A stretch of 64,000 nt of DNA from Siphonodentalium dalli. Lineage: Eukaryota > Mollusca > Scaphopoda > Gadilida > Siphonodentaliidae. Each line of letters begins with the position of its first letter. The first letter of the stretch is position 1. The position numbers and the translations under genes are program-made. The stretch is from NCBI GenBank assembly GCA_032622095.1, contig CP136068.1, forward strand, positions 152,483,151 to 152,547,150, read 5' to 3'. Below, in pieces: positions 1 to 64,000 of the stretch. The notes under the pieces were generated by a model. The model was given only the letters and a program-made list of their open reading frames with translations. It had not been told where the DNA came from and ran no database searches.

Positions 1-3000
1 TGGTTTGGGTGGTGGACACCTTAATGGTTATGGCCTGCTGTAACTCTCATCATTCCATGGTTTGGGTGGTGGACGCCTTAATGGTTATGGCCTGCTATAA
101 CTCTCATCATTCCGTGGTTTGGGTGGTGGACGCCTTAATGGTTATGGCCTGCTATAACTCTCATCATTCCATGGTTTGGGTGGTGGACGCCTTAATGGTT
201 ATGGCCTGCTATAACTCTCATCATTCCGTGGTTTGGGTGGTGGACGCCTTAATGGTTATGGCCTGCTATAACTCTCATCATTCCATGGTTTGGGTGGTGG
301 ACGCCTTAATGGTTATGGCCTGCTATAACTCTCATCATTCCATGGTTTGGGTGGTGGACCCCTTAATGGTTATGGCCTGCTATAACTCTCATCATTCCGT
401 GGTTTGGGTGGTGGACGCCTTAATGGTTATGGCCTGCTATAACTCTCATCATTCCATGGTTTGGGTGGTGGACGCCTTAATGGTTATGGCCTGCTATAAC
501 TCTCATCATTCCATGGTTTGGGTGGTGGACCCCTTAATGGTTATGGCCTGCTATAACTCTCATCATTCCGTGGTTTGGGTGGTGGACGCCTTAATGGTTA
601 TGGCCTGCTATAACTCTCATCATTCCATGGTTTGGGTGGTGGACGCCTTAATGGTTATGGCCTGCTATAACTCTCATCATTCCATGGTTTGGGTGGTGGA
701 CCCCTTAATGGTTATGGCCTGCTATAACTCTCATCATTCCATGGTTTGGGTGGTGGACACCTTAATGGTTATGGCCTGCTATAACTCTCATCATTCCATG
801 GTTTGGGTGGTGGACGCCTTAATGGTTATGGCCTGCTATAACTCTCATCATTCCATGGTTTGGGTGGTGGACACCTTAATGGTTATGGCCTGCTATAACT
901 CTCATCATTCCGTGGTTTGGGTGGTGGACGCCTTAATGGTTATGGCCTGCTATAACTCTCATCATTCCATGGTTTGGGTGGTGGACGCCTTAATGGTTAT
1001 GGCCTGCTATAACTCTCATCATTCCATGGTTTGGGTGGTGGACGCCTTAATGGTTATGGCCTGCTATAACTCTCATCATTCCATGGTTTGGGTGGTGGAC
1101 GCCTTAATGGTTATGGCCTGCTATAACTCTCATCATTCCATGGTTTGGGTGGTGGACCCCTTAATGGTTATGGCCTGCTATAACTCTCATCATTCCATGG
1201 TTTGGGTGGTGGACCCCTTAATGGTTATGGCCTGCTATAACTCTCATCATTCCATGGTTTGGGTGGTGGACGCCTTAATGGTTATGGCCTGCTATAACTC
1301 TCATCATTCCATGGTTTGGGTGGTGGACCCCTTAATGGTTATGGCCTGCTATAACTCTCATCATTCCATGGTTTGGGTGGTGGACGCCTTAATGGTTATG
1401 GCCTGCTATAACTCTCATCATTCCATGGTTTGGGTGGTGGACCCCTTAATGGTTATGGCCTGCTATAACTCTCATCATTCCATGGTTTGGGTGGTGGACC
1501 CCTTAATGGTTATGGCCTGCTATAACTCTCATCATTCCATGGTTTGGGTGGTGGACCCCTTAATGGTTATGGCCTGCTATAACTCTCATCATTCCATGGT
1601 TTGGGTGGTGGACGCCTTAATGGTTATGGCCTGCTATAACTCTCATCATTCCATGGTTTGGGTGGTGGACGCCTTAATGGTTATGGCCTGCTATAACTCT
1701 CATCATTCCATGGTTTGGGTGGTGGACGCCTTAATGGTTATGGCCTGCTATAACTCTCATCATTCCATGGTTTGGGTGGTGGACGCCTTAATGGTTATGG
1801 CCTGCTATAACTCTCATCATTCCATGGTTTGGGTGGTGGACCCCTTAATGGTTATGGCCTGCTATAACTCTCATCATTCCATGGTTTGGGTGGTGGACCC
1901 CTTAATGGTTATGGCCTGCTATAACTCTCATCATTCCATGGTTTGGGTGGTGGACCCCTTAATGGTTATGGCCTGCTATAACTCTCATCATTCCATGGTT
2001 TGGGTGGTGGACCCCTTAATGGTTATGGCCTGCTATAACTCTCATCATTCCATGGTTTGGGTGGTGGACGCCTTAATGGTTATGGCCTGCTATAACTCTC
2101 ATCATTCCATGGTTTGGGTGGTGGACGCCTTAATGGTTATGGCCTGCTATAACTCTCATCATTCCATGGTTTGGGTGGTGGACACCTTAATGGTTATGGC
2201 CTGCTATAACTCTCATCATTCCATGGTTTGGGTGGTGGACCCCTTAATGGTTATGGCCTGCTATAACTCTCATCATTCCATGGTTTGGGTGGTGGACGCC
2301 TTAATGGTTATGGCCTGCTATAACTCTCATCATTCCATGGTTTGGGTGGTGGACGCCTTAATGGTTATGGCCTGCTATAACTCTCATCATTCCATGGTTT
2401 GGGTGGTGGACGCCTTAATGGTTATGGCCTGCTATAACTCTCATCATTCCGTGGTTTGGGTGGTGGACCCCTTAATGGTTATGGCCTGCTGTAACTCTCA
2501 TCATTCCGTGGTTTGGGTGGTGGACGCCTTAATGGTTATGGCCTGCTATAACTCTCATCATTCCATGGTTTGGGTGGTGGACGCCTTAATGGTTATGGCC
2601 TGCTATAACTCTCATCATTCCGTGGTTTGGGTGGTGGACACCTTAATGGTTATGGCCTGCTGTAACTCTCATCATTCCGTGGTTTGGGTGGTGGACGCCT
2701 TAATGGTTATGGCCTGCTATAACTCTCATCATTCCATGGTTTGGGTGGTGGACGCCTTAATGGTTATGGCCTGCTATAACTCTCATCATTCCATGGTTTG
2801 GGTGGTGGACGCCTTAATGGTTATGGCCTGCTATAACTCTCATCATTCCATGGTTTGGGTGGTGGACGCCTTAATGGTTATGGCCTGCTATAACTCTCAT
2901 CATTCCATGGTTTGGGTGGTGGACGCCTTAATGGTTATGGCCTGCTATAACTCTCATCATTCCATGGTTTGGGTGGTGGACGCCTTAATGGTTATGGCCT

Positions 3001-3157
3001 GCTATAACTCTCATCATTCCGTGGTTTGGGTGGTGGACGCCTTAATGGTTATGGCCTGCTATAACTCTCATCATTCCATGGTTTGGGTGGTGGACACCTT
3101 AATGGTTATGGCCTGCTATAACTCTCATCATTCCATGGTTTGGGTGGTGGACGCCTT
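1..3157. repeat. 57-bp tandem array, 55 full copies plus a partial one
   Basis: A 57-bp unit repeats head to tail 55 times and ends in a partial copy at 3136-3157. The window starts inside the array, so its full size is unknown. Copies differ at only a few positions: GACGCC/GACCCC/GACACC, TTCCATGG/TTCCGTGG and TGCTAT/TGCTGT. Because 57 is divisible by 3 and the unit has no stop in one frame, a 1,062-codon open frame results. In that frame every variant is amino-acid changing (A/P/T, M/V, Y/C), there is no signal peptide or known domain, and the frame has no ATG-led unique start. I read it as satellite-type DNA and not as a gene. Confidence 0.93.
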
Positions 3158-3324
3158 TATAATCAGGGGAACATGCATTCAGTGCAATTCAATCTGATTT
3201 ACATTGCCAACTCACAGGACACTCCCAAAGTCATTTGAACATCCAAATCGTGTTTACGTAATTTGGGAGGAGGGATATATCAAAATATTACCTGCGCAGA
3301 ATATTTCCCGCCGAAACTCATCAT

Positions 3325-3475
3325 CAAGCCTTGAAATAGGGTGTCTGTCATTTGCAGAATGAGGTCCCCAGAGGGTGAATTTAGTGATGCTACCCCGCAT
3401 AGCGGGCTAGCATCACCAAATTCACCCTCTGGGGACCTCATTCTGCAAATGACTGACACCCTATTTCAAGGCTTG
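3325..3475. mobile_element. Family A MITE (hAT-like), short single-hairpin form
   Basis: A near-perfect 151-bp palindrome runs from CAAGCCTTGAAATAG to CTATTTCAAGGCTTG. The flanking octamers ctcatcat and ctcgtcat match at 7 of 8 positions, fitting an 8-bp hAT-type target duplication. It has no coding capacity. Confidence 0.88.
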
Positions 3476-3639
3476 CTCGTCATTATAATACTGAAATACA
3501 TGCTTTCTTTTATAGTTTCCTGTGCAATATACGTGGATAAACTTAATGTAAAAAAAATGGCTCCAGTTTGTCTCCAAAATGGTTATTTCTATGACTTCAA
3601 TAATATCTTTCCCTTCCAGTTAAAGTCTGTATAGAAGTA

Positions 3640-4712
3640 ATAAGTATTTCCCAAAAATTTATGGATTTGTTTTGGTTCCCGGAACTGGGCAAGTGGGCAG
3701 TAATGTGACAAAAACAAGATATTTGAGGCTCGAATGCAACCTATTAGCTGAACTACCCTGCAAATGAGTCAATGGGAATCCAAATAATTATTCGTTATTG
3801 GGTATCCAGTTATCAAAGAAGGCCGGGTCATTGGATGTCTATGTTATATGGCTCTCCTCCAATTCCCAGGCCTGCATCTAAATACATGTATTGCCTGAGG
3901 TCAGGTAGGATTCCATATTGGTGGACCTGTCCGACCTCATAATAAGATTAGTACTTTTGTGAGCCTAAAGGTTAAGACAGGCATTAAACAGTCATCAGCT
4001 GATATTTCAATCAATCAGTGACTGACATTCAGAGAAACCACTGCCAAATTCTTACCTCAATCCCATCCATTTTACCTGTGTATCGGCACTTAATGACTAG
4101 CCAGCAGTCAGGTAGTGACTAGGTTCGTTTATTTTTTTTATTTTTTTTATGGTTTTCCTGCAATTTTCATGAAATAACTTACTATCCGAAAAAAGGACTG
4201 TATTGTGTCCCCGAAAATGTAATTTCTCTGACTTATCGAAGTATTTCACAAATTTATGGACCTATTATGTTCCTGGAACTCGGAAGTAATGTGACAAAAT
4301 CAAGGATTACTAGTGATAATTTGAGGCTCCAAACTGTTCTATATGTAACTTATTAGCTGAACGTCACTACAAATTATATCAAGGGGAATATTACTACTTA
4401 AGAAGAAGGGCTATTAGACGTTTTATGATATGGCCCTCCTCCAATTCCCAGGCCTGCGTCTAAAAATTGCCTGGGGTCAGGTGGGATTCCATATTGGTGG
4501 ACCTGTCCGACCTCATAATAAGATTAGTGCTTTTGTGAGCGCAAAGGTTAAGATGGGCATTAAACAGTAATCTGGTAATATTTCAATCAATCAGTGACTG
4601 ACATTCAAAGAAACCAATGCCAAATTCTTACCTCAATCCCATCCATTTTACCTGTGTATCGGCACTTAACGACTAGCCAGTGGTCAGGTAGTGACTAGGT
4701 TCGTTTACTTAC
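3640..4712. repeat. Tandem duplication of a ~575-bp segment
   Basis: Positions about 3645-4131 and 4241-4710 are diverged direct copies sharing several long blocks, for example the stretch around GGTGGACCTGTCCGACCTC and the end GTAGTGACTAGGTTCGTTTA. No exon-like frame is visible in either copy. Confidence 0.8.
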
Positions 4713-5250
4713 CTGTAATACCTGACACTAAAGCTGCCATTTACCTTCTCTCCGGTCATTTGGTTCTGATTAGCGAACTTTTATGAGCGTTCTGTGGAAT
4801 GTTATGCATGGTGGCCAGTCTTACCTATGGTGCCGCCATCTTGTCTCTATCTTGTATACCACAAAATAGTTCTGTTACTCTATCTCATTTAGGGTTTCTT
4901 TATGATGGCAGTATAATGTTGCTGTCAGTCTGGTCCGTGGAAATTGATGTTAAATGTTAATTGCATTGGTCAGCGTGAAAGATAATTGCACCAGCGTAAA
5001 TTATTCTGAAAAATAATTGCATGAGGGGTGGTGCCAGGATATCCAGGACGCAGGGGCTACGATCCCAGACAGGGTGGTTATAGGATCTTGGAAGCCACTG
5101 GGCTTACCATTGCAGATTTCCTCGTTTGGGGAGAGGGGTGCGACCCCTGAATTGTACTGTTGACTCTACTGAGGACACGACAGGCATAATTGTTCTGAAG
5201 ATGTTTAGGTTTCCCTGTATCTTAGTTGCAAGGTTGATCAATCAATTCTT
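4713..5250. other. Unassigned non-coding stretch
   Basis: No open frame, known repeat or splice-flanked exon is recognisable here. The missing 5' exons of the nephrin-like gene were looked for and not found. Confidence 0.5.
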
Positions 5251-5342
5251 GCAGAGTGAGGTCCCCAGAGTGAATTTGGTGACGCTATCCAGCTCGGCAT
5301 GTTAGCATAACCAAATTTACCCTCTGGGAACCTCATTCTGCT
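5251..5342. mobile_element. Family A MITE core hairpin, degenerate
   Basis: The arms GCAGAGTGAGGTCCCCAGAG and CTCTGGGAACCTCATTCTGC face each other; the outer CAAGCC ends are missing. Confidence 0.75.
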
Positions 5343-5484
5343 TTAGACCAGATCGCACCATAATCAGTACAACAGATATTCCTGAAGAAGTTTTACATAT
5401 AAACGAAACTTAAAGTAGACAAGAGCAGGATAGTCCATATGTGGGCTTTCCCTGGAGAAAATTCTCCGTTTCTTGTTTCCTTTT

Positions 5485-5830
5485 TTATACGCCCGTTTTA
5501 AAAAAAACAGGATGTACAATGTATTATGTTATTTGTCTGTATGTCTGTGTCTGTCCGTTAGCTTTTATCTTCCGGATGATAAATTAGTAAGTCTGAACTG
5601 AATGGAATGAAATTTGGTATGTGAGTTTAGTAGCCCAAAATTCAGGTCAAGTTCGAATTTGGATTCCGCTCGCCAATTTTCACCAGAGTTATGACCCTTT
5701 GTAGGAATTACCATGGGCGTGTTTTGACACGCCCCTGCTCTTGATACTTTGTAGTAAAGAGATAGATAAAATCTAAAAAAAAACAGGTCGATATTTGATA
5801 TTGGGTGCAATGAACCTATCTATGTCCAAT
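5485..5830. repeat. CCGT / cell-count 'pyrimidine' repeat (family K) fragment
   Basis: It contains the phrases CTGTCCGTTAGC, CCGGATGATAA, AAATTTGGTATGTGAG and AGAGTTATGACCC. Recognisable variants recur at 21780-22355, 34636-35195, 39905-40350 and 55955-56410. It is a dispersed repeat of undetermined class. Confidence 0.6.
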
Positions 5831-5959
5831 TAATTCTGGCACATCCTGCAATAAAGCAATAAACTGCCCTGTGGTTGTGGTTCTATTATAGTCACATGTC
5901 AGTCATCCCTCACCACTGCTTATCACATAGTCCATTAATTCACTGATTTACTTCTGAAT

Positions 5960-6510
5960 ATCTCCCTGTAATTCTGCCTGATTTATGGGAAGATAGGTGC
6001 ATGCATGGTCTGTGTGTTAATTAAGAAAGGAACATGATTTCTGGTCATAACTTCTGGCTGCTTAATGGGTTGATAAAACGAACCAGAGAGAGAGAGAGAG
6101 ATATAGATAGAGTGAGAAAGAGGGGGAGGAAATAAGTAATTCTGTCTGATTTATGGGAAGATTGATGCATGGTCTGTTTGTTAATTAAGAAAGGAACATG
6201 ATGCTTGGTCATAAAGTCTGACTGCTTCATGGGTCCATAAAATGAAATAGAGTGAGAGAGAGAGGGGAGGAAATAAGTAATTCTGTCTGATTTATGGTAA
6301 GATGAAGGCATGGTCTGTGTGTTAATTAAGAAAGGAACATGATTCCTGGTCATATGTCTGACTGCTTCATGGGTCGATAAAACAAAAGAACAAAGAGGAG
6401 GAAAGAAAAAGTATTTCAGAGAAAAGTGAAAAGAGAGTGCTTGAGTTTTAGTGAGGGGAAGGGAAGAACAGTTAGATAGGGAGATAGAGGGGAGGAAAAC
6501 TTGAGTCAAG
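5960..6510. repeat. GA-rich tandem repeat, three ~140-168-bp units
   Basis: Units begin near 5971, 6139 and 6280 with ATTCTG(C/T)CTGATTTATGG. Each contains GTTAATTAAGAAAGGAACATG followed by a (GA)n-rich segment. The antisense open frame over it is compositional only. Confidence 0.75.
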
Positions 6511-6525
6511 AGAGAGATATATATA

Positions 6526-6736
6526 TACAGTAATGCCCTAAATAATCGACTCCTTAGCAGAATTGTGGGTAATATTTCAGGATTTAGTCAGAAATATGGC
6601 TTGTTGCCATTCATCGGAAAGCTCTCACTGAGAGCTTTCCGATGACTGGCAACAAGCCATATTTCCGACTAAATCCTGAAAATTTACCCATATTTCTTCT
6701 GTGGTTAAGGAGTCGATTATTTAGGGCATAACTGTA
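6526..6736. mobile_element. Family B MITE (Tc1/mariner-like), full palindrome
   Basis: A 211-bp inverted repeat starts TACAGTAATGCCCTAAATAA and ends with its complement. The inner arm GGCTTGTTGCCATTCATCGG folds back on itself. Both ends carry TA. Confidence 0.88.
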
Positions 6737-7108
6737 TATACATTTACTCTCAGGTGCTTAATAATAGTGATGGCTTAATAATAGTGCTGGGTGGGGATTT
6801 AGGCTTAAATTAATAATAGCGATGGCAATTTCACTTTATATCTCAATGCCAAATTACAGTGATCTTTGTGCATTTTCTCCAAAATTAATAATCGTGCTGC
6901 TATTATTAGGAACCTGAGAGTAAATACTGGGAAGAGAGATAGATAGAGAGAGAGAGAGAGAGCCAGAGAGAATGAGTGAGAATGGGAAATCGAGAGAATG
7001 GTCTGTGGTTGAGGTAAAGGAAGAGGATGGTTGGGTAGACAAAAGAGTGAGTGAGTCTCAGTGAGACCAGGTTGAATGAGAAAGTGAATGAAAGTTATAG
7101 TTATCACC
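6737..7108. other. Non-coding, GA microsatellite
   Basis: It holds scattered TTAATAATAGTG-like phrases and a (GA)n run near 6944-6965. No supported gene is present. Confidence 0.5.
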
Positions 7109-7497
7109 TTAACCCTTTACCCAACAAACCGGCCAAAACCGGCCAAATAAAGCTTCAACAGCCTAAAATATCTTCGGTCTGTCTCAATAGAACCATACAA
7201 ATATGGATATCATTGGAACCGGCTCCTTGACCACATTGTGATAGTTACAGTTATGCCCTGTGCCAATGCATTCTCTTATATATGCGAGTCGACCATAGGT
7301 CGCCTCGCATATATAAGAGAATGCATTGGCCTAAAAAAAAACTTTTTTTACCATTTTTTCTTACATTCTTTAACAATTTTATAATTTTTAATGTGTTAAG
7401 CCAATGCATTCTCTTATATATGCGAGGCGACCTATGGCGACTCGCATATATAAGAGAATGCATTGGCACAGGGCCGTTCTGTTGGGTAAAGGGTTAA
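7109..7497. mobile_element. Family C1 MITE (piggyBac-like) with two core palindromes
   Basis: The element is bounded by TTAA and has inverted ends TTAACCCTTTACCCAACA / TGTTGGGTAAAGGGTTAA. Two ~68-bp palindromes built on GCCAATGCATTCTCTTATAT lie at about 7260-7332 and 7401-7467 around an AT-rich spacer. It is nearly identical to 11333-11731 and inverted relative to 55178-55566. Confidence 0.88.
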
Positions 7498-7620
7498 AGC
7501 AGAATGAGGTCCCCAGAGGGTGAATTTGGTGATGTTAGCCCACCATGTGGGATAGCATCTCTAAATTCACCATCTGGGGACCTCATTCTGCAAATGTCAG
7601 ACACACTATTTCAAGGCTTG
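7498..7620. mobile_element. Family A MITE, 5'-truncated
   Basis: It begins directly at the end of the preceding C1 element with GCAGAATGAGGTCCCCAGAG and finishes with TATTTCAAGGCTTG. The left outer arm is missing. Confidence 0.82.
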
Positions 7621-8003
7621 GAACTGGAAATAGTGTTACAGTTATCATCTCTCTGTTTGAATATTAATATTTTCCCCCTGTGCTCATAATATGGATTTAA
7701 TAACTTCCCCCCACGACAGTTCAGAAATAAGTGATCATAAGTATCCACGTTTCACAAATACACTATTATCCACAAAAAAAAAATTACTTGTTTTATATTT
7801 TGTTACTGTATATCTACAAATTACATTTAATCATATATACATGTATGTTCATATATACCTCAAAATATTTGAAAATGTTATACAATACTGAATAAGACTA
7901 ATGTCACATGATGAAATTTAAAAAATGATCTGAATAAAAAAATATTAAAACAAAAAAACAATATTTTCCCCCTGACTGACTTGATATTTTTCTGTACTTT
8001 CAG
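7621..8003. other. AT-rich intron 5' of the first visible nephrin exon
   Basis: It is low-complexity AT-rich sequence ending in a good acceptor (TTTCTGTACTTTCAG at 7989-8003). No other feature is seen. Confidence 0.6.
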
Positions 8004-8180
8004 GTGTTGGGCCTGCAATACCTGGTCTTCCCAGATACAGCATCATCGGAAACTCAGCAGAAGAATATAATCTACATATCACAGATTCCATACTAAGTGA
8101 TGACGAACAATACCAGTGTCAAGTTAACCCACTCGGAAACGACCCCTTACTGTTTGCATCGGCTCATCTCACAGTACTTG
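8004..8180 (+). CDS. NPHS1: Nephrin exon: second half of Ig1
   Basis: The exon lies between TTTCAG and GTAAGG and is phase 1 at both ends. It encodes IPGLPRYSIIGN, then EYNLHITDSILSDDEQYQCQ and FASAHLTVL. The D-D-x-x-YQCQV motif is the F-strand of an Ig V/I-set fold, and the whole stretch is the signature N-terminal Ig of the nephrin/Kirrel superfamily. The partner Cys and Trp must be on the upstream exon, which lies outside the window or was not recognised. Confidence 0.87.
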
Positions 8181-8289
8181 GTAAGGCAGCCCAATATTAT
8201 CCACAATAAGCACATACATGTACACGTTTTAGTTTTTCTCGCCTCAGCCTTGGTTCAAATTGAAATATCAACTCGTAACTGCATAGCTA

Positions 8290-8425
8290 CATAATGCTCT
8301 AATTAATCTACTCCTTAACCACAACAGAATTATGGGTAACTTTTCAGGATTTAGTCAGAAATATGGCTTGTTGCCATTCATCGGAAAGCTCTCACCGAGA
8401 GTCGACTAATTAGAGCATTACTGTA
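8290..8425. mobile_element. Family B MITE with internally deleted right arm
   Basis: The left arm is intact up to GGAAAGCTCTCACCGAGAG, then jumps to GTCGACTAATTAGAGCATTA. About 80 bp of the right arm are deleted. Confidence 0.82.
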
Positions 8426-9878
8426 TATAGTGGGTACAACCCTGTAAAATTAAATGTTTCTTCTATGGCATTGATGTAGAATTTCTACTGCTTTTTTTCT
8501 CTTTATTGCCTTTTGCAGTAGCTAATTTCGAGGGATGATGGGTTTATCTCATTTTATGATCTTTGGCCTAGATTCAGGTATAGTTATATTGACCTTCAAA
8601 ACAGAGAAACCCTCCCGTCTCCCTTGAAAATAGATCCATGTGCAGTTATAAAGATATTTTGAGTACATCTTTCACCATTTTCCAGAACTTATGATGCATA
8701 TTATTTGTTTGAAAGAAAACAAATATTTAAAAGAATGTTTGATAAGAAAATGTCCATATCAAGCTACATGTATGTTGTAGCTAAAATTGAAATTATGGTG
8801 CTGATAATGAGTTTGATAAAAGTAAAACAATTACAGAAATTTTTTGGAAAATGCATCGTCCCAACCAACATGTCAGTAATATTTAATGGCTAAAATTATA
8901 ACAATGTTGCTTACAATCTGTTTTTTTTTTTTTAAATATTTCCTTTTTTTTTGTAAAATGCATCATCCCTTGCAACAAAACTTGGGCCTAATTTTAAACC
9001 TGTTTAAATTGATGTATAACTGACTAAGCTGGGGCCAGGCTGGTTGTAAATTTAACAGATGGTTAGGCTGCTCATCTTCAATAGAATCCTGGTTTGGATT
9101 TAATTTTCCACCTGACTGACTCGTAAAGATATGGGCCTAATGAATAGCTAAGAAGCAGTTAATTAGGGAAATTCTCATTATGATTCAGTCGAGATCAGTG
9201 TACCGGGTCACGGAACAAACGGGCATCTTCTCTCAACCACTCATTTATAACCCGATTTAACCACAATAATAGACTACGGAGTTAATTTATTTGGTGTCAT
9301 TCGCAGTTCATTTAATCGGCTTTTGATGGCGATTATATCGATTATCGAATGAAGGAGGCGACCAATTCCGTCCGATCACATGAGGATGAAATTCATGACG
9401 AGAGCAGCCTTCGTCATTAATCATCGCAATCATTTGCTGCTCTGGCCGGAATTCAAAGTCTGATTGGAATTTTTGAAAAGCTTTCTCCAAAATTAATCAA
9501 AATTCGTTGTGGAATTTGAACCGGAACCTCATTCAGAGAACTCATTTTCACACGCTGCTGGAGGTTGACTCATCTTCTTCAAGCGAAGGTTCTGATGTTT
9601 CAATATTACGTCTCAATTTAAATTACGCCAGTTTATAACAGATTGGACTGCTAACTGAATACATAACGTGTTACAAGTTGTCATCAGCATGGTAAATGAT
9701 GGAAGAGATAGCAATCAGCTTGGGGCGGCAGGGGGCGCCCATTCCGGCAGGGGCGCCCACTCTTTTGTGAATGCTAGAACCAGGACTATGAAGGAAACGC
9801 AACTGAATTCCACATATGTATAGAGAGTTAACAGCAAGAGAAAGAGAAATGGGAGAGATTGATATAGTGAGATAGATA
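8426..9878. other. Intron 1 body, no recognisable feature
   Basis: AT-rich intronic sequence with short A and T runs. Small open frames here lack domain or splice support. Confidence 0.5.
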
Positions 9879-10024
9879 GGGTAGTGGATAGCTCAGTTGG
9901 TTTGTGGACCGACACGGTCGAGAGTTCAAATCTGACATAGTATCGGTCGGACTTTGTGTCGCATCTTCATTCCCAGTACCAACTGTACCATGGGCATCAT
10001 GAATCAACAATCGATGTCTTGATC
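9879..10024 (+). mobile_element. tRNA-derived SINE head
   Basis: GGATAGCTCAGTTGGT at about 9886 fits a Pol III A box and TCGAGAGTTCAAATC at about 9918 fits a B box. The spacing is tRNA-like, but no cloverleaf acceptor stem is visible. An unrelated body follows, so it is called a SINE and not a tRNA gene. Confidence 0.6.
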
Positions 10025-10139
10025 AGTGCTCTGAGAGCTTTCCGATGAATGGCAACAAGCCATATTTCCGACTAAATCCTGAAAAGTTACCCATAATTCT
10101 GCTTTGGTTAAGAGGTCGATTAATTAGAGCATTACTGTA
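10025..10139. mobile_element. Family B MITE, right half only
   Basis: It runs from GAGAGCTTTCCGATGAATGG to TTAGAGCATTACTGTA. The left arm is missing and its place is taken by the SINE body. Confidence 0.82.
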
Positions 10140-10369
10140 GATAGATAGATAGATGGAAATAGGGAAAAACTGTGAGAGGGTAGGACAAGTATCGAATGTG
10201 AGGTAACATGGAATATTGTGGTATATTATTTATAAATTAATAAAAATATTTGTAGCCAATTGAACCTGTATCAGTCATTTTATGAAATAGGCCTCAGGCC
10301 AGGGTTGATTTGTTCGAAAATGTATTCTATCAATCAAATTTAGATATGAACTCCCTTTTGCAATATAGG

Positions 10370-10788
10370 CAAGCCTTGAAATAGTGTGTATGTCATTTGC
10401 AGAATGAGGTCCCCAGAGTGTGAATTTAGTGATGTTATCCCGCATAGCGAGCTAGCACCACCCAATTCACCCCTGGGGACCTCATTCTGCATAGGCCTCA
10501 TCTTCTTGGAAGTATCTATATTCTCAAAATAACATTGTTTTTAGTTACTTCTATTCAGTTTCCATATTCCCTAATTTGCAGAAGATAAAATGCATAATCG
10601 AGGAGATTAATGGGTTAACATCACCAACATGAACTGGGGAACTTCAATCTGATCCTAGCAGTTGAGGCCTAAACAGAGGTTCCCTGATGGTGAATTTGGT
10701 TATGCTATCCCGCTGTGTGGGATAGCATCACTAAATTCACCCCCTGGGGACCTCATTCTGAAAATGACAGACACTTTCTCAATGCTTG
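10370..10788. mobile_element. Family A MITE, long two-hairpin form
   Basis: CAAGCCTTGAAATAG opens the element and a diverged end (AATGCTTG) closes it. Two hairpins lie at about 10399-10490 and 10674-10761, with an internal segment that is the reverse complement of that in 26505-26949. Flanking octamers aatatagg and aatactgg match 6 of 8. Confidence 0.82.
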
Positions 10789-11332
10789 AATACTGGTGCT
10801 CAAAAAGGTACAGCATGGGACTCACCTGTATTTGCTAACATGGTAGAATGTCTTGCCAAATCGATACACAAGGCAGATTTCCTCCAATTAAAAGAATAAG
10901 TGATGACGTCAAGATGAAATCAGTCACAGCTTGGAGTCTTGTAAGATGTTAGTGATGGGGATAATAGTGCTAATGTTATCAGATTTATCAACCCAGCATC
11001 CGGATTAAGGCCTGGGAGTAGATTGGCAGAATCCAAGTCTTTCCAAAAACAAAATTTGCAGGTGATTTTTTTGCCAGAGATTATAATCTGAAGGATGCAC
11101 TTGTTGACTGAATGGAAGAGGGGCTGATAATTCCCCTCTGGGTTGTTCTGGGAATACAAAATTCCCATAAATAATAATAACAACAGAAAGTGCATTAAAT
11201 AGCATATCAGCAGAACCATAATATTGTACTAAATGTATCCAGTCTGATGGGTTTATTGCATGTCATAGAAAAATATTATTTGAGTTTGTATGAGCATTTC
11301 ATGGTTGTCATTATGGCAATATTTTTAGTCAT
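10789..11332. other. Intronic DNA, no recognisable feature
   Basis: No element end, splice-flanked open frame or tandem repeat is seen. The antisense open frames lack support. Confidence 0.5.
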
Positions 11333-11731
11333 TTAACCCTTTACCCAACAAACCGGCCAAAACCGGCCAAATAAAGCTTCAACAGCCTAAAATATCTTCG
11401 GTCTGTCTCAATAGAACCATACAAATATGGATATCATTGGAACCGGCTCCTTGACCACATTGTGATAGTTACAGTTATGCCCTGTGCCAATGCATTCTCT
11501 TATATATGCGAGTCGACCATAGGTTGCCTCGCATATATAAGAGAATGCATTGGCCTAAAAAAAAAAAAAATTAACACTTTTTACCATTTTTTCTTACATT
11601 CTTTAACAATTTTATAATTTTTAATGTGTTAAGCCAATGCATTCTCTTATATATGCGAGGCGACCTATGGTAGACTCGCATATATAAGAGAATGCATTGG
11701 CACAGGGCCCTTCTGTTGGGTAAAGGGTTAA
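11333..11731. mobile_element. Family C1 MITE (piggyBac-like)
   Basis: TTAACCCTTTACCCAACA and GTTGGGTAAAGGGTTAA ends are present. The unique left arm (CCGGCCAAAACCGGCC region) and the two core palindromes match 7109-7497 almost base for base. Confidence 0.88.
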
Positions 11732-11956
11732 TAATGCTCCTCATTATTTTATCCCTGGATTGTTAGTTGAACTTATTATCTGAACAGTTCACACCAAAAA
11801 ATATCAATCCTTCATTCATTCTGCACTTTTATTATCTTTTCATCATACTGTCGACTACTCAGTTTTCCTGAACACCACTCCAAATGAACACTGGACCATT
11901 CCAATGTATGTTTTTTATAACTGGGTGGGAGAAGCCATTTAGTATGGAAAGGGTTA
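11732..11956. mobile_element. Family G MITE fragment (TTAA-ended)
   Basis: It shares GTTGAACTTATTATCTGAAC and the ATTTAGTATGGAAAGGGTTAA end with the fuller copy at 56841-57106. The left end is abutted by the C1 element. Confidence 0.5.
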
Positions 11957-11975
11957 AATACTTCCCTGCTCTGCC

Positions 11976-12070
11976 GCCCCTGTGTGATGTCTGCCGCCCC
12001 TGTGTGATGTCTGCAGCCCCTGTGTGATATCTGGCGCCTCTGTCTGATGTCTGTCGCCCCTGTGTGATGT
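11976..12070. repeat. 18-bp tandem repeat
   Basis: CTGCCGCCCCTGTGTGATGT-like units repeat about five times with small changes. Confidence 0.7.
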
Positions 12071-12129
12071 TGGAGAAATTTGGAATACATGTTCATGTTC
12101 TATGACTTTTCTCGGGTTCAAAACTGCTT

Positions 12130-13800
12130 TCAACTCCTTCTTTATTCAAATAGAAATATTGTCATCAAATTGGTGGTGAATACAGTAATGCTCTAAGTAA
12201 TCGACTCTTTAACCACAGCAGAATTATGGGTAACTTTTCAGGATTTAGTCGGAAATATGGCTTGTTGCCATTCATCGGAAAGCTCTCGGGGAGAGCTTTC
12301 CGATGAATGGCAACAAGCCATATTTCCGACTAAATCCTGAAAAGTTACCCATAATTCTGCTGTGGTTAAAGAGTCGATTACTTAGAGCATTACTGTACTT
12401 GTGTCTGAAAGACTAAATTAGTTGTGTAATGAAAAACATTTGAGACCTCCTTCAATGCCAATAATCAATCAACTCAAAATTAGCTAACAAATTTTACAGA
12501 CTTAACAACTTTAAAAAAACATAATTACATATGGTTAGCTTCGGGAAATTCATATTCAATACAATGTAACATGCTTCATTAAACCCACTCAAATCAAATT
12601 TTCAATAAATTTCCAATGTTATCGCGAACATCTGGGAATGGCATGATAATAACAATTGGACTTTTCAAGTCACATTTGTTCCCTCCTGGCCGTTGGCCAC
12701 TCCATGTTTTCTCTCTGGACGTTGGTGTCCCAGTTCATGCTGTGTAGTAATGACAAATCAGCAGTTGTTTGTTATGTTGTTAGTCATTAGCAGATAATGC
12801 ATGTATTAGAATTACAATGTTACATGGTATCTCTCATGCTAGATGTTTAAATGGAAATATTGTCATGAATTTCTTGACAAATTCATGGTAATTACTTATG
12901 TCTGGAAACTAAATTTTGTGTGTAATAAAAAATATTTGAGACCTTCGATCTTTGTAATTTATTAACTCCAAATTAGCGGAAACTTTTACAACTTTTTAAA
13001 AACATAATTATATGGTAAGCTTCAGGTTATTCATCTTCAATACAATGTAACATGCTTCATTAAACCCACTCAAAACAAATTTTCAATATATTTCCAATGT
13101 TGTCGCGAACGTCTGGGAATGGCATGATTATAACAATTAAACTTTTCAAGTCACATTTGTTCCCTCCTGGCCGTTGGCCACTCCATGTTTTCTATATCTG
13201 GACGTTGGTGTCCCAGGTCGTGCATCATGTAATGACAAATCAGCAGTTGTTTTTTATGTTGTTAGTCATTAGCAGAATTGCATGTATGGGGGATTTCAAC
13301 ATTAGGTGTTATCTCTGGTGTTACATTGCTAGATTTCATTGCTTCTTTATTTAAATGGAAATATTGTCATGAATTTCATGAAATATTCATTGTAAATACG
13401 TATGCCTGGAAACCAAATTTAGTGTGTAATGAAAAATATTTGAGACCTTCGATCTTTGTGTTTGATATACTCCAAATTAGCAGAGACTTTTACAACTTTT
13501 TAAAACATAATTATATGGTAAGCTTTGGTATATTCATCTTCAATACAATGTAACATGCTTCATTAAACACACTCAAAACAAATTTTCAATCAATTTCCAA
13601 AGTTATCGCTAAACATCTGGCAATAGCATGATTATAACAATTAAACTTTTCAAGTCACATTTGTTCGCTCCTGGCTGTTGGCCACTCCATGTTTTCTCTC
13701 CCCGGACGTTGGTGTCCCAGGTCGTGCATTGTTGTAGTGACAACTTAGCAGTTGTTCGTATTGAGCGAACTGTTGTAAAATGAGCGAAGCGTATAGATTC
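12130..13800. repeat. ~490-bp tandem repeat, about 3.5 units
   Basis: ACAATGTAACATGCTTCATT recurs at 12561, 13042 and 13545. Each unit also has CTCCTGGCCGTTGGCCACTC and ATATTTGAGACC. The most upstream unit is interrupted by the family B element at 12181-12397, which allows an empty-site comparison. Confidence 0.85.
12181..12397. mobile_element. Family B MITE inserted in the 490-bp tandem repeat
   Basis: A full 217-bp palindrome. Removing it and one TA rejoins GGTGAATA to CTTGTGTCTG, which aligns with the uninterrupted units around 12895 and 13396. This supports TA target-site duplication. Confidence 0.9.
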
Positions 13801-14204
13801 ATCAACATTGAGCATTCAATTCGACCTGATGCAGGTTTGCATGTTGTGGCTATTGATCCGTAAGAGTGCTGGCGGTCCGACAAGAAAATTATACTAATCT
13901 CGCGTCGTAACCGAAGCTTGGGAGAAGTAATTTTCTAGTACAGGAAATGGAAATAAATCAGCGTGGACCAATGAACAACAGCCACTCAATTCCGGCATTT
14001 ATTCTATAACGATAAACTATAACGATGTTATGAGCTATGATTTTCCGTGTCAATCATGCTGCTTTCTGATTTGGTAATGAACGCTCTATTCTCCCGTCAT
14101 TATCGGAATCCCAATGTAGATTAATGGGAACTATGTGGAATACACTAATGTCACTTCACATATGCTGGCCATAGATTGAAACAACAATTAACCTCAGTTT
14201 TTGC
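13801..14204. other. Intronic DNA, no recognisable feature
   Basis: No supported element or gene is seen. Confidence 0.45.
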
Positions 14205-14576
14205 GAAAACACTGTGGCAATGCATTCTCTTATATATATGTATAAGAGAATGCATTGGCCTAATAAATTTTATGTTATTTTTTTATGATTGTTAAAAAAT
14301 GGAAGAAAAAATGATAAAAAATTGTTAAAGAATATAAGAAATAATGATAACAAAAAAATGATAACAACTGTTAAAGAATGTAAGAAAAAATGATAAAAAT
14401 TGTTAAAGAATGTAAGAAAAATTGATAAAAAAATTATAAACAATTGTTAGGCCAATGCATTCTCTTACATGTATATATGCGAGACGACCTATGGTTGACT
14501 CGCATATATAAGAGAATGCATTGGCACGGGATTTTTAATGTTGCGCCAGCGCAGCTCCCATCATGAAAGCGTTAAC
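14205..14576. mobile_element. Family C MITE, degenerate
   Basis: A shortened first palindrome lies at 14217-14259 and a full second one at 14453-14527. The right end CAGCTCCCATCATGAAAGCG is of C2 type. The AT-rich spacer carries repeated TTGTTAAAGAATGTAAGAAA phrases. Confidence 0.75.
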
Positions 14577-14859
14577 CCTATGATAACTTAATACTGGTGT
14601 AGTTACTTGATTCCCATTGATTCATTTGAAGGAATGATCTTAAGAGAAGGCTGTTTGTTAACTGAACTTACTGCTATTGAATCCAAATGGGTTTTCTGCA
14701 TATTTCTTACATATCTACATTAAACATTCCCGTGATGAATTTACAATCTGGTCACAAATGTTTTCAAACATATGTTGTTCTTGTCACTGTTTATCCAATG
14801 TATTGATTGTGTTCTTCTCATAATTATACAAGCCCTTTATCTACACTTGCCTTGTGTGT

Positions 14860-14919
14860 CATGTCACCCTCTTAAAACCCCTAATCCTGGTTTACAGGGT
14901 TACCTTGTCACTCCCTTCT
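14860..14919 (+). repeat. 60-bp direct repeat, left copy
   Basis: CATGTCACCCTCTTAAAACC through CACTCCCTTCT recurs at 15326-15387, on the other side of the C4 element. Confidence 0.85.
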
Positions 14920-14930
14920 TGATGCAATAT

Positions 14931-15316
14931 GTGACCCGCCATATACCCTGTGCCAATGCATTCTCTTATATATGCGAGTCAACCATAGGTCGCCTCGCAT
15001 ATATAAGAGAATGCATTGGCTTAACAATTTTTTATCATGTTTTTTAAATAAATGTTTCTTACAATTTTTAGGACATAAAATAAAAAAACATCCATTACCC
15101 TGCAGGGAGCCCCACACATATATATAAGCACATAGAAGAGTGTCATCTGCTCATGTTTGTCTGGGGCTCTGTATGGGTGAAATTATAAAATTGTTAAAGA
15201 ATACAAGAACAAATTATTAAAATTGTAAAAAAATTGTTAGGCCAATGCATTCTCTTATATATGCGAGGCGACCTATGGTCGACTCGCATATATAAGAGAA
15301 TGCATTGGCACAGGGT
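14931..15316. mobile_element. Family C4 MITE carrying the core palindromes
   Basis: It starts GTGACCCGCCATATA, then CCCTGTGCCAATGCATTCTC. Palindromes lie at about 14953-15020 and 15242-15309. The inner body shares GGGAGCCCCACACATATATA with the inverted copy at 51970-52367. Confidence 0.8.
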
Positions 15317-15325
15317 AAAAAAAAT

Positions 15326-15387
15326 CATGTCATCCTCTTAAAACCCCTAATTCTGGTTTTACAGGATTACCTTGTCACTCCCTTCTA
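15326..15387 (+). repeat. 60-bp direct repeat, right copy
   Basis: Partner of 14860-14919 with a few substitutions. The pair brackets the C4 element. Confidence 0.85.
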
Positions 15388-15761
15388 ATTCTCCTAGTCA
15401 GTACAGCCTCGGAGAAATCCTGTTCAGACCAAATAAGAGAATTTTTTGCCTCTGTGCACTGGAAGGCGGTAAATTAAACTCAATCAGCCGGGCAGACAAC
15501 TCTATCCAGATGTAATTAAGTATTCTCTTTAATCTTCCGTTCTAGCCGGTAGGCAGCAGTTGACATTCATGAGATGGTTGAGATGCGGAATCGCCCCCTG
15601 TCCGTTGTAATCCCAGAATCGTCTGCAGATTGATCCCCTGTGATTTCCCTCAGCTAACTCACTGATCAGTCCTATATCGTGCTGCTTCTCACTAACCAGT
15701 TTGACCTTCTATGCTTATAGTACCTCTAGATTCGGTTCCGAGCTTAGTCCATACAAATAGT

Positions 15762-15998
15762 TAAGCCAAGAAATAGTGTGTGTGCTATTTGCAGAATGAG
15801 GTTCACAGAGGGTGAATTTAGTGATGATACCCCACACAGCGGGCTAGCATCAACAACTTCACCCTCTGGGGACCTCATTCTACTTAGGCCTCATCTTTTG
15901 GGAAGTATCAATAGTCTCAAATTAACATTGTTTTTAGTTACTTTTTTCCCTTCTGTTCAGGTGGGGACCTCATTCTGCTATTGTCAGACACACTATTG
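15762..15998. mobile_element. Family A MITE, long form with deletion
   Basis: Left end AAGCCAAGAAATAGTGTG, one hairpin at 15795-15882 and the internal CCTCATCTTTTGGGAAGTAT segment are present. The sequence then skips directly to a right-arm remnant. Confidence 0.75.
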
Positions 15999-16149
15999 AT
16001 GCATATGTCCAATTTGTGACTGATCCACATCGTGCTGGTGTTCAGGCTATATGCTAAATGTTGTGACTATCCTTCATTACATTTGTGTCAGACATCATTC
16101 GATCATATACCATGTTAACTCTATATAGTCATTGCTGGATCTTCTATGG

Positions 16150-16192
16150 ACATAGCAGGGTCCTTGGTGGCTCTATTGGTTAGCGCACAGTG
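16150..16192 (+). mobile_element. SINE head fragment
   Basis: TGGTGGCTCTATTGGTTAGC fits a tRNA A box. No B box follows because a family A fragment abuts it. Confidence 0.4.
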
Positions 16193-16193
16193 T

Positions 16194-16490
16194 GCTAGCA
16201 CAACACCAAATTCATCCTCTTGGAACCTCATTCTGCTTAGGCTGCAACTGCTGTGGGGTATGCCATCACTAAATTCACCCTCTGGGGACCTCATTCTTGT
16301 TAGGCCTCAATTGCTATGGAAGATAGCATCACCAAATTCACCCTCTGGGAACCTTATTATGTTTAGGCCTCAACTGCTATGGGGGATAGCGTCACTAAAT
16401 TCACCCTCTGAGGACCTCATTCTGCTTAGTCCTCAACTGCTATGGGGGATTGCGTCATTAAATTAATCCTCTGCAAATGTCAAACACACT
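16194..16490. mobile_element. Amplified family A half-arms, ~63-bp tandem units, next to exon
   Basis: CACCAAATTCACCCTCTGGG + CCTCATTCTGCTTAGGCCTC + CTGCTATGGGGGATAGC repeats about 4.5 times. The last unit runs into the family A terminal phrase CAAATGTCAAACACACT. The array ends about 20 bp before the Ig2 exon. Confidence 0.8.
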
Positions 16491-16509
16491 GTATCTTCTT
16501 TGTTTGCAG

Positions 16510-16842
16510 TTCCTCCAGATTCAGTTCAGATCGTCGATCATGTTAACAGCTCAATGGTGGAAGTCCCGCACACGCAGTCGGAACTGAAGCTGACATGCAT
16601 GGCAAGCAATGGTCGACCTGCGGCCGAGCTGTCGTGGAGGAGAAACGGTGAGAAGATCATACGAGGAATAGAGAGTAGCACGGAGAATGCCCCCAACTCG
16701 AAGCTGATTACATCCAGAAGCGTACTGACGATAATTCCTCAATATTCCGACGAGCAGCACAATGCAGTGTTCGCGTGTGAGGCGACTAATGGCGCGATTC
16801 TGGGACCTCCTCTCGTTGCTTCAGTACAAGTCAGCGTTCAAT
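16510..16842 (+). CDS. NPHS1: Nephrin exon: Ig2
   Basis: A complete Ig domain on one exon between TTTGCAG and GTAAGT, phase 1-1. It opens VPPDSVQIVD, has B-strand Cys in LKLTCMASN, the core Trp in LSWRRNG and F-strand Cys in NAVFACEATN, and ends VQVSVQ. The downstream intron carries a family B element 77 bp from the donor. The acceptor side is bounded by amplified family A sequence. Confidence 0.9.
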
Positions 16843-16919
16843 GTAAGTCAACAATCTTAGGTGTTTTGCTGAGTAAGTGTCATAATCAGTTCTGGAAATT
16901 TAAGCAATATTCTGCCTTA

Positions 16920-17133
16920 TAGTAGCGCTCTAAATAATCGACTCCTTAACCACAACAGAATTATGGGTAACTTTTCAGGATTTAGTCGGAAATATGGCTT
17001 GTTGCCATTCATTGGAAAGCTCTCATTGAGAGCTTTCCGATGAAAGGCAACAAGCCATAATTTTGACTAAATCCTGAAAATTACCCATAATTCTGCTGTG
17101 GTTAAGGAGTCGATTATTTAGAGTATTACTGTA
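16920..17133. mobile_element. Family B MITE
   Basis: Full palindrome with a slightly decayed left end (TAGTAGCGCTCTAAATAATC) and right end GAGTATTACTGTA. Confidence 0.87.
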
Positions 17134-17179
17134 TACAATACAAGTTGATATTATGGATTTTATTTCGGTGGATGATATT

Positions 17180-17429
17180 TAAAAGTTGGCACCCAGGCAG
17201 AATGCCGACCTGTGGAATGTAGAATTCTACTAACATCACCGAAAATATCAAAGAAATCAACCAGAACGCTCCATAGAAAACATCGTCTGAACTATGCTCA
17301 ATTGTAAATACATGTATTTACATCTCGATTCGGGACATAACTATCGGTGATAAACTAACACATTTATTTCATCATCGAGAGTCATTGCTTTTAATTAATA
17401 TATAAGAATGACGGTGCGTGTGTTGTCAA
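17180..17429. mobile_element. Family H element, partial
   Basis: It shares TTACATCTCGATTCGGGACA, GAATTCTACTAACATCACCG and TATAAGAATGACGGTG with 60053-60427 and, inverted, with 38067-38436. Confidence 0.75.
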
Positions 17430-17800
17430 TATGGTGGGCTAGCATCACTAAATTCACTCTCTGTGGACATCATTCTGCTTAGGCCTCATCTTCTCTGGAA
17501 AGTTTCTTTATTATAAAATTTCTATAGAAACTTCTTCACAACTTCTTTACTTAGTTTCTCTTTATCCCCAAATTGGCAGATGACCCATTGCACAATCAAG
17601 GTTCCCAATGGGTGTACATCACAATATTCACCATTTGGGTAACTTCAAACTGAGTCTGTCTCTCATAGCAGATGAGACCATGCAGATTGAGGTCCCAAGA
17701 GGGTGAATTTGGTGATGCTAGCAGCACTGTGCGGGATAGCATCACTGTATTCACCTGATGGGGACCTCATTCTGCAAATGACAGGCACTCTAAACTTGTT
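17430..17800. mobile_element. Family A MITE, long form, 5'-truncated
   Basis: It begins mid-hairpin at TGGGCTAGCATCACTAAATT, keeps the internal segment (CCAAATTGGCAGATGACCC) and ends with a second hairpin at 17690-17776. Confidence 0.78.
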
Positions 17801-17921
17801 GAGGAGGGCCCTGGGGTTCAAATAGCATCAGGTGGGGATGAGAAACTAGCATTATTTTTTTATTGTCCTTAGATGTATCGTCTCATTAATACGTGAATTG
17901 AATTTCTCTGGTTATTTTCAG

Positions 17922-18212
17922 ATCCACCTGGTCCACCGTCCATAACTGGGTATCGTAACGGACAGGTAGTCAGAACGGGCGACACGCTGCGACTGGTATG
18001 CTCATCAAGGGGAGGTAATCCATTAGCACAGGTGGTCTGGTTCAAAAACGATCAACGAATCGACCACTCGTACTTCAGCGGAGGAAACCAGGCCGTGAAT
18101 GAGCTGACAGTGACGGTCGAATCACGGGACAACAATGCTGTCTATAAATGTGAAGCTTCCAACGTCGTTACACCAACGCCACTCGTAACGTCGGTAAAGC
18201 TTACTGTATACT
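17922..18212 (+). CDS. NPHS1: Nephrin exon: Ig3
   Basis: Single-exon Ig domain between TTTTCAG and GTAAGT, phase 1-1. It has YPPGPPSITGY at the start, Cys in LRLVCSSRGGN, Trp in VVWFKND, Cys in AVYKCEASNV and the end SVKLTVY. The 3' part of this exon with its donor and intron start reappears, diverged, at 18829-18992. Confidence 0.9.
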
Positions 18213-18295
18213 GTAAGTATTTTGGCATACTAAGTATGTTGTGACAAGGAAGTGTGTAACATTAAAATAGCAGTGCAGGTAATATATATATCCTA

Positions 18296-18780
18296 GTTAT
18301 ACCCCCCCCCCCCCCCCAACGAAGTTAGGGGGGGGTATACTGGAATCAGCTGCACCGTCCGTCTGTCATCCGTCCGTCCGGACTTTTTTTGGTGGAGTTA
18401 TCCCCCTTTTTCGGCTTAGAATTTTTTTGCAACATGCATAATTTTTTCCAAGCTTTTATTCCTACATTTATAGGTCAATGTTTTTTAATCTTGGCACTGA
18501 TATTCAGTACCATGGGAACCTGTGCACCTGCGATTATGATGTCTGTCCGACTTTTTTTTGTGTAGTTATTCCTTTTTTTCGACTTAAGAACATTTTCGCA
18601 ACATGCATAATTTTGTCTGAGCTTTTATTCCTACATTTTTCGGTCAATAGGTTTAAGATTAGGGTTAGGGTTGTGCACCTGCAATGGGAACTGTTATTTT
18701 ATTATTTTAACTAAATGTTTACTGACATGTGAAACATCTTAGTATTTTAAAAACACGGGGGGGGGGGGGGGGGGGGGGGA
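18296..18780. repeat. Family K repeat with C/G homopolymers
   Basis: ATACCCCC and GGGGGTATAC face each other as a hairpin at 18299-18341, followed by CCGTCCGTCTGT phrases and two internal copies around AACATGCATAATTTT. It ends in a G run near 18758-18779. It lies between the Ig3 exon and its partial copy. Confidence 0.65.
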
Positions 18781-18828
18781 TAGCCTTAGTCCCATTGGGT
18801 CCCTGTCAGAACATCAAAAAGTTCCCAG

Positions 18829-18992
18829 GTTTATAAATGTGAAGCTGCCAACGTTGTCACACCAAAGCCACTCGCAGCATCTGTAAAGCTTACTGTATAC
18901 TGTACGTATTTCGGCATACTATGTATGTTGTGACAAGGAAGTGTGTAAAATTGAAAAAACAGTGCAGGTAATATATATCTCTTAGTTGATAT
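18829..18992 (+). pseudogene. Partial duplicate of the Ig3 exon 3' end plus donor region
   Basis: It matches 18140-18299 across the last ~73 exon bases, the donor (GTAAGT changed to GTACGT) and ~90 intron bases. An AG precedes it (TTCCCAG), but splicing in from a phase-1 donor would read a stop almost at once. It is therefore a pseudo-exon. Confidence 0.82.
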
Positions 18993-19283
18993 GTGTTCTC
19001 TAATAATGTACTTCACTGTAGGTGAAGTTCTCAACTCAAAATTGCACGATTTAAGTGAATTTGTGAGCGATTATGGAATTTCTCCCAGGTAATTAATTCT
19101 ATGTTTATTGCAATATCGGCTCACAAAAGTCAAGAAAGAATACAATCTAGAGCTGGGACCACCCCCTAATGTGAAGTAGATTATTGAGGAACAAGTTTTG
19201 ACAAAGAAATATATTTCCTGCTTTGTTTGTTCAATGTTATAAAGTTCCCAGGTTTTGTACTAGTAGAGTATGATCTCTACCGG

Positions 19284-19538
19284 CAAGCCTTGAAATAGTG
19301 TGTCTGTCATTTGCAGAATGAGGTCCCCAGAGGGTGAATTTAGTGATGCTACCCCCGCATAGTGGGCTAGCATCACCAAATTCACCCTCTAGGAACCTCA
19401 TTCTGCTGAGGTGTAAGCAAAATGAGGTCCCCAGAGGGTGAATTTGGTGATGCTAGCCCGCTATGCAGGGTAGCATCACTAAATTCACCCTCTGGGAACC
19501 TCATTCTGCAAATGACAGACACACTAGTTAAAGGCTTG
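19284..19538. mobile_element. Family A MITE, two hairpins in tandem
   Basis: The CAAGCCTTGAAATAG start and AAAGGCTTG end enclose two complete hairpins joined by a short AGGTGTAAGC linker. The same architecture is at 33859-34112. Confidence 0.87.
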
Positions 19539-19715
19539 GGAATATGATCTTTATGGCGTAGCTAGAGTAGAGATTCAATACATGATCTAAATAACTAAGT
19601 AACAGCCAATAAACTTACAATTAATTTTGATTTATGAGCTGCCTTGATTGATTGAGTACAGTTGGTAATGAAATGGCATCGTGGGAAAATCATTCAACTG
19701 AAACATGTTGAGAGT

Positions 19716-20095
19716 TAACCCTTTCATGACCGGAGCTTCCTGAAATTTTTTGAAAACTCTGTGCCAATGCATTCTCTTATATATGCGAGTCTCCCATACT
19801 ATAAGCCTCACATATATAAGAGAAGATATTGGCAAACCAATATTTACCTTGACCTTGTAAGCCAGTGCATTCTCTTATATATGTCAGACTCCCTATGCTG
19901 GCCCTAAAATCCAGAAATCAAAATATAGTATTTTTATGTACAGCGAATCGGCTGCATTTTACAAGAACTGAGAATCATGATTCTGATTCTCGTCAGATTT
20001 TAAGCGCTGCTATGTGATACTTACATATATAAGAGAATGCATTAGCACATGATCTTTATGCTGCACCAGCACAGCTCCCGTCATGAAAGGGTTAA
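19716..20095. mobile_element. Family C2 MITE (piggyBac-like)
   Basis: TTAACCCTTTCATGAC and GTCATGAAAGGGTTAA ends carry TTAA. Two diverged core palindromes are present; the second is interrupted by about 110 bp containing a smaller AATCATGATT hairpin. Confidence 0.82.
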
Positions 20096-20224
20096 TAATG
20101 TTTCAAACAGAGACAGTTGGGTTTCAAACATTTTGATTATGACGTTGCTTTTCATATTGAGTGTCTGTTAATAGAAATGAAAACAAAATTATTCTCTGTT
20201 GCCTAATCCTAATATATCTCAGCA

Positions 20225-20293
20225 ATCATGGAACCTATGAATGATATCATGGAACATATGAATGATATCATGGAACATATGAATGATATCATG
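20225..20293. repeat. 21-bp tandem repeat
   Basis: ATGAATGATATCATGGAACAT is repeated about three times. Confidence 0.85.
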
Positions 20294-20299
20294 TTTATT

Positions 20300-20567
20300 T
20301 TACTCTAACCATCGTATTTGTTCAACTGATATGAAACTTGATAGTATACTTGTTGAATATAACCCTTGTAAATGCACAACTGATATGACACGTGTTGAAA
20401 ACTATGAATTTAATCCCTGTAAATGCTTGACTGATATGTTACTTGTCCGAATATATCCCTCATAATACACCACTAATATGGAACTTGACAGAAGCTAATC
20501 CCCATAAATGCTTGTCTGATGTGATACTTGTCTCAATATAACCCTCGTGAATGCACAACCGATATGA
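20300..20567. repeat. Degenerate ~60-bp tandem repeat, left part
   Basis: TAACCC(T/C)(T/C)GTAAATGC-type units alternate with TGATATG(A)TACTTGT. The array continues at 21202-21320 after a 630-bp insertion. Confidence 0.75.
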
Positions 20568-20775
20568 TACAGTAATGCCCTAATTAATCGACTCCTTTAA
20601 CCACATTAGAATTATGGGTAACTTTTCAGGATTTAGTCGGAAATATGGCTTGTTGCCATTCATCCCTGAGAGCTTTCCGATGAATGGCAACAAGCCATAT
20701 TTCCGACTAAATCCTGAAAAGTTACCCATAATTCTGCTGTGCTTAAAGGAGTCGATTAATTAGGGCATTACTGTA
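20568..20775. mobile_element. Family B MITE, left part of a composite insertion
   Basis: A complete palindrome. With the spacer at 20776-20894, the C2 element and the B right half it forms one block inserted at a TA in the tandem repeat. Confidence 0.88.
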
Positions 20776-20894
20776 AATTGTTGGTTCCTGTTTTATATTT
20801 CTCTTCATATTCTTGGTATTTTATGATTTTTCAAAAGAAAAAAAGGCTCTCCCTCATCTCATTTTTCTACATGATTTGTCTGACATTATTTTTT

Positions 20895-21116
20895 AGCCCT
20901 TACATGATGGGAGTTGCCATGGTGCAGCATTAAAGATCCTGTGCCAATGCATTTTCTTATATATGCGAGTCTTCCACAGGGAGTCTCGCATATAGAAGAT
21001 AATATACTGGCTTACAAGGTCAATGTAAATATTGTTAGGCTAATGTATTCTCTTATATATAGGAGACTCGCATATATTACAGAATGCATTGGCACAGGGT
21101 TTTCACAAAATTTCAG
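20895..21116. mobile_element. Family C2 MITE, right end replaced
   Basis: Left end AGCCCTTACATGATGGGAG and two diverged core palindromes are present. The right end breaks in TTTCACAAAATTTCAGAAAG and joins family B sequence. The block 20568-21116 matches 29500-30058. Confidence 0.83.
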
Positions 21117-21201
21117 AAAGCCATATTTCCGACTAAATCCTGAAAAGTTACCCATAATTCTGATGTGGTTAAAGGAGTCGATTAATTAGGGCATTACTGT
21201 A
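21117..21201. mobile_element. Family B right half fused to C2
   Basis: CCATATTTCCGACTAAATCC to GGGCATTACTGTA follows the C2 breakpoint directly and forms the right boundary of the composite. Confidence 0.85.
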
Positions 21202-21320
21202 CGTGTTGAATAATAGGAATCTAATCCCGTAAATGCTTGCCTAATGTGATAGTTGTACGAATATAACCCTCGTAAATGCACCCCTGATATGATACTTGTC
21301 GGAATCTAACCCAGTAATTT
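21202..21320. repeat. Degenerate ~60-bp tandem repeat, right part
   Basis: CGTGTTGAATAATAGGAATC continues the repeat interrupted at 20568, matching the intact unit near 20388. Confidence 0.75.
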
Positions 21321-21779
21321 CACCAGTTGTTCGTCCCTCGGGGAATTCACTAAGACGATCGCACTGCATCAATTCTCCGATCATAGTTGTTTTATATTCG
21401 GAGAACTGACCTCGTTTATTGATGAATTATGCAAAGTAAAATGGATGATCGCTTTAATCAAATGAATCAATGCATTCGCGTCTGACTGTTGTTAATTCCA
21501 ATTGTACGATTTGTTCCCTTGGGTGTCTATTAAACAAGATTTATTTCTGCTCAATCCTATAATGGTGTCTGGACGGAGTTTGATTGGTTTTTTGGGGAGA
21601 GGAGATCATTTCGGGCTTTATTTCGATGGATCTGACTGCTGGTGGAATTGCTTTTTGGCACAAAATAGGTCATGGTTCAAAGATCCTAAGATGTTCTTAA
21701 AGAAGATAACGATTATTTTGAAGGCTGACAGCTAAGTTGCATTGTAATCTCTTAAAAGCCTCTGTATCTGTTAACACTA
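21321..21779. other. Intronic DNA, no recognisable feature
   Basis: One 77-codon open frame at 21502-21735 has no domain or splice support. Confidence 0.45.
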
Positions 21780-22355
21780 TTATTATGCCCCCGATCTCCG
21801 ATGGAGATTTGGGGGTATATAGTGGAGCCCTCCGTCCGTCCGTCTGTCCTTCCGTCCGTACGAACGTTTCAACTCATAACTTTGGTTTCGCTAACTCAAT
21901 TCAGTTGATCTTTGGTATGCTAATAGACCAGCCGGGGGGGACAAGATTTCCCCATATCTGCGGTTTCGTCCGCCCATTTTTTCCAGAGTTACGCCCCTTT
22001 TTGGACTTAGAAAATTCAGTTTTCTGTGGCATACGAACGTTTCAACTCATAACTTTGGTTTTGCTAAGTCAATTCAGTTGATATTTGGTATGCCAATAGA
22101 CCAGCCGGGGGGACAAGATTTCCCCATAGCCGTGGTTTCGTCCGCCCATTTTTTCCAGAGTTACGCCCCTTTTTGGACTTAGAAAATTCAGGTTTTCTGC
22201 TACTTTTTTTGGTTTCCAGATGATTTTGGATTGTTTACTCATGAATAACATAACTTTACAAAGTGCCATTTAATAAGCATTTGCACAAAAATAAGCAAAA
22301 TCCTCTCTGATTGTACAGTCGGGGGCGTTACCTCCGCCCAGCGGTGCACTTGTTA
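21780..22355. repeat. Family K repeat, with internal 170-bp duplication
   Basis: It starts with a GCCCCCGATCTCC / GGAGATTTGGGGG hairpin and CCGTCCGTCCGTCTGTCC. Two ~170-bp copies of a TTCAACTCATAACTTTGG...GGACTTAGAAAATTCAG block follow. It ends CAGTCGGGGGCGTTACCTCC. Confidence 0.7.
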
Positions 22356-23433
22356 ACACTATTATTACCACTCTGGGACCCAGAGCTGGGGTAGTGGACA
22401 TTAGGGCTTTTGTCTTTTTAACAGGACACTTACTGCTTCAAAGTATACATCTGAAAAAAACACTAACTCTCTTAAGTTGCTTGTGGGAGGGGAGGGGGGA
22501 ATTATTACCTAGAAAATCAATAAATTATGAACTGTCTTTTATCTGCACCAAATTTGATATAGATTCCGACTCACTCCATAGATATTAAAGATGCTCTATC
22601 TCTTTCTGTCTTCCCTCCCAACAAAAAAAGATTTAATAAACTTGTTTTCAGGACATGCTTGTATTAATATGCCCATTAGTACACAGGATAAATATATGAT
22701 GTTTCACCCATTTCAATTAAAGATTTTCAATAACAAAAACATACACACATCACAAATGAAAAGTGTTATGTTCTGAAAATAGACACGTTTTTATCCCGGT
22801 TAGTGTAAACAAAAAATATTGCCTTGTGACAGAAGTTTAAGTTGACTGCAAGGTTGGTGATTTTTTGATTTTTTGATTTTTGATTTTTTTTTAAATCAGA
22901 TTTCTTTTATTTAAATCAAATTTTTTTTCTTCTGACTTTAGTGTAAAAATAGGTAATTGTGTGATTTTTCTGATAAGTGAAGTTTCTAAAAGGTGTTGCT
23001 TATTATATGCAAGGCTGGATTAATCAGAATTATATGATTGTATACCAATCAAACACACAAATATCATAGTACAGATATAATGGCCATGTACTTTATGCAT
23101 ATACTTAGGTCCATGTGGTTCCAATGTTGTGATATCTTGATAGGTAGATCTGTGCTTAGACTTGTTCTACTAAATTAAAGTCAATTTTAGCTGAAAACTG
23201 AATATATTATCAATCACGTTTGCTCTTTGGTGACTTAAGTACATACCGGTTATCACATCATATATTGAGTATAGACACCTAGAGTAGTTTAGATGGCAGA
23301 GTACATGTATATGGTGGAGTTACTCAGTTAGCATTTACGGTTTACAGAGACCTTCTTATTTAATAGTTATTGTAGTTTTTGACTTTTTATCATTTTTTCA
23401 AATTGATTTCTGTTTTAATTATTACTTTGAATC
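22356..23433. other. Intronic DNA; T-rich low complexity
   Basis: A (TTTTTGA)n-like run lies at 22859-22925. No other supported feature. Confidence 0.5.
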
Positions 23434-23878
23434 AGGCCTGAGTTTAGTGTGCTTGTCATTTGTAGAATGAGGTCCCCAGAGGGTGAATTTAGTGACCCAA
23501 ATGCTCATAGTGGGCTAGCGTCACTAAATTCACCCTCTGGGGACCTCATTCTGCTCAGGCCTCATCTTCTCTGGAAAGTGTTCTTTATTATCAAATTTCC
23601 ATATAAACTTCTTCACATGGATTCTATTTCTTTTTCAATTTAGTTTTTCTATATCCCCAAATTGGCAGACAACACATTGCATAATCGAGGTTCCCAATGA
23701 TGGTCACAATATTCATCGTTTGGGCACTTCAATCTGAGTCTATGTCACCCATAGCAGATGAGACCATGCAGAATGAGGTCCCAAGAGGGTGAATTTAGTG
23801 ATGTTAGCTCGCTGTGCGGGATATAGTCACTAAATTCACCCTCTGGGGACCTCATTCTGCAAATGACAGACACACTAA
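23434..23878. mobile_element. Family A MITE, long two-hairpin form
   Basis: The left hairpin (23465-23552) and right hairpin (23769-23857) enclose the conserved internal segment (CCAAATTGGCAGACAACAC). The outer ends are decayed and no target duplication is seen. Confidence 0.8.
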
Positions 23879-24079
23879 ATATACCACTGAATATATACAG
23901 ACCTTCAGGGAAGAGATATACCATCTATCAGCATCTATAATTAGTTTGTAATTTCTATTTAAAATAAAAAGTCAGCCGACCACAGTGTCCCCTGACACTG
24001 GCAAGTCGATGCCGCTTTGTTAAAGAAATTAAAAATAATGTTGAAAAAAGTCGAAAAAGGTTAATAACTTTGTCCAAAA

Positions 24080-24280
24080 AAAAAATATTCCGTCATCTAT
24101 ATACATGTTACACATCTTCAATATATGGGCAACAATATTCTGAAGTTTCAAATATCTGGGATGAAATCTGTAGGAGGAGATGATTACACCATGAAGGTAC
24201 TCAAAAGTGTGACGAACGGACGGACGGAGCCTGTTTCTATAGTCCCCCGAAAATTAATTTTTCGGGGGACAAAAATAGTG
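24080..24280. repeat. Family L/K repeat tail with terminal hairpin
   Basis: GGAGGAGATGATTACACCAT and CGGACGGACGGAGC are followed by a CCCCCGAAAA / TTTTCGGGGG hairpin. It is inverted relative to the AATCAACTCCTCCCAC blocks at 34430 and 35235. Confidence 0.6.
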
Positions 24281-24408
24281 ATGTACTACTTTCAATGCAC
24301 CATAAACTAAAATAGTGATGTACTACTTTCAATGCACCATAAACTAAAATAGTTTTACCACAAGGGAAGTTGGCTTTCTTTTACTAATCTCTTCTGTTTC
24401 TCTTACAG

Positions 24409-24708
24409 TTCCTCCAACAAGCGTGACAATAAGTGGGTCAACTCTCGCGAAGGCAGGAGAAACCGTGAAGCTGACATGCCTATCTACCATCAGTAACCCA
24501 CCGGCCGAAATAACTTGGTTCGCAAAGGGCCGTAAGCTGTCGAATATCAGGACGACCTATAAACCTTCCGAGGAAGGTGGCTCTATCTCGAAGTCGGTAA
24601 TATCGGTGAAACTGACCAATCAGGAGAACAATGTTGTTTACACGTGTCAGGCGAGGAACGAGGCAGTTGAGAAGACAGTGGCAGACTCACTCACTCTTAG
24701 TGTATACT
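24409..24708 (+). CDS. NPHS1: Nephrin exon: Ig4
   Basis: Single-exon Ig domain between TCTTACAG and GTAAGT, phase 1-1. It encodes FPPTSVTISG, Cys in VKLTCLSTISN, Trp in ITWFAKG, Cys in VVYTCQARNE and the end LTLSVY. The cysteine spacing and PPxSV opening match Ig2 and Ig6 of the same gene. Confidence 0.9.
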
Positions 24709-25004
24709 GTAAGTCTTAGTGTTTACTGTTGATGTGGGAGGGTAGCTTTCTAAATTCTATTTTTATTTTCTATAGACCAGATGTCATATATCAGAACAGA
24801 AAATATTGAGTGGTGCTCAAGAATAATCGAAAATTACAACAAATTTGTCATTTAGTTTTTAAACATGGCCGATAACCTACACTGTTACTCTAAAAATATA
24901 TCCATGATTACAGGATAATTACCAAAAAAAATTTCATTGTTCAAATTAATTGAAAGATTTGTTATCTCAGGTCTCAGTAGATGTTTTCCCGGGTGTAGAA
25001 TTGG

Positions 25005-25456
25005 TTAAAGGCCCACTTAATTTTCGAGTCACCAATTATTTTATTATAGTGCCTTGATATATGGGTTTAATAACAATCTATGACATAAAATATGATTAAA
25101 ATACTATAATTCATCACCATTTGGAATGTCTATGTCTCAGAATGTGCCCATAGAGTAATAAAAAGAAATAGCTTAAATCCTATAAACATTTCCCCCGCAT
25201 CTCGCTCCCAGAATGCAACAGAATTCAAAGAGTTATTCCCCTTCCATTGAAAATAATAGACTTTGCTGGACAATCCAGATGAAACTTAGCACAAACAACA
25301 CACTAACAACACGTCGGTACCTCAACAAAAACAACATGTTCACAGTTTATTACACCGGATAAGTTGATAATACAATGTTTTGGAGCTTCCTCTTTCAAAT
25401 GGTATATGTTTTATATTATGTGATCTGGGGGTTTTGAAAATTAAGTGTGCCTTTAA
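25005..25456. mobile_element. Family F MITE (TTAA-ended)
   Basis: TTAAAGGCCCACTTAATTTTC at the left and GAAAATTAAGTGTGCCTTTAA at the right form terminal inverted repeats. A second copy lies at 43464-43902. Confidence 0.8.
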
Positions 25457-25590
25457 TTGTTTTCACGATGTGTTTATGTATAAGTTTACATGTTTTATAT
25501 TATGTGATCTGGGGGTTTTGAAAATTAAGTGTGCCTTTAATTGTTTTCACGATGTGTTTATGTATAAGTTAACGTGTTTTATATTATGTT
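25407..25590. repeat. 82-bp tandem duplication ending at the Ig5 acceptor
   Basis: GTTTTATATTATGTGATCTG through TTTATGTATAAGTT occurs twice (25407, 25490). A third start at 25574 leads straight into the acceptor TCCATACAG. It overlaps the right end of the F element. Confidence 0.82.
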
Positions 25591-25598
25591 CCATACAG

Positions 25599-25724
25599 AC
25601 CCACCAGATCCACCAATTATATCTGGTTTAGACGACGACTTCTCCATTAACGCAGGACAGGCCGGCCAGCTAAGATGTTCATCGGTCGGAGGAAACCCCG
25701 TCGCTAAGCTGGTGTGGTATCGAG
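25599..25724 (+). CDS. NPHS1: Nephrin exon: Ig5 first half
   Basis: Exon between TCCATACAG and GTCAGT, phase 1-1. It encodes YPPDPPIISGLDD, Cys in GQLRCSSVGGN and Trp in AKLVWYR. The partner Cys is on the next exon (27349-27513). The last 34 exon bases plus donor are copied five more times downstream in a 64-bp array. Confidence 0.9.
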
Positions 25725-26062
25725 GTCAGTATGTCTGTTTGTTTATCTTATATAGGAAACCCCGTCGCTAAGCTGGTGTGGTACCGAGGTCAGTATGTCT
25801 GTTTGTTTATCTTATATAGGAAACCCCGTCGCTAAGCTGGTGTGGTACCGAGGTCAGTATGTCTGTTTGTTTATCTTATATAGGAAACCCCGTCGCTAAG
25901 CTGGTGTGGTACCGAGGTCAGTATGTCTGTTTGTTTATCTCATATAGGAAACCCTGTCGCTAAGCTGGTGTGGTACCGAGGTCAGTATGTCTGTTTGTTT
26001 ATCTTATATAGGAAACCCTGTCGCTAAGCTGGTGTGGTACCGAGGTCAGTATGTCTGTTTGT
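25691..26062 (+). repeat. 64-bp tandem array of the Ig5a exon end and donor (6 units)
   Basis: Units start at 25691, 25755, 25819, 25883, 25947 and 26011. Each downstream unit holds a pyrimidine-rich TGTTTATCTTATATAG acceptor, 33 nt of exon copy and a GTCAGT donor. The 33-nt segments (for example 25756-25788) are phase 1-1 and encode GNPVAKLVWYR in frame. Differences within them are synonymous (TAT/TAC, CCC/CCT). Confidence 0.93.
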
Positions 26063-26166
26063 AAAAGCTTTTATATGAATCCTGTAGTACAATTCTTCAT
26101 CTGTTAAATGCTCCAAACCGAACTGTTTTGGTACATTAGTCATCAGTGAATCATCAGCTTGATGAC

Positions 26167-26485
26167 CAAACTCCAGGCAGAGTTATCTCCCATCGCTCTG
26201 CTGAGATACCACTGCCATAGGGACATTTGGTAAGGATTTCTATGTGTTCTTAGTTCTTATGTTTTAGGATTAAAATTGTCTATGTCTGCAGGCTCAGTTC
26301 ATATTGTTCTTATCAATACCGAAAGAATTACCATTATTGCAAACTTTTGGTGGTCAAAATAAGATAATAGGTGACTAAATATAGTTCTGACGATATGTAA
26401 AAATAAATGTATCGGTCCGCAAAGTACCATCCTTGTGGCAGTGCTATATCGCAGTGATAACGAAGAGAGCGCTGCACGGAGTTTG
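26167..26485. mobile_element. Family E MITE with 9-bp target duplication
   Basis: CAAACTCC opens and GGAGTTTG closes it. CTTGATGAC flanks both sides exactly (26158-26166, 26486-26494). It is inverted relative to the copy at 33144-33485. Confidence 0.82.
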
Positions 26486-26504
26486 CTTGATGACATCAAT
26501 CATA

Positions 26505-26949
26505 CAAGCCTGCAAATAGGGTGTCTGTCATTTGCAGAATGAGGTCCCCAGAGGGTGAATTTATAGACTCTATCCTGCTCAGTGGGGTAGCATCACTAAA
26601 TTCACCCCCCTCTGGGGACCTCATTCTTAGGCCTCAACTACTATGGGAGACCTAGAATCAGATTGAATTTCTACAGTTGAAGTTGGTGATGTTCAACCAT
26701 TATTCGCCTCGATTATATATTTTATCTTCTACAAATTATGGGATATTGAAACTGAACAGAATGGAAAAAATAACTAAAAACTATGTTAATTTGAGACTAT
26801 AGATACTTCTCAGAAGATGGAACCTAAGCAGAATGAGGTCTCCAGAGGGTTAATTTTGTGACACTAGCCCACTGTGTGGGATAGCATCACTAAATTCACC
26901 CTCTGGGGACCTCATTCTGCAAACGACAGACATACTATTTGCTGGCTTG
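26505..26949. mobile_element. Family A MITE, long form, exact 8-bp target duplication
   Basis: CAAGCCTGCAAATAG opens and TGCTGGCTTG closes it. CAATCATA is found on both flanks. Two hairpins bracket a conserved internal segment. Confidence 0.92.
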
Positions 26950-27348
26950 CAATCATATATCCATAGCCAATAATTGTATTAAAGTGATATGAAACACTCC
27001 GTTGTTGTGATCAAAAGGGAATAGCCAATAAAGGACTTATTTTCAGTTATTTTTTATTATCCAAATAAGCAGCACGGAAAGTCATTCTTGAATATCAATT
27101 AAGTACAAGGGTTTGATTATTGGTGGGTAAACTCACTCTGAATTCCGGTAAATATTTAAAATACCATGCCTGGGTTCTCACCTATCACCAAAATAATATG
27201 TCTTTAAATTACCCAACTTAAAAATGTCTTCCAATTTCAATAATAGAACAGAATCTAACACTGGCTTCTTCACTTGTGATTGAGTTGTCTAATAACCTTT
27301 TGTGTGTATCCTTTTAAAGTTTAAATTTCATTTATCTCTTCCGAATAG

Positions 27349-27513
27349 GTAACAGAAAGATTGCCACAAGGACGGAGAAGAGTGGAAACATGGTTGAGAG
27401 TGAGATAAATATTGTAGCATCACCAGCAGATAACGGCATCGTGTATAAATGTAAAGCATCGAATGAAGCAACAAGAACTCCACTCGAGGCCAGAGTCACC
27501 GTCAATGTGTTCT
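27349..27513 (+). CDS. NPHS1: Nephrin exon: Ig5 second half
   Basis: Exon between CCGAATAG and GTGAGT, phase 1-1. It encodes GNRKIATRTEKSG, then ASPADNGIVYKCKASNEA with the F-strand Cys, and ends VTVNVF. Joined to 25599-25724 it restores one Ig fold. Confidence 0.9.
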
Positions 27514-27546
27514 GTGAGTGTTCATCAACATGAGTAAAACATTTAT

Positions 27547-27980
27547 TATATCCCCCGCAACGAGTTGTGTGGGGGTATACTGGAATCGGCTTGTCTGTCC
27601 GTGGACACAATTTTGTTCAGATGTTTTCTCAGAATTTTCTTTCTTTTTTTAATCCAATTTGCTACAGGGGTCTATCATCAGGGGAACCTGTGCACCTGTG
27701 ATTTGGAGTTTGGTCCAAATATTTTTAACTGAGTTATGACCATTTTTCGACTTAGAATTCTCCAGATTTGCGTTTTTTTTTGTCCGGACATTTTCTCAGA
27801 ATTTTCTTGTTCAATATGGATCTGCAATTTGGAAACCAGTCTTTTCACAATAATATTTTACCGGTTGACATAATTTCAGTGGCCAATATATGGTAATGGC
27901 TACTTCATTGGAATACCATATTTAATGGGGGGGGGGTATACCTTATTCCAACCTGGAACAGGCCCATCTCTAGTTTTATT
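27547..27980. repeat. Family K repeat
   Basis: ATATCCCCCGCAACGAG / GTGTGGGGGTATAC hairpin, GTCTGTCCGTGG, ATGACCATTTTTCGACTTAG and a terminal GGGGGGGGGTATACC are visible. Confidence 0.65.
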
Positions 27981-27984
27981 GACC

Positions 27985-28200
27985 TATTCTTTACTAAATA
28001 TTCATTGACGAGTAGTTCCCTTAGGAAAAGTTCAGATAATATGTTCAACAAACAGCCATGTTCAGATAAATAATAGACTATTTGTTGAACTTATTATCTT
28101 ATCAATCAATCTTCTTTTGTTTGTATGTCTTTCGTCTGCTTTTATTTCCTCCAGATGAATAATAGACCAGTCCAATGTATACTTTTATAACTGAAAGGTC
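27985..28200. mobile_element. Family G MITE fragment
   Basis: CTTTACTAAATATTCATTGACG, GTTCAGATAATATGTTCAAC and TTGTTGAACTTATTATC match 56841-57106 in inverted orientation. Confidence 0.55.
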
Positions 28201-28319
28201 TGAAAGTTTGATGTTGGTAAAAGTTAGTCACCACAAATTTGATAACAGAGTAGAGCCTAGATCATGTTCAACATGGATTTGAACACACAAAAGAATCTCC
28301 CATAGGATTGATAATAAGA

Positions 28320-28377
28320 TACAGTAATGCTCTAATTAATCGACCCCTTAACCACAGCAGAATTATGGGTAACTTTT
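28320..28377. mobile_element. Family B left-end fragment
   Basis: TACAGTAATGCTCTAATTAA through GAATTATGGGTAACTTTT, then truncated and joined to a local duplicate of AAAGAATCTCCCATA. Confidence 0.85.
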
Positions 28378-28425
28378 ACAAAAGAATCTCCCATACGATT
28401 GATAATAAGATATCTATTTGATCAG

Positions 28426-28662
28426 TTTAGCTCCACCCGAGTCAGTTACGATTCAGTAATGAACATATTTGATTTAAATGTTTAATAATTTTAGTTCGAC
28501 CCGAGTCAGTTACGATTCAGTAATGAGCGTACTTGTTTAATAATTTTAGTTAGACCCGAGTCAGTTACGATTCAGTAATGAGCGTACTTGTTTAATAATT
28601 TTAGTCCCGCCTGAGTCAGTTACCATTCAGTATTGAGCATATTGTTTGCTTGATCATTTTAG
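28426..28662 (+). repeat. Four decoy copies of the Ig6 3' splice site
   Basis: TTTAG + TTC(G)ACCCGAGTCAGTTACG units lie near 28426, 28490, 28544 and 28602, upstream of the true acceptor at 28662. Each decoy keeps AG and the start of the exon but reads into TAA after nine or so codons. Confidence 0.85.
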
Positions 28663-28965
28663 TTCCACCCGAGTCGGTGACGATCACGAGTTTGCCAGCT
28701 GTCGCGAGGCAAGGGGAGGATCTTCAGCTGACATGTGTATCATCGTCGAGTAACCCGGCATCTAACATCACGTGGATAAAGAACGGTCGAACACTAATGG
28801 GGCAGGAGACATCAGTCATAAGTTCATCAAATGGCGGCAAAGCAACAACTAATACTCTCACCATCTCGCCGGATGCTTATGATCATCGGGCAACCTACAC
28901 TTGCCGAGCAAAAAATCCCAAATTACAACTGTCGGCCAATGATGCCATCACCCTAAGTGTCCTAT
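28663..28965 (+). CDS. NPHS1: Nephrin exon: Ig6
   Basis: Single-exon Ig domain between ATCATTTTAG and GTAAGT, phase 1-1. It encodes FPPESVTITSLP, Cys in LQLTCVSSSSN, Trp in ITWIKNG, Cys in ATYTCRAKNP and the end ITLSVL. SNITW is a potential N-glycosylation site. The start of this exon is tandemly duplicated four times upstream. Confidence 0.9.
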
Positions 28966-29013
28966 GTAAGTACAAAAAGGACAATATACCATTACTTATT
29001 CAGCTACTTATAT

Positions 29014-29280
29014 TGTGAAACACGATAGCATACTGGTCGCTGTAGATTGTGAACACGATCGCATACTGGTCGCTGTAGATTGTGAAACACGATAGCATAC
29101 TGGTCGCTGTAGATTGTGAACACGATCGCATACTGGTCGCTGTAGATTGTGAACACGATCGCATACTGGTCGCTGTAGATTGTGAACACGATAGCATACT
29201 GGTCGCTGTAGATTGTGAACACGATCGCATACTGGTCGCTGTAAATTGTGAAACACGATCGCATACTGGTCGCTGTAGAT
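29014..29280. repeat. 33/34-bp minisatellite
   Basis: TACTGGTCGCTGTAGATTGT + GAACACGATCGCA repeats about eight times starting 48 bp after the Ig6 donor. Units alternate in one A and a T/G change. Multiple overlapping open frames are artefacts. Confidence 0.92.
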
Positions 29281-29499
29281 GAATTTGATTTGATAAGAGA
29301 TTTATCCATCCAAAAAATTTACAACTTCTGTGTAATCAGACACCTCCCTCATTACAGAAGAATGCCTCATTTGAACTTACATTTTGTAAGTTAAAATTTT
29401 CTCCATAGATATCTCAATTATCTGTAATTATAAAATTATACAGGTTTGTGTAAAGTATATAATGGTAAACTCATCCTGCTGGTTGTTTTGATTGCATAC

Positions 29500-29718
29500 T
29501 ACAGTAATGCCCTAATTAATCGACTCCTTTAACCACAGCAGAATTATGGGTAACTTTTCAGGATTTAGTCGGAAATATGGCTTGTTGCCATTCATCGGAA
29601 AGCTCTCGGGGAGAGCTTTCCGATGAATGGCAACAAGCCATATTTCCGACTAAATCCTGAAAAGTTACCCATAATTCTGCTGTGGTTAAAGGAGTCGATT
29701 AATTAGGGCATTACTGTA
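29500..29718. mobile_element. Family B MITE, part of second B-C composite
   Basis: A perfect-looking 219-bp palindrome. The 115-bp spacer that follows and the C2 element match 20776-21116. Confidence 0.9.
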
Positions 29719-29835
29719 AATTGTTATTCCTGTTTCATATTTCTCTTCATATTCTTGATATTTTATGATTTTTCAAGAGAAAAAAAGGCTCTCCCTCATC
29801 TCATTTTTCTACATGATTGTCTGACATAATTTTTT

Positions 29836-30080
29836 AGCCCTTACATGATGGGAGTTGCCATGGTGCAGCATTAAAGATCCTGTGCCAATGCATTTTCTTA
29901 TATGTGAGTCTTCCATAGGGAGCCTCGCATATATAAGATAATATACTGGCTTACAAGGTCAATGTAAATATTGTTAGGCTAATGTATTCTATTATATATA
30001 GGAGACTCGCATATATTACAGAATGCATTGGCACAGGGTTTTCACAAAATTTCAGAAAGCTCCAGTCATGAAAGGGTTAA
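29836..30080. mobile_element. Family C2 MITE
   Basis: It runs from TAGCCCTTACATGATGGGAG to TCCAGTCATGAAAGGGTTAA with two diverged core palindromes. It keeps the right end that was lost in the copy at 20895. Confidence 0.83.
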
Positions 30081-30174
30081 TGGCTTAACATTTGTTTTCT
30101 GGTACAAAATGGACTTCCTGTTCCACAAAAAATAAATTGTAGACAGTTACACATGGCTTAAATATTTTTTCCAG

Positions 30175-30447
30175 TCAAACCAGAGTTCAACATCCATGTT
30201 CTGCCGACTGCCATCCAGATAATGGAGTTCGATAAAAAGACGTTTAACTACACACCAGATGCAAATCCAAAACAGATCACTTACAGATTATATAAATCTG
30301 GGAGTCGCGTTACTCACAGGCGGCTCAAGGTGTCTTCTGGGATACTCAGAGTCGAGAGGATTCAGAGAAAAGATAGCGGGAACTATACGATCAAAGCGTC
30401 AAATGGTCATGGAGATTCAACATTCAACATAACCATAGATGTCTTAT
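30175..30447 (+). CDS. NPHS1: Nephrin exon: cysteine-less spacer domain
   Basis: Exon between TTTTTTCCAG and GTAAGT, phase 1-1. It encodes FKPEFNIHVLPTAIQIMEF through RKDSGNYTIKASNGHGD and FNITIDVL. The pattern is Ig-like (DSGNYxxxASN), but both disulphide cysteines and the core Trp are replaced. Its position between Ig6 and Ig7 fits the nephrin spacer region. Confidence 0.87.
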
Positions 30448-30962
30448 GTAAGTTCACAATTACCTAGACTTCTGACAATCAGAGAGGTTAAATATAATTT
30501 AGATATTTTTTTATACTTCCAAAGACTTTCATGGTTGCAAAAGCCAAAATTATCAGCACCTGTACATTCAGATATTTTGTCTGGCCCCGACTATTTTAGC
30601 TCTAATTTGACCTCAAGAATGTTAAGAGTTTTGAAAAATGATTTATTTTATTAATTTTGGAATACTGTTTGGACAAAATTCGGACCAATTTAAAACTTGT
30701 AATATAATGCTTTCAAGAGAGTTAAGCACAGAAATAGCATATCCAAAGACTTCTGGGCAATGTGTAAGAATAACATCCTCCCTCCCATTCCGGTTTGAAG
30801 GAAATGTAATGAGATTCAACTTAAAATTTGTCTAACTAGTTATTAATTTTTCGTAACTTCTATGTACACAATTGAAGATTTAACGTAATAATAGTTCTCT
30901 TTTAATTATGTACCAAATTGTACTGAGGTACTCAAAAGTTACAACTAGTTTTGTTTTTACAG
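30448..30962. other. AT-rich intron, no mobile element seen
   Basis: No repeat signature is recognisable. Short open frames are unsupported. Confidence 0.55.
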
Positions 30963-31241
30963 ACCCGGCTGAAATCACCAGTATCACCAGTCCTGTTATG
31001 GAAGATGAACGAAGCACGGCTTTTTTCGAATGTGCCGCGGCAGCTAACCCAATGACAAATAATATGATAATATGGACGAGGGAAAACTTTGATATGTCAC
31101 GAACACGGCAGAATTACGAGGTTGGAAAGGCCCATCTGACCGTGTATAATCTGGAGAAGTCAGATATCGGCGAATTCAAGTGTATTGCTGATAACGGGTT
31201 GGGTGATAGCGCTCTGAAAGTGGCACAATTAATTGTTAAAT
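30963..31241 (+). CDS. NPHS1: Nephrin exon: Ig7
   Basis: Exon between TTTTTACAG and GTAAGT, phase 1-1. It encodes YPAEITSITSPVMEDE, Cys in AFFECAAAANP, Trp in MIIWTREN, Cys in GEFKCIADNGLG and the end AQLIVK. Confidence 0.9.
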
Positions 31242-31620
31242 GTAAGTTATTATGATTTATGTTATGGTTTAATTAGATTGATCATGTTTTTTAAAACAAA
31301 ATTACTTGTTACTTGTTTATTTAATCTGCTATTTTATGCCCGTTCTCAAAAGAAAGTGAAATCTTAAAATCATTTCCATCTATCCAGTGATTCACCTAAA
31401 CTTGAGTTATTAGAATTTAATATCACAGACTTGATACATGTTTCAGAGAAACATGACTTATTTTGAATTACAGCTTGATTAGACTAAATTTTAAAATATT
31501 TTTCCTTTTTCTTGTTTCTGAACATTTTATTTATTTATTTTTATCTACAACTTGTATAGATGATTTCTAGTTCCAATGTTAATTATTTCTATCATCATTA
31601 GTACACACATGTATCAATTA
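31242..31620. other. AT-rich intron
   Basis: Nothing recognisable. Confidence 0.5.
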
Positions 31621-31769
31621 GGAGATAAACATACCCTGTTGAGTTGTACATTCTGGGATTCGATCATGAAAACAGTTTGTGAACGAGCCGGCTTGCCGGC
31701 AGGTTCACAAACTGTTTTCATGCTCGAATCCCAGAATGTACAACGAAACAGGGTACGTTTATCTCCATT
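31621..31769. repeat. Solitary ~149-bp near-perfect hairpin (family J)
   Basis: GGAGATAAACATACCCTGTT and its near-complement close a long stem around GAACGAGCCGGCTTGCCGGC. It looks like a palindromic MITE but is the only copy seen here. Confidence 0.85.
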
Positions 31770-32524
31770 GTAATTCAATCTAGCAAGGAATTTGCAAAAA
31801 AACTGTATAAAAGTATCATTTAGTCATTTTCATGACACGAATCGAGACTTTCATTTCGCCGTTGCCACCGTGCACAAATCGTGTTCACACTGCTCCGTAA
31901 CCATTTCCTGTGGGGTGGGTTGGCTCGTTTCGCTACTCCGTTCTGCGCCGATGGAAATGTACCGTGCCACATTCAGATTTGATGCACGCTGAAGCGGCCG
32001 ATGCACGGTATCTATAGACAACAGCGCGCGGGTGTGCTCGTTTCGCTACTCCGATGAAATTTGACCGTGCTACATTCAGATTTGATGCACGCTGAAGCGG
32101 CCGATGTCGGTGAATCGAAAACGAAAGTTAGCTGCTCTCGGCCAATCAGAATGCTTGTTTTTAGTGACAAATACTCAATTGAATTACAATTGTTTATATA
32201 CGTATATAGAAGTAGAGTTGTGTTATAATTATTGATACAACTACAAGCCACAATTGGTGTTGGTGTCAAATTCAGAAGGGCTTGAAAAGTCATTGGAAAA
32301 GGCCCAGAAGTTGATACTATCTTACCTATGAATGATATTAAACAACTTTCATTCTGACGTAAATTTTATTCTGAGGTACAGCCAACTCAAATCCTGGACC
32401 AAAGCATTAAAGACCAGAGCCCAATTTGAAAGCATTAGGCTATAATAAAACACCTTATTTGGCAATCTTATAAAAACTTCCCAATTATCTTCTCATCATC
32501 TGTTTACCATTATATAGTTGACTA
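31770..32524. repeat. Intron with ~113-bp tandem duplication
   Basis: CTCGTTTCGCTACTCCG ... CATTCAGATTTGATGCACGC ... GAAGCGGCCGATG occurs at about 31923-32001 and 32038-32107. The rest is plain intron. Confidence 0.7.
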
Positions 32525-32937
32525 CAAGTCTGCAAATAGTGTGTCTGTCATTTGCAGAATGAGGTCCGCAGAGGGTGAATTTAGTGATGCTATCCCGCAC
32601 CACCAAATTCACCCTCTGGGGACTTCATTCTGCTTTGGCCTCAACTGCTTTGGGAGACCTAGGATCAGGATTGTGTTTACCCAGTTGAAGTTGGTGATGT
32701 TCACCCGTTAGTCACCTCGTTTATACATTTTATCTTCTACAAATTAGGAAATATAGAAACTTCCCAGAAGGGAAAAAGTTATTTGAGACTATAGTTACTT
32801 CCCAGAAGTTGAGGCCTAAACAGAATGACCCAGAGGGTGAATTTGGTGATGCTAGTGCACTGTGAATTATAGCATAACTTAATTCACCCTCTGGGGACCT
32901 CATTCTGCAAATGACAGACACACTGTTTGCAGGCTTG
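32525..32937. mobile_element. Family A MITE, long form, exact 8-bp target duplication
   Basis: CAAGTCTGCAAATAG opens and TTGCAGGCTTG closes it. GTTGACTA flanks both ends. It lies 52 bp before the Ig8 exon. Confidence 0.92.
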
Positions 32938-32989
32938 GTTGACTAAATGTTGTTACCTCTGATGGATGAATTGCATTTATCTTCCTCAG

Positions 32990-33108
32990 ATAAGCCCATA
33001 ATTGATAAATCTCCTGAGTACCGCAAAGCAGCCAGCGAGAGCGGACAGACAGCCAGACTGCTGTGTAAAGCTAAAGGAGCTCCGGATGTCTCATTCAAAT
33101 GGTTCAAG
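32990..33108 (+). CDS. NPHS1: Nephrin exon: Ig8 first half
   Basis: Exon between CTTCCTCAG and GTTAGA, phase 1 in and phase 0 out. It encodes YKPIIDKSPEYRK, Cys in ARLLCKAKGAP and Trp in SFKWFK. It continues at 33657. Confidence 0.88.
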
Positions 33109-33143
33109 GTTAGAATCATTTTATGTACAGCCAATGCCCTGAC

Positions 33144-33485
33144 CAAACTCCATACAGCGCCCCTCTACGCTATCGCTGCGATATATCACTGCCACAATGA
33201 GTGTACTTTGCAGACGATAAATCTATTTTTACATATCGTCGCGGAACTGTATTTACTACTATTTAGTCACCTATTATCTTGTTTTGACCACCAAATTTTT
33301 TTGAAAGTTTGCAATAATGGTAATTCTTTCGGTATTGATAAGAACAATATGAACTGAGCCAGACATAGACAATTTTAATCCTAAAACATAAGAACTAAAA
33401 ACACGTAAGAATTCCTTACAAATTAATGTCCTTATGGCAGTGGTATCTCAGCGGAGTGATGGGAGATAATTCTGCCTGGAGTTTG
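33144..33485. mobile_element. Family E MITE with 9-bp target duplication
   Basis: CAAACTCC ... GGAGTTTG ends. TGCCCTGAC flanks both sides exactly (33135-33143, 33486-33494). It is inverted relative to 26167-26485. Confidence 0.83.
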
Positions 33486-33487
33486 TG

Positions 33488-33590
33488 CCCTGACTTCAAT
33501 GTGTTATTATCTAGAGTTATCCTTCTTTACCGATTAGCCAATGCCCTGACTTCAATGTGTTGTTATATAGAGTTATCCTTCATTGTTCAT
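33488..33590. repeat. ~55-bp tandem duplication
   Basis: GCCCTGACTTCAATGTGTT through AGAGTTATCCTTC is repeated once, starting within the target duplication of the E element. Confidence 0.75.
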
Positions 33591-33656
33591 TGGGATATGT
33601 TGATTTTTATGTCCTATTTATTGTCCATATATTTGATCTAATTGACTTATTTTCAG

Positions 33657-33840
33657 GATGGTATAACGCTGGATCCCTCGAAGGCAAAATATAAAATCGA
33701 GACAAGAACAGCAGACATCGTACAGTATCATAATACACTGAAGATAAATGATGTGTCAAGCTCTGATTATGGTTCCTATATGTGTCAGTCGACCAACGAG
33801 AAGGGAGAAGATATCTTTGAAATCATACTTGATGGCACTA
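33657..33840 (+). CDS. NPHS1: Nephrin exon: Ig8 second half
   Basis: Exon between TATTTTCAG and GTAAGT, phase 0 in and phase 1 out. It encodes DGITLDPSKAKYKIE, then SSSDYGSYMCQSTNEKG with the F-strand Cys, and ends FEIILDGT. A family A element starts only 18 bp after the donor. Confidence 0.88.
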
Positions 33841-33858
33841 GTAAGTAGTTAATTCGAT

Positions 33859-34112
33859 CAAGCCTTGAAATAGTGTGCCTGTCATTTGCAGAATGAGGTC
33901 TCCAGAGGGTGAATTTAGTGATGCTACCCCGCATAGCGGGCTAGCATCACCAAATTCACCCTCTGGGAACCTCATTCTGCTGAGGTGTAAGCAGAATGAG
34001 GTCCCCAGAGTGTGAATTTGGTGATGCTAGCATGCTATGCGGGGTAGCATCACTAAATTCACCCTCTGGGGACCTCATTCTGCAAATGACAGACACCCTA
34101 TTTCAAGGCTTG
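33859..34112. mobile_element. Family A MITE, two hairpins in tandem
   Basis: CAAGCCTTGAAATAG ... TATTTCAAGGCTTG. Flanks aattcgat / aattcaat match 7 of 8. Same dimer architecture as 19284-19538. Confidence 0.9.
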
Positions 34113-34319
34113 AATTCAATTATCCAATTGATCATAAATCAAGAATTAAGCTGCATCACAAAATTTAAGCCGATTATTGTCAGGAGAGTTGCAACCAGTG
34201 GGATTACGTCCACAAAAATTTTACCAAAATTTAGCAACATAAATTACTTATATCTGCCTTCAAGAATAAGTATTCTTTGACGTAAACCAGCTAGTGATAT
34301 CGGTTGGGATAATGCTGTT

Positions 34320-34620
34320 TTACGTCGAAGCCTTGTGAACTTTAGGATATTGTTACCTATTTATTGCTGCTGATGTATATGGACGACAGAACATACTATT
34401 TTTCACTGAGTTATTCCCCTTTCATTTTTTAAACCGTTTTGTCCATTCGTTTGTCCACCACACATTATGGGTACTTTCATTATGTAATCAACTCCTCCCA
34501 CACTTTCAGATGTAGACGTAAATGGAACTTCAGGATATTGATACACATATATTGCTAATGTGCGCCAAAAAATGTTCAAAAAATCCTTCTTCATGGAGTT
34601 ATTCCCCTTTCTTGACTTAG
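34320..34620. repeat. Family L repeat
   Basis: ATGTAATCAACTCCTCCCAC, GATATTGATACACATATATT and GAGTTATTCCCCTTTC recur at 35215-35400 and, inverted, at 24080-24280. Confidence 0.6.
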
Positions 34621-34635
34621 AACAATTTTGACCGT

Positions 34636-35195
34636 TTTTATACCCCCACTTTTGAAGATTGACTGCGTCTGTCTGTCACACTTTCTCGCGTCTGTCCATC
34701 ACATTGTTCTCGTGTCTGTCCGTCACACTTTCTCCCTCCGTGTGTCCGTCCGTCCGTCCGACCTCATAACTCTAACAACTATGAACCGATTTCAATAACT
34801 TTTTGTATGCAATCTCCTTAGGACCGCCTCTCCGCATGATGCTAATTGCGTTGCGGTCCGACTTTCTTTTTTAAGTTACGCCTTACTTTTCGACTTATTT
34901 TGACTTAATAACTTTAACAAATATGAACCGATTTAAAAAAAAATTGGTATAAATGCTTCTCACAACACCCTCTCTACATGATGCGGCTCAGGGTTGGCTC
35001 GGACTGTTTTTCCTAACATTACACTTCATTTTCGTCTTATTTTGACTTAGAAAATTTTGGGATTTTTTTTTTGTGAATGCTATCAAGTTAGGATATGTTC
35101 CGGAAAGTTAAAAATCTTTTTTGTTGGGTTTACGGATAATGCGGGTTGAATTTGCCACGGTGGGGGTATGCTAGCACGCGAGTGCCCACCTCTTG
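34636..35195. repeat. Family K repeat
   Basis: TTATACCCCCAC start, CCGTCCGTCCGTCCG, two internal CAAATATGAACCGATTT blocks and GTGGGGGTATGC end. Confidence 0.7.
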
Positions 35196-35214
35196 TTGAG
35201 TTTGGGTACCTTTG

Positions 35215-35400
35215 AGTTTGGGTACCTTCATTGTGTAATCAACTCCTCCCACAGTAGAGAATGAATTATTAAAACTTTAGGATATTGATGACCATATATT
35301 GCTAATGTGCAACATGCATATACAAGACAGAAAATAATGGGTTTTTTTTACAGAGTTATTCTCCTTTCTTGACTCTGAAATTTTTTTAATGATTTTTACC
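35215..35400. repeat. Family L repeat, second copy
   Basis: GTAATCAACTCCTCCCACAG and ATATTGCTAATGTGC match 34430-34565. Confidence 0.6.
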
Positions 35401-35596
35401 AAAGTTCAATTTTTTTTCTTCCGAAAAAGCCAACCTCCTAAGAAACTCATCTTTATTCGGGGAATGTGTGGTCGGTGACCTTTTATTATAATAAATTTCT
35501 AAGTGAAATATTTTGATTGACACATAATGCAATGATATAGAAATAGAGTACCGTATGGAGACCTCAATACATCTGTAAATATTTTAAACATTTCAG

Positions 35597-35785
35597 GCCC
35601 ACCTGATCCACCTTATGAGATAAAGCTGTTTAATCGGACGCACAACACCATGACTGTTACTTGGAAGCCTGGTTTCAGCGGAGGGCTTTTGGTAACTTAT
35701 ACAGTGCGGTACAGAGAATCGGGAGCATCGGGTTATACCACCGCTGATGTTCTGCCTCCAGGGACGCAGGTCTACACAGCAGCAG
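35597..35785 (+). CDS. NPHS1: Nephrin exon: FN3 first half
   Basis: Exon between CATTTCAG and GTTTGT, phase 1-1. It encodes SPPDPPYEIKLFN, TMTVTWKPGFSGG with the FN3 B-strand Trp, and YTVRYRESG. It continues at 38719. Confidence 0.9.
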
Positions 35786-35813
35786 GTTTGTACATCGGAT
35801 GTTGTCTCAACCA

Positions 35814-35866
35814 TACAGTAATGCCCTAATTAAATGCCCTAGTCGATTAATTAGGGCATTACTGTA
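35814..35866. mobile_element. Minimal family B MITE (53 bp)
   Basis: Only the outer ends remain: TACAGTAATGCCCTAATTAA joined to AGTCGATTAATTAGGGCATT and ACTGTA. It starts 28 bp after the FN3a donor. Confidence 0.85.
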
Positions 35867-37066
35867 GGATTACAAAATGTCTCCTCCCTTCAGTTCTAAA
35901 AGTTTAATTGGAATTGTTCATCCTTCAATTTTAGGTCAAATAAAAAAAACATTTATTTTTTTTTAATATTTTTTATTCGGGTCTAAACAAATAAATACAT
36001 ACAGACGTGAGGAATCAAGGACACAATACATACACTTGGTTAAATCATAAAATAATTATTTCAAATATATTAATAGGAGTGGGATAAAATATAAAGTGTT
36101 TTGTCATAGGCTGAAATAAACATGTTCAAATCATTATATGAATGAGTTTTGTATATAATAGATGGTATAAGATATTGATCAATTTAGACTCTGCACCGTT
36201 GATACTTTTGTGGGGTTTTCATCTCTCACGTTTATGTTAAAAATAATTCATCAATTATATTCCATCTCTCTTGGAATAAAATATCTTTTTTTGTGGAATA
36301 GCCCTTTAATGGTACAGTTTCAAATAAATTTATTGCCCTGTTTTAGACACCTGCCTCCTTATGAAAATATTGCTCGCTGGGTGCTTTTAATGGCCCACTG
36401 AAAATATGGCTCGCTGGGTGCTTTTAATGGCCCACTGAAAATAAAAAATATAGATCATCCTGCTGCTTTGTGATAATGGATGAATTACTGACCATAACTT
36501 TTATATCTAAACATATTTTCACCTTGTGTTTGATATTTTCCTTTGTACTTCCTGAAATTATTAAAGTTTTATTTTTGATTCGTTTAAACTGTATGTGCAC
36601 AGACTGGTACATTTAAATTGCATTAACACTTTTAATAATCCAAAGTCATTTTTTAAAAGCAACAATTTCGGGAGTAAACATATTAAAACCTGCCTTATGG
36701 GAAATTTTGGTTGTTAAAAGTTGGAATAAAAACCTGCCTGTTACGTTTATTACGTCAATGATGGTTTATTAGGTCAACATAGCTTTATTAGGTAGGTACT
36801 ACCTTCATGACGTAATTATATATACAAATTGCTCAGGTAACTAGGGAAGTCAACCGGCTTAAATGACGTCCTTGTGATTTTAGAACGTTATATTGTCCAT
36901 AATTCACTATTATTGACACAAAATTTGTAAAAGGATATTCGTTTTTGCTCTAAAACATCTATAAGTCATCAGAACAAAGTCGACTAAAATAACTGTAAAA
37001 AGCCAACAAACTGTTTCGCTCTAAGCCACACTTTGTCCATATCATTTTTCGGCTAAAAAATAGATA
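35867..37066. other. AT-rich intron; small 35-bp duplication
   Basis: GCTCGCTGGGTGCTTTTAAT + GGCCCACTGAAAATA is repeated at 36370 and 36409. Otherwise nothing recognisable. Confidence 0.5.
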
Positions 37067-37283
37067 TACAGTAATGCCCTAATTATTCGACTCCATAACC
37101 ACAGCAGAATTATGGGTAACTTTTCAGGATTTAGTCGGAAATATGGCTTGTTGCCATTCATCAGAAAGCTCTCGACGAGAGCTTTCCGATGAATGGTAAC
37201 AAGCCATATTTCCGACTAAATCCTGAAAAGTTACCCATAATTCTGCTGTAGTTAAGGAGTTGATTAATTAGAGCATTACTGTA
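37067..37283. mobile_element. Family B MITE
   Basis: Full palindrome with TACAGTAATGCCC and GAGCATTACTGTA ends. Confidence 0.89.
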
Positions 37284-38066
37284 TTATAAGCAGACAGCCA
37301 GCAGAGAAACACTAAGGAATATTTTATAGGGGATGTTCAGCTAATAAGTTTAGGCTGGTTGTCAGTCGACATAAATTTCGACTCAGTATATCATATAAAT
37401 TAATCTGAGTCGAACAGGACTGGCCGGAAAGCTATTTCCAGACTTGGGGATATACCAGGAAATTCCTTGTTTTGATTGGAAGCGGTACCAGAAACCGCTA
37501 ACCCCGATTGGCTAACCGATATATTGATCTAAATTTAAATACTGGGCGGAACAAAGAGACGCGATATTTTAATTTGAGCATGCGCACACATTGACAAATA
37601 AGCTTCCTGTTTCAAATATTTTTTTAAAGAAAGACATTTATTCATCGGTAAAACTCGTTTTCGACGCTTTTAATAATCTCATCACAATAGGAAAAAATGA
37701 GTGTTATGTACAGTGGACAAAGGCCGAAACGATGTGTTATTGAAGTGTGTTTCGTCTATCTTGAAAGAGACAGTTATTTCAGAGTTGAAATCTGAACAAT
37801 TTCAAGTGTTGTCGGCAATATTCGTAAACAGGTCGTGCATAAATTATTCCTTATTTGGAATGTCTGCGACATCAGTATGACGTCACGATATTGGGGGAAG
37901 CCCATTGTTCTGGAAATGGGTTTTTACACGAATTCGTGTCGACGTAATATTATAATTATTACGGAGATGTTTACGTCGACTGGCTGGTTGTCAGCTGAAT
38001 ATCCCCACTTATGAATCAATGGAAATCAAGTAACTACTCATCATAAAAGAATTCAGTTATCAAGAG
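37284..38066. other. Intronic DNA, no recognised feature
   Basis: It contains GTCGACGTAA / TTACGTCGAC around 37937-37980 and CAGCTAATAAG / GTCAGCTGAATATCC-like phrases at either end, which may be ends of an unrecognised element. No gene is visible. Confidence 0.4.
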
Positions 38067-38436
38067 ATTAAAGTGATGTGAAACCCTCCGGTAGGGTGAT
38101 CAAATACAAATGGAGAATATTCTTGTTCAAAGTAGTAATTTTTACAAATATTATATCCAAATTGACAACACACAACGTCATTCTTATATATTAATTAAAT
38201 GTAGTGACTCTCGATTGCGAAATCGTTTTCGTTAGTTTATCGCCGATAGATGTGTCCCGAATCGAGTAGTAAATATTTACATTTGAGCGTAGTTCAGGCT
38301 GTTTTCTATGGAGTGGTACGATCGATTTGCTTCAGATTTTCGGCGATGTTAGTAGCATATTACATTCCTCCAGTTGGCATAGTGCCTGGATACTAAATGA
38401 TCAGTTTCACGCACCCGAACAAGTACATAATATGTC
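38067..38436. mobile_element. Family H element
   Basis: TTAAAGTGATGTGAAACCC at one end and CAAGTACATAATATGTCTTT at the other. The sequence is the reverse complement of 60053-60427 through the TCCCGAATCGAG centre. Confidence 0.78.
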
Positions 38437-38718
38437 TTTAAATAATCTTTTGGAAAAATGCTACATAAAAAAAATGGTTAGGATAAAAACTATGTAAATA
38501 AAATCTTTCATAATTATAAATATGCAAAATCTGAGTTATTGCCCTTTCTGACTTTTTTACCTGTTGATTATATTTAGTGGTCATTATTTTAACATGACAT
38601 TGGAGGACAATTACACTCCGAGCTGGCATTAATATGACAAAGCCTTAAAAAAATTAATATTTTCAAGGCCTGGAAATTGAGTCACGTGATATCAATGTTT
38701 TTCATTGCCTAATTTCAG

Positions 38719-38817
38719 GTCTCAGCCCAGGTGTGGAATATGAGTTCACAGTTCGAGCTTCCAACATGCTCGGGAAAAGTTACTACCAGAAAAAGATGCT
38801 GAATGCCAGATCACTGA
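38719..38817 (+). CDS. NPHS1: Nephrin exon: FN3 second half
   Basis: Exon between TAATTTCAG and GTAAGA, phase 1-1. It encodes GLSPGVEYEFTVRASNMLG, the classical FN3 L-x-P-G-x-x-Y-x-x-x-V-x-A-x-N motif, and ends NARSL. Confidence 0.9.
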
Positions 38818-39129
38818 GTAAGATCTTAATTAGTTAACGCTGAATATCTGATCACTTAGTTAGATCTTAAGTATTACCTGGGTATAGAATGACGACCTTA
38901 TAGTTATCCCTAAATGATAATGTTTATACGATCTTACCCGCGTTATGTATGATCACCACCTAAGGCACGAACTTTACATCCAGAAATAACAATTCGACAT
39001 TCAGAATCTTGAATGGTCATGTCGCCATCATTTTGTGTGAACAGAGTAACCCTCCCACCTTGAGGCCTGTTAGTTACTGGTACTGTTAGGAAGATTAAAC
39101 ACCCCTACTCACATACAAGAACTCTTGTT

Positions 39130-39598
39130 TTAACCCTTTCAGTGCCAGGGGCCAATTTCATCGGCCCTAATTTACAGTTTGTAAATCGGCCCTAATTTAC
39201 GGTCTGTAAATCAGCCCTTTTTTTTTTTTTTTAGATTCTTTTTTGTTTTGGTTGAATTTCTTTTGGGTATGCTTAAGCGAATTTAAAAACAAACTGGATA
39301 AAACCTTAGGGGCATGTTATAGCTCAAAACTATCACCAAGTATTCATGGTAATAAGTTTGATGCCCATGAAAAACGTAAGATTCCCTGGCACTTAACCTA
39401 CAAAATATTCTGTTAAAGAATATAAGAAAAAATTATTAAAATTGTAAAAAATAATAACAAATGATGAAAAATTGTTAGGCCAATGCATTCTCTTATATAT
39501 GCGAGGCGACCTATGGTCGACTCGCATATATAAGAGAATTCATTGGCACAGGGTATACGGGTTGATACAAAAATCAGACCTGGCACTGAAAGGGTTAA
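39130..39598. mobile_element. Family C3 MITE (piggyBac-like), single core palindrome
   Basis: TTAACCCTTTCAGTGCCAGG and GGCACTGAAAGGGTTAA ends. The single core palindrome lies at 39479-39547. The left arm has two AATTTACGGTCTGTAAAT-like inverted phrases. A second copy is at 50629-51087. Confidence 0.85.
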
Positions 39599-39904
39599 AT
39601 ACCCAACTTGATTAGTATTCTTGACATCCAGGATGTTGAGGTTATTATTAGTGGTATACTGGGGCCACTCTTTTAAAGATGGTCTGTCTTCCAGGCCACA
39701 ATTACAACAACAACATAATTTTTATAAATCCTGATTTCAAGTCTAATAAAAGGCTGCTCAGTCCCCCCCCCGAACCGGTGGCTTCATTTGGAGCGGAGGC
39801 TTGTAGAATTATACTATATGGATAAGACACTTGTGCATTGTCTCATTACTGACATGCATACAAATAACCAAATCTTAAAAAAACTCTTAAAGTCAAAATA
39901 TAAC

Positions 39905-40350
39905 CTCAAATTGGCACAAAATGAAGAAAATTACAAGAAAAATTTAATTTTCTAAGTCGAAAACCCCATAACTCTGAGAAAATCATCGGATCAAACTCAA
40001 AATCGAACTTGACCTGTATTTTGATATGACTGATCCACATAAAAACTGTATTTGCAATTAAAGGATCCAAACTTGAGATATCATCCGGAAACCGAAAAAG
40101 TGAGAAATTTTCTATGTAAAACAAGTCGAAAAAGGGCCACAACTCTCGCAAAAATGGGCGGAGCATACCCATATTCAAACTTGACCTGTATTTTGGTCTG
40201 ATAAACTGATGAAATTTGCTTTTGATCTAATTACCGAAACTAAAGTTATCATCCGGAAACCATTTCCGGACGCACGCATGGCTCGACACACGGACGGACA
40301 CCGGCTAGTTTAATAGTCCCCCGAAAAAAAAATTCGGGGGGCAAAAATAG
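39905..40350. repeat. Family K repeat (inverted) with terminal hairpin
   Basis: AATTTTCTAAGTCGAAAACCCC, two ACTTGACCTGTATTTTG blocks, CGGACGGACACC and the CCCCCGAAAA / TTCGGGGGG hairpin. Confidence 0.68.
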
Positions 40351-40974
40351 TTATTTTGTGAATAAAAATCTTGATAAAACTGAAGACTGGGCATATTATT
40401 TGTCTATAAAGGCATAATAAATATGTGTTACGCAATCGATTCATGAATCGTTACAAACACATTGCGTATGTAACACATTTATCTACCATTGGTGTGACAG
40501 AATCCACTGCACAAATAATATTTTAGGAGTTTCATAAATGCCAAAACTGTTGAATTTGTGTCCGACGATTAGCTTTTTTGAGTAAATTCTCCCAAGCTGC
40601 AAAGGTGTCTGTGTCACGCGATTAGCTCGCTTTACTAAATTCTCACAACCTGCAAGTTCACGCGAATATGCCTAACAGAAATTGTATTCAATGGACACAA
40701 TATCTTACACATGCATGTGTTATATGATTTATAATAAATACTGAACAAATACATATTAGTTTCTTTGTGATATGTAATCCATAATACCCATGATGGTAGG
40801 CAATCAAATAATATTAAAACCTTGCAACTATTTGTTTATAGTACGCAATAATATACGTTGGAATGTAGTTTTGATTTTTCACGCCTTGTATCGCAACTGC
40901 AGGAACGATACAGATGTTTTTATCGCCAATTCGTTATCGCCAATTTTATCAGTGAATTTCTTAGGAAATGGTAG

Positions 40975-41755
40975 ATAAAGTGGTTTATTTCAATTGTGAG
41001 GTCATGGTGATATGACTGGTATCTATAGTAAACTGAAGACTGGGCATATTATTTGTCTATAAAGGTATAATAAAGTGGTTTATTTCGATCGTGAGGTCAT
41101 GGTGATATGACTGGTATCTATAGTAAACTGAAGACTGGGCATATTATTTGTCTATAAAGGTATAATAAAGTGGTTTATTTCGATCGTGAGGTCATGGTGA
41201 TATGACTGGTATCTATAGTAAACTGAAGACTGGGCATATTATTTGTCTATAAAGGTATAATAAAGTGGTTTATTTCGATCGTGAGGTCATGGTGATATGA
41301 CTGGTATCTATAGTAAACTGAAGACTGGGCATATTATTTGTCTATAAAGGTATAATAAAGTGGTTTATTTCGATCGTGAGGTCATGGTGATATGACTGGT
41401 ATCTATAGTAAACTGAAGACTGGGCATATTATTTGTCTATAAAGGTATAATAAAGTGGTTTATTTCGATCGTGAGGTCATGGTGATATGACTGGTATCTA
41501 TAGTAAACTGAAGACTGGGCATATTATTTGTCTATAAAGGTATAATAAAGTGGTTTATTTCGATCGTGAGGTCATGGTGATATGACTGGTATCTATAGTA
41601 AACTGAAGACTGGGCATATTATTTGTCTATAAAGGTATAATAAAGTGGTTTATTTTGATCGTGAGGTCATGGTGATATGACTGGTATCTATAGTAAACTG
41701 AAGACTGGGTATATTTGTCGATAAAGGCATAATAAATGGTTTATTTCTATCGTAA
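40975..41755. repeat. 95-bp tandem array, 8 near-identical copies
   Basis: TGGTTTATTTCGATCGTGAG through TAAAGGTATAATAAAG repeats at 40981, 41076, 41171, 41266, 41361, 41456, 41551 and 41646. The outermost copies are diverged and the inner ones nearly identical. A lone partial copy is at 40369-40420. Confidence 0.95.
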
Positions 41756-43040
41756 AATCATAATAAATCTAAAGTTGAAATACAACTTGCCATGATTGAG
41801 GCTGCTATCAAGATAGAGTTGTCCTTCTTGGTATGCTTTTGGTATTCTCTAATTGTTTTCGCACAGATTTCTGTTCTACAAATGGCCCATAAAACTGTCC
41901 TGCAGATGTGATAAGAAATTTAAAATAAAATTTATATTTATTGATAGAATTTTTCCAGACAGGTGTCATCAATTCAGTCCTTCCCACGAGGGAAACAGCG
42001 AGAGCACATATTTGCTCTCGCAATTCAGAAGACAGGTGTAATAATACCCGTAATATAATCGTAAGTTGGGTTTTTCTCAAACAAAATGTTCTTTTAGTAT
42101 AAAACTATGTCCAGTTACACTTTTACATGCCCATAATTTAACAAGATGGGAAAAGTTCTAAATATACCTTCAAACAGTTCAATATTGAATCAATGATTAC
42201 TGTGACCATGAACATTTTGACAAGAGGGATGAGTCCGAATTATAGCACCCATGAATTAACAATTGCGAGTGCATACGGGTGCGAGAACAATTGCTCCCGT
42301 CTCCTAGGAAGGACTGAGTTCATATCTATTACTTTATACCCCGGAAACCAGCGGAAACTGTATAAAACTTTATGGGAAGAGATTATTATTATTATTATTA
42401 TTATAGATACATTTGGAGCGCATTATACAATAAATTAGTTTCAATGCGCTTACAATACAAACATGGCACACATCCTAAAATAATAGTAAATAGCGAATGG
42501 ATAAAATTATATACTAAGAACCTAACTAGAAAATACGCAAACTTAACCTAATTCTCAACCGCAGTAAAGGCAATGTAAATAAATAAATAAATAACAGTTT
42601 TGTTTAGCGTAAAATCCACCGAAGTGCTCTAAAACGCTTGACATGTTAAACATAAAATACAATTGCAAATATAAGACATAATTATGGTCATCAACAAAAA
42701 TGTAGAACTATAAGTGAGACGTTACTAAGAAATACAAAAGTGCATAAAATTACAAATCGAAAAAATAATACTGGTAAATTGGGGGTGGTAACATGCTAAA
42801 AAATGCTAACAGCGAAAAAAGGTGGTAAAATGGCGAACGAGTTACAAGCTAAAAATAACATGAAAAGGGGGTAAAATGGGGAAAGATCGGGAACGAGTAA
42901 AATTGAAACAAAAAATATTGATGAGACTAAGGTGCTTAATTAGTGATCCGAACAGTATAAAAGATAGATTATTATCAACAAAGAGTTTTTTTTTTTTTTT
43001 AAACAGACAGATTTTGATGCATAATTTTGTTGTTTTACAG
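41756..43040. other. Intron with (ATT)n microsatellite
   Basis: An (ATT)n run lies at 42381-42404. CTTCCCACGAGGGAAAC... and TCCTAGGAAGGACTGAGTTC near 41979 and 42301 suggest an unclassified inverted element (about 41800-42325). A T run precedes the transmembrane exon. Confidence 0.5.
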
Positions 43041-43217
43041 ATGCTATACCAGTGCCCTCTGGTGGTGGTGACATATCAACCTCTAATCTTCAGAGCTCAG
43101 ACGAGGTTCCAGAGATGATCATCCTCATTGCCTGCATCATCGGCGTCTTCCTACTGGCTCTCAACATAGGGCTCATATTGTACTACGTCAGGCGGCGAAA
43201 CAAGAGGCTCAGTGAAA
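43041..43217 (+). CDS. NPHS1: Nephrin exon: juxtamembrane and transmembrane helix
   Basis: Exon between TGTTTTACAG and GTAAGC, phase 1-1. A Gly/Ser-rich stalk (PSGGGDISTS) precedes a hydrophobic stretch MIILIACIIGVFLLALNIGL, then ILYYV and a basic stop-transfer RRRNKR. This is a single-pass type I topology with the preceding domains outside. Confidence 0.92.
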
Positions 43218-43260
43218 GTAAGCTACAACCCTCTGAATTTTGCTCAAGTTTTAATAATAT

Positions 43261-43461
43261 TACAGTATTGCCCTAAATAATCGACTCCTTAACCACAGCA
43301 GAATTATGGGTAATTTTTCAGGATTTAGTCAGAAATATGGCTTGTTGCCATTCATCGGAAAGCTCTCGTAAATGGCAACAAGCCATATTTTCGACTAAAT
43401 CCTGAAAATTACCCATAATTCTGCTGTGGTTAAGGAGTCGATTATTTTGGACATTACTGTA
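43261..43461. mobile_element. Family B MITE
   Basis: TACAGTATTGCCC ... GACATTACTGTA; the central stem is slightly shortened. It starts 43 bp after the transmembrane exon donor. Confidence 0.87.
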
Positions 43462-43463
43462 GT

Positions 43464-43902
43464 TTAAAGGCCCACTTAATTTTCTAATTCCCATATCACA
43501 TTGTATACAACATATTCCATATTATATACCATTTGAAAGAGTAAAATCTAAAACATTGTATTAGCAACTTATCTGGTCTAATAAACTGTGAACATGTTGT
43601 TTTTGTCAAGGCGTGCGTTATGCCCTTAATTTTGATCTGGTCTGTTCTGCCAGTCTATTATTTTCAATAGAAGGGGAATAACTGTATCTCTTAGTTGTGA
43701 ATTATGATGCATTCTGGGGTAAATAGCGGGGAAAATATTGGTATGAACTGAGAATCTGTCCCTTTTGTGGACACTCTTAGCCACAGCTATTCCATATTCC
43801 AGTAGAATTTATATTTTTTGGTTCCTCTTCCAAGTGGTAAATAATATGGAATATGTTGTATATAATCTGATCTGGGAATTCGAAAATTGAGTGGGCCTTT
43901 AA
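43464..43902. mobile_element. Family F MITE (TTAA-ended)
   Basis: TTAAAGGCCCACTTAATTTTC ... GAAAATTGAGTGGGCCTTTAA. Internal phrases (GTTATGCCC, TCAATAGAAGGGGAATAACT) match the copy at 25005-25456. It abuts the B element. Confidence 0.82.
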
Positions 43903-44222
43903 TGCTACACTTTTTCGGTGGTTGAAGTGTCCGGGTACTGACATCAGTTTGATTCACTGAAAAAAAAGTGTGCAATGAAATAATTTAAATGGAATAACAT
44001 TAGATTTATGTTTCTTATGCTTATTTTTTAGATCTCTGACTTTATTCGCAAAATACATATTAAGATGGAATGCAGCATGCATCAGAATTCAAAAACTTGT
44101 ATTACTAGATAGAGTTATCCCCCTGCAATTAAAAAATAAAGTAATGCAATTGAGATGCCCATTCCTGGCGATAAGTTGTCCTCATTTCTTTTGAGGGAGA
44201 ATTTAATTTGCACTGTTGTCAG

Positions 44223-44275
44223 CATCCAAACAGAGGCTCATCCAAACAGAGGCTCATCCAAACAGAGGCTCATCT
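44223..44275. repeat. 16-bp tandem repeat x3
   Basis: CATCCAAACAGAGGCT is repeated three times exactly. Confidence 0.9.
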
Positions 44276-44563
44276 AACTCACCATTAGGGACCTCTACTT
44301 GTATATTTCCTGCACTGAACTGCTATTTAACTATTCAAGCCTTTCTTTTCTAAATACACTATCTGAACATTTCCCACCGATCGATGAATATGAATCCTTC
44401 TGCTCTTGTATTATCTGTTTTTCTGTTTGTTGTCTGCTTATATTTCCTGACCCCCCCCCCCCCAAATGAATAATAGACCGTTCCATATGAGCGGAGCAAG
44501 TAAAGTCTGTTTGACCCCATTCTCCTGATATGTTTTCTAATTCTATCATAACTTACTTTCTAG

Positions 44564-44715
44564 ATGGCAGCGATACAACCAGTCACACAAATACTATAGA
44601 GCTGTATGGTCCTACGAAGGAAACAGCCATTTATCCATTGTCTGATGATGGGCGGAGTTACGGCACCTATGAGAAAAGTTTTGATGATGTATCAGATGAT
44701 TTCAGAGCTTATGAG
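44564..44715 (+). CDS. NPHS1: Nephrin exon: cytoplasmic tail 1
   Basis: Exon between CTTTCTAG and GTAACT, phase 1 in and phase 0 out. It encodes NGSDTTSHTNTIELYGPTKE, then YPLSDDGRSYGTYEK and SDDFRAYE. Several tyrosines lie in acidic context, suitable for phosphorylation; no exact vertebrate YDxV site occurs in this exon. Confidence 0.85.
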
Positions 44716-45057
44716 GTAACTTATTTATAGTTGTATGTTTACCATGAACTAGCATGATGAACCTGACATTGTTGAGCTATTAGGACTAGGGGGTTGGTCA
44801 TCAAAAATGATGGGTGAAAGTATTGGCTTTTAGGCTAAATAAATAAATATTATGTGTTCTCAGGCACCTCCCTTGTCATAATTTTTTTTTTTTTTAAATT
44901 AAAAGCCTTGTCAAACATTTTTTCAATATTTTCTGTTAGAAATATTGGATTTGAACAACGAAAATGAATTTTTGTTTGTTTCTGGAGTATGTTTATAATT
45001 AGCCTTCCTCCCTCATCTCAAAATTTAAATATAATTGCCTGAGAACACAGATATGTT

Positions 45058-45260
45058 ATTATACCCCCTTTTTTTTTTAAAAGGGGGGTATACTGTTTTG
45101 CACCTGTCCGTCCGTCCGTCCGTGCGAGAGTCCGTACGTGCGTCCGTACGTGCGTCCGATGTCTGTTCGTGTCATAACTTGAACAGTAGTGCTCGGATCT
45201 TAATGAAATTAGGTATGGATGTTCACTATTATGAGGACATTAAATAGAGGGTTCCATCAT
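45058..45260. repeat. Family K repeat
   Basis: TATACCCCC / AAGGGGGGTATAC hairpin followed by (CCGT)n and CGTACGTGCGTC phrases. Confidence 0.7.
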
Positions 45261-45871
45261 TTTGTTTGGATTTTTTTAATGGCCTTAATTCTGTGTTTAT
45301 TCCATCACAAAATCAACAGTTGAAAAAAAAATCAGAATTTTTTATATTCCTACGCCCTTTGCAGTGCATTGGATGTTAGCCCCGATAACGATGTAACTGT
45401 GTTCGGAAACTAGCAAAAATCCTGTGAAAATTTATATACTGGAGTTGACCTTTTTTGATAAAATTTTGCATAGAGTACTAATTCTTAAAGATGTTTTTAG
45501 GGTTCCAGACTAATTTTGGAGAAACCTAGTTTACTTTATTTTTGGATTCTAGTGTATAAAACAACATGTTTGGAATGAGAATTGCTACGTCAAAGATGCT
45601 ATTTTTTCTGATATTGAAGTTTATATGCTTTTATTTCATACCATTTTAATGTTCTAAATGGACACCAAAAATTATTTTGTTTATTTTTCAATAACAAAAA
45701 TGATATTCTTTGGTCTTTATAAGTCGTTTATTAAATATAATTCATTTTGTTTTCAACACAAAAAAAGCAGAAAATGATGTTAAATTAGACATTTTATGTT
45801 GTTGTTGCAACTGGAGGTCTGGAATCCTGAATACATCTTTGATAAAATTTAAATATTTTGTCATCAAACAG

Positions 45872-46418
45872 TGAGAAAGACCACGAAATCCACACTAAGC
45901 TCGCGTTTGACACGGACATTAACAAGGTGGTTTCGGAGGCCAATCGGGTGCTATTTACAATTCAGAGGTCGCTTACCTACCTACGAAAAGACATTGTGGT
46001 CCTGTTAACATGCACATTAGTCAGACGATACTTGAGTATGCCATTGGTGTGTGCAATATAGAGAAACAAACCAAAGCCATGGAAAGCATACAGCGGAGAG
46101 CAACTCGACTAATCCCGAAAATACGCGAACTACCACACAGATAGTGACTGGTAAAATTAAACCTCATGTCCCTAAAATATTGCAGACACCGGGGAGACCT
46201 AATCGAAACATACAAGATAACACATGGGATGTACAATATTGAGATCAGCAGTCTATTCAAGGAAGCACATGAGAAGCGAACTAGAGGCCACACATATAAA
46301 CTGCAACCAGCAAATTGCTTCTTCACAGAGAGTAGTAGAACCTTGCAAAAACTTCCTCAATTTGTTATTGACACCGATAATTTAACTGCATTCAAAGAAT
46401 GCTCACCTATGGCATAAA
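45872..46418 (+). pseudogene. LINE (non-LTR retrotransposon) reverse-transcriptase C-terminal remnant
   Basis: Translated pieces in shifting frames read HTKLAFDTDINKVVSEANR, IQRSLTYLRKDIVVLL, ESIQRRATRLIPKIREL, CRHRGDLIETYKITHGMY and KRTRGHTYKLQPANCFF. This is the familiar C-terminal region of CR1/jockey-group RT proteins. At least two frameshifts separate the pieces and no 5' part is present. It lies in the intron between tail exons 1 and 2. Class assignment is from family resemblance only. Confidence 0.78.
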
Positions 46419-46582
46419 CGATATGACTGTGATGAGTAGCCTCCATGCAAATCATTCACAATTATTTCCAATTTTTATTTCATATTCAATCAAAAGTCAA
46501 AATGACTTACTTCCGACATTTATATGATATAATATGATAATAAATCGACTATTTACGAGCATAAACTCATTTGATATTTCAG

Positions 46583-46757
46583 GATGAAGAACTGAAGAAG
46601 GTCACCTTACCTCCCCCTGGTTATTCTATAGCAGGCCGATCATACACGCCCAGTAAAATGGACTCTCCAATGATGGAGGAGAGAAAGCGATTCCTTGTCG
46701 ACCCTAACAGACAAAGCTACCATGATGTCGATGGCCAGGCTCCATGGAAATATGAAG
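46583..46757 (+). CDS. NPHS1: Nephrin exon: cytoplasmic tail 2
   Basis: Exon between GATATTTCAG and GTAAAA, phase 0 in and phase 1 out. It encodes DEELKKVTLPPPGYSIAGR, MEERKRFLVDP and SYHDVDGQAPWKYE. YHDV resembles the tyrosine sites that recruit Nck SH2 domains in nephrin (pY-D-x-V), but with His at +1; the equivalence is inferred. Confidence 0.85.
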
Positions 46758-47691
46758 GTAAAATAAATACTTTTTATACTGTAGGACTGCAACGATTCAT
46801 CATGAATTCAATGTATCGCAATACACTTATACACGATACACCATATCTTATCGTGTCATGTGTATCACAATACAGTACCAGGACATATCCAGGCCGTTTT
46901 TCACACCGTTTTTTTTCTTCAATTTAGGTCCCAATTCATATCATAACAAGATGCAAATTATTTATATATATTGACATAAGACATTTAAGTTTACAAAAAT
47001 ATTTAAGTTTAACAGTTGAAATAATACTTTAAAAGTATGTTTGGCTTTATCTAGCTTTCTGACATCTGTTATCATTCAGCCTTCAAATAAACCTGGTTAT
47101 CAGGTGGGATCTCATAACACCAAATGAAAAATTAACATAGAGATTAGTAGTAATAGTAATTACTAACTTAATAGACATTGTTTCTATACTAGTTTATTAT
47201 GTATGTGTCTCTCACTTGAATTTTAGAAAATAGCCTATTATATGAATTAGAGTGATAACGGTTAAGTCTCATTTCAAGCAGGATAAGGATAATCCATTGA
47301 ACCAAAATATATCTGACAATAACTTACAAGCATTTCCAATCCATATATATATATAAAAATTTCCAAAGTTATGGTTGAGAAACTTGATCAAATTGACCTC
47401 TCAGTAAAATTCTAAATACTGAATTTTGGGGGAAGAACGTACCCCCACCATCAGCAGGGGGTCACAGGGGCTCAGGCCTTCAGGATATGCCTTCGGAATA
47501 TCATTGCCCAAAAACAAATGTCCCCAAAAAACCCTGGATCTTTAACTGAGTACTAGTACTAAACTAACGATGTAGGATTTTTAAGGTGGAAGTCAAACAG
47601 AATGCATAGATTTCTATTTTGTACAGCTCAACATTTCTGGCAACCTATTAATTTTACATTTAGATGTTCAAACTCAATTCTTACTTTGTAG
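46758..47691. other. Intron, no recognised element
   Basis: AT-rich with a short (AT)n run near 47345. Nothing else supported. Confidence 0.5.
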
Positions 47692-47837
47692 ATGTGTATA
47701 GGGACAGGGACAATAACTCCTTGAAAAAAGGCAAAGGAACTTTCGATTGTAATTATATGGAACTGAAGGATCGGAGTCAAACACCAAACTACGACAATTC
47801 AGGAAGAGTGATGGGAAGACAAGAAACCAGACCCAAA
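47692..47837 (+). CDS. NPHS1: Nephrin exon: cytoplasmic tail 3
   Basis: Exon between CTTTGTAG and GTAAGA, phase 1 in and phase 0 out. It encodes DVYRDRDNNSLKKGKG, CNYMELKDRSQTPNYD and GRQETRPK. NYMEL and DVY are possible tyrosine phospho-sites. Confidence 0.82.
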
Positions 47838-48354
47838 GTAAGATCAATGAAATAAAAGTGATGTAAAACACTCCACTCAGTCCACTGAGGTGTTCCAAAC
47901 AGAATAAGAAATAATCATGCCAACATAGGTTATTTTCATAAATATTATAGGCCAAAACAAAAAACTTCTCTGTTTCCGATAACATTGGGAAAAATTTCCA
48001 GACAGGCAGGGATTATTTTTAATTTTTTTTTTTTTTTTAAACCTTGGATAAAAACATGTTGTCCCTTGATCATTCGAAAACAATAAATATTCACATTGAC
48101 ACTCTAACAGGTATATAGACCAGCTTTCTGAAGGAAATTTAAAAAAAAAAATTGAGGCAGGCAAGAAAATCTCAGCCAGTCAGGGTGTCTGAAACAAAGA
48201 GTTGTTTTGCCCTTATTCAAATAGCAGTGATGGAATCATTTTGAACTTTGGAATGTTAATTTTTTTTAATAATTAAACCCTTAAATTATCTTTTAAAATT
48301 AAAATGATAAAAGCTTTGTAGGAAATTTACTGTAATATTCTCTCAAATTTTCAG
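47838..48354. other. Intron; homopolymer runs
   Basis: AAAAGTGATGTAAAACACTC at its start resembles the family H end. T and A runs occur near 48019 and 48141. Confidence 0.45.
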
Positions 48355-48541
48355 AGTGTCACAGACTATTCAGACAGGCCACCTAGCCGGCCGTCCAGTC
48401 GGGCAGGCAAAACACCACCTCCACCTCCTGTTAGATCATCCAGTCGTCCATATGCTGGCTCGCATACAAACATACCATCACTGCCTGGACGGAACTATGG
48501 CCCGGATGACTTACCGCCTCGGTATGGGCAGGGATCCATGG
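48355..48541 (+). CDS. NPHS1: Nephrin exon: cytoplasmic tail 4, proline-rich
   Basis: Exon between AAATTTTCAG and GTAAGT, phase 0 in and phase 1 out. It encodes SVTDYSDRPPSRPSSRAGK, then TPPPPPVRSSSRP, which contains a class II SH3 ligand (PxxPxR), and DDLPPRYGQGSM. The last 41 exon bases plus donor are duplicated immediately downstream in 57-bp units. Confidence 0.87.
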
Positions 48542-48640
48542 GTAAGTTCACTCATTACCCAGATGACTTACCGCCTCGGTATGGGCAGGGATCCATGGGT
48601 AAGTTCACTCATTACCCGGATGACTTACCGCCTCGGTGAT
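48501..48640 (+). repeat. 57-bp in-frame duplication of the tail-4 exon end and donor
   Basis: CCCGGATGACTTACCGCCTC starts units at 48501, 48558 and 48615. The second unit repeats the GTAAGT donor (after 48598), so its use would add 19 residues in frame. Reading through both donors stays open to TGA at 48637-48639. Confidence 0.9.
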
Positions 48641-48801
48641 ATGCACCCATTGGGCACCTCAATTATTGATTGTGTCATAGGCCAATTTGGGGATATAGTG
48701 AAACTAAACTAAAAAAGAAAAAGCTTGTTTTGCAAGAAGTTTTTTTTTTGTTGGTAATTTTCAACACAAGCAAGAGGCTTATTGCAGATCCTCTAACATA
48801 C

Positions 48802-48925
48802 TACAAAAATGCCCTAAATATTTGACTTCTTAACCACAGCGCAGCCTCATCATGAAAGTGTAAAGCGGACAATAACACACTTGTTACATGCTTTTTGGGT
48901 GTCTGAGATTTAAGTACCGGTGTAA
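48802..48925. mobile_element. Inverted, rearranged B-C composite remnant
   Basis: A family B left end (ATGCCCTAAATATTTGAC, CTTAACCACAGC) is joined to GCAGCCTCATCATGAAAGTG and a TAAAGCGGACAATAACACAC spacer. The spacer is the reverse complement of 53560-53648. Confidence 0.72.
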
Positions 48926-49006
48926 CACGTCATCTTCCCCCCCAGGATATCTTCCCCCCACAGGTGTAACACGTCATCTTCCCCCCCAGGATATCTTCCC
49001 CATTGA
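48919..49006. repeat. 44-bp tandem duplication
   Basis: GGTGTAACACGTCATCTTCC through AGGATATCTTCCCC occurs twice. Confidence 0.85.
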
Positions 49007-49021
49007 AGAATTTTAAAAAAA

Positions 49022-49133
49022 TACAGTAATGCCCTAAATAATCGACTCCTTAACCACAGCAGAATTATGGGTAATTTTTCAGGATTTAGTCAGAAATATG
49101 GCTTGTTGCCATTCATTGGAAAGCTCTCAGTGA
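49022..49133. mobile_element. Family B MITE, left half only
   Basis: TACAGTAATGCCCTAAATAA through GGAAAGCTCTCAGTGA. The right arm is absent and the break lies 22 bp before the terminal exon. Confidence 0.86.
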
Positions 49134-49155
49134 TTAATTTTGATTTCCCTTTCAG

Positions 49156-49274
49156 GTTCATTAAACAATTTATCACAGAATGTGCCAAATACTAGTTACG
49201 AAGCAGCGAACAATATTCGGACTCCTTCACCGCGGGCGATGCACACACACGAAATGAGAGGACATCTGGTGTGA
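49156..49274 (+). CDS. NPHS1: Nephrin terminal exon with RGHLV C-terminus
   Basis: Exon opened by TTTCCCTTTCAG, phase 1 in, ending in TGA at 49272-49274. It encodes GSLNNLSQNVPNTSYEAANN and ends HTHEMRGHLV. The final GHLV is, from memory, shared with vertebrate nephrin, where it serves as a PDZ-type interaction end. Together with the domain order this separates the gene from Kirrel proteins, whose tails end THV. Confidence 0.88.
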
Positions 49275-50275
49275 CACGCTAGTTTCATGTTCATTCAGTC
49301 TTCCTTTGTGATGTTACGGAAACTTAAGGCTCCTGAGATTATAACCTCCAGTGTCGCACTGTGCAAATTCATTGTGTTGTTGTCCCACATGAAGCTATAA
49401 TACGACCCCAATGTGCTGATGGATGTACGCCAAGCTGCCATCTTACAGCCCCAATGTGCTAACAAACTTCAATGTGCTCATGGACCCATGGCAAGCTGCT
49501 GAACGACGCCAACGTCATTGTGCTGACGGTCACACTCTATGTACATGCTGTCGATGTGCTAACAATCTTCATTGTGCTGATGGACCCACAGCAATCTGCT
49601 GCACGATGACAATGTTCGAACATACTGCATTGTGCTGATGGACCCACGGCAATCTGCTACACGATGCCAATGTGCTAACCATCTGAAGTTTGCAGCTGAG
49701 CTCGTCATACTAACTCAGGTCTTGAGCTGATATATGGACTGAATTCAGACATACTCAGCTTAAGGGAATCCATTTATATGTCTGCTTGTGTTTCCTGTAT
49801 GGATTACGGAAAATGTTGTGCTCCCTCACAGCATAACCTGAAATACTGTTTCTTTCGGAGTATTCCTGCTGAGTTTGATTCAGGGAACTTAGAGAAATTG
49901 CATTTGACATAAATTAGAAAAATAAGGCCAGATAACAAAAAACTTGTTTCTCATAAAACTATTTTTGGAAGTTTTGAGATTGGTAGATATTTATATAAAT
50001 TATTTGTGATACTTTTTTTGTTGCTGTGGCTGCTATTTATATTTAAAATATTTCTCTGAACTCCATTTACACAAAGACAATAACATGGTCAATGTAACAA
50101 ATTCTATGTAACGAATATGATAAATATTCACTTTATTTGTATTTTCGACAAAAATGAAGTTCTCAGCAAATGATCGACTGGAGCATGTTTATATAATTAT
50201 TCATAGCGAGGAAGATGGTTATTTGAAAAGAAAGCATTGTCTGAGAAACAAACAATTTTTATCTGGCCTAACATA
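49275..50275 (+). other. Presumed 3' UTR / 3' flank with degenerate repeats
   Basis: Between 49405 and 49690, ATTGTGCTGATGGACCCACA and GCAA(G/T)CTGCTG phrases recur four or so times, a degenerate ~75-bp repeat. No canonical AATAAA is seen close to the stop, so the transcript end cannot be placed. Confidence 0.5.
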
Positions 50276-50538
50276 TTAACCCTTTCATGAGGCTCATGAC
50301 GGGAGCTGTGCTGGTGCAGCTATAAAGATCATGTGCCAGTGCATTCTCTTACGTCTGCGAGTCTCCCATAGGGAGCCTCACATATATAAGAGAATCCTCT
50401 GGCTTAGAAAGTCAAGGTAAATATTGTTAGGCCAATGAATTCTCTTATATATGTGAGGCTCCCTATGGGAGACTCGCATATATGAGATAGCATTGGCACA
50501 GGATTTTCACAAAATTCCAGGAAGCGATTAAAGGGTTA
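50276..50538. mobile_element. Family C2 MITE
   Basis: TTAACCCTTTCATGA ... GCGATTAAAGGGTTAA, with two diverged core palindromes at about 50334-50404 and 50428-50501. Confidence 0.83.
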
Positions 50539-50628
50539 AAGGTCAAATAAGGATTTTTGAAAGCAAAAGGTAATCCATGAATGGAAAGGAGCTAAAAAAA
50601 AAAGGAGCTAAAGGTTCCAGAAGAATTA

Positions 50629-51087
50629 AAAACCCTTTCAGTGCCAGGGGCCGATCCCCACGGCCCTAATTTACGGTCTGTAAAATCGGCCCTAAAAAAA
50701 TTAAACAAAATAAAATTTGGGGTTGAGTTTTTTTTGGGTATGCTTAAGCATACTATAGCGAATTTAAAAACAAACTGGATAAAACCTTAGGGGCATGCTA
50801 TAACTCAAAACTCACCAAGTATTCATAGTAATAATTTTGATGCCCATGAAAAATGTGAGATTCCCTGACACTAAACCTACAAAATAAGTCTGTTAAAGAA
50901 TATAAGAAAAATTATTAAAATTGTAAAAAATTGTAAGAAATAATAACAAATGATGAAATTTTTTTAAGCCAATGCATTCTCTTATATATGCGAGACGACC
51001 TATGGTCGACTCGCATATATAAGAGAATACATTGGCACAGGGTATATGGGTTGATACAAAAATCGGACCTGGCACTGAAAGGGTTAA
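50629..51087. mobile_element. Family C3 MITE, single core palindrome
   Basis: AACCCTTTCAGTGCCAGGGG ... CTGGCACTGAAAGGGTTAA; core palindrome at 50969-51036. It matches 39130-39598 along the whole left arm. Confidence 0.84.
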
Positions 51088-51364
51088 GTTATGATTTGTA
51101 ATTTCTAACCTCACTCATACCAGTGCTCAGTTTTTCATGATTTTACTACATATCAATGTTTTTGGGCTCACATGCTGTCTATTGAATTTCGTTGTATGAA
51201 ATACATCTCCACATTGTCTCTCCAGTACCATGCTCAAATTAGAGAACTTTTGCCAAAAAAAGGAGATGATTGTTTTATGTTTTCAACTTGTGTCTGCACA
51301 TTTTGTCACTGTGTCAAAACATAGCAGTGTGATAAGTCTTGCATTCGTAAATATTTACCATTGT

Positions 51365-51646
51365 TAAAGGTACTCAATCCGATCAGAGGGTCCTATATTA
51401 CTATTTCTTTGGCTTTGGGGGTAAAAAAATATTTGTTTCGAGTCGAGGAACCCACCCATCAAAGCTCAGAGTGATTAGATATCGATTTTTGAAATCTATT
51501 AATTTTGAGATATGTAGCCCACAAGTTGGCAGAACACGTGATCAAAACGGACAAATTGCGGGTGTAAGATGGATAACTCTAAAATCAAGTGCTTACTATT
51601 AATAATAATAACCACTTGATTTTAGAGTTATCCATCTTACACCCGC
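51365..51646. mobile_element. Family D element, rearranged into a hairpin
   Basis: TAAAGGTACTCAATCCGATC start and TCGAGTCGAGGAACCCACCC match 60423-60906. It ends in a hairpin of GCGGGTGTAAGATGGATAAC and its complement (51562-51645). Confidence 0.75.
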
Positions 51647-51886
51647 AGTGCGCTAGTGCAGCATTAAAGACCCTGTGCCAGTGCATTCTCTTATATATGC
51701 AAGTCTCCCATAGGGAGCCTCACATATATAAGAGAATGTATTGACTGTCAAGGTAAATATTGTTAGGCCAGTGCATTCTCTTATATATGTGAGTCTCCGT
51801 TTGGGAGACTTGCATATATAAGAGAATGCATTGGCACAGGGTTTTCACAAAGTATCAGGAAGCTACATGCAGTCATAGAAGGGTTA
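51640..51886. mobile_element. Family C2 MITE, left end lost
   Basis: GCAGCATTAAAGACCCTGTG, two core palindromes and GTCATAGAAGGGTTAA. It abuts the D hairpin. Confidence 0.8.
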
Positions 51887-51969
51887 ATTGTAGAATATTT
51901 GTTGACACTGACTACACATGATTTTCGAGTTGCTCCAAATATTTGTGACGTTAAATGAAATCCATATAT

Positions 51970-52367
51970 GTGACCCCGTCATATCAAATCCAGTCGTAAG
52001 TCGGGATTTTTTTACCCTGTGCCAATGCATTCTCTTATATATGCGAGTCGACCATAGGTTGCCTCGCATATATAAGAGAATGCATTGGCCTAACAATTTT
52101 TTACAATTTTAATAATTTGCTCTTGTATTCTTTAACAATTTTATAATTTCACCCATACAGAGCCCCAGACAAACATGAGCAGACGACACTTTTCTATATG
52201 CTTCTATATATGTGTGGGGCTCCCTACAGGGTAATGGATGTTTTTTATTTTATGTCCTAAAAATTGTAAGAAACATTGATTTAAAAAACATGAAAATTGT
52301 AAGAGAATGCATTGGCACAGGGTAAACAAATTCCCGACTTACGACTGGATTTGATATGGCGGGTCAC
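51970..52367. mobile_element. Family C4 MITE with long inverted ends
   Basis: GTGACCCCGTCATATCAAAT + CCAGTCGTAAGTCGGGA faces its complement at 52328-52367. One full core palindrome is at 52020-52090 and a half core at 52300-52318. The inner body is inverted relative to 14931-15316. Confidence 0.85.
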
Positions 52368-53324
52368 GCATAGAGAAATCCTGCTGGATACTACATGTAT
52401 ACTTCCTGTGGTGCGATTTTGTATTTTACAATGCCACGATTTTGTATTTTACAATGCCACACTCCTTATTTTCCTATATTTGTAAATCTTGTCAAAAATG
52501 TCCTTGACAAGAATTTCAACGAACTTGGGTTGTGAGTTCTAAGCCTAAGGTTGTCTCTTATTATTTATAACTTAGCCTAAGGTTGTTTTATTTATGTGAA
52601 GTATGATAGAAATTCATCAATTTTATTTTCATTCATTGTATGAATCAGAGATTCTGTGGTTTATGTATAATGACTAATGACAATTCCATTCGCCAGTAAG
52701 ATATAAAATCATGAAATATTTATGCTATAATGGCATAACTGTTTTGTGATTTTATATTTTTATTCGACCATGGGTTACCTATATATGCACACTTCAAGTA
52801 TGACTTCCTCATCTGATATAATATTTTCTGATCCCAAAATTTCATAAAAAAAATGTTGGGTATAAAATAATAAATTATATTGTCTGGCTTTTTGCCCTAA
52901 AATATAAAGTAAATGTCTGTATGAACGAAGTGATCATATCTATGCAAGAATGTATTATTTATAAATTTATATAACTAATTTACAACAATAACTCAGTTGA
53001 TGTCAAAGCCTTTTATTCAAGATCTGTGAAAAGACCTATAAGATATCCAAGATCAAAATATGTTTTAACACAAAAAGCCAGTTTACACTTAACATTTACT
53101 CGACTATTTTATTAAAAACAACTATCGTAACACTAGTATTCATTTACCATGGTCATAATAATTCTCAGCATTTCCGAGAATGGTCAGATGGATAGTCATT
53201 TGCCCAAGTACTTGTCATATGTTTTATGTGTTTACTTGAGTTATGAACAAACTACGAGAAGTCAATTTTCTATTTCATAGTTCATATTCTTGGAATCCTC
53301 TATCTTTGCTTGATACCCATCACA
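52368..53324. other. Intergenic AT-rich DNA
   Basis: A short GATTTTGTATTTTACAATGC duplication lies near 52426. No gene or element is recognised. Confidence 0.5.
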
Positions 53325-53541
53325 TACAGTAATGCCCTAAATAATCGACTTCTTAACCACAGCAGAATTATGGGTAATTTTTCAGGATTTAGTTGGAAAC
53401 ATGGCTTGTTGCCATGCATAGGAAAGCTCTCAGTGAGAGCTTTCCGATGAATGGCAACAAGCCATATTTCTGACTAAATCCTGAAAAATTACCCATAATT
53501 CTGCTGTGGTTAAGGAGTCGATTATTTAGGGCATTACTGTA
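53325..53541. mobile_element. Family B MITE, part of third B-C composite
   Basis: Full palindrome; the spacer 53542-53626 and the C2 element follow. Confidence 0.88.
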
Positions 53542-53626
53542 TTTTTTTTAAATTCTTCAATATATACCGGTACTTAAATCTCAGACACCCAAAAAGCATG
53601 TAACAAGTGTGTTTATTGTCCGCTTT

Positions 53627-53882
53627 ACACTTTCATGATGAGGCTGCGCTGGTGCAGCATTAAAGATCCTGTGCAGTGCATTCTCTTATGTAAATGTATG
53701 AGTCTCCCAAATGGAGCCTCGCATATATAAGAGAATTCACTGGCTTACAAGGTAAATATTGTTAGACCAATTTATTCTCTTATATATGCGAGGTTCCCTA
53801 TGGGAGTTCTGCATTTATAAGAGAATGCATTGGCACAGGGTTTTCGAAAAAATTCAGGAAGCTCCAGTCATGAAAGGGTTAA
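53627..53882. mobile_element. Family C2 MITE
   Basis: CACTTTCATGATGAGGCTGC ... CCAGTCATGAAAGGGTTAA with two diverged core palindromes. Confidence 0.82.
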
Positions 53883-53926
53883 TACTGACTGAAAACAATG
53901 TAATTTTGAGACTATACATATGAAGA

Positions 53927-54015
53927 TGAGGCCCAAGCAGAAGGTGAATTTGGTGATGCTAGCCCACTGTGCGGGATAACATCACTAAATTCACCCTATG
54001 GAGACCTTATTAATT
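53927..54015. mobile_element. Family A hairpin fragment
   Basis: GAAGGTGAATTTGGTGATGC faces CACTAAATTCACCCTATGG; outer arms are lost. Confidence 0.68.
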
Positions 54016-54159
54016 TCCCAGATGGTGAAGACTGTAAAGTGCGCCCATTGGACACCTTGATTATGTAATGTGTCATCTGCCTATTTGGGGATATAGAGAA
54101 ATTAAAAAAAGAAAGAATCTTTCTGAAGAAACTAGTAAATTAATTTGATAATAGGTACT

Positions 54160-54300
54160 TTCCAGAGAAGACGAGGTCCAAGCAGAATGAGGTCCCCACC
54201 CTGAGGGTGAATTTATTAATGCTAGCTCACTGTGGGGTAGCATCACTAAATTCACCCTCTGGACCTCATTCTACAAATGATTCGGCACCATATTCTCAGG
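54160..54300. mobile_element. Family A hairpin fragment
   Basis: AGCAGAATGAGGTCCCCACC ... GGACCTCATTCTACAAATGA with a decayed right end. Confidence 0.72.
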
Positions 54301-54557
54301 CCAGCACAGGCTTCATCCTGCCTCAGAAATAAATGACACTCTTGGAATATGAGATTGACTTCTTGTGGCGTGTATTTGGCGTCACTTTAGCCCACCAGAT
54401 AGTGTTCACTGCGTTGATTGTTTGTGTTTGTTATCTGTTAACATTGTTAATACTTTTATTGTTGTTACAGAGGAAATGTTAGTTATATAGTTACATTATA
54501 GTTTTAAGAAGAGTTTTATCCAATTTGAAGACTCCACAGCTTGAATTTAACAAGAAA

Positions 54558-54749
54558 TACAGTAATGCCTAAAATAATTGACTCCTTAACCACAGAAGAA
54601 TTATGGGTAATTTTTCAGGATTTAGTCGGAAATATGGCTTTTTGCCATTCATCCCGATGAATGGCAACAAGCCATATTTGCGACAATCCTGAAAAATTAC
54701 CCATAATTCTGCTATGGTTAAGGAGTCGATTATTCCAGGCATTACTGTA
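54558..54749. mobile_element. Family B MITE, shortened centre
   Basis: TACAGTAATGCCTAAAATAA ... CCAGGCATTACTGTA; the central stem is trimmed. Confidence 0.86.
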
Positions 54750-55177
54750 AGCTACATCATCATAGCCATGCTAGAATTTACTGAGTTCTCATTTGAAAAC
54801 TCAGAGTTATAATATTTGTGAAATGCTAAACACAGATAACTCAATAGAACATAAAAAAGATCCAACTCTGCTTTATGAAGACAGTAAACTTTGTTCTCAG
54901 TGGATGGTCTTTTCAATATTTCTATATGAAATGCTGAGAAGAAATTTATTTCAATTTAGGTAACTTATGTTCTTGCAATGATGATACAGCTAAGTTTCTT
55001 GTAAGAATGACTTGTATTTGTAAGAGTGACATGTATTTGTATGTTTGAGCAGCAAAATTCTTCCATTATGTAAACAGGTTTATTTCAAATCGTTACGATA
55101 TATCAAAAGTTGTTTTATATCATTAATAACATTTTTAAACCAGTAACGTATCCCAACGATATCCCATTAAATCACTT
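54750..55177. other. Intergenic DNA, nothing recognised
   Basis: AT-rich sequence without supported features. Confidence 0.5.
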
Positions 55178-55566
55178 TAACCCTTTACCCAACAGAAGGG
55201 CCCTGTGCCAATGCATTCTCTTATATATGCGAGTCGACCATAGGTCGCCTCGCATATATAAGAGAATGCATTGGCTTAACACATTACAAATTATAAAATT
55301 GTTAAAGAATGTAAGAAAAAATGGTAAAAAGTGTTAAAAAAAAGATTTTTTTAGGCCAATGCATTCTCTTATATATGCGAGGCGACCTATGGTCGACTCG
55401 CATATATAAGAGAATGCATTGGCACAGGGCATAACTGTAACTATCACAATGTGGTCAAGGAGCCGGTTCCAATGATACCCATATTTGTATGGTTTTATTG
55501 AGACAGACCGAAGATATTTTAGGCTGTTGAAGCTTGTTTTGGCCGGTTTGTTGGGTAAAGGGTTAA
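55178..55566. mobile_element. Family C1 MITE, inverted copy
   Basis: TTAACCCTTTACCCAACAGA ... TTGTTGGGTAAAGGGTTAA. It is the reverse complement of 7109-7497, including the arm with TATTTTAGGCTGTTGAAGCT. Confidence 0.88.
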
Positions 55567-55954
55567 TTGAATTTTTGTTCTGTATGTGTCAGGCAATATA
55601 TAAGTAGGCATTTCCTATTCATACTCCATAGTCTAGTGTTCCAAATAAACGTCCAGGGTGGAAATCCTGACAAATAATCATGCCGGGAAGTACAGTTAGA
55701 AACCATTATAACTGAGGATTTTCAATGGGATAGAGAAATTGTCCGGAATGTGCACAAACGTACACCGGTATTTCCACAAGGACACATCAAATCCAGTCTA
55801 TGAGATGGTTAATATTATGCCAATTCCGGTGTCCCTCTTCAGAACAGTTGTCAAAACATAAACAAACATGACATATTAGGAGTAACATCCATGCTCGATC
55901 CAGATATATTTGACATAATACGTTTGGTATCAATACTTGTTATGCAAATTGTGT

Positions 55955-56410
55955 GTCATTATGTACAGTTGTCATCAAAAGGCATAAAACTGGTATCAAT
56001 AGATAAATAAGAAACTCCTCCCAGCAATTTTAATATGTTCATCCGTCCGTCTGTCCATCCGTTTATTAGCAGTTTTGGTTTCCGGATGATAACTTTAGTT
56101 TGGGTTATTTTATCGAAATTTGGTATGTGAGTTTTCCTGACCAAAATACCAGTACAGGTAAAGTTCTAATATGGGTTCGATCCGAATATATTTTACTGAC
56201 TTATGGCTCTTTTCGACATAGAATTTTCAATATTTGAGGTTTCCGGATGATAACTTTAGTTTGGTTTATTTTATCGGAACCAAATTTGGTAGGTGAGTTT
56301 TCAAGACCAAAATACAGGTCAAGTTCGATTATGGGTTTGGCCGAATTATTTTATTGCTGACTTATGGCTCTTTTCGAATTAGAATTTTCAATATTTGAGG
56401 TTACTACAAT
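55955..56410. repeat. Family K repeat with internal duplication
   Basis: CATCCGTCCGTCTGTCCATC, then two ~165-bp blocks with CCGGATGATAACTTTAGTTT and TTATGGCTCTTTTCGA. Confidence 0.65.
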
Positions 56411-56582
56411 TTAGTGTGACTGCATTTGTTTGTTTGTGTACAGTTCATAAAAGCATACCAGACATATTTTGTCATACCCAGCGTAGCTCTTATCAACAAA
56501 GCATACTCAAGGTTCAGGTGGAGGGAGATAATGTAATAAATGTGCATGTTTATTTGGAACACTAGAGTAGGTATCTGTTTAT

Positions 56583-56800
56583 GTACAGTAATGCCCTAAT
56601 TAATCGACTCAATAACCACAGCAGAATTATGGGTAATTTTTCAGGATTTAGTCGGAAATATGGCTTGTTGCCATTCATCGGAAAGCTCTCAGTGAGAGCT
56701 TTCTGATGAATGGCAACAAGCCATATTTCCGACTAAATCCTGAAAAATTACCCATAATTCTGCTGTGGTTACGAAGTTGATTAATTAGGGCATTACTGTA
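56583..56800. mobile_element. Family B MITE
   Basis: Full 218-bp palindrome with TACAGTAATGCCC and GGGCATTACTGTA ends. Confidence 0.9.
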
Positions 56801-56840
56801 GGCTTCCTCAGATCAGTATTGGTTTTCTCTGAGATCTAAA

Positions 56841-57106
56841 TTAACCCTCTCTGTACTAAATGGGTTCCCCCACTAACTTATAAAAGTATACATTGCAACA
56901 GTCCATTATTAATTTGAATGGGTGTTAAGGTAAAAAAACAGACAACGGCCAAAACAAAATGATAATACAACAGCAGAATGATTTAGATTCATTGGTGGGA
57001 AATGTTCAGATAATAAGTTCAACAAATGGTCATTTGTTGAACTTATTATCTGAACATTTCCTAAGGGAATTACTCGTCAATGAGTATTTAGTATAGAGAG
57101 AGTTAA
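56841..57106. mobile_element. Family G MITE (TTAA-ended)
   Basis: TTAACCCTCTCTGTACTAAA and TTTAGTATAGAGAGAGTTAA ends carry TTAA. An internal hairpin AATGTTCAGATAATAAGTTC faces its complement at 57002-57060. Confidence 0.8.
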
Positions 57107-57894
57107 TAATCTTGATGAATCATGTACTAAACCATACATATTGTTTCATGAGTAAGTTTAGCAGCTCAGAAGTAATGATAACTATTGCAGGAATTAACTC
57201 AAATCAAGACAAAATTAAAAGATGTTTTCATGCAAGATATTATTGGCAAAAATGATAGATGATCTTCACCCGAGGTATATTATGAAGTACCCTGTTCCCA
57301 TTTTTATACAATTGATATTATATTACTATATTAAAGAATTTTAAAACTGCCATGTATGTATAACCTTATACACATACAAAAAATCTTAGATAAATCCTTC
57401 CGGAGAAGAGTATTCGTTTTATTCATATTATATTATAAGATTCTTTTAAAGACTGCCATGTGCATTTAACCTTCCCCACATACAAAAACTCATAATTAAT
57501 TCCCTCCAGAAAAGTATTGACAGCATTAATAATGGTATATTGATCATGTCAGCGTGATTCCATACCTGTCTATCCACATATGTACTCATTATTCATACAT
57601 GTACAAGACCTCTATCTTTTACTATTTATTACACGATAGACTGATTCTAGACAGTCGTACTTCAGCCTATTTATTTTTGTTGAGCATTACTTAACCCCAC
57701 TCCCCTCACCACCCACTGACGCTGAATTGTTCAAGTTTTTCACGTTTCCATTGATTATGGTATCCAGGATCTCCAAATCTTACAGAAAGAAGAGTTTTTT
57801 TCGTTTGGCATTAAATAGATTATAAACTGAAATGTCAATTTTTTATTGAATCAAAGCAGACGACTTATTGAAGGCTATGACGTCCTGTATTTTG
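57107..57894. other. Intergenic DNA with short duplications
   Basis: AAAACTGCCATGTATGTATA and AAGACTGCCATGTGCATTTA blocks near 57342 and 57449 are a diverged ~107-bp duplication. No gene is recognised. Confidence 0.5.
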
Positions 57895-58435
57895 GTACCT
57901 AGGTACCCTATTCCACGTTTTGGAGATCCTGGGTACCTTATCAACTTTTCGAGATCCTGGGTACCCTAATCAACTTTCGAGATCCTGGGTACCCTAATCA
58001 ACATTACGAAATCCTGGGTACCCTGATCAACCTTTCAGAGATCCTGGGTACCCTAATCAACATTACGAGATCCTGGGTACCCTAATCAACATTTCAGAGA
58101 ACCTGGGAACCCTAATCAACTTTCGAGATCCTGGGTACCCTAATCAACATTTCAGAGATCATGGGTACCTAATTCAACGATTTGAGATCTTGGGTAGCCT
58201 AATCAACATTACAAGCCCCAGGGTACCCAAATCAACGTTTCGAGATATTGGGTACCCTGATCATCAATATGAGATCATGGGTACTCTAATCAACGTTTCG
58301 GAGATCCTGGGTACCCTAATCAACGTTTCGGAGATCCTGGGTACCCTAATCAAGTAAATCAACAATATGAGATCCTGGGTACCCTAATCAATGTTTCGGA
58401 GATCATGGGTACGCTAATCAACGGAAACATGTGAA
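57895..58435. repeat. Degenerate ~30-bp tandem repeat, about 17 units
   Basis: GAGATCCTGGGTACCCTAAT + CAAC(G/A)TTTCG repeats with variable length (28-33 bp) and frequent substitutions. Confidence 0.92.
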
Positions 58436-59232
58436 CTTTGTAAATTCATCCCCACTGATGATCCATTATTTAATAGCACTCATTGTATAAGTAATTCATT
58501 CAGGTAGATACTGTATTTATCACTCATCATACAACACACTCTAGTCATTATGTCCGATATATTCTTATGATGTAAATAACCATGTACATAAATTTGTGAT
58601 ATTTGAATAAAAATTATTTTATTATTACACTTCTGTGTTATTTTATTTGACTTTAAAGATGGATTATCTCTTTAAATAGCAAATTCTAGATAGTTTTCTG
58701 GGTATGAAATAATACGTATGAGTTGGAAATCCCTGCCCGGAAATGATTCTATCAATTAATATGGATTTTATTTTTATATTATTTTATTCAATTAATGGGA
58801 CGCTTCTTTGTTCTATAAACAGAACTTTTAGATAGAGGCCTCCATCATGGTGCTCCGAACGAATGCGAGCCGAAAAATGTCTCCGATTGATTATATCTAT
58901 TGTAATATAAAGTGTGAATCAAGTAGATAAGATCTAGAATGTAGCATATGCTTGTTTTCAATGATTAAAATAACTGAAATAACAAAAAAACGCAAATAAA
59001 AAAAGACGGTGGTGAATATCAGGGACCATTATTGAATGGCACAAAGTTATTTTATACTAAAAAAAAATCCAAATTGATAGATGCATTTACAGACAGGGGT
59101 CTTCGATTCGTATTTATTATTTCATACCCAGGAAACTATATAAATCATGTTGCGGAAGAGATAATTCACCTTTAATAGGTGAATAGATAAATAGGTACAC
59201 AGTCTTTGTTGGCTGATAAATTGAGTCCAATA
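58436..59232. other. Intergenic DNA; AATAAA with downstream AT-rich tract
   Basis: GAATAAAAATTATTTTATT near 58603 looks like a poly(A) signal, but no gene can be tied to it. Otherwise nothing is recognised. Confidence 0.4.
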
Positions 59233-59414
59233 CTGCGAAATTATGGGTAATTTTTCAGGATTCAGTCGGAAATATGGCTTGTTGTCATTCATCAGAAAGC
59301 TCTCAGTGAGAGCTTTCCGATGAATGGCAACAAGTCATATTTCCGACTAAATCCTGAAAAATTACTCATAATTCTGCTGTGGTTAAGGGGTCGATTATTT
59401 AGAGCATTACTGTA
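59233..59414. mobile_element. Family B MITE, left terminus decayed
   Basis: From GCGAAATTATGGGTAATTTT to AGAGCATTACTGTA; the first ~35 bp of the left arm are unrecognisable. Confidence 0.84.
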
Positions 59415-59487
59415 TGTAAAAAATTTAACACCTCGTTGCTCAAAAATACTGTATCATAATCTCCAGTCGGGTTTATAAGTCTCATAG

Positions 59488-60057
59488 TTCAAAGGGGTAC
59501 TGTATGCCATTTTCAATAAATTCCCGGTGACAACAATGATCTAATATCGATAATATATAGAAAACTAAGTAATTTGAGTCGAAGATGTATTCTGTAAACG
59601 TTCAGGTTAATAGGTTATCTTAAAATAAAAGTTAATAATTTGATATAAATTTAATTTATGGCTGGAGTCATAAATTAAATTACGAATTTCCACGTATACA
59701 AGACGTAATCAAAATAATTCACGGATAGTGGATTGGGCAAAGCGTGGCACACATGATCGTGTACAAAATTATGTTGATATGGGGCGTAAAATCAAGCCAC
59801 TCACTGACTAGTGACTATACAATGACTTAATGAGTATATGGGACTAGTATGCATATAATTAATATAACATTTATTTGATACATTTGCTTGAAAATTGTCC
59901 AAAAATTACTCGACAACAACGCATTCCGGCTAATCTGCCATCCGTAACATTACTTCGTACTCAACAGACTTTCAAATAATGGAAATCTGATTACCTTATT
60001 CTACGACTCAGAGACTATAGAAACCAACAACAACATTTGAGTACAGTATCCCTTTAA
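59488..60057. mobile_element. Possible family I element
   Basis: AAAGGGGTACTGTA near 59491 and TACAGTATCCCTTTAA at 60042 could be inverted ends. Inside is TAAATTTAATTTATG / CATAAATTAAATTA. Only one copy is seen. Confidence 0.5.
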
Positions 60058-60427
60058 AGACATGTTATGGACTTGTTCGGGTGCAATAAACTGACAAGTT
60101 AGTACTCAGGTGCTGTGCCAACTGGGGGATGTAAAATTCTACTAACACCGCCGAAAATCTCAACGAAATCGATCACACCACTCCACAGAAAACATTGCCA
60201 AAACAACGCGCAATTGTAAATATTTACATCTCGATTCGGGACGCGATAAACAAACGCAAATGATTTCACCAACGAGAGTCATTGAATTAAATTGATATAT
60301 AAGTCATATAAGAATGACGGTGTGTGTTGTAAATTTGGATTTATATTCATGAAAATAACTACTTTGAGAAAGATTATTCTTTATTTCTATTTGCTCACAC
60401 TACCTGAATGTTTCACATCACTTTAAA
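60053..60427. mobile_element. Family H element
   Basis: TTTAAAGACATGTTATGGAC ... TTTCACATCACTTTAA; the centre TTACATCTCGATTCGGGAC is shared with 17180-17429 and 38067-38436. Confidence 0.78.
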
Positions 60428-60906
60428 TGTACTCAATCCGATCAGAGGGTCCCCATATCATCAAGATACAACAACAACAACAACAACATTTCTTCAAAAT
60501 ACGCTCTAGTTATCAGAATCAATTAATTGCAACAAAATAATGCTAACCACTGTCAACTATGGTATAAAATTGCAACAAAACGTGTTATTTATCAACATTT
60601 TGTTCAACGAAATATCGCGTATCATCACTAGAGTATTCACGAAATTTAGCCGTATTACCACCTGTTTATAGAGTTATCAATCTTCAACCACAATTTTGTA
60701 CGAGACCATCCTTTTGATGGCATGTTTCTGGGCCACAAACAATTGAAATAACAAACTTCAAAAATCGATATCTGATCACTCTAAGCTTTGATGGGTAGGT
60801 TCCTCGACTCGATTCAAATATATTTTTTTACCCCCCCCCCCCCCCCCCCCCCCGAAGCCAAAGAAATTGTAATTTAGGGGTGTTTAATTGGATTGAGTAC
60901 CTTTAA
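60423..60906. mobile_element. Family D element
   Basis: TAAATGTACTCAATCCGATC and GGATTGAGTACCTTTAA form inverted ends. A C run at 60833-60853 lies near the right end. It abuts family H at a shared TTTAA. Confidence 0.8.
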
Positions 60907-62617
60907 TCAGTGACTGTGGTCTGAAGCCAGCTAATCTCTTGATGACCAAATATTAATTCACACCTGTGCTGACTGTTCTCAAAACACTATGTGATGCTAG
61001 AGTCAATTATAGGGATAGATAGGAGATGGCCCCATAAATGTCTGGATTTAGGTACATTTCCCCCTGTAAAGTTATTTTACCCTGAAATTATTTGTTTTGT
61101 TGTGATCATGCTACATTGTGAAAACAAATGTATAATACACTGTACAATACAAACTGTTTACTGACCATTATAAATGTTTATAGCTTTTAATTATACAAAA
61201 TTAATGAAAGTTGGTCTAAATTTTAACCATAAAAAAAAAACAAATGGTGTGATTGGCAACGAGTAAGTTGTATGCATGCTTTCCCAATAAAACATTTGGT
61301 CAGCATGCAGGACAAGGCATTGAGTGCCCTTATTAGTTCTACGATATTTTCCACTTTACCACAAAAAGCATTAAATAAAATACATATGTTACATCGAGGA
61401 ACTATGGTTTAGGGATACAAACGATAATTATTGTGCATAATTATGCTAACACATGTTGTAACCACTGGTAGACTAGTACATGTATAGGCTGAGTTGCTGT
61501 GTATAAATACACATACATTATGTGTATACCCTTGCATTATTTAAATAACAATTCCATCAGAATCACTACTTAGATTACACGAGTCCGTCTGTCCGTGCGT
61601 CGGGATGTCTGTCTGCTCATATATCTCAACCACGGCCCGGGTTTAGCATCAGGATGGCTTTCAAAAGAGGGTTCATTGACGTTGTTCACAACTCACATAA
61701 GGAGCGTATTAACATTTCACTCGATGATATTTTGGATGGTTCGAGCGAAATACAAATTGCCTTGTTCGCCATATATATATTGCCTTATAAGACACATAAA
61801 ACATGTATTCATGTAGATGGGTATGTGATCATCGACTTGCGCAAACGCACAATATTATAAATTTGGTAAAATCGTAAAATGTCAACGAAAACGTTCTACT
61901 GGGCTACACAATTTGAGTATACTTATGGTTCTCTGTGAAGATGTATAACAACTAACCCAACACGAAATGACCTCATTCTAAAATAAGGATAGAATCGGAA
62001 TTATTTGCTAGTATTGAAATAATAAAGGTGATCGGCTTTGCCCGGGCTATCCGCTTTGACGGACCCTTTCATATTACCAAGCTCTGCTTCAATATGGTCC
62101 TGCCGTGTGTATATGTATAACAGTGTCAATGATTATCTAATGAACTTTATTGAACTTGAACTCCCCTATCCATCCAGTTCCAGAGTAAAAGAAATTTGTC
62201 ATCTAAAAAAAATCCACGGGACTTATAAATAAATATGGACTCTCCAAGCATAACCTAAGTTTCCTTTTTTTTTAAACAGCTTGTGCTATATGTAGATGCT
62301 GTCTTTAAGAATAATCATCATTCAAGCGGATTCAAATGTCGAAAGTTATATTACTACTCGCCCTTTCTCGAACAATGTGTGACAAACGTTTCCGGAATCT
62401 AAACAGTTTCGTTTCTGATCCGATGTTTAACATCCATACTTTTTACTAGTATCGGTTCATTATTACTTCCTGTTTTGAAACAACGTGGTTCTGACGAAAA
62501 CGCTTTCACGTTTGTGAAATCTTCCGAAACTCGCATATAAAAATCAGCGTAAGGGGGTTGATAATATATTCTAATCAGTTTAATAACTGTGTTATGGTCG
62601 TTTGAATCAAGAGAAAC
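60907..62617. other. Intergenic DNA upstream of La
   Basis: CCGTCTGTCCGTGCGTCGGG at 61584 and a ~300-bp block after it resemble a dispersed repeat but have no second copy here. A TATAAATA motif at about 62225 is far from the La start and is not assigned. ATG-GTC-GTT-TGA at 62593-62604 is a possible three-codon upstream open frame if it lies in the 5' UTR. Confidence 0.5.
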
Positions 62618-63721
62618 ATGTCTGAAACCAATGGATGCACCACGGAGTTGGAAGGGAAAATAATAAAACAGGTCGAGTACTATTTTGGCGACATAAATTT
62701 GGCTCGCGACAAATTCCTCCAAGAACAAATAAAAGAAGATAATGGCTGGGTTGCGATGGCGACGATGCTCAACTTCAACCGTTTGAAAAATATTTGTGAT
62801 GACACTGAAGCAATATGTAAGGCTTTGAAGAAATCTGAAAGTGGTTTGATGGAAGTGAGTGAAGACAAGACAAAAATAAGGCGCTCTGAAAAATGTCCAC
62901 TGCCAGAAAATTCAAAGGAGAGAAATAAGGAGATAAATGAAAGGTCAGTCTATGTCAAGGGATTCCCACTCAATGCTTCACTCGACCAGATAATGGAGTT
63001 CATGGAAAAATTCGGAAAAATTGAGAGTGTTTTCATGAGAAGAGACGCCAAAAAAGACTTCAAAGGGTCAGTTTTCTCAACATTCCAAGACAAGAATGAC
63101 ATTGAGAAATTCCTCAAAGACGACAATGTTGTCAAGTTTGATGACAATGAACTTATAAAACGTACGAAGGATGATTATTACAAGAGTAAAGAAAGGGAAA
63201 TGCGGGAGAAACGAGAAGAAGCACAGAAACAGAAGATGAAGAACATGGAACAGAAAATTGAAGAGCAGAATGAGAAGCTAAAGTCGAACATGACAGAAGG
63301 AGCAGTGGTTGAACTGAAAGGATTCACAGAGGACGTTGAATTGTCTGACTTGAAAAATTTCTTCAATGACTACGGGAAAGTAGCATGGGTTGATTATTTC
63401 CCAAACACTAAACTATCCACTGTAAGGTTTGACGGAGTGAATTCTGCAAAGACTGTAATCACCAACATAAAAGCGACTCATAATGAAAAAGTTGTTGTGA
63501 ATAACATGGAACTAGAATGTCGCATTCTGGAAGGTGAAGAAGAAATTGAACATTGGAAACAAATTCTGAAAGAGAAGACAGAAAAACGTAATAAAGACAA
63601 AAACAGATCTTTCAATAAGAAAGGTCGAGGATACCAGGGCAGAAGGAGCTATGGCAAACATAAGGACTCCAGCCAAGGTGATGATGAACCGGCCACCAAG
63701 AAAGCTAAGGCTGATGACTGA
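62618..63721 (+). CDS. SSB: La protein (Lupus La / SSB homologue), intronless
   Basis: A 367-residue protein that binds 3' oligo-U ends of RNA polymerase III transcripts and helps small RNAs mature in the nucleus. The La motif (residues ~8-95) keeps Q18, Y21, Y22, D31 and F33, equivalent to the UUU-3'OH binding residues of human La. RRM1 (~109-185) has SVYVKGFP. A charged helical linker (~188-224) leads to the C-terminal xRRM (~228-325), then a basic Gly/Arg segment and KKAK near the end as a likely nuclear signal. It is slightly shorter than human La (408 residues). The start is chosen from AAACATGT context and alignment to the La N-terminus. The frame is intact with no intron, whereas vertebrate SSB genes have many. 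Confidence 0.95.
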   Translation: MSETNGCTTELEGKIIKQVEYYFGDINLARDKFLQEQIKEDNGWVAMATMLNFNRLKNICDDTEAICKALKKSESGLMEVSEDKTKIRRSEKCPLPENSKERNKEINERSVYVKGFPLNASLDQIMEFMEKFGKIESVFMRRDAKKDFKGSVFSTFQDKNDIEKFLKDDNVVKFDDNELIKRTKDDYYKSKEREMREKREEAQKQKMKNMEQKIEEQNEKLKSNMTEGAVVELKGFTEDVELSDLKNFFNDYGKVAWVDYFPNTKLSTVRFDGVNSAKTVITNIKATHNEKVVVNNMELECRILEGEEEIEHWKQILKEKTEKRNKDKNRSFNKKGRGYQGRRSYGKHKDSSQGDDEPATKKAKADD

Positions 63722-64000
63722 TAGCCACTGATTTTAAAACATTAAATGCATTGGTGATAGAAGCACAAGTCATTGTCAGTGAATATGAAAATGTGACCAG
63801 TAGACACATGTAGACAGTTTTGTTTATGTTCACTGATCACATGTAGAGTCATAGAACATAAATTTGTCGTATTTTGTACAAATTTGAAAGAAACAGACTA
63901 CAGTCATTCTCATACATGTATACATGTACCGAGATACCAGGAAATTGGTTTTAGAGGCAGTTTGGTTTCAAATTTCATAGCTCGTCAGATTCATTTTGGC
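63722..64000 (+). other. La 3' flank
   Basis: ATTAAA at about 63740 is a possible variant poly(A) signal. No A tract follows within the window, so there is no direct sign of a retrocopy tail. Confidence 0.45.

Follow-up and report, generated by a model that had tools for sequence, protein, structure and literature searches.

The array at the end of exon Ig5a

The window, meaning the whole stretch of 64,000 nucleotides analysed here from the scaphopod mollusc Siphonodentalium dalli, carries what looks like a nephrin/SYG-2-like immunoglobulin (Ig) gene, in which one Ig domain, Ig5, is split between the exons Ig5a and Ig5b (Table 1). The junctions of these two exons, both in phase 1, were assigned from sequence, not from RNA. 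The joined domain matches the Pfam Ig families Ig_2 and I-set, and the top matches in the PDB are titin (E 2.4e-17, over several domains) and SYG-2 (E 1.6e-14), the latter of which we take to be a member of the nephrin group. No Ig5 paralogue free of the array was found in the genome searched (G000; 2.23 Gb in 9 contigs), where the four matches all lie within this same gene.

Table 1. Features at the Ig5a junction and other arrays over Ig-exon junctions (window coordinates unless a locus is named; a stroke marks an exon-intron junction)
Feature	Position	Strand	Details
Exon Ig5a	25599..25724	+	nephrin/SYG-2-like Ig gene (putative); first half of Ig domain; ends VWYR/G; phase 1-1
64-bp tandem array	25690..26062	+	exon end, donor and intron start; TRF, direct cutting
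Copy 1 of exonic segment	25692-25724	+	inside Ig5a
Spacer 1	25725..25755	+	31 nt; GTCAGT donor, T-rich stretch, ATAG acceptor-like end
Exon-like copy 2	25756..25788	+	33 nt; GNPVAKLVWYR in phase 1
Further spacers	begin 25789, 25853, 25917, 25981	+	layout as spacer 1
Exon-like copy 3	25820..25852	+
Exon-like copy 4	25884..25916	+
Exon-like copy 5	25948..25980	+	CCT variant; preceding spacer has the sole spacer variant
Exon-like copy 6	26012..26044	+	CCT variant; repeat end 26062 lies inside the following intron stretch
Exon Ig5b	27349..27513	+	next genuine exon; donor TCT/GTGAGT
Older array at Ig6	28420..28684	+	units of ~55 bp with acceptor and first codons of Ig6; same gene
Acceptor array	L027 7176-7784		116 bp x 5.2; Ig exons region on C9
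Donor array and acceptor array	L032 8873-8946 and 9174-9598		34 bp x 2.2 (donor) and 48 bp x 8.9 (acceptor); C9
Donor array	L038 5390-5874 (also L017)		47 bp x 10.6; C4 ~35.248 Mb; Ig exon end SGSPTPEVSW and GTAAGT donor

At the end of Ig5a, TRF reports a tandem array of 5.8 copies (98% match, score 718, spanning 373 bp), and direct cutting in register divides the 64-bp unit into 33 nt of exon end and 31 nt of intron beginning with the donor GTCAGT. Both procedures bear out the earlier note, which had described such a unit over exon end, donor and part of the intron in six copies, and the cutting upholds its further claims that every extra unit offers an AG, 33 nt and a GTCAGT donor in phase 1-1, adding the 11 residues GNPVAKLVWYR in frame, and that all differences within the 33-nt segments are synonymous. 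These six segments, which recur every 64 nt, vary at two sites (TAT or TAC, CCC or CCT), and those of copies 2, 3 and 4 are identical. The five spacers, all 31 nt long with GTCAGT at the start and ATAG at the end, vary at one of their 31 sites; GTCAGT is also present after copy 6, where the repeat stops, and all six donors are identical.

The 64-bp unit was found at this locus only in the genome search, subject to the caveats of the tool. A degenerate seventh copy past 26062 is not supported, the local similarity there being equalled by 155 of 2000 shuffles, which is not significant. As a templated origin for the spacer stretch TTATCTTATATAG, the best other match in the window (12 of 13 at 29929, minus strand) is AT-rich and unconvincing. 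Upstream of the exon lies a separate repeat, an 84-bp unit in 2.2 copies (window 25406-25589); given that it ends 9 bp before Ig5a, recent duplications stand on both sides of this exon. At the very start of the window (1-3157) is a 57-bp satellite of 55 copies.

Frame and splice signals

The in-frame appearance of the extra copies involves less coincidence than it might seem, since the exonic segment is already in its native frame and the sole coincidence is thus an AG in phase 1, a matter of one in three. Similarly, the synonymous nature of both exonic variants is weak evidence of constraint, because 11 of the segment's 33 possible transitions leave the protein unchanged, and two out of two would do so by chance at about 0.11. 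An array of alternative exons would be expected to conserve its exonic parts more than its spacers, and such a difference is not seen (2/33 against 1/31 variable sites, a comparison of little power at this age). Taken with the share of synonymous transitions, these figures give no sign of extra exonic constraint, the power being low and the array young.

Splice sites were scored with acceptor and donor matrices trained on the Ig matches of this genome, the window's own sites included, and were ranked unfiltered among 69 acceptors and 68 donors; an earlier filtered count had dropped 4 of 69 acceptors (score at most 0) and 7 of 68 donors (at most 4), and 60 acceptors score above 4. The acceptor score takes in intron bases only, because including three exon bases penalised AG/G sites. 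On this scale the repeat donor GTCAGT scores 8.4 (rank 29 of 68) and the true Ig5a acceptor 8.1 (rank 22), while the extra acceptors reach 7.4 (rank 17 of 69) in four cases and 6.5 (rank 15) ahead of copy 5. All five therefore outscore the genuine acceptor at 27349 (-0.2, rank 4 of 69), the weakness of which is perhaps overstated given that the matrix register is fixed and its tract is moved upstream by GAAT.

The splice signals nonetheless point both ways, since the five well-scoring extra acceptors lack a TNA branch motif between -15 and -60, the AG-free stretch before them being 24 nt. Such a motif is present in that interval for 51 of the 69 reference acceptors (49 of the 60 with scores above 4). 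This test is not decisive, because the genuine Ig6 acceptor is among those in which it detects no motif, as are 18 of the 69 references, and because the extra acceptors do have a TNA at -11, which is counted once the limit is relaxed to -10.

Arrays over other Ig-exon junctions

Five further arrays lie over splice junctions of Ig exons in this genome, three on the acceptor side and two on the donor side, among 89 de-duplicated Ig matches that come mostly from three genome regions. The first belongs to the same gene (TRF 28479-28684, 85%, with the first copy added by eye); its unit was found at a single locus in the genome search, and the genuine acceptor, with the exon start at 28663, is the last copy. 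Of the three arrays on C9, two flank one exon, and the donor array there, at 80% match, is the weakest of the five cases. The donor array on C4 repeats an Ig exon end right after the core Trp, in a large multi-Ig region which we would guess to be titin-like, and its units have acquired indels and altered donors. In each, the added copies sit on the intron side. Eight extra copies of the three acceptor arrays were translated (L027 three, L032 two, Ig6 three), and all eight run into stops. Inspection by eye showed none of the five to contain an exon-like unit that is in frame and has both splice sites; of the six arrays, that of Ig5a alone was seen to offer an acceptor and a donor with an open frame throughout its extra copies. 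Left out of this count is a diverged upstream copy of an acceptor and exon start at about 4640-4790 of L028 (minus strand), perhaps an old array of the same sort.

Whether arrays seek out junctions can be asked of a sample comprising 19 of the first 25 loci, 14 contiguous pieces and the window, in which 89 of 91 Ig matches remained after de-duplication, the search having used a self-built HMM trained on 23 matches in the loci and 5 domains of the window. By TRF, arrays with a period of at least 20 occupy 31,969 of 266,034 bases, slightly double counted since some loci overlap. Five of 126 junctions fall inside arrays against 12.3 +/- 3.3 expected from 2000 array shifts, so that junctions appear to be avoided rather than sought; at most five junctions in arrays arise in 1.15% of the shifts. 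Such avoidance is as expected if most such events do harm and few are tolerated. These junctions were assigned by script, in phase 1 only, and some are surely wrong (low-scoring ones inside multi-domain exons); the C4 donor, a phase 2 site, escaped the script and was picked up by eye; it brings the arrays to six in total and stands outside the 5 of 126. The count is likewise not blind to the window array, because that array prompted the study. Sushi-domain exons, tried as a second base-rate sample, were useless, as one giant exon accounted for 17 of 20 loci; in the remaining three (L041, L056 and L058) TRF gave a single array with a period of at least 20, at 547-967 of L041, which is not over the match.

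Readings of the array

Arrays of this kind have been defined in lancelets as mirages, in many repeats of which AG and GT signals form possible cryptic sites, with published units of 10-72 and 150-160 bp and haplotypes of 6 and 3 units (PMC3087553). In the four lancelet genes concerned (Adh3, globin, TnC and PGBD5), splicing is reported or suggested to be undisturbed (PMC3087553, PMC3902484): the data for Adh3 and globin suggest regular splicing (PMC3087553), and the Adh and TnC arrays are stated to generate no aberrant mRNAs (PMC3902484). One of these two sources raises the possibility that mirages are general in cephalochordates. The Ig5a array resembles them in being minisatellite-like in size and copy number (64 bp x 5.8), in combining exonic and intronic sequence in each unit over a junction (33 nt and 31 nt, with the exon as assigned above), and in recurring, through the five sister arrays, at other donor and acceptor junctions of the same genome.

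We therefore consider it most probable that the Ig5a array is a young, near-neutral mirage over which the gene would be spliced normally, from 25724 to 27349. A tandem duplication with two breakpoints, the first within the final 33 nt of Ig5a and the second some 31 nt inside the intron, would have brought T-rich intronic sequence up against an exonic AG, and since the duplication joined these two, each new copy would possess an acceptor-like AG together with a copied donor. Slippage or unequal exchange may then have expanded the array to six copies, with the first donor, at 25724, presumably still spliced to 27349 and the extra copies now intron. That exonic and spacer parts vary alike counts in favour of a mirage, and the sister arrays would lend it further support, as, by analogy, would the lancelet arrays reported to splice normally. 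On the other side, the higher scores of the extra acceptors than that of 27349 would favour use of the copies, and a phase-matched segment of 33 nt with only synonymous variants is what a used exon shows also.

Given that all six donors are identical, donors 2 to 6 might compete with the first, leading to premature stops and lowering gene output according to copy number. Read-through of spacer 1 from Ig5a does meet a TAA in copy 2, and path enumeration under a minimum intron length of 40, 60 or 90 nt leaves 24 of 32 splice paths closed. Such an effect is nevertheless unlikely in light of the lancelet reports of mirages without aberrant mRNAs (PMC3087553, PMC3902484), and there is no sign of selection keeping the array.

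It is more doubtful still that the copies form a ladder of in-frame microexons, variable in copy number, seeded by the one duplication, which would have made an acceptor out of an exonic AG, and helped by the weak next acceptor, from which one or two non-adjacent copies would be spliced in so as to lengthen Ig5 by 0, 11 or 22 residues after its core Trp. The earlier note had proposed such microexons, having observed that the 31-nt gaps are too short to splice and that alternate copies, 95 nt apart, could be joined; the arithmetic is right under assumed minimum introns of 40, 60 or 90 nt, and the eight open paths then yield exactly 0, +11 and +22 (were 31-nt introns allowed, 32 of 144 paths would be open, reaching up to +55). 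The AG...GT in-frame anatomy stands, and in favour of inclusion the extra acceptors, like the donors within the range of real sites, outscore their weak competitor at 27349. The domain with one extra copy also still clears the threshold in each of the five Pfam Ig models matched before, with Ig_2 (38.2 to 39.0) and C2-set_2 rising and I-set, Ig_3 and ig (26.0 to 22.4) falling, although an insertion costs a profile little. The tuning of Ig5 by microexons fares poorly, since the exonic parts have no excess constraint, the extra acceptors lack a TNA motif between -15 and -60, and the sister arrays have no such units. Moreover, 33-nt exons 31 nt apart would be expected to crowd splicing factors, and folding would probably suffer from an extra C strand by the Ig core. 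Were this reading true, it would catch the birth of an exon from a mirage in the act.

An assembly artefact, with the copy number wrong or the array spurious, is very improbable: copies 2, 3 and 4 do share one exonic sequence, and one lancelet mirage is reported to have been aberrantly assembled in the draft genome (PMC3087553), but variants distinguish other copies, the array is short and the same assembly has comparable arrays at other places.

Several known systems come close to this locus. Lancelet mirages likewise have short units over a donor-side or acceptor-side junction, many with AG and GT, and a genuine exon at the array end; the host here is of another phylum by its FMRFamide marker, and every extra unit has an AG and a donor around an in-frame 33 nt. 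In human duplicated genes, minisatellites across exon-intron boundaries (average 30-bp units x 4) are able to form novel introns (PMC2812944), where transcripts show changed splicing. The Siphonodentalium array, for its part, is described from sequence, and no near paralogue of the Ig5 domain outside this gene was found in G000. Introns born by duplication have been reviewed (PMC4974935), with Drosophila cases added by PMC2891723; there too duplication supplies the splice signals, and a case in potato crosses the boundary, but those new introns are seen in transcripts, whereas the present array, as long as no copy is used, just adds length to an existing intron. Tandem duplicated alternative exons also consist of several exon-like copies of like size and phase in a row, yet the copies here are nearly identical and, at 31 nt apart, too close to join. 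The Ig5a array is probably of an ordinary kind, in a genome where such repeats abound, and what is new is modest, namely mirages outside lancelets. A literature search (titles and abstract openings, mostly outside subscription journals) showed no report of junction minisatellites in molluscs, a scope too narrow for us to claim them as unreported.

More broadly, six mirages in a small sample of Ig exons from a mollusc would mean that mirages are more widespread among animal genomes rich in minisatellites. Such arrays amount to natural experiments on spliceosomal choice among near-identical sites and supply material from which new exons and introns can arise; an inner mirage repeat has been proposed to become an exon, with indirect support from degenerate repeats in one globin intron (PMC3087553).

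Among the loci retrieved from this genome, one on C7 (L060, C7:147978201-147979200, minus strand) served as a marker of the host's phylum: it contains an exon of an FMRFamide precursor, in which a single frame encodes 12 FMRFG and 2 FLRFG repeats. The model of molluscan haemocyanin (PF14830) gave no match, which is uninformative because the control genomes gave none either. Precursors with such repeats are typical of molluscs and annelids, not of lancelets.
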